Shown one piece after another: positions 1 to 20,980 of a stretch of DNA of 20,980 nt. The notes under the pieces are model-generated. The model worked only from the letters and a program-made list of their open reading frames with translations, searched no databases and was not told where the DNA came from. Location of the stretch: IMG/VR virus record IMGVR_UViG_3300050124_000072, positions 1 through 20,980 of that record, one strand, 5' to 3'. This stretch comes from a virus. A program made the translations under genes and the position numbers. Numbering within the stretch: the stretch's first letter is position 1; each line of letters opens with the position of its first letter.

Positions 1-136
1 CTCCGCGACGCACGTACGCGAGTTCGTCGCCGGCGGCGGTGATCGCGTGGAATGCGACGAAGCCCTCGGGAGCGGGCGCGCGAAAGACGCCGCGGCGAGG
101 CGGCAGAGGAGGGAGGGGGATCTCGTTCTCGTGCAT
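1..136 (-). CDS. hypothetical protein, N-terminal 45 codons only (runs off left edge)
   Basis: An ATG at 136 on the minus strand opens a frame that stays open to the window edge. A Shine-Dalgarno-like CCGGAGA lies just upstream of it. The product begins MHENEIPLPPLPP and then reads like ordinary folded protein (EGFVAFHAITAAGDELAYV). I do not recognise a family in so short a piece. It follows the lysis module in the same direction but is separated from it by the plus-strand secreted-protein gene, so it may belong to another transcript. The competing plus-strand frame over the same bases is arginine-rich and looks like a shadow. Function unknown. Confidence 0.5.
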   Translation of the reverse strand, partial: MHENEIPLPPLPPRRGVFRAPAPEGFVAFHAITAAGDELAYVRRG

Positions 137-291
137 GGTCTCCGGACGTTCAGGGTTTCGGGTTGTTGTCGGCCCCGCACCCTAGAGACGCCGATGGGTT
201 ACAGTGACGCTCCGGACCCGCTGCGTGATGCCTCCCCGTTGCGGAACGCGGCGGCCGGCACTCGTTCGGGTATCCCCCTCAAGAGATCTCA

Positions 292-909
292 ATGCTGAAT
301 CGTGGAATAGCAGTCGTCTTCGCGCTGGTCTCGCTCGTTGCTTCGAGTTCAGCTCAGGCGCCTCGCGACCCCAAGGTACTGAAGGACGCCGAGAAGAAGT
401 TTCAACCCGAAGTGAAGCACGACGATTTCCAGAAAACCACCATGACGATGCAGCAGGCTCAGATGACTGCTCGATCGGACTTCTCTGCGAAGCGAGGCGA
501 ATCGATCGAGTGCGGGCAGGTGTATGCCGTTGGCGTTTCCTTCGCGACGGTCGAGGGGTTCCCGTCTGGAGCGCACTCCTTCTTGCACGTCACGTACTAC
601 GCGAAGGACTGGATGTTCATCACGAAGGATGAACCGCTCAGGCTTCTCGCAGGAGATTCGATACACACACTGCGAGTCTCAGGAGAACCGACGCGGGAAG
701 TGCAGGACGGGGCAGTGGACGAAGAAGCCTACTTCGCGATAGCCGGCGAGGATCTGAAGTGGCTTGCCGCGCAGCCGCAGGTTCGGGTTCGCCTCACAGG
801 CGATAAGAGCAACTGCGACTTCACGCTCAGCCAGGAAGCGCTTGCCCTCGCCGCGATGTACAACGAGCGTGTGGTGCTGCCCCTCGAATCGCGAACGGCC
901 TCGCGCTAG
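292..909 (+). CDS. secreted hypothetical protein with Sec signal peptide
   Basis: The product is 205 residues. It starts with a classical signal peptide: MLNRG, a hydrophobic core (IAVVFALVSLVASSS) and a probable signal peptidase I site after SAQA (about residue 23). The mature part is mixed alpha/beta with two cysteines (in ECGQVY near residue 74 and SNCDF near 177) that could pair. I do not recognise the family. The ATG at 292 is chosen because it gives the signal peptide; AAGAGAT lies upstream. It is one of only three plus-strand genes I support here and stands at the left margin of the phage module. It is therefore either phage cargo (a moron exported by the host) or a flanking host gene. 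Its TAG stop shares bases with the stop of the convergent minus-strand gene. Confidence 0.7.
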   Translation: MLNRGIAVVFALVSLVASSSAQAPRDPKVLKDAEKKFQPEVKHDDFQKTTMTMQQAQMTARSDFSAKRGESIECGQVYAVGVSFATVEGFPSGAHSFLHVTYYAKDWMFITKDEPLRLLAGDSIHTLRVSGEPTREVQDGAVDEEAYFAIAGEDLKWLAAQPQVRVRLTGDKSNCDFTLSQEALALAAMYNERVVLPLESRTASR

Positions 910-1139
910 CCGAGCGAGGATCCGTCGGGGCTAGTCACCACGACGTCCTTCAAGTTCAGCGCGTGAAAGCGACGACGCAGCTTCCCGAGTCCTGACTCGA
1001 TGAGCTGCGTCGTTTCGCGTTCGCTCTCGAGATTCCCCGACCGATGCACGTACGCGTCGTGCTCACGCGCGGCCGCCCACAGCGCGCTGATTTCTGGCCA
1101 CGTGAGCTCTTCAGGGACTCCGAGGTACCGCTCGCTCAA
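906..1139 (-). CDS. small hypothetical protein at the end of the lysis module
   Basis: The product is about 77 residues and soluble, with sequence such as ELTWPEISALWAAAREHD and a basic stretch LGKLRRRFHALN. No signal peptide, membrane segment or known motif is visible. The frame is open further upstream, but that part is antisense-like and overlaps the preceding membrane-protein gene. No ATG or GTG lies near the junction, so I chose the TTG at 1139, eight bases after the upstream stop, with TGAGA before it. The start is uncertain. It is the last gene of the minus-strand lysis cluster and converges on the secreted-protein gene, sharing a CTAG at the two stops. Function unknown. Confidence 0.5.
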   Translation of the reverse strand: MSERYLGVPEELTWPEISALWAAAREHDAYVHRSGNLESERETTQLIESGLGKLRRRFHALNLKDVVVTSPDGSSLG

Positions 1140-1146
1140 GAGATTC

Positions 1147-1683
1147 TCAGTGTGCGAGATGATGAACGAGGAGAGCGAGGCCGACGACGGAGACCGTGGC
1201 GACTCCGATCTTGAGCACGAGGTGGTGATTCCCCGCTTGTGACTTGAAGACGTCCTTGACGACTCGCATCGAGTCGCCGGCATCGAGCGCGCGGTGCCAT
1301 CCAGTAATACCCAGATCCATCACGAGCGTGTCGCGGCCGAGCTGCACGCGATTCGTATCGAGCAGCTCCGTCACTTCGATCGGCACCGTGTGCAGCGTGT
1401 CGCGAATCGAAACGACGCCAGGCCGAACGACATTCACCTTCGCCGGCGTGCGACGCTGCGCCTTGATCGTGGCGACCTGCTTCGCCGCTGCGGTGTAGTC
1501 GTGCTTCGCGGTGTCGAGCATCGCCGCTGCGCGCGTCTCGCTCACCGCCACGACCGCTTCGCGCTGGCCCTGATGCTCTTTCCCACGTCCATACAGCCAG
1601 ATGAGCGCGCCGCCGATCAGCGCGAGCACCACGATCCCGAGCATCGTCTTGACGATCGACGGTAGCGCAGTCGCCCACACCAT
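1147..1683 (-). CDS. membrane protein with two terminal TM segments and periplasmic middle (possible spanin-like lysis protein)
   Basis: The product is 178 residues from the ATG at 1683. A strong TM segment (MLGIVVLALIGGALIWLY, about residues 14-31) is followed by GRGKEHQGQ and a polar, partly helical region. After a central segment that may be extracytoplasmic comes a second hydrophobic helix at the very C-terminus (VATVSVVGLALLVHHL). The N-terminal half resembles an Rz-type i-spanin: one TM, then a charged helix. A C-terminal TM is not typical of Rz, so the assignment is loose. It begins 8 bases after the stop of another small membrane protein and lies downstream of the endolysin, which supports a role in lysis. 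A longer in-frame start exists upstream but would overlap that small gene and has no TM logic. Confidence 0.55.
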   Translation of the reverse strand: MVWATALPSIVKTMLGIVVLALIGGALIWLYGRGKEHQGQREAVVAVSETRAAAMLDTAKHDYTAAAKQVATIKAQRRTPAKVNVVRPGVVSIRDTLHTVPIEVTELLDTNRVQLGRDTLVMDLGITGWHRALDAGDSMRVVKDVFKSQAGNHHLVLKIGVATVSVVGLALLVHHLAH

Positions 1684-1691
1684 GAGCGATT

Positions 1692-1859
1692 TCACTTCGG
1701 CGCTGCAGGCGTGCCGGAGCTCGGACCCTTGCCGGATCCGGGAACGACGGGCGTGTCCGGCCCCATGCGCCACTTCGCCAGGCGATAGATCCCGTAGAAC
1801 GATGCGGCGGCGACCGCTGTGATTCCCACGCCTTTCAGAATTGCGAGTACGGTGTGCAT
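1692..1859 (-). CDS. 55-residue single-TM membrane protein
   Basis: A short frame from the ATG at 1859, with GAGG four to five bases upstream, encodes 55 residues. The layout is a short N-terminus (MHTVLAILKG), one hydrophobic segment (VGITAVAAASFYGIYRLA), a basic and aromatic turn (KWRM), and a Pro/Gly/Ser-rich hydrophilic tail. The next gene starts 8 bases after its TGA, so the two are probably coupled. Its position between the endolysin and a two-TM protein suggests a small lysis accessory protein, such as a pinholin, antiholin or spanin partner. There is no lipobox cysteine, so it is not an o-spanin. The role is inferred from size and place only. Confidence 0.55.
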   Translation of the reverse strand: MHTVLAILKGVGITAVAAASFYGIYRLAKWRMGPDTPVVPGSGKGPSSGTPAAPK

Positions 1860-1899
1860 GGTGCCTCGAGTTTAGGAGAAAAGTGCTAATTGTCCGCGA

Positions 1900-2427
1900 T
1901 CACATCGCGCCGACGTTTTTCCAGACGGCTTCGTAGCCGCCGGCGGCGAACAGCGCGCGCGCGTGATCGCTCGGTGATTCGTGCATCCCTTCGCAGTTCC
2001 ATTGGAAATGCGGGCAGTCCTTGATCGAATTCCAATCCCCGCCCCAGTGCAGGCCGCGGCCCTTGTAGGCGGCGACCACCGGCTCGTACCACTCCGGATC
2101 ACCGCCGACGTACTTCCCGAGCGCCTCGCTCCACTCCGGCCACACGGCCCAGCCTCGCGATTTCGAGATGACGTCGAAGGCGAGACGCACTCCGTGTTGC
2201 GTGTGCATGGCATCGCATGCGTGGCTGCGCTTCATCGCGAAGTAGAGCTTCGCGAGTTCGTCGCTTCTGCCCGTCTCGTAAATCACGGCGTCGTAGCCCG
2301 AGAGATTGAGAAATCGCGTCTCGCACACCGCGATCTCCTCGAGCTTCGGCGCGAGGATCTTCACGTCACTGCAGATGAGCGAGTGCGCGAGTGCATCGCG
2401 CGGATCGCCCTTCGGTGCGGTAGCCAT
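1900..2427 (-). CDS. M15-family peptidase, probable phage endolysin
   Basis: The product is 175 residues from the ATG at 2427. The pattern matches zinc peptidases of family M15 (VanY / L-alanyl-D-glutamate peptidase type). His78 and Asp85 stand seven apart in QHGVRLAFDV, and a C-terminal GLHWGGDW...DCPHFQW supplies the third zinc ligand, His140. The family cuts peptide cross-links of murein, fitting release of phage from the cell. Length is typical for a single-domain phage M15 endolysin. There is no signal peptide, so export would depend on a holin. Its ATG overlaps the TGA of the holin-like gene upstream (TGATG), and small membrane proteins follow. The longer upstream in-frame extension overlaps that holin gene and is rejected. 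Confidence 0.82.
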   Translation of the reverse strand: MATAPKGDPRDALAHSLICSDVKILAPKLEEIAVCETRFLNLSGYDAVIYETGRSDELAKLYFAMKRSHACDAMHTQHGVRLAFDVISKSRGWAVWPEWSEALGKYVGGDPEWYEPVVAAYKGRGLHWGGDWNSIKDCPHFQWNCEGMHESPSDHARALFAAGGYEAVWKNVGAM

Positions 2428-2762
2428 CAGCCCACCTCCGGCGCCGGCGGCTGCACAGACTCCATCACGCGTACGCGATCCTCGAGTCGCTGAGGGATCG
2501 GGATCCCGGATGTCTGCGTGCTCTTCGCGCGCAGCGCCAACGCGAGTGACGAGAGGCCGGAAAGCACCGAGCACACAACGGCGTCCGGCTTCTGCTTGGT
2601 CAGCGCGCAGATGATGACGTACGCGCAAAGCGTAATCGCTGCGATCATGCCGACGATGCGCGCCGCGGAGCTCCATTTCGTATGCGGGTCCGTAATGCAG
2701 CCGATGAACCAGCTGAGAGTGGTCTTCCACTTCGCTCGTGGCGTGCGCGGAGCGTCAGGCAT
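2427..2762 (-). CDS. holin-like protein with two TM segments
   Basis: The product is 111 residues. A basic N-terminus (RTPRAKWKTTLSWFIG) is followed by two hydrophobic helices, about residues 33-55 (IVGMIAAITLCAYVIICAL) and 61-78 (AVVCSVLSGLSSLALAL), then a polar Pro-rich tail. Two close TM helices with a charged tail fit class II holins, which release the endolysin through the inner membrane. Its stop overlaps the endolysin start and its start overlaps the end of the preceding gene by 8 bases, giving a tight lysis cluster. Sequence identity to a named holin family was not recognised, so the call rests on topology and position. Confidence 0.6.
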   Translation of the reverse strand: MPDAPRTPRAKWKTTLSWFIGCITDPHTKWSSAARIVGMIAAITLCAYVIICALTKQKPDAVVCSVLSGLSSLALALRAKSTQTSGIPIPQRLEDRVRVMESVQPPAPEVG

Positions 2763-3084
2763 CGGTCACCTCCGTCTCGCCGGTGATGCGAGGCAGCTCG
2801 CCCGTCAGCATCGTCTCGAGCGCGGTGTCCTTCTTCTCGAGCTTCGCGAAGCGCGTGCGCGACATCTTCGCCACGCCGTCGATGTCCTCTTTTAGATCAC
2901 GCAGCTGCACGCCGAGCGCGCCGATGTCTTTCGCCATCGCGAACTCTGCTTCCCGATGCACAGCCTCATCGCCGATTTCCTTCTTGAGCCCCTTCCAGGC
3001 CTTCGGAATCGAGCCGACCGCCGTAGCGGCGACGGCGCCGAGCACGATCCAGAGGGCGTTCTTCACGTCGGGATTCAGATCCAT
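2755..3084 (-). CDS. single-TM coiled-coil protein, XhlA/holin-like lysis accessory
   Basis: The product is 109 residues. One N-terminal hydrophobic segment (ALWIVLGAVAATAVGSI, about residues 10-26) is followed by a long charged helix with heptad-like spacing (about 40-95). Haemolysin XhlA-type phage proteins have a coiled coil plus one TM, though usually with the TM at the C-terminus, so the resemblance is in parts rather than order. An i-spanin-like role is also possible. It is the first gene after the terminator hairpin and its 3' end overlaps the holin-like gene, so it is probably translated as part of the lysis cassette. Confidence 0.5.
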   Translation of the reverse strand: MDLNPDVKNALWIVLGAVAATAVGSIPKAWKGLKKEIGDEAVHREAEFAMAKDIGALGVQLRDLKEDIDGVAKMSRTRFAKLEKKDTALETMLTGELPRITGETEVTDA

Positions 3085-3102
3085 GCGCGAGCTCCAGAAA
3101 CG

Positions 3103-3146
3103 AAAAACGCGGCTCGATCGCTCCGATGAGGGCGATTCGAGCCGCG
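3103..3146 (-). terminator. rho-independent terminator downstream of the tail tip gene
   Basis: On the minus strand the arm at 3146-3132 pairs with the arm at 3121-3108 (14 pairs with one bulged base, loop of about 10). Five U residues and a U-rich stretch (TTTTTCGTTTC) follow. It lies after the stop of the tip gene and about 20 bases before the first lysis gene, so it would separate the tail and lysis transcripts or act as a partial terminator. Confidence 0.75.
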
Positions 3147-3240
3147 CTGGTAAGGCGAAGCAGTTGAGTTGTCGTGCTCCCTATAGACGAATTCCCGCCA
3201 GCGCCCGTGACCTAGCGGCTCCGTACTCCCTTGTACGTCC

Positions 3241-6200
3241 CTAGCACATCGTGCCGGGTGGCACCGGCCCGATGCTCCCCGTCGCGCTCTTCGCGCTGTC
3301 CGTGTAGCCCGTGTGCTTCGCCACCGCCTTGAAGTAGCTCGAGGCGTGCTGACCGCCCGGTCGCGTCACGCTCACGGCGGAATTCTTCGCCACGTTCGAG
3401 GCGAGCAGCGTCGTGAAGCTGCCGCCGCTCGAGGTGTCGCCGTAGATGTCGTAGACAGTGCCCAAGGGATTCGACGTCGTATCCCTTGGCGTGACCAGTG
3501 CCGATGCGCAGGGGTCGCCCGAGTCCATTCCCGTCGTCGGAGTACCAGGGGTCGCTAGCGTGCCGCCTGAGGCGACGGTGAAGCTATCCGCTGTGCTCAT
3601 CGCCGAGAGCAGGCCGTCGCTCAGCCGATGCTGCTTCGCCGTGTAACTGTACGAAGTGCCGCCAACAGCGGTCGCGTCGGTGAGATCCGCGTAGCCGGCG
3701 GTGACGTCGCCGCTCGTGATCGTGTACGTCGAGAGCAGCGAGCCGCCGCGATAGAACGGGATCTGATCGCCGGCGGCCGGCGTGGTGACGAAGGTCACGC
3801 GCTCGACGACGCCATTCGCGGCGTTCACCTGATTCGCGATCGTCGGCGCCGTCGGCGGTGAGGCACCTGGATCCTGCGTCGCCTTCACCGTCTGGTAATC
3901 GCCTTCGATGCCGCTTGAGTCATAGAACACGACGGTCGTCACGCGCACGAGGTTTGCTCCTGCATCGACGGGGAGCTCGAAGTAGGTGAGCGTCGCGTCG
4001 CGGCGCGGCGGAACGTAGTTCGCCAGATCGTCATCGACGCGATCCACGGTTCCGGGATCCGACGCATACGTCTTCGAGAACACATCGTAGGCCGCCGCCG
4101 CGGCGTTCGGTGTGACGACGTGATTCATCGTGTCCACGTCGGCGGTCGCGGTGAGTACGCCGTCGGCGGCCGTGGCCGGGATCTCGATTTCCTGCACGCC
4201 GTCAGGCGTGACGCCTTCGCTGCGCACGCCCTGATGCGTGATCGTCACGAGCGTGACCTCGAAGATCTGCCCGAACTGCGCCGGGATGAGATCCGGCCCG
4301 CTCTTCGTGCCGGGCACGCGCGAGTACGTGCCGTACACGCCGCCCGGCACCTTCGAGCGCAGCAAATACTCCATGTCCTCGTACTGGCTTTCGGTCGGCT
4401 CCGTCCAGCTCGCGATGATCACCGCGCGCTCGGCGCCCGCCTCGAGGATCACCTGGTAGCTGAGCGTCAGCACCGGAACCGGAACCGGGAAATCCAGTGG
4501 CTGCTGGGGCACGTACGGAAGCACGTCGACGGCATCACACCAGGAGGAGTCGATCGCGCCCACGCGCACCGCCTTCGCGTGGAGGCGCCGTCGCAATCCG
4601 TCTGACGGCGCGAGGCCGGTCCAGCGCGTACGGTTCGGGTACTGCGCAGCGCTCGCGACGCTCCGCGGCGGTTCGACGTAGCCGCCGTACGTACCGGCGC
4701 CAGGGCTCGTCTCGGTCGCGACCTCGAAGGCAATGCTCTCGGGGAACTCGCGCGCGGTCACCTCGAGCCCGAACGTCCCGTCGTTCACGAAGGCGCCCGT
4801 GCTCGGATCGAAGGATCCGCTGAATGGGCTCGGGTTGTCCGGCGGAAGCAACGTGCGCTCGGTCGAGCCCGTCGTGAAGTTCGCGGTAATGCTGGCGCTC
4901 ACGCCATCGAACGGGGGCGCCTCGTGATAGCGCACGTCGACGTTGTACGTCGTCGTGAGCGCGAGGGTGCCGACGAGCACGTTCACGGATCCTGCAGGCA
5001 CAATGACGATCCGCCACGCGAGCGCGCCCGTGACCTTGAAGCGGATCTCTACCGGGACGTCGAGCTCGCCGACGACCCATTGCACGACGGCTTGCGTGTC
5101 ATCGCCGGGCTGCGCGATGATCGAGAGTGACGTCGGCGGCACGAGCGGGTCGAGCACAACCGTCTGCTTCACCGTATACGTCGACGGGCGGATCCCCTGC
5201 GATTCGCTCCGCATCCGGATGCTGATCGTTGAGCCCGCGTCCATGCGCGGCGTACGCAGCACGGTGCGCCCTGCGGTGAGTGCCGTGGGTGAGAGCATCG
5301 CGAGCAGCTGGTAGCTCGTCGGCGTCGAGCCGATGCCCCATTCGATCCGTACGTTGTCGCCTTCGGTGATCAGCGCACTCGCGTTCGTGATCGTGATGAG
5401 CGCGAAGCGCTTCGGATCCGTCGTCGTGTCTTTCGCGAACGTAAACGTCGGGAGCGTCGCCGGCTGCGCGGTCGTGCCCGAGTCCTCGACGGCGAAGACC
5501 GGTCCGCCCGGATTCTCAGTGCGCTTCGTGATCTGGACGATGCGATTGCCGCCGATCCCGTTCTTGTTCTGCTGCCAGGGGATCGTGCTGTAGATCTCAT
5601 CCCCGAGTTGTCCGGCATCGAGTCCGCCCGGGCCACCGCGCACGCAGCGCAGCTCGCCCACGAGCGCGCCACGCTGACGTCGATCGAGGATCGAGCCGGC
5701 GCCACTGGCCATCGCGAGCACGAAATCCTGCGAGTTGAGCTCGACCGCTTCGGTGACGCCGAGCAGGTTGAGGAGCGGTCCCATAATCAGAAACTGCGGC
5801 ACCTGCAGCGCGTACAGCTCGCCCTGCATCGTGTACGTCTGCTCGTGCGTCGTCAGCTCGGCCGCATCCGTCGCCGGCGGCGTCACACTCACCGTCTTTG
5901 GTGTGGTGATAAGCTCATCGATCGGGCGTGCCTTGTCGTCCTTCCCGTACTTCTCCGGCGCGTAGAGATCGTAGTGCTCGAGCGAGACGGTCACCTTGTT
6001 GATGATCGTCTTCTCGTCCTGGTCGAAGATCACGCCGCTCGCGTCGTTCAGATCGTTGGCGCTGATCGTGAGCGCGGGCGTGGTGCTGACGCGGATCCGC
6101 GTCGAGAAGAAGTACCGCACGCCGTTCTGCTGGCGTACGCTGAAGCCGAACATCCCGGAGAGCATGGTGATGAACGCGTCGAGCGTCATACTCTTCGTGA

Positions 6201-7347
6201 TCCGGAGCGCGACCTGCATGGCCTCGCCGATCGCTATGGTCGTGTTGCTCACGCTCGTCGCGTCGAAGGCGATCAACGCATCGCCGTACGCAGCCGCGGC
6301 GATCTCGACTGGGTGTCCCGACACGTGCACGGGTGTGGTGTCCGTCACGTCGAGCGCGTAGACGGAGATCCGCACGTTCGCGTGGAGCCCCGGCTGCGGC
6401 GGGTACGCGAAGCCCGTATTCGGATTGATCCCGCTCGTTCCCCAATCGAGGCAGAGATCTCCGCCGGAGAGGATCGCGTGCATGTCACCGGCCGCCCAGC
6501 CGCCGCCAACGGTGTACGCCGGATCACGACCGTTCAACACCTGGAACACGCCGTGCCCGTCGCCGCCGATCTCGTTGCCGTCCATATCCTCGACCCGCGC
6601 CTCGAGCCGCGGATATTTGTAGCCGATCCCCGCGCCCTTGAAGTCCGGCGTGCCGACGCGATACGGATCCGCGAGCGCATTCACCTTCTGCTCTTCGTAG
6701 TCGGTGTAGTCGCCCTCGACGTACGCGTAGCCGCCGGTGGGGAAGTTCATGAAGAGCACACCCGTCGACCGACGGACGTAGCCCGAGATGAAATGGAATT
6801 GCACGACCTGTGAGTTATAAAACGACTTCGTGATCATCACCCATGGGCCGTAGTCGCGGATCGGACCGAAGCCGCCGATCACCGGACCACCGAGCAGACA
6901 GCTCATCTTGTCGAACGAACCGCTCTTCGCGTTGAAGAGCGTGACGTTCTTCTCGACGCGCTGCGCATCGCCGATCGTGAACTCGTAGACGAGCGCCGAG
7001 ACTTTGCGCACGCGGTTCACGAAGCCGCTCGCGTACGTCGTCCACGTGCCGCCGCGATCGGCGGAGAAGAACACGAGGGCGATGCGGGAGATCAGCTTAT
7101 AGCGACCGTCCGCGTTCGCCATGTTGGAGCTGACCGCACGCGCGCCGCCGCCGGTATCTGCGTCGATCACGAGATAGGTGTACGATCCGATGACGAACGC
7201 GCCCGAGATCGGATCGAAGCTCTGCCCGTCGCCCTTCGGCGCTTGTAGCGTGTACGGCCCGAGCCCCGTGATCGTGCTGATCGTCAGCTCGTCAGCGGTG
7301 TTGTCGCTGTTTCGCAGGACGAGCTTGTAGTCGAGCGTGCCGCCCAT
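3241..7347 (-). CDS. tail tip / central fibre protein with hub-like N-terminus and fibronectin-type repeats
   Basis: The product is 1368 residues, the largest in the window. The N-terminal half contains segments typical of baseplate-hub or tip proteins of siphophages (MTLDAFITMLSGMFGFSVRQ..., then NDLNDASG and KTIINKVTVSLEHYD near residues 385-465). From about residue 740 to the end come several beta-rich modules that read like fibronectin type III domains (PTSLSIIAQPGDDTQAVVQW, then LTTTYNVDVRYHEAPPFDG), ending in a Gly/Ser/Thr-rich region. J-like tip proteins of this plan bind the host surface and are placed last in tail operons, as here. The ATG at 7347 overlaps the stop of a 45-residue membrane protein (TGATG). 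The C-terminus is probably the receptor-binding part. Confidence 0.75.
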   Translation of the reverse strand: MGGTLDYKLVLRNSDNTADELTISTITGLGPYTLQAPKGDGQSFDPISGAFVIGSYTYLVIDADTGGGARAVSSNMANADGRYKLISRIALVFFSADRGGTWTTYASGFVNRVRKVSALVYEFTIGDAQRVEKNVTLFNAKSGSFDKMSCLLGGPVIGGFGPIRDYGPWVMITKSFYNSQVVQFHFISGYVRRSTGVLFMNFPTGGYAYVEGDYTDYEEQKVNALADPYRVGTPDFKGAGIGYKYPRLEARVEDMDGNEIGGDGHGVFQVLNGRDPAYTVGGGWAAGDMHAILSGGDLCLDWGTSGINPNTGFAYPPQPGLHANVRISVYALDVTDTTPVHVSGHPVEIAAAAYGDALIAFDATSVSNTTIAIGEAMQVALRITKSMTLDAFITMLSGMFGFSVRQQNGVRYFFSTRIRVSTTPALTISANDLNDASGVIFDQDEKTIINKVTVSLEHYDLYAPEKYGKDDKARPIDELITTPKTVSVTPPATDAAELTTHEQTYTMQGELYALQVPQFLIMGPLLNLLGVTEAVELNSQDFVLAMASGAGSILDRRQRGALVGELRCVRGGPGGLDAGQLGDEIYSTIPWQQNKNGIGGNRIVQITKRTENPGGPVFAVEDSGTTAQPATLPTFTFAKDTTTDPKRFALITITNASALITEGDNVRIEWGIGSTPTSYQLLAMLSPTALTAGRTVLRTPRMDAGSTISIRMRSESQGIRPSTYTVKQTVVLDPLVPPTSLSIIAQPGDDTQAVVQWVVGELDVPVEIRFKVTGALAWRIVIVPAGSVNVLVGTLALTTTYNVDVRYHEAPPFDGVSASITANFTTGSTERTLLPPDNPSPFSGSFDPSTGAFVNDGTFGLEVTAREFPESIAFEVATETSPGAGTYGGYVEPPRSVASAAQYPNRTRWTGLAPSDGLRRRLHAKAVRVGAIDSSWCDAVDVLPYVPQQPLDFPVPVPVLTLSYQVILEAGAERAVIIASWTEPTESQYEDMEYLLRSKVPGGVYGTYSRVPGTKSGPDLIPAQFGQIFEVTLVTITHQGVRSEGVTPDGVQEIEIPATAADGVLTATADVDTMNHVVTPNAAAAAYDVFSKTYASDPGTVDRVDDDLANYVPPRRDATLTYFELPVDAGANLVRVTTVVFYDSSGIEGDYQTVKATQDPGASPPTAPTIANQVNAANGVVERVTFVTTPAAGDQIPFYRGGSLLSTYTITSGDVTAGYADLTDATAVGGTSYSYTAKQHRLSDGLLSAMSTADSFTVASGGTLATPGTPTTGMDSGDPCASALVTPRDTTSNPLGTVYDIYGDTSSGGSFTTLLASNVAKNSAVSVTRPGGQHASSYFKAVAKHTGYTDSAKSATGSIGPVPPGTMC

Positions 7348-7484
7348 CAGTTACACCCAGGCGTGCGTTCGTCGTAGCCACCACAGGCGAAGCGGCGATC
7401 GCCAGCGCATCGGATGCGGAGCATGAGCGCGGCGAAGAGCAGCACAAGGCACACGATGTAGACGCGCATCAAGCGATCAGACAT
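7347..7484 (-). CDS. 45-residue single-TM protein between tail genes
   Basis: Short frame: MSDRLMRV, a hydrophobic helix (YIVCLVLLFAALML), then a basic, cysteine-bearing tail (RIRCAGDRRFACGG...GCN). It is linked by TGATG junctions at both ends: its start overlaps the stop of the distal tail protein and its stop overlaps the tip gene start. This tight coupling is the main reason to call it real. A membrane protein this small inside a tail operon is unexpected. It could be a holin-like or superinfection-related peptide, or a small tail lipoprotein-like part, but no function can be assigned. Confidence 0.6.
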   Translation of the reverse strand: MSDRLMRVYIVCLVLLFAALMLRIRCAGDRRFACGGYDERTPGCN

Positions 7485-8911
7485 CAGAGCCCGTACTTCG
7501 TCTTGAGCTGCGTCGTCACGCTGTCGCTGTCGCTGTCGGAGAGCCGCGCGCCGAACATCAGCACCTCCCATAGCCAGCCGTTGAAGTGCGTGAGTGACGT
7601 GCCGTGGCCGATGGCGAGGCCGGGGCCGCTCGTGAGCGTTGAGCCGATGGAGAAGTACGTGCTCGTCTCGAGCGTGCCGTCCATTAATTGCTTGGTGCGC
7701 GCCGCCTGTGTGCTCTGCGTGCCGTCGTATCGCGTCTCGTGCACGTGCTTGAGCAGGTCCGCGAACGTGAAGTAGGCGTTGAATCCGAAGCCGCCGAGAT
7801 CCGTGCGATACCGACCGGCGCTCGTGTACCCCTCCCAGTAGTCGCCCGTGAGCGATGACATCACGCACCCGCCGTTCGATGCCTCCTGCGAGACGATGAA
7901 CAGCGTATAGCCGGCGACGCCGGCTTGCAGGGAATTGAACGCCGCATTCTCATACGCCTGTGAGCTCGCGGAGGAAAAACGCAACGCACCCTTCGCCGCG
8001 TCCCACTTTGGATTGTTGCTCCCCGATAGCACCGTCATATCCCAACCGTGCGGCGAACTGTCAGGCCACGTCGCCACGTCCAAGCCATCGACCGCGCTCC
8101 CACTGATCGTATCGGGCTTCAGCCAGAGGATCGGCGCCGGGCTCGAGATCCCGTAGACGCCGGCCGCGATGGTGACGACATCGACAGTGGAGAGCGCGTC
8201 GCCGTCAGAGATCGTGAGGTTGCCCGTGCCGCCGGCGACAGGCGTCACATGGAAGGTCGCAACGCCGCTGCCGTTCGTCACGGCGGTGAGCACCGTGGTG
8301 AACGCGGCTGGATCGCTCGAGACTGCGGACAGGTGGATCCCCGCGACGCCGTGGCCGAGCGCATCGGTCACAGTCGCGGTCACGTCGGCGCCTCCGCCGG
8401 GGAACGGAATCGTGATCGGCGACGGCGAGAGCACGAGCGCCGCCGGCCGGGAGTTGGCGACGGGCGTGTACGGCATCGGACGCGGCGTCGGGGTGTCGAC
8501 GTTCTTCACCGTCATCGCGAGCATGTACTCGAGCTCCACGCTGTCCGTCATCGTGAGCGCGGGCACCGCCGCGTTCGTCGATGAACCGCCACCGAGCGGC
8601 GCCATGACGACGGTGTAGACGTGATCTTCCGAGTCGAACGTCGTGATGACGCATTGGCCGCCGCGCACGAGCCAGCTCTTGAGGCGCAGCGCGAGCACGA
8701 GCTCCGTGTTCGCGATGTACGGGATCTCGAGGTACGCCAGGTGGTCGGTGCGGTAGCTGAAGAAGTACGTCAGCCCGGATCCGACAGCAGTCTGCGAGTC
8801 GCCGACATCCATCTGGTCCGGCGTCCAGCTCTGGAACGCGTTGGAGAAGAGCGTCAGCCGTGCGGCGCCGATCTCGTCGGTCCACTCGATGTAGGGATGC
8901 GGAAGGCTCAT
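7484..8911 (-). CDS. distal tail protein with Ig-like and LamG/lectin-like domains
   Basis: The product is 475 residues. Residues 1 to about 140 form a beta-rich domain of the sort found right after the tape measure (distal tail type; MSLPHPYIEWTDEIGAARLT...). Residues about 155-250 read like a bacterial Ig-like domain (ALVLSPSPITIPFPGGGADV, VTDALGHGVAG, VTNGSGVATFHV). From about 257 the sequence resembles a concanavalin/LamG-type sandwich (ILWLKPDTISGSAVDGLDV, WPDSSPHGWDMTV, LRFSSASSQAYEN, FNGWLWEVLMFGARLS). Such domains bind glycans. Position between the tape measure and tip genes supports a tail-end structural role with added adhesion modules. An acidic repeat SDSDSDSV lies near the C-terminus. 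Confidence 0.65.
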   Translation of the reverse strand: MSLPHPYIEWTDEIGAARLTLFSNAFQSWTPDQMDVGDSQTAVGSGLTYFFSYRTDHLAYLEIPYIANTELVLALRLKSWLVRGGQCVITTFDSEDHVYTVVMAPLGGGSSTNAAVPALTMTDSVELEYMLAMTVKNVDTPTPRPMPYTPVANSRPAALVLSPSPITIPFPGGGADVTATVTDALGHGVAGIHLSAVSSDPAAFTTVLTAVTNGSGVATFHVTPVAGGTGNLTISDGDALSTVDVVTIAAGVYGISSPAPILWLKPDTISGSAVDGLDVATWPDSSPHGWDMTVLSGSNNPKWDAAKGALRFSSASSQAYENAAFNSLQAGVAGYTLFIVSQEASNGGCVMSSLTGDYWEGYTSAGRYRTDLGGFGFNAYFTFADLLKHVHETRYDGTQSTQAARTKQLMDGTLETSTYFSIGSTLTSGPGLAIGHGTSLTHFNGWLWEVLMFGARLSDSDSDSVTTQLKTKYGL

Positions 8912-8918
8912 GTGTTAG

Positions 8919-11036
8919 TCATCCGTGTAGCACCATGCCGCGCCCGGTCGCATTGTTGATCAGGTCGATGATCGGCTTGTGAATCGTCGGATCGTTCGAG
9001 CCGATGACCGTGAGCTGCACGGGCGTGACTGGCGTCATCTTCGATCCTGCGGCCGCGGCGTTCGCGGAGAGTGTGATGTTGGTGATCTGCGCGGCGTTCG
9101 TGGCGGTGCCCGCGCCGGCGACGGAGTAGCTACTGCTCCCGCCGCCGCCTGAGCCACCGCCGTTCGCGATCGCGCCAAGGGTCGAGCCGAGCGCCATGAG
9201 GATGAGTCCCGCGGCCGCCATCGCCCATCCGCCAGTGATCGGATTGTGCATCGCAGCGGAGAGCGCCTTCAGCGGCGCGGACGCGAGCAGCATGTTCTTG
9301 CCCATCGACGAGAAGATGTTGCCGAGCCCCGCCTCGGCGGTCTTGAGCGCGCTCTTGAAGCCGCCCGAGAAGCCCGCACCAATGCTGTCGGCGATCGTGC
9401 CCGCGATGTTGGATCCGACTTTGATGAAGTCGGTGATAACGTTCTGCTGAATGCTGTCGGCGAGGGCGTCAGCCGCCTTCTGCCATTCGCCCGCAGCCGA
9501 GTGCGCGTACGCCGCCGCTGCGTCCTTCTGATTCTTCGCCCACACCTTCCCGTTGTTGATGATGCTCGTCGTGACCGTGTGCTGCAGATCGTTCAGCGCC
9601 TTCACCTCGTTGACGCCGTTCGTTCCCATGCCGAGCACCTGCGGGCCGGCGAGGAGCGGCGACTGCGCGGCCGCCTTCGCCAGCGTCTCGCGTGCCTTCG
9701 CCTCCTCCTCGACGCTCATCGTGTGCGCGTTCACACGCTTCGTGAGCTCGTCGTAGTCGGCGATCTCCTGCAGCCACTGGCCGACCGTCTGACCTTGGAA
9801 CGCTGCGAGCTTCGTGAGCGCCTCGAGCTCCTTCTCGAGCGCAGCCGTGTCGAGCTTCGTCTTCGTGGTGTGATCGGCGATGTGGTTGACGACGACCTTC
9901 TCGGTCTCGTCGTACGCGTAGAGCGACTTCAGATTGTCCTTGAGCGCGTCGTCGTTCGCCTTGAGCGCTGTCGTCGCGTCGAGTTTCATCTGATCGGCGG
10001 TCTTTTTCACGCTCGCGATCGCGCCGCCGAAGAGCTTGTTGAAGCCCGGTACGATGGCGCCGACCTGTTGCGCCAGGTTCACGGCGCCCTCGAGCACTTC
10101 GGCGACCATGAGCTTGAACGTCGGACCGACGGTCATGATCACATCGATGAACGCGTAGATCACCGTGTTGATCAGGATCCATGCGCCGACGAGCGGGACG
10201 CGGATCGCGGCCACCACCTCGCCGATCGCCTGCACGGTCGAGATGAACGCGAGCACGACGTTGCCGATCGCCTCGCGGTGCGTGCGGACCCACGTCGTCG
10301 CCTCCTTCAGGACGTCGCGCCACGAGAGCGTTGCATCCTTGAGCCCGCCTTCGTTCGCGATGACGCCGCCGATCTCCTCCATGAACTCGTGCATCGCGTT
10401 GTTCGCCTGATCTTGCGCACCGCCCATCGTATCGGCGATTGCTTCAGCGTTGCCGTGATAGCGCTCGGTCAGGATTTCAAGCGCGTGCGCCGCGTCGCCG
10501 TGCAGGCCGAGCATGCGATTGAGCATGATGGCGTTGCCGTTCATGGCGCGGCCGACGAGATTCGCGGCGGACTCGAGGTCGATATTGCGGCCGGCGGCGA
10601 AGTCGGTGACAATCGCCAGCTTTTGCATCGAGCCGCCGACGTTGCCCGTGAGCTGCACGAGCCGCGTGAAGGCGCCGCCCAGCTGATCGACGCGGTACGT
10701 CGAGTTCTCGCTCAGCGATTCGAGCATGGAGTCGATCGCTGGTTTCGCGGTAGCGAAGTTCTCGCCGGCGTTCTTCACCGCGACGCCCATTCGCGTGTAG
10801 ACCTGTTCCTCTTCCGCCGCGTCGGCAACGGCGTCCTTCAGGAACGCGCTTGCCTTCTGGAGGAGGATGAACGCAGCGGCGACGCCCGCGATCGTGCCGA
10901 TCAGCTCCGTGAAGGATCCGGCGGTGGCCTGACCCTTCGCGTTGAGATTGGTGAGCGTCGACTCCATCTCCGCGGCGCCATCCGTCGTCAGCTTGAGCGC
11001 TAACGCGAAGACGTCGATTCCACCGCCGTCAGACAT
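8919..11036 (-). CDS. tail tape measure protein
   Basis: The product is 705 residues with the make-up of a tape measure protein: long helical stretches rich in Ala, several hydrophobic segments (TIAGVAAAFILLQ near residue 50; LVGAWILINTVIYAFIDVIM near 285; WAMAAAGLILMALGSTLGAIA near 625), and a Gly/Ser-rich linker (GGGSGGGGSSS) before a short C-terminal domain. These proteins set tail length and are ejected on infection. By the usual rule of about 0.15 nm per residue the tail would be roughly 100 nm. It follows the G/GT chaperone pair by a few bases and precedes the distal tail gene, the standard order. The ATG at 11036 has only a weak GAGC upstream. Confidence 0.9.
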   Translation of the reverse strand: MSDGGGIDVFALALKLTTDGAAEMESTLTNLNAKGQATAGSFTELIGTIAGVAAAFILLQKASAFLKDAVADAAEEEQVYTRMGVAVKNAGENFATAKPAIDSMLESLSENSTYRVDQLGGAFTRLVQLTGNVGGSMQKLAIVTDFAAGRNIDLESAANLVGRAMNGNAIMLNRMLGLHGDAAHALEILTERYHGNAEAIADTMGGAQDQANNAMHEFMEEIGGVIANEGGLKDATLSWRDVLKEATTWVRTHREAIGNVVLAFISTVQAIGEVVAAIRVPLVGAWILINTVIYAFIDVIMTVGPTFKLMVAEVLEGAVNLAQQVGAIVPGFNKLFGGAIASVKKTADQMKLDATTALKANDDALKDNLKSLYAYDETEKVVVNHIADHTTKTKLDTAALEKELEALTKLAAFQGQTVGQWLQEIADYDELTKRVNAHTMSVEEEAKARETLAKAAAQSPLLAGPQVLGMGTNGVNEVKALNDLQHTVTTSIINNGKVWAKNQKDAAAAYAHSAAGEWQKAADALADSIQQNVITDFIKVGSNIAGTIADSIGAGFSGGFKSALKTAEAGLGNIFSSMGKNMLLASAPLKALSAAMHNPITGGWAMAAAGLILMALGSTLGAIANGGGSGGGGSSSYSVAGAGTATNAAQITNITLSANAAAAGSKMTPVTPVQLTVIGSNDPTIHKPIIDLINNATGRGMVLHG

Positions 11037-11041
11037 GCTGC

Positions 11042-11763
11042 TCAGACATGCTTCTCCATGCTCTCCTTGTATATCGTCGGCTCGATCTCCTTCGCCTTGA
11101 GGATCCGGGCCGCCATTCGCTTGCCGCGCTCGATCGCTTCTTTCGCGCTGATCACGAGGACGAGCTTCGCGCGCTCACGCCACTTCGTATCCGCGTCCTG
11201 TAGGCGCTGCGGCTCGTGAAACGCCATGGCGGTAAGCCCTGCCGCGTCGAGTCGATCGCCTTCTGCCGCCACCTTCTCGAACTCTTCGATCTCTCGGATC
11301 TGGATGAACGACCACATTGTGAGCGCCCACGATTCGTACGCGACCGCGCGCACGCTCTGTCCCGTCGCGCGCGCGACCGTGAGCAGGATGTACGCGTTCG
11401 GATCGTAGGGTTGGAGCCCTGGGCCTAGCCCTTTCCTTTCGGCGGCACGACTCCGCTCGGCCGCCTCTTTGATTTTGGGTGCTGCTCCACCTCCACGACG
11501 TGTCCCTTCGCGAGCTGCATGATCCCCTGTATCTGCTGAAGGTTCATGGAGTCGATCTTGTCGGCGAGCGTCGGCACGCAGCGCTTGGCAATCGTGAACA
11601 TCGCCCGCATCGCCTCGCCTTCGGTCATCGAGTCCTGACTGATGTCCATGAGCGCCAGAAAGCCGGCGCCATCAATGGGGAGCACGGCGTGGAGCTCGCC
11701 GCCGAACTCCACCTCGCCGGCATCTCCGGCGAGGGCATCGAGGTTAATCCGCGGCTTGGGCAT
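11042..11763 (-). CDS. tail assembly chaperone GT fusion made by -1 frameshift
   Basis: The frame that follows the chaperone gene has no good start of its own: only a GTG at 11353 deep inside, while the frame is open back past the G stop at 11425. A slip at 11434-11428 would join 112 residues of G to 128 residues of the second frame (PGLQPYDPNAYILLTVARAT...ESMEKHV), a protein of about 240 residues. The T part is helical with many charged residues, typical of lambda G/GT-type chaperones that coat the tape measure before tail tube assembly. It ends five bases before the tape measure start. The frameshift is inferred from gene order and sequence, not shown experimentally. Confidence 0.75.
11425..11763 (-). 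CDS. tail assembly chaperone G (unshifted product)
   Basis: The product is 112 residues from the ATG at 11763, which overlaps the stop of the tail tube gene (TGATG). It is a helical protein (ALMDISQDSMTEGEAMRAMF, MNLQQIQGIMQLAKG) with a short basic C-terminus (KSKRRPSG...KGKG) that ends at TAG right after a slippery heptamer. Position between tail tube and tape measure, size, and an overlapping second frame all fit the G chaperone family. Some ribosomes would shift to give the longer GT form. I see no sequence motif beyond this. Confidence 0.75.
   Translation of the reverse strand: MPKPRINLDALAGDAGEVEFGGELHAVLPIDGAGFLALMDISQDSMTEGEAMRAMFTIAKRCVPTLADKIDSMNLQQIQGIMQLAKGHVVEVEQHPKSKRRPSGVVPPKGKG
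11428..11434 (-). promoter_or_regulatory. slippery heptamer A AAG GGC for -1 frameshift
   Basis: On the minus strand the last G codons read GGA AAG GGC TAG. The heptamer A AAG GGC fits X XXY YYZ; re-pairing gives AAA GGG and continues in the T frame, skipping the TAG. A GGGC/GCCC mini-hairpin around the stop is possible, but no strong downstream pseudoknot was found by eye. Confidence 0.7.
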
Positions 11764-12329
11764 CAGCTGGGCAGTGTCGTGCGCAGCTCGATCTTGTACG
11801 GCGGATCGTTGATCTTCGCACCGTCGACACTCATGTCGAGGCGGGCCGCGAAGTCCATCGAGATCTCCGCTTCGTCGTTGTCCTTCCCGACCAGATCGTA
11901 TTTCGCGCAGAGCGCCTTCGGGAAGAACGCGGCCGCGTAGAGCGGTGCGTCTTCGGTGGATCCCGCGCGCTCGAAGAAGAGGCGCACGTTCGAGAGGTAG
12001 GCGCCCTGCGAGTACAGCACGCCCGCCACCTTTGGCGTGAACGTCATGACGCCCGTGGCACTGGCACTCTCGACGTCGGGCTCGAGCTCGACGAGCTGTG
12101 CGGCGTTGAACTGGAAGAACTTGCCCACGATCGACGCTTCGAACTTCGTCGTCCGGTCGTTGCCAGCGATGTCGGAGCGCTTGCCGTCGAACTCGATTTG
12201 TTTCGTCATCTTCTTCGGATCGAACTTCAGCCCGCCTCGCGACGCGCCGATGGGGTTGGCTCCCACGAACAGCACACCCGCGTCGAGCAGGCAGTCCGAG
12301 GGAAGCGCATTCGTGTAGCCCGTGATCAT
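11763..12329 (-). CDS. major tail tube protein
   Basis: The product is 188 residues, beta-rich, with a pattern common in siphophage tail tube proteins: an early strand region (LLDAGVLFVGANPIGASRGG), then KQIEFDGKRSDIAGNDRTTK, which matches the typical loop where the tube protein describes its ring interface, and a later domain with AEISMDFAARLD. These subunits form the stacked hexameric rings of the tail. The ATG at 12329 is chosen because it gives an ATGA overlap with the tail terminator gene; the longer in-frame version is arginine-rich shadow sequence. It directly precedes the G/GT chaperones, the expected order. Confidence 0.8.
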   Translation of the reverse strand: MITGYTNALPSDCLLDAGVLFVGANPIGASRGGLKFDPKKMTKQIEFDGKRSDIAGNDRTTKFEASIVGKFFQFNAAQLVELEPDVESASATGVMTFTPKVAGVLYSQGAYLSNVRLFFERAGSTEDAPLYAAAFFPKALCAKYDLVGKDNDEAEISMDFAARLDMSVDGAKINDPPYKIELRTTLPS

Positions 12330-12805
12330 GGTGCGGCTCCGGTTGAGAGATACTGCGTGAGTAGCTGTGGCCACACGACGAGTGAGGCCACGATGCGGAT
12401 CTGATAGACTTCTCGATCCGCGGGGTCGGCGAACGGCGGGAGCGTGTCCCGTGATCGCCCCTTCGAGAACACCAAGCCTGCTGTCGCATTTCGGTATTGG
12501 AGCAGCCAGCCGTCGAGGATGTCGCCGACTTGCTCGACCCGTTGCGCCATGACACCGCGCGGGCGACCGAATGCCTGGAGCTCGAGCGAGGCAACCTCGC
12601 GCTGCCCGTGCGATTCGCCGCCGGTGATGCGATTCATGAGGCGCGCGACGACGTACGGCTTCGTCCAATCGAGCTGCGACGGCGCCGTGATCTGGTAGAA
12701 CGGGACGGCGAGCGACGTGAGAGAGTCGCCGTTGGCGTCAACGAACGCGCAGGCGTCATCACGGAGGAGTCCGTAAAGTTCTGTCGTAGTGCGTGTGCCG
12801 CTCAT
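12326..12805 (-). CDS. tail terminator / tail completion protein
   Basis: The product is 159 residues. The sequence (VPFYQITAPSQLDWTKPYVVARLMN, VASLELQAFGRPRGVMAQRVEQVGDILDGWL) has the alpha/beta plan of phage tail terminators, which cap the tail tube and join it to the head. It lies just before the tail tube gene and after the gp10-like gene, though a plus-strand HNH gene has been placed between them. The ATG at 12805 has AGGAT eight bases upstream, and that sequence overlaps the start region of the HNH gene on the other strand. Confidence 0.7.
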   Translation of the reverse strand: MSGTRTTTELYGLLRDDACAFVDANGDSLTSLAVPFYQITAPSQLDWTKPYVVARLMNRITGGESHGQREVASLELQAFGRPRGVMAQRVEQVGDILDGWLLQYRNATAGLVFSKGRSRDTLPPFADPADREVYQIRIVASLVVWPQLLTQYLSTGAAP

Positions 12806-12822
12806 ACGCGGTATCCTGTGGG

Positions 12823-13326
12823 ATGCCCGCGCGCGGATCGGTCACGATTCTTTTCCGGCTTCTCGGTCGCATGGTGCATCGCGTCGACGAGTGCTGGATC
12901 TATCCCGGCTATTGCAACACGAAGACGGGATACGGGAACGCCACGTTTGACGGACAGCGCATGGAAGCGCATAGCGCGGCCTACCGCCTGCTCGTCGGAC
13001 CTGTGCCCGAGGGCCTTGAGCTTGACCACCTCTGTCGCGTGCGCGCGTGCTGCAACCCGCTGCACCTCGAGCCGGTCTCGCACCAGCTCAACATCCTGCG
13101 AGGCGAGAGTCCTTCCGCGCGACAGGCAGCTCAGACGCATTGCATTCACGGGCACGAGCTCGCCAGCGACAATGTGTGGGTAGACGCGCGCGGTCATCGC
13201 CACTGCGTGGCGTGTCGTAACCGTCGCGCAAACGAGTATTACGACCGGCATCGCGAGAAGCGGAAGGCATGGCAGCGCGCGTACAACGCGCGTAAGCGTG
13301 GTCATTCAGCCGCCTCCGCGCCCTGA
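12823..13326 (+). CDS. HNH homing endonuclease, free-standing, antisense to the late operon
   Basis: The product is 167 residues from the ATG at 12823 (GTGGG just before it; an upstream in-frame start at 12793 would overlap the tail terminator gene). The HNH core is clear: AHSAAYRLLVGP, then LDHLC (Asp68, His69), CCNPLHLEPV (Cys76, Cys77, Asn78, His81) and QLN (Asn90). A second zinc-ribbon-like unit follows (Cys107, His111, Cys128, Cys131), then a very basic helical tail (NRRANEYYDRHREKRKAWQRAYNARKRG). Such proteins are typical intron-less homing endonucleases that cut phage lacking them. It stands opposite to its neighbours and its 3' end overlaps the gp10-like gene by 25 bases, which suggests a later insertion with independent expression. 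Confidence 0.85.
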   Translation: MPARGSVTILFRLLGRMVHRVDECWIYPGYCNTKTGYGNATFDGQRMEAHSAAYRLLVGPVPEGLELDHLCRVRACCNPLHLEPVSHQLNILRGESPSARQAAQTHCIHGHELASDNVWVDARGHRHCVACRNRRANEYYDRHREKRKAWQRAYNARKRGHSAASAP

Positions 13327-13715
13327 CCTAACATCGATCGCTTGTAGGCTCTCGCATACGCGGCTGCTTGTTCCTCGCGAGTTTCCACGAGCGCGGGCCG
13401 CCAGACTTCTACTCGTTCGAAGTGGCCGGACCACGTCGACATAAAGCCGAGCTCCCAATACAGAGCGTACGGGACGTTCGTCCCCACGCGCACGCCGAAG
13501 ACTCCGGCATCCTCGAAGATCTGCGAGATCGTGACGGAGTTGATCACGTTGCCGACTGTGAAGTCGCCGGTTGTGTAGCCGCCCTGCAGGCCGCGCTTGA
13601 CGGCGTTGTAGACGATGTAGGCGGACGCCTTGAGCCCGGCCTGCTGCGCCGCGCGATGCTTCCGCATCAGCGCCGCGACGCCGCCGATCGGCGAAGACCA
13701 CTGCGCCGTGGTCAT
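13302..13715 (-). CDS. HK97 gp10-like head-tail protein
   Basis: The product is 137 residues from the ATG at 13715. The sequence (AALMRKHRAAQQAGLKASAYIVYNAVKRG, then GVRVGTNVPYALYWELGFM) matches the HK97 gp10 family: an N-terminal amphipathic helix followed by a VGTNxPYAxxxExG-type segment. Family members take part in head-tail joining or tail completion. The start overlaps the stop of the preceding small gene (ATGA). The stop lies under the 3' end of the antisense HNH gene. An upstream in-frame extension of 12 codons overlaps the neighbour and is not used. Confidence 0.78.
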   Translation of the reverse strand: MTTAQWSSPIGGVAALMRKHRAAQQAGLKASAYIVYNAVKRGLQGGYTTGDFTVGNVINSVTISQIFEDAGVFGVRVGTNVPYALYWELGFMSTWSGHFERVEVWRPALVETREEQAAAYARAYKRSMLGQGAEAAE

Positions 13716-13945
13716 TGGAGCGCATCGCGATCGATCCCCCACGCGGCGCACGCTGCGTCGATGGCGCTGTCCGTCAGCTCCGTGACGCCGGGAACGCCTG
13801 AGAGATCGGCATCGGTCGCGAGCAGAAAGAGTCCATCACTCGCGCGCGGGTAGCCGACGTAGAGCGTCTCGTCAGGGACCGCTGGTCGAAAGCAGTCTTC
13901 GTCCGTGCCCGTGCCGGTCCCCGGGACAGTGTAGAAACGACTCAC
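13712..13945 (-). CDS. small hypothetical protein in head-tail module
   Basis: The product is 77 residues with a GTG start at 13945 that forms a GTGA overlap with the stop of the preceding gene; its own stop overlaps the next start (ATGA). It is acidic with no membrane segment: an N-terminal half rich in Thr/Gly/Asp and a C-terminal helix (DSAIDAACAAWGIDRDALQ). The strict coupling at both ends supports it as a real gene. Its place suggests a small connector or neck component, but no family is recognised. Confidence 0.6.
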   Translation of the reverse strand: MSRFYTVPGTGTGTDEDCFRPAVPDETLYVGYPRASDGLFLLATDADLSGVPGVTELTDSAIDAACAAWGIDRDALQ

Positions 13946-15636
13946 GCCGTCACCTGATAGTTGTCGATGTTCGTTGTCGCGGGACTCGTCGACTCGATCG
14001 AGAAGCCAGCATTGGTGCCACTCGGTGTCAGCGCGGAACCCGTGAGCGTCGTCGCCAACTTCAGCACGCCGTTGACGAGTATGATCACCGTGGCTCCGGC
14101 GGCGATGACCTTCACCGTCGCGGGTACGCTGTTTGTCAGAGCTGGATTGAAGGTGACGAACGCCGTCAGCGCGCCGGCAATGCGGTAGCGAATGGCGCCG
14201 TTCGTCGTGCTCGTGAACGTGATGACGAGGTTGTTGTCTTTGTCCGTCATGCGGAACAGCAGCGCCGGATTGTTATTCACCCAGTCGGCGGTGACGCAAT
14301 CAGCCTGCACCGTTCCGTTGCCGCCGGGCATGGTGCCGAGTTTCGCGCGCATCGGAGCGGTGACGGCGTAGAGCTTCCCGCCAGAGACTCCTCCGACTCC
14401 GAGGAGCACCGTCCATGCGCCGCCCTTCTCCGTCGCAGTTCCGAGCGAGCTGGTGCTGTTTCCACGCGTGACCGAATCGAACGCGGTGTAGGGGGCATAC
14501 GGATCGACGCTCGCCACTGCGATCGCGGAGCTCACGCCCTCAGACGTGGCGATGATCGCCGCGACACCTGCGTTCGACGCCGATGCCGTGACGAGCCCGG
14601 ACGAACTCACCGCGACCTTCGATGACGCCGTGCTCTGGAACGTGACCGCGCGGCCCGTGAGCACGTTGCCCTGCGCATCCTTCGTCACGATCGTGAGCTG
14701 CTGCGTCGCGCCGAGGTTGAGACTGAAGTCCGTCGGCGAGATGATCACGAGTGCGACTGCCGCTTCGGCGACAACCGTCGCGACGACCGCCGTCGTCACT
14801 CCTTCACATGCGACCACGATCGCGACCTCGCCGCCGGCGACGCCGGTCACGAGGGCATCGTCGTCGACCGTCGCGATCTCTTCGTCCGCGCTCTCGATCG
14901 TCACCACGCGCCCGGTCAACACATTGTCATCGGCATCGTAGAGCGTGACGGTCAGCTGCTGCGTCGCGCCGATCGCCAGCGAGAACGTCGGCGGCGTCAC
15001 GACGATTCGCGCGACGGCGGCGGAGACGTTGAATGCGATCGAGGTGCCGCTCGCTTCACAGAGGATATTGATCAGCGCGAAGCCGGCAGAGACCGCGTGC
15101 ACGAGGCCGTTCTCATCGACCGTCGCGTGTTCCGTGGTGCTGCTATACGCCAAGGTGCGCCCGACGAGCGGGTTGCCGTCGGTGTCCTCCGGCACGACTA
15201 CGAGCTGTGTGTCGCTGCCGACCATGACGTGTTGTGGCCCGATAGGCGTGACCGAATACCGCGTCACTGGGACGAGATCTGCGTCATCGATCTCGTGCGG
15301 CTCTTCGTTCTGGAACATCGAGCTCGCGTACACGTGCTGCTCGTACGTCATGCGGCGCGGCAGGATCGAGGCGATGCGGTAGTCCTGCATGCCGTCGTCG
15401 CCCGGGAGCACGCGGATCATGCCACCTTCGCTCACCGGTGCATCCTTGTGCAGCGTGATCACTGCGTTGATCACATGCGACGTGCCCTCGAAACGCTCGA
15501 GGTCGCGACCCGTCGGCGGCTCCACGCGCGCCCAGGCGTCCGCGATCGCGCGATAGCGCTTGCGCGGGAAGCCATTCGTCCCGATCTCTTCGGCGACGAA
15601 CAGTCGAACGCGCTGGTTCCTAAGACTGAGCGTCAT
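13942..15636 (-). CDS. head-tail joining protein fused to three BIG2 domains and a lectin-like C-terminus
   Basis: The product is 564 residues from the ATG at 15636 (ATGA overlap with the connector gene). Residues 1-115 fit the phage head-tail joining family: RNQRVRLF, YRAIADAWARVEPPTGRDL, VINAVITLHKD, YRIASILPRRMTYE. After this come three tandem bacterial Ig-like group 2 repeats, about 127-205, 210-290 and 297-377, each with a strand such as LAIGATQQLTVTLYDADDNV, the GR-V turn, an ATVD or VAVS strand and GLVT-like turn, and a final AII/AIV strand. Residues about 384-564 form a beta-rich, concanavalin-like domain (AFDSVTRGNSTSSLG, LLFRMTDKDNNLVITF, ATVKVIAAGATVIILVNG). The usual family length is only 100-120 residues. 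The extra modules probably project at the neck. Confidence 0.78.
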   Translation of the reverse strand: MTLSLRNQRVRLFVAEEIGTNGFPRKRYRAIADAWARVEPPTGRDLERFEGTSHVINAVITLHKDAPVSEGGMIRVLPGDDGMQDYRIASILPRRMTYEQHVYASSMFQNEEPHEIDDADLVPVTRYSVTPIGPQHVMVGSDTQLVVVPEDTDGNPLVGRTLAYSSTTEHATVDENGLVHAVSAGFALINILCEASGTSIAFNVSAAVARIVVTPPTFSLAIGATQQLTVTLYDADDNVLTGRVVTIESADEEIATVDDDALVTGVAGGEVAIVVACEGVTTAVVATVVAEAAVALVIISPTDFSLNLGATQQLTIVTKDAQGNVLTGRAVTFQSTASSKVAVSSSGLVTASASNAGVAAIIATSEGVSSAIAVASVDPYAPYTAFDSVTRGNSTSSLGTATEKGGAWTVLLGVGGVSGGKLYAVTAPMRAKLGTMPGGNGTVQADCVTADWVNNNPALLFRMTDKDNNLVITFTSTTNGAIRYRIAGALTAFVTFNPALTNSVPATVKVIAAGATVIILVNGVLKLATTLTGSALTPSGTNAGFSIESTSPATTNIDNYQVTA

Positions 15637-16262
15637 GCGATTCCGATCGGCTTGTACTGATCGAGCGCGGCCTTTGCGCGCGCGGGGAGGCCGCTCGGTC
15701 CCGGATCCCGCCATTGCGTCGACGCGCCGCCGCCGGCGGTCTCGCTCGAGGCGCCGGGCGAGCGATTCGAGTAGAGATCGCTCGCCGTATCCATGATCGC
15801 CTGGGCGATCACCGGCTCGATCGCCGTCGAGTATTCGGGAAACGCCGAGAGGCCGATGTAGCAGCTGATCGTGTACGGGCCGTTGGCGAACGTGTCACCC
15901 GTGAGCGCGATGAAGCGGCCGCTCCGCGAGTCGACGCGGTACGTCGCGGCGTCGACAACAGCGTCATCCTGATCGGTGATCACGGGCGCCGGGATCAGCG
16001 TGACCGGAGGATCTGCGTCGGGATCTGCCGCGCGGCCCTTGTGCACCGGCCACATGGGAATCACGAGCTCCGTGATCCGGCCATAGGCGACCATCGTCTG
16101 CGCGGGATCCACGAACGTCATGAGGATCGCGACGAACGGCCGCTCGAGGTACGCGGCGCACTTCGCGGTCGCGCTCGCGAGGATCATGGTGAGCACGGTG
16201 TCTTCGGCGGTGCCGTCGACGCGGAGATAGCCCTTGAGATCCGCGAGGGTAGGGAGCGCCAT
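15633..16262 (-). CDS. gp6-like head-tail connector protein
   Basis: The product is 209 residues. The N-terminus (LPTLADLKGYLRVDGTAEDTVLTMILASATAKCAAYLERPF) is the hallmark of HK97 gp6 / phage connector proteins, which form the ring beneath the portal. The middle is beta-rich (ITELVIPMWPV, ATYRVDSRSGRFIALTG) and the end helical (IEPVIAQAIMDTASDLYSNR), with a Gly/Ser-rich stretch before the C-terminus. It is longer than bare gp6, matching the larger connector variants seen in many siphophages. The start overlaps the glycosyltransferase stop (TGATG) and the stop overlaps the joining protein start (ATGA). Confidence 0.82.
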   Translation of the reverse strand: MALPTLADLKGYLRVDGTAEDTVLTMILASATAKCAAYLERPFVAILMTFVDPAQTMVAYGRITELVIPMWPVHKGRAADPDADPPVTLIPAPVITDQDDAVVDAATYRVDSRSGRFIALTGDTFANGPYTISCYIGLSAFPEYSTAIEPVIAQAIMDTASDLYSNRSPGASSETAGGGASTQWRDPGPSGLPARAKAALDQYKPIGIA

Positions 16263-17569
16263 CAGCGTGTCTCCGGCGGCTTGCGGCGCGGTGTGCGCTT
16301 CGGCGGCTTCGTGGGGGTGGTCTTCGGTTCCGGCGTGGGCGTCTTCGCCGGCGGCGGCTCGTGCGTGATGAGCGGCTCTCGCGTGGGGACATCGGGCACA
16401 GCGATCTCCGGAATGCGGGCCTGCAGGATCTCGCTGTAGCGGCGCGCCACGGCGGGGTAGTCGTGGTACTCGCGCGCGTACGCGCCGACGCGCGCAGCCT
16501 CTTCTTCGCGGAACACGGTATCCTGGGCGAGCACCGAGAGCATCTCCGACAGCGAGTCGGCGTCATTGGCGAACGTGTACGGGCACGCGCCCACGTGCTG
16601 CACGTACGCCGCGCACGCGTCGAAGTCGCCGGCGATCACGGGCTGGCCCATCGCCGCGCCCTCGAGCCCAGATCCCTGGATCCCGAGCCAGAAGGAATCG
16701 AACGTCGCGTCACAGGCAGCCTTCGCCACGAGCGCGTCGTGGTGGCTCATGTTCTCGATCAACACCGGCTCGACGGGGATCCCCTTCGCGCGCAGCTGGG
16801 AGCACACCTCGAGAAAGACCTCCGTGCCCTTGAGCCGGCGCACGGTCGGCGAATGCGCGACGCGGAACACCTTCTCCGATCGCTTCGTCGCTGCAGCCAG
16901 GCGCGCGTAGCGATCGACGGGGATCGCGATCGGCAACCACTCCATGCGATCGGAGAACTGCAGGTGGTAGAGCCGAGCGCCGACCTGCAGCGCGTCGAGC
17001 TCCTCGTCGCGCGCGTTGTCGACGAGCGCCTTCTCGTTCCGCGTGGTGCCGAGCGAGCCGTGGTAGTGGTGCACGAGCACGCCCTTCCACTGCACGCCGA
17101 CGAGCTCGAGCAGCGACCAGTCCATGTGGCAATGCACGACTGCGGCGAGCTCCATCGCGGCACGCACGAGTGCGGCGTCGCCCAAGATGTCGAGCTGGCG
17201 GAGGTCGCAGTGCGGATTGTTGTTGCCGTAGCGTGCGAAGATCGACGCGTGCGGTGAGCACTGATTGATCGCCGTGTGCAGCCGGAACGCGCTCGAGCCG
17301 GGATCGTACGTCGTGCCCGCGAGGATCGTGATGGCGCCAGGCGTCCGCTCAGTCGCGAACACGGCCTCGGCATCATCGCCGAGCGTGTCGAGGAGGCGCC
17401 CTGGCATGCCCCACCAATCGACATTGAACTCCTTTGAGTACTCGGGCACATGCACGAGCCCACGCGCGGCCGAGCGCGCAGCCAGATCGGCATCGCACTC
17501 ATACTCCTCGCCGGCCTGGTGCACCACGCCGTCTACTGTCTTATGCCGCTGCAACGTCCGAACTCGCAT
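16262..17569 (-). CDS. glycosyltransferase (GT-B type) with small head-protein-like N-terminus
   Basis: The product is 435 residues. Residues 1-43 (MRVRTLQRHKTVDGVVHQAG, EEYECDADLAARSAARGLVHV) look like the short phage head proteins often found between capsid and connector genes. The rest is a GT-B fold enzyme. An N-terminal part contains HCHMDW and WKGVLVHHYHGS; a C-terminal donor-binding part contains VFRVAHSPTVRRLKGTEVFL (236-255), EPVLIENMSHHDAL, and AKAACDATFDSFWLGIQGSG followed by LEGAAMGQPVIAGDF (282-316), the usual nucleotide-sugar site of GT4-like enzymes. A Pro/Thr/Lys-rich tail (about 395-435) ends it. Lying between capsid and connector genes, it may add sugars to virion proteins or to the host surface. 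The substrate cannot be read from sequence. Confidence 0.75.
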   Translation of the reverse strand: MRVRTLQRHKTVDGVVHQAGEEYECDADLAARSAARGLVHVPEYSKEFNVDWWGMPGRLLDTLGDDAEAVFATERTPGAITILAGTTYDPGSSAFRLHTAINQCSPHASIFARYGNNNPHCDLRQLDILGDAALVRAAMELAAVVHCHMDWSLLELVGVQWKGVLVHHYHGSLGTTRNEKALVDNARDEELDALQVGARLYHLQFSDRMEWLPIAIPVDRYARLAAATKRSEKVFRVAHSPTVRRLKGTEVFLEVCSQLRAKGIPVEPVLIENMSHHDALVAKAACDATFDSFWLGIQGSGLEGAAMGQPVIAGDFDACAAYVQHVGACPYTFANDADSLSEMLSVLAQDTVFREEEAARVGAYAREYHDYPAVARRYSEILQARIPEIAVPDVPTREPLITHEPPPAKTPTPEPKTTPTKPPKRTPRRKPPETR

Positions 17570-17779
17570 GGCCCTCGTGTAAAGAATTCGCGCGATTTTT
17601 TACATCACACGCGCGTCGTGTATAGAAGATTTCAAAGCAGTCGGCGGGCACCGCCCCCGCATCCGCCGGCTGTGAGTGCCCTCAACGGCGACTCCCCACT
17701 CCGGACTGCTCCCAGTTCGTTACGTCGGCGCGGTTAAGCGACCAACGGTCTCTGGGTGTGGCTCACCGAACCGGGTCGG
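17570..17779 (-). other. non-coding gap between capsid and glycosyltransferase genes
   Basis: About 210 bases without a gene, the largest gap in an otherwise overlapping operon. On the minus strand it holds an imperfect hairpin at 17672-17638 (ten-base arms with one mismatch and an inner GC-rich loop) not followed by a U tract. An AT-richer stretch follows at about 17586-17637 with a TATACA that could serve as a -10, but no matching -35. The AGGG before the ATG at 17569 is a likely ribosome site. It may tune expression between the abundant capsid and the genes behind it. Confidence 0.4.
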
Positions 17780-19147
17780 TTAGCTCGCCACCACGTCGTC
17801 GAGCGTGACGAGTGGGCTGTGCGCCGCGATCAGCGCGCTCCCCGTCGACTTGTACGCGTACGGCGCCGTCGGGATCGGAATCCCGCCGCCGCGCGCCTTG
17901 AAGCGGTACGCGGTCAGATCGTTCTTGAACTTGTAGTGAATCGAAGATTCCACGGTGAGCTGCTGACGGATCGCAACTGCGTAGAAGTCGCCGTTCACGA
18001 GCGCGAAGTCGGACTCGGCGCCGATGGCGTTCATGAAGTCGCTCATGACGATCGGAATGCCGAGGAGCGACATCTGGGGCGCGCCCTGCAGCCCCGTGAG
18101 GAACGTCACGAGCGTGTTGCCGCTCAGCTTCAGCGAAAGCAACGCGGGAAGCGCGGTGCGGTTGATGAGCCACCGGCTGTTGTTCGTGAACGTGTGTTTC
18201 GAGAACATCGCGAACACGTCGTCGATCGTGATCGTGTTGGCAGTGATGCGCGGCACCTTGATGAGCGCGCCGTTGCTCGTGTACAGCGCGGCCGTCGGCT
18301 GCGCCGTGCCGTTTCCATCGAGCGTCATGTAGCCGTTCATCTCGTTCATGACCTGGCCACCGACCATGCGCTGCACGGTCGACGCGAGTTGCCCGGTGAA
18401 GTCGTCGACGAGCGTCTCGTCGCCGAGCTCCGTGTAGGCCTTCCAGTTGTACACGGTGAGCACGCGCTGACCGAACGCGGGCTCGACCTCGGGGATGTCG
18501 GCGGCTTCGTTCACGATGCTCACCGCCGCGATACCGGCCATGGGGCGCGTCTTCGTGACGTCGGTCTGCACCGCGTACGGAATACGCAGCGTGCGGCCGC
18601 TGACCGGGTACTGCCGTGCGAACTGCAGCACGCCTGGCTGCGTGTTCTCGATGCTGAAGATCTCGTTCACCTGCTGCAGCGGCAGGAGGAACTCGCCGCC
18701 CGATGCATCGCCCGACGCGCCGACGATCGTGGAGCGGTGATACAGCCCCTGCACCTGCTTCTCGATCTTCTCCTGCTCGTTCGAGAGCGGCTGCACGTGC
18801 CGGCGCGCGAGCGCGAGCAGGTACGCGTTCGGCCCGCCGAATGCCTTCCGGACCTTCTTCGACAGCTGCTCCATCTGGCCGGCGTAGTCCTTCACGTCCT
18901 CGTCGGCGTTCTCGTTCTCGATATTGCTGCGACGGAGTGCCTCATCGCCGCCCTGATCGTTGATCTCTTCCTGCGGCGTGAATCCCGCGACGAGCGCGGC
19001 GCGCGTCTCGAGCGCGGCCATCTCATTCGACTTCTGCTCGACCTCGTCCTTCGTGAACGTCTTCGTGTCGTCGAGCAGCTCGGCGCGAATCGCTTCCGCT
19101 TTCGCGCGGAAGTCGAGCGCGGCGCGGCTCTTCTGTTGTAGTGCCAT
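17780..19147 (-). CDS. major capsid protein, HK97 fold
   Basis: The product is 455 residues. Residues 1 to about 135 are helical and highly charged, matching the delta/scaffold domain removed by the prohead protease. From about 145 comes the HK97 shell domain: GGEFLLPLQQVNEIF, a strand-rich E-loop region (VSGRTLRIPYAVQTDVTKTRPMAG), the spine helix region (LASTVQRMVGGQVMNEMNGYMTLDGNGTAQP) and the A-domain (WLINRTALPALLSLK, LLGIPIVMSDFM, FALVNGDFYAVAIRQQLTVE). The C-terminal DLTAYRFKARGGG is typical. The ATG at 19147 has GAGG nine bases upstream and lies 12 bases past the protease stop. Confidence 0.93.
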   Translation of the reverse strand: MALQQKSRAALDFRAKAEAIRAELLDDTKTFTKDEVEQKSNEMAALETRAALVAGFTPQEEINDQGGDEALRRSNIENENADEDVKDYAGQMEQLSKKVRKAFGGPNAYLLALARRHVQPLSNEQEKIEKQVQGLYHRSTIVGASGDASGGEFLLPLQQVNEIFSIENTQPGVLQFARQYPVSGRTLRIPYAVQTDVTKTRPMAGIAAVSIVNEAADIPEVEPAFGQRVLTVYNWKAYTELGDETLVDDFTGQLASTVQRMVGGQVMNEMNGYMTLDGNGTAQPTAALYTSNGALIKVPRITANTITIDDVFAMFSKHTFTNNSRWLINRTALPALLSLKLSGNTLVTFLTGLQGAPQMSLLGIPIVMSDFMNAIGAESDFALVNGDFYAVAIRQQLTVESSIHYKFKNDLTAYRFKARGGGIPIPTAPYAYKSTGSALIAAHSPLVTLDDVVAS

Positions 19148-19158
19148 CTGCGTGGGCC

Positions 19159-20076
19159 TCAGTGAATTCGGTAGGATTGGCGGACGGCGCGCATGCGCTC
19201 GTCCATGGTCGCGATGCTTGTGGCCGCCGCGTTCCTATCCTCCGCTGGGGCGTTGCTCGGTGTTGCCGGCGGTATCACTTTCGCCGGCGCTCCGGAGCTA
19301 TCCACCTTCGAGGCGTCGTCTGCAGCTGTGGTGCTGGTGGTGCTCTTCTGGTTCTTGTCGCCGGCGCGGGCCGTGTGCGCACGCGGCTCCTTCGTACCGG
19401 CGGTCTCCTCCTTCGTGGGCGGCTCGCCGTACTTCGCGACGAAGAGCGTTCGCACTTCCTCGTCCGGCAGCTGGTCCACGATCGTGCCGAACGCCTTGCG
19501 CAGGATCTCGCGCTTGTCGCTCGCCCTGCGTGTGCCTGTCACTTCCGCGCCTGGTACCGCCGGCGACGGCGTGAGCGAGACTTCATCGAGCTCGCACTCT
19601 GTGTACACGAGCACGCTGTCGCGCGTCGTGCCCCAGGCGGTCTCGATCGGCGTGTCGGTCGGTCGCCACTCGCTCTTGCGATCGTAGAATCCGATGGAGA
19701 GCCCGGTGAATGCTTTCGACGCGACGACGGCCTTTACGTACTCGAGTGCGTCACGGCCGGCCGCGGTATCGAAGATGTCGGCGCTCATGAGCTCCGAATC
19801 GCCCACCGTCTCGAGCGTGCGCACGACGCCGACGTGGCAGCCGGTCACGCCCTCGTGATCGGCGAGCAGCTTCACCTTGCCGGCGGCGAGCTTCTCGGCC
19901 TTCGTGCGCGCGAGACAGCCAGGGGCGAACATGGTCCCGTACGCGTCCGCGACGCTGTAGGTGAGCGCGATCCCCATCACGCGGCCGCAGATGCCATCGG
20001 GGAGATCGGTCGTGCGGAGCTCGAGCTCGACCGCGCGATGCGTCGAGACGGGAACGCGGGCAGTGTGATGCGTCAT
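19159..20076 (-). CDS. prohead protease (family U35) with long low-complexity tail
   Basis: The product is 305 residues. The protease core (about 10-180) has the HK97 gp4-type signature: GIALTYSVADAYGTMFAPG, a catalytic His74 in LLADHEG, Ser127 in FTGLSIGFYDR and an acidic LDEVSLT at about 163-169. It trims the capsid delta domain during maturation. From about residue 185 there is a C-terminal extension of some 120 residues rich in Ala, Thr, Ser and Lys (TKEPRAHTARAGDKNQKSTT...), longer than in a bare protease, which might act as scaffold. The ATG overlaps the stop of the head morphogenesis gene (ATGA). Confidence 0.88.
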   Translation of the reverse strand: MTHHTARVPVSTHRAVELELRTTDLPDGICGRVMGIALTYSVADAYGTMFAPGCLARTKAEKLAAGKVKLLADHEGVTGCHVGVVRTLETVGDSELMSADIFDTAAGRDALEYVKAVVASKAFTGLSIGFYDRKSEWRPTDTPIETAWGTTRDSVLVYTECELDEVSLTPSPAVPGAEVTGTRRASDKREILRKAFGTIVDQLPDEEVRTLFVAKYGEPPTKEETAGTKEPRAHTARAGDKNQKSTTSTTAADDASKVDSSGAPAKVIPPATPSNAPAEDRNAAATSIATMDERMRAVRQSYRIH

Positions 20077-20980
20077 GAGTCGTCGCTCTCGTCTGAGGAG
20101 TCTTCGTCGTGGTAGAGCATCGTGCAGCGGCAGTTGCTATTGACGATGCCCTGTGCTATCATTAGTCCACTCTCGCTCTGGAGATCGTAGACATGTCCCG
20201 CGTACGCGAAGTGCCGAACCTCGACGACTTGATCCGTCGTTATGAGAGCGGCGTGTCGCTTAAGCAGATCAGTGATGAGAGCGGCCTCGTCCGCATCACG
20301 CTGATGCGAAAGTTCAAGCAGCGCGGCGTCGAGCTGCGCGGGCAGAGCGATGCTGAGCGCCTCAAATGGGCGGGTCTCCGCGAGCAGCCGGGTGCCATCG
20401 AGAAGCAACTCAGCGCCGCGTGGACGGCTCGGCGAGGCAGCCATGACGACCCCTCCGTGCAGGTCCGGCGCGCTATCACCCGCATGCAGCGACTCACGCA
20501 TCGGTTCCGGCACGAGGACGACATCGCCGCCATACTCCGCGCGCGCGGATTCCCCGTCCAACAGCAACAGGCCGTCGGGCCGTACAATCTCGACCTCGCC
20601 TTGCACGTGCCGCGCATCGCCGTGGAGATCGTCGACGCGCAGATGGTGGCGAAGCGTCGGGATGTGTTCCCGAAGCGCGTCAAATACATCCTCGATGCGG
20701 GATGGGGCGTGTTGATCGTCAGTCTTCGCACCGCACCCCGGCTCGACTACGCGGCGATCTGCGAGCAGATCATCGCCTGCGCGAAGCGTTCCGGCAGGGC
20801 GCAAACCCTGCGCGGTCATTACGGGGTGATTGGGGGTCACGGACAACCGCTGCCCCGATCGAGTTACAATCTCCACGGCTGGCCCAGCATACTCTGATCG
20901 AATGCCAGCGACGAACGCTCCGCTGACGAGCGTACCGGGCAGATAGCAGTTGATGACTTCCTCTGGCGATCCGAACGGCG
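20073..20980 (-). CDS. MuF/SPP1 gp7-like head morphogenesis protein, C-terminal part, interrupted by an intein
   Basis: The frame is open to the right edge, so only the end of the gene is seen. Ten residues of N-extein (PFGSPEEVIN) precede a 272-residue intein, and the C-extein is CRCTMLYHDEDSSDESDDS. Joined, PEEVIN-CRC is the hallmark C-terminal zinc-like motif of the SPP1 gp7 / Mu gpF head morphogenesis family, minor capsid proteins often encoded next to the portal gene. The gene stops in an ATGA overlap with the prohead protease, the normal order. The acidic tail is unremarkable. A functional protein requires splicing, as the intein separates the Asn and the first Cys of the motif. The start lies beyond the window. 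Confidence 0.85.
   Translation of the reverse strand, partial: PFGSPEEVINCYLPGTLVSGAFVAGIRSEYAGPAVEIVTRSGQRLSVTPNHPVMTAQGLRPAGTLRAGDDLLADRRVVEPGCGAKTDDQHAPSRIEDVFDALREHIPTLRHHLRVDDLHGDARHVQGEVEIVRPDGLLLLDGESARAEYGGDVVLVPEPMRESLHAGDSAPDLHGGVVMAASPSRPRGAELLLDGTRLLAETRPFEALSIALPAQLDAALLELSHQRDADEAALITDLLKRHAALITTDQVVEVRHFAYAGHVYDLQSESGLMIAQGIVNSNCRCTMLYHDEDSSDESDDS
20134..20183 (+). promoter_or_regulatory. sigma70-like promoter and ribosome site of the antisense endonuclease gene
   Basis: A -35-like TTGCTA (20134-20139), a 17-base spacer, and an extended -10 TG-C-TATCAT (20154-20162) lie upstream of GGAG (20180-20183) and the ATG at 20193. All of it is inside the intein, in the codons of blocks F and G; the -35 overlaps the codon of the terminal splice Asn. 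Predicted by eye only. Confidence 0.55.
20193..20897 (+). CDS. HTH plus VSR/DUF559-like endonuclease, probable homing endonuclease of the intein
   Basis: The product is 234 residues, encoded wholly within the intein on the opposite strand. Residues 8-60 form a helix-turn-helix region (LIRRYESGVSLKQISDESGL, VRITLMRKFKQRGVELRGQS, DAERLKWAG) like those before phage VSR-type homing nucleases. Residues about 103-178 look like the nuclease core: FRHEDDIAAILRARGFPVQQ, GPYNLDLAL (Asp134), RIAVEI (Glu145), FPKRVKYILDAGWGVLIVSL, a (P)D-(D/E)xK-related VSR/DUF559 pattern. The exact catalytic set is not certain. The last about 35 residues (from GHYGVIGG) lie opposite block B and may be a passive extension. 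GGAG is placed nine bases before the ATG. It most likely cuts intein-free copies of the host gene so that the intein can spread. Confidence 0.8.
   Translation: MSRVREVPNLDDLIRRYESGVSLKQISDESGLVRITLMRKFKQRGVELRGQSDAERLKWAGLREQPGAIEKQLSAAWTARRGSHDDPSVQVRRAITRMQRLTHRFRHEDDIAAILRARGFPVQQQQAVGPYNLDLALHVPRIAVEIVDAQMVAKRRDVFPKRVKYILDAGWGVLIVSLRTAPRLDYAAICEQIIACAKRSGRAQTLRGHYGVIGGHGQPLPRSSYNLHGWPSIL

Follow-up and report, generated by a model that had tools for sequence, protein, structure and literature searches.

A phage MuF intein with a putative homing endonuclease encoded on the opposite strand

Introduction

In ordinary inteins, the endonuclease is encoded in frame between blocks B and F. A locus at the end of a viral DNA of 20,980 nucleotides (positions 1 to 20,980 of the IMG/VR record IMGVR_UViG_3300050124_000072, the whole of which is called the window here) raises the question of whether an intein can equally carry its endonuclease as a gene of its own on the other strand, and how such a gene is to be distinguished from a frame that is open by chance. 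Conservation and selection identify two separate genes on opposite strands, and the element is very probably a mobile intein with its homing endonuclease gene opposite to that of the splicing protein.

The splicing element and its host gene

The intein interrupts a head gene, a portal-MuF fusion, in its C-terminal part, on the minus strand in the last kilobase of the window, where it is inserted at the conserved I/V-N-C-R-C site between N and the first C. The features of the minus strand are as follows.

20949..20980, minus strand: end of the N-extein (...PEEVIN); the gene runs on beyond the window as portal-MuF fusion
20130..20948, minus strand: intein of 272 aa, from C1 to N272, followed by the C+1 residue; recognised by PF14890, blocks A, B, F and G, invariant residues and AlphaFold
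20946-20948, minus strand: C1, first residue of the intein
20826-20837, minus strand: block B, T38-P-N-H41 (TPNHP)
20193-20195, minus strand: His252 of block F (GHVYDL)
20133-20135, minus strand: terminal N272 of the intein
20130-20132, minus strand: C+1 residue
20073..20129, minus strand: remainder of the C-extein past C+1, RCTMLYHDEDSSDESDDS, and stop

All landmarks of the splicing blocks claimed in the original prediction were located, and the PF14890 Intein_splicing profile, which matches 45 of 45 aligned homologues (best 6.5e-11), matches the window copy at 2e-7, under the curated cut-off. Invariant among the homologues are C1, T38, H41, V253, N272 and C273, while the terminal N is preceded in the window intein by Ser as opposed to the usual His, which many homologues possess. 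In the AlphaFold model of the sense intein, the Hint residues 1-64 and 236-273 have a pLDDT above 80, mostly above 90, and residues 79-122 are modelled confidently as well; over residues 126-221 the pLDDT is below 50 and no confident fold appears. Profile searches found no nuclease profile in the sense-frame insert of the window copy and the homologues. The predicted lack of a nuclease motif in the sense frame is thus borne out by profiles and by the model over residues 126-221, and a degenerate in-frame nuclease was rejected on the same two grounds. By its motifs and Hint profile, the minus-strand element is a complete intein for which protein splicing is predicted.

The upstream part of the host gene is present in a near-identical IMG/VR contig (L008), where Phage_portal (1.6e-46) and Phage_Mu_F (6e-11) are matched with the intein directly after. 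A scan of IMG/VR with the window intein as a single protein gave as its sole match a contig ending inside the intein. Elsewhere in the window, 13942-15714 on the minus strand encodes a large structural protein matching Ig-domain structural and tail proteins (phrog_215, 5e-16).

The gene on the plus strand

The open reading frame on the plus strand is located wholly within the intein, starting in block F and ending in the region of blocks A and B. Its codons are in register with the sense codons, boundary on boundary, as had been stated for 20193-20897.

20193..20897, plus strand: nuclease gene, 234 aa, HTH and PD-(D/E)xK VSR/DUF559-like domain (profiles, AlphaFold, Foldseek, selection)
20220..20321, plus strand: HTH domain, aa 10-43, three helices (predicted secondary structure, HTH_7)
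20508..20798, plus strand: nuclease domain, aa 106-202, alpha-beta-beta-beta-alpha-beta-alpha (AlphaFold, Foldseek)
20514-20516, plus strand: candidate catalytic residue E108 (conservation)
20592-20594, plus strand: candidate catalytic residue D134 (conservation)
20625-20627, plus strand: candidate catalytic residue E145 (conservation)

Profile searches assign nuclease and HTH matches to the plus-strand product and Hint/intein matches to the minus-strand product. Taken alone, the window nuclease gives weak matches (MTES_1575 REase 1e-4, HTH_7 0.026, DUF559 0.058), and the window copy as well as the individual Pfam scores for the PD-(D/E)xK branch remain under the curated cut-offs. Searched member by member with hmmscan, the nuclease family has its best HTH matches to HTH_58 (7.6e-12), HTH_23 (3.5e-11) and HTH_7 (4.5e-11), and matches on the nuclease side to MTES_1575 in 22 of 45 members and to DUF559 (2e-4), in the MTES_1575/DUF559/Vsr restriction-like fold. 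A profile of eight members compared with the PDB identifies 3hrl (7e-6) and 3r3p, 'Mobile intron protein' (6e-4).

Equally, the AlphaFold model of the antisense nuclease (pLDDT 90.2) displays the HTH followed by the alpha-beta-beta-beta-alpha-beta-alpha arrangement with D and E on adjacent strands, and Foldseek places 3hrl on top of its PDB matches with a probability of 0.97 and no match below E 0.001; structure models were built from the window and IMG/VR loci only. E108, D134 and E145 are conserved in the family, and the sequences of the alignments A1 and A2 were too varied for pattern scans. The antisense product is predicted to adopt a nuclease fold of the VSR/DUF559/MTES_1575 branch, an assignment based on D/E, fold and profiles and not on the classical K or a full EDxHD signature. 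Family profiles, PDB profile matches and fold agree with the proposal of an HTH plus VSR/DUF559-like gene inside the intein.

Open frames, substitution phase and selection

One alternative is that GC-rich coding on the sense strand leaves the antisense frame open incidentally and that its likeness between phages is mirrored sense conservation. For the window itself, at 65% GC, chance would give an open antisense frame with P=0.25 on the codon usage of the genome and with the sense protein held constant, so that openness by itself proves nothing, a caution already voiced in the original prediction. Some mirror similarity is also real, since synonymously recoded copies still score 53 bits on average with the nuclease profile. 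However, about 60 homologous inteins retain the antisense nuclease at full length and in this phase, at a GC content down to 0.38, and in 45 non-redundant inteins no antisense stop is seen where 391 are expected from the extein codon usage of each phage. The sense Leu and Ser codons of these 45 inteins, some of them with 38-45% GC, avoid exactly TTA, CTA and TCA, which are the antisense stops, and the reverse test finds 0 sense stops where 297 are expected; using the antisense stop to set the bounds of the overlap introduces a mild circularity, but the overlap covers blocks B to F in 45/45. Upon synonymous recoding of the sense protein, the antisense frame stays open in just 20 of 1650 copies, and the real antisense sequences, left out of profile building, have a mean score of 212 bits, four times the mirror score.

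Substitutions point in the same direction. In related pairs with an insert identity of at least 90%, the p1/p3 substitution ratio over sense codons is 2.4 in the insert, 0.26 in the exteins and 0.09 in the non-overlapped intein, an inversion confined to the overlap. The overlap-aware dN/dS (ω) values, which are counting estimates on independent pairs with single changes classed as silent or not per frame, separate two stretches of the overlap.

20283..20579, both strands: filler, sense aa 124-222 opposite antisense aa 31-129 (sense ω 0.74-1.0, antisense ω 0.09-0.12)
20580..20711, both strands: dual-coded, sense aa 80-123 opposite antisense aa 130-173, the catalytic core (sense ω 0.22-0.37, antisense ω 0.07-0.12)

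The pairs for the codon counts were chosen greedily and without sharing within each identity band, which is not a phylogenetic model. An antisense ω of about 0.1 where the sense ω is about 1 is at odds with mirrored conservation, as is the existence of a free-standing gene of the same nuclease family. Taken together, the codon statistics, the phase of the substitutions and the recoded copies rule out a chance frame or mirror image, whose residual probability is negligible. The two genes form an antisense overlapping pair in which both frames are held open and the antisense frame is under purifying selection beyond the mirror effect.

Within this pair, constraint differs between regions. In the overlapped Hint part both frames are constrained, and the dual-coded stretch has a pLDDT of about 90 in both models; outside the overlap the sense frame alone is constrained, with a sense ω of 0.02-0.19 in the non-overlapped splicing parts. 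Purifying selection in both frames, suggested beforehand as a check, is found throughout the antisense frame and in the splicing parts of the sense frame but not in the sense frame of most of the insert. There, the sense frame is unselected beyond its openness, and the DNA is therefore mainly nuclease gene. Nuclease divergence correlates with rho 0.56 with Hint and 0.54 with exteins, a slight difference.

The antisense frame also stays open in homologous MuF inteins, the other part of that check, with a single stop in two lineages only. In these (L052; L101/L102), one stop codon breaks the antisense nuclease while the sense intein is intact, which makes them natural antisense nulls, in line with a nuclease that the phage can do without. 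Two further inteins (L053, L075) are frameshifted in both frames, by decay or assembly error.

Predicted expression signals within the splicing blocks

Predicted signals for the expression of the antisense gene overlap the coding sequence of blocks F and G.

20134..20162, plus strand: sigma-70-like promoter TTGCTA-17-TATCAT with extended -10, inside the block G coding sequence
20180..20183, plus strand: Shine-Dalgarno GGAG, 9 nt before ATG, complement of Leu-Gln of block F
20193..20195, both strands: nuclease start ATG, complement of the block-F His CAT codon (GHVYDL)

Both sequence elements, the promoter and the ribosome site, are thus present inside the intein as predicted. Promoter likeness exceeds synonymous recoding with a mean z of 1.48 +/- 0.15 in 45 homologues, and the GGAG arrangement before the start is common to most homologues. 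The block-F His is encoded by CAT and CAC in a ratio of 32:3, compared with 93/269 CAT in exteins (p=3e-12); the other genes of the window use CAC 64 and CAT 12 times. Where CAC is used (3 loci), the antisense still reads a start, GTG, and in three related loci with Gln for His the codon is CAA and the antisense start TTG. The start and predicted promoter of the nuclease are built into splicing blocks F and G above synonymous expectation.

In one branch (L065-L068, L071, L074, L076), the block-F His is replaced by Pro. Here the start of the nuclease seems to have shifted three codons downstream, where it could be located, and several members have TATAAT about 60 nt before the block-F codon.

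Empty alleles, insertion sites and a free-standing relative

Intein-less MuF alleles near-identical to the intein-bearing ones exist, with a flank identity of 95-100%. In Pseudomonas, phage BR313c harbours the intein while the same MuF is uninterrupted in ET602 (100% protein identity) and YMC P52 (99.5%), and similar filled and empty pairs are Sitar and Stultus (Gordonia) and Snoke and SZH-1 (Escherichia); all pairs come from Pseudomonas, Escherichia and Gordonia phages and none from the window's own phage. This presence/absence polymorphism fits homing, short of proof of it or of active homing. The Snoke and KMB36 inteins occupy two different MuF sites.

The related Kagunaviruses L079 and L003 have antisense-nuclease inteins at different MuF sites, each being empty at the site of the other. 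In four loci (L004, L057, L062, L069), antisense-nuclease inteins occur in contexts where neither a Mu_F match nor the NCRC motif can be recognised, in capsid maturation protease-like or unidentified proteins.

In the Acinetobacter phages IME285, BUCT629 and P1068, the HTH-VSR nuclease family has a free-standing member (L082 455-1348; also L084 and L085), which abuts and converges with an intein-less MuF gene. Its opposite frame contains 12 stops, whereas the related embedded Vibrio copy has no TTA, CTA or TCA. The free-standing copy may have given rise to the element or may derive from it; a genome-contig scan for the Vibrio/Aggregatibacter/Acinetobacter nuclease branch gave two genomes, both with inteins, and no further free-standing copy.

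An unrelated family in Gordonia phages

In the MuF intein of Gordonia phage Sitar (L088 2951-3775), the Hint sequence is a different one and the antisense frame codes for a LAGLIDADG-like endonuclease; inteins of this type are also found in Lennon, Nordenberg, Thing3, SchottB and Barsten. The antisense protein of Sitar contains an AAFIDGEG motif, seen by eye, and proteins of this type match phrog_5046 (5e-17 for a relative, L091, and 2e-15), labelled HNH endonuclease in PHROGs. Weak profile matches are to I-MsoI (0.0013) and PF00961 (0.02, under the cut-off), and tblastn gives matches to CcrRogue and cyanophage PP endonucleases. On motif and weak profile matches, the Sitar endonuclease is read here as LAGLIDADG rather than HNH. 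Its p1/p3 ratio, from one pair only, is 1.47 in the overlap and 0.46 and 0.6 outside.

The Sitar and window inteins together suggest convergence of two unrelated endonuclease families on the antisense layout. That antisense overprinting is a general and convergent trait of phage inteins, acquired independently by at least two unrelated families, with signals in the splicing blocks, and was undescribed before, is a view slightly favoured here.

Proposed mechanism and its alternatives

The proposed mechanism starts from what was computed, namely the two genes, their conservation, the direction of selection, the promoter and start bias and the near-identical empty alleles, and adds splicing, expression, target, cleavage and homing as predicted steps. 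The late-operon transcript would be translated into a portal-MuF precursor, from which the Hint domain (aa 1-64 and 236-273) would splice itself out and leave the I/V-N-C-R-C motif of MuF intact. The sense insert between blocks B and F would be a largely unselected loop that must merely stay stop-free. On the other strand, a gene of its own, with predicted promoter in block G and ribosome site and start in block F, would give the HTH and PD-(D/E)xK nuclease, which most likely binds and cuts intein-less MuF, upon which repair copies in the 0.8 kb element. That the nuclease cleaves intein-less MuF genes and that the element is then copied in is held to be highly likely. The layout might, speculatively, separate the timing of the nuclease from late gene expression.

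On the other hand, the antisense gene could be real without being the homing enzyme of this intein, acting as an anti-competitor nuclease or as a DNA-binding regulator whose nuclease fold is unused. The HTH is indeed the best-matching part of the antisense protein, its cleavage activity is predicted only, and the free-standing Acinetobacter copy beside an intein-less MuF has no element to move. However, the gene is confined between blocks B and F, the exact place of intein homing endonucleases, alleles with and without the element occur at near-identical sites, the catalytic-type residues D134, E145 and E108 are conserved, and a second, unrelated homing-endonuclease-like family has adopted the same layout, which renders a non-homing role unlikely. 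A still less probable reading, given very little credence, regards the sense insert as a read-through insertion as proposed for ShiLan, a tolerated loop with which the antisense nuclease spreads. Although the penultimate residue in the window is Ser and splicing is predicted only, the Hint domain is complete and selected, with C1, TxxH, N and C+1 invariant and the sense ω in its non-overlapped parts as low as given above, and so highly conserved a structural motif would hardly accommodate a loop of 30 kDa.

If the homing reading is correct, a selfish element combines host-safe splicing and mobility as two proteins from one DNA stretch, and the nuclease and the late structural protein are predicted to be expressed at different times. 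The antisense layout explains why many phage MuF inteins seem to be without endonuclease. A further implication is that annotation pipelines, by discarding antisense ORFs within larger genes, conceal the homing enzymes of well-known phages such as Salmonella Jerseyvirus and those of Pseudomonas, Klebsiella and Gordonia. Furthermore, among antisense overlaps between two genes of full length, this pair is one of the cleaner, with selection measurable per frame and region by region. As to public records, the antisense ORF is left out of nearly all of them; in Salmonella phage PK1 (L078 1411-2220) it is annotated as a hypothetical protein atop the head gene (XRA40086.1).

Comparison with known systems

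To judge from their titles, a 2025 preprint by Gosselin, Arsenault and Gogarten, 'Actinobacteriophage Inteins: ... Non-Canonical Architecture', and 'Non-canonical inteins' by Gorbalenya from 1998 reportedly concern a possibly related layout. Both are cited in the work on the ShiLan domain, where one citation concerns overlapping frames (Arsenault, Gosselin & Gogarten, 2025; PMC11855218). In the literature searched, which excluded these two titles, no direct precedent for an antisense or opposite-strand endonuclease in inteins was found; the priority of the antisense layout is uncertain, and ShiLan is the closest precedent found. The ShiLan domain is an HNH out of frame on the same strand, in a methylase insertion without splicing motifs; for the ShiLan domain/Pacc40 insertion the hidden gene is in the third frame, no RBS was found, and AlphaFold orders the hidden frame while leaving the sense frame disordered (Arsenault, Gosselin & Gogarten, 2025; PMC11855218). 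Shared with the window are a phage homing-type nuclease hidden in another frame of an insertion open in the host-gene frame and the contrast in AlphaFold models between an ordered hidden frame and a sense frame that is not. In contrast, a VSR/DUF559-like or LAGLIDADG-like nuclease is here encoded on the opposite strand of a true intein with a clear Hint domain, with RBS and predicted promoter, and not a same-strand nuclease without splicing domain.

With I-Bth0305I (PDB 3R3P, 'Mobile intron protein'), which is an intron-associated VSR/EDxHD homing enzyme, the window nuclease shares the VSR-like nuclease fold and the above profile similarity of 6e-4, whereas its family has a resolvase-like HTH at the N-terminus and is encoded antisense to inteins. 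Fractured genes with split inteins, as reportedly described by Dassa et al. in 2009, are said to contain a VSR-family endonuclease between two separate intein halves and equally tie a non-LAGLIDADG VSR-like nuclease to an intein, but here the intein is continuous and overprinted by the nuclease. Classical mobile inteins (LAGLIDADG, mycobacteriophage TerL) likewise have a Hint domain, a nuclease coding region flanked by blocks B and F, an essential host gene interrupted where it is most conserved, and intein-free alleles; unlike in their standard in-frame layout, the sense insert is here without nuclease motif and a separate opposite-strand nuclease gene has a predicted promoter and a start to itself. 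This amounts to a third way of pairing endonuclease and intein, neither in-frame fusion nor neighbouring gene.
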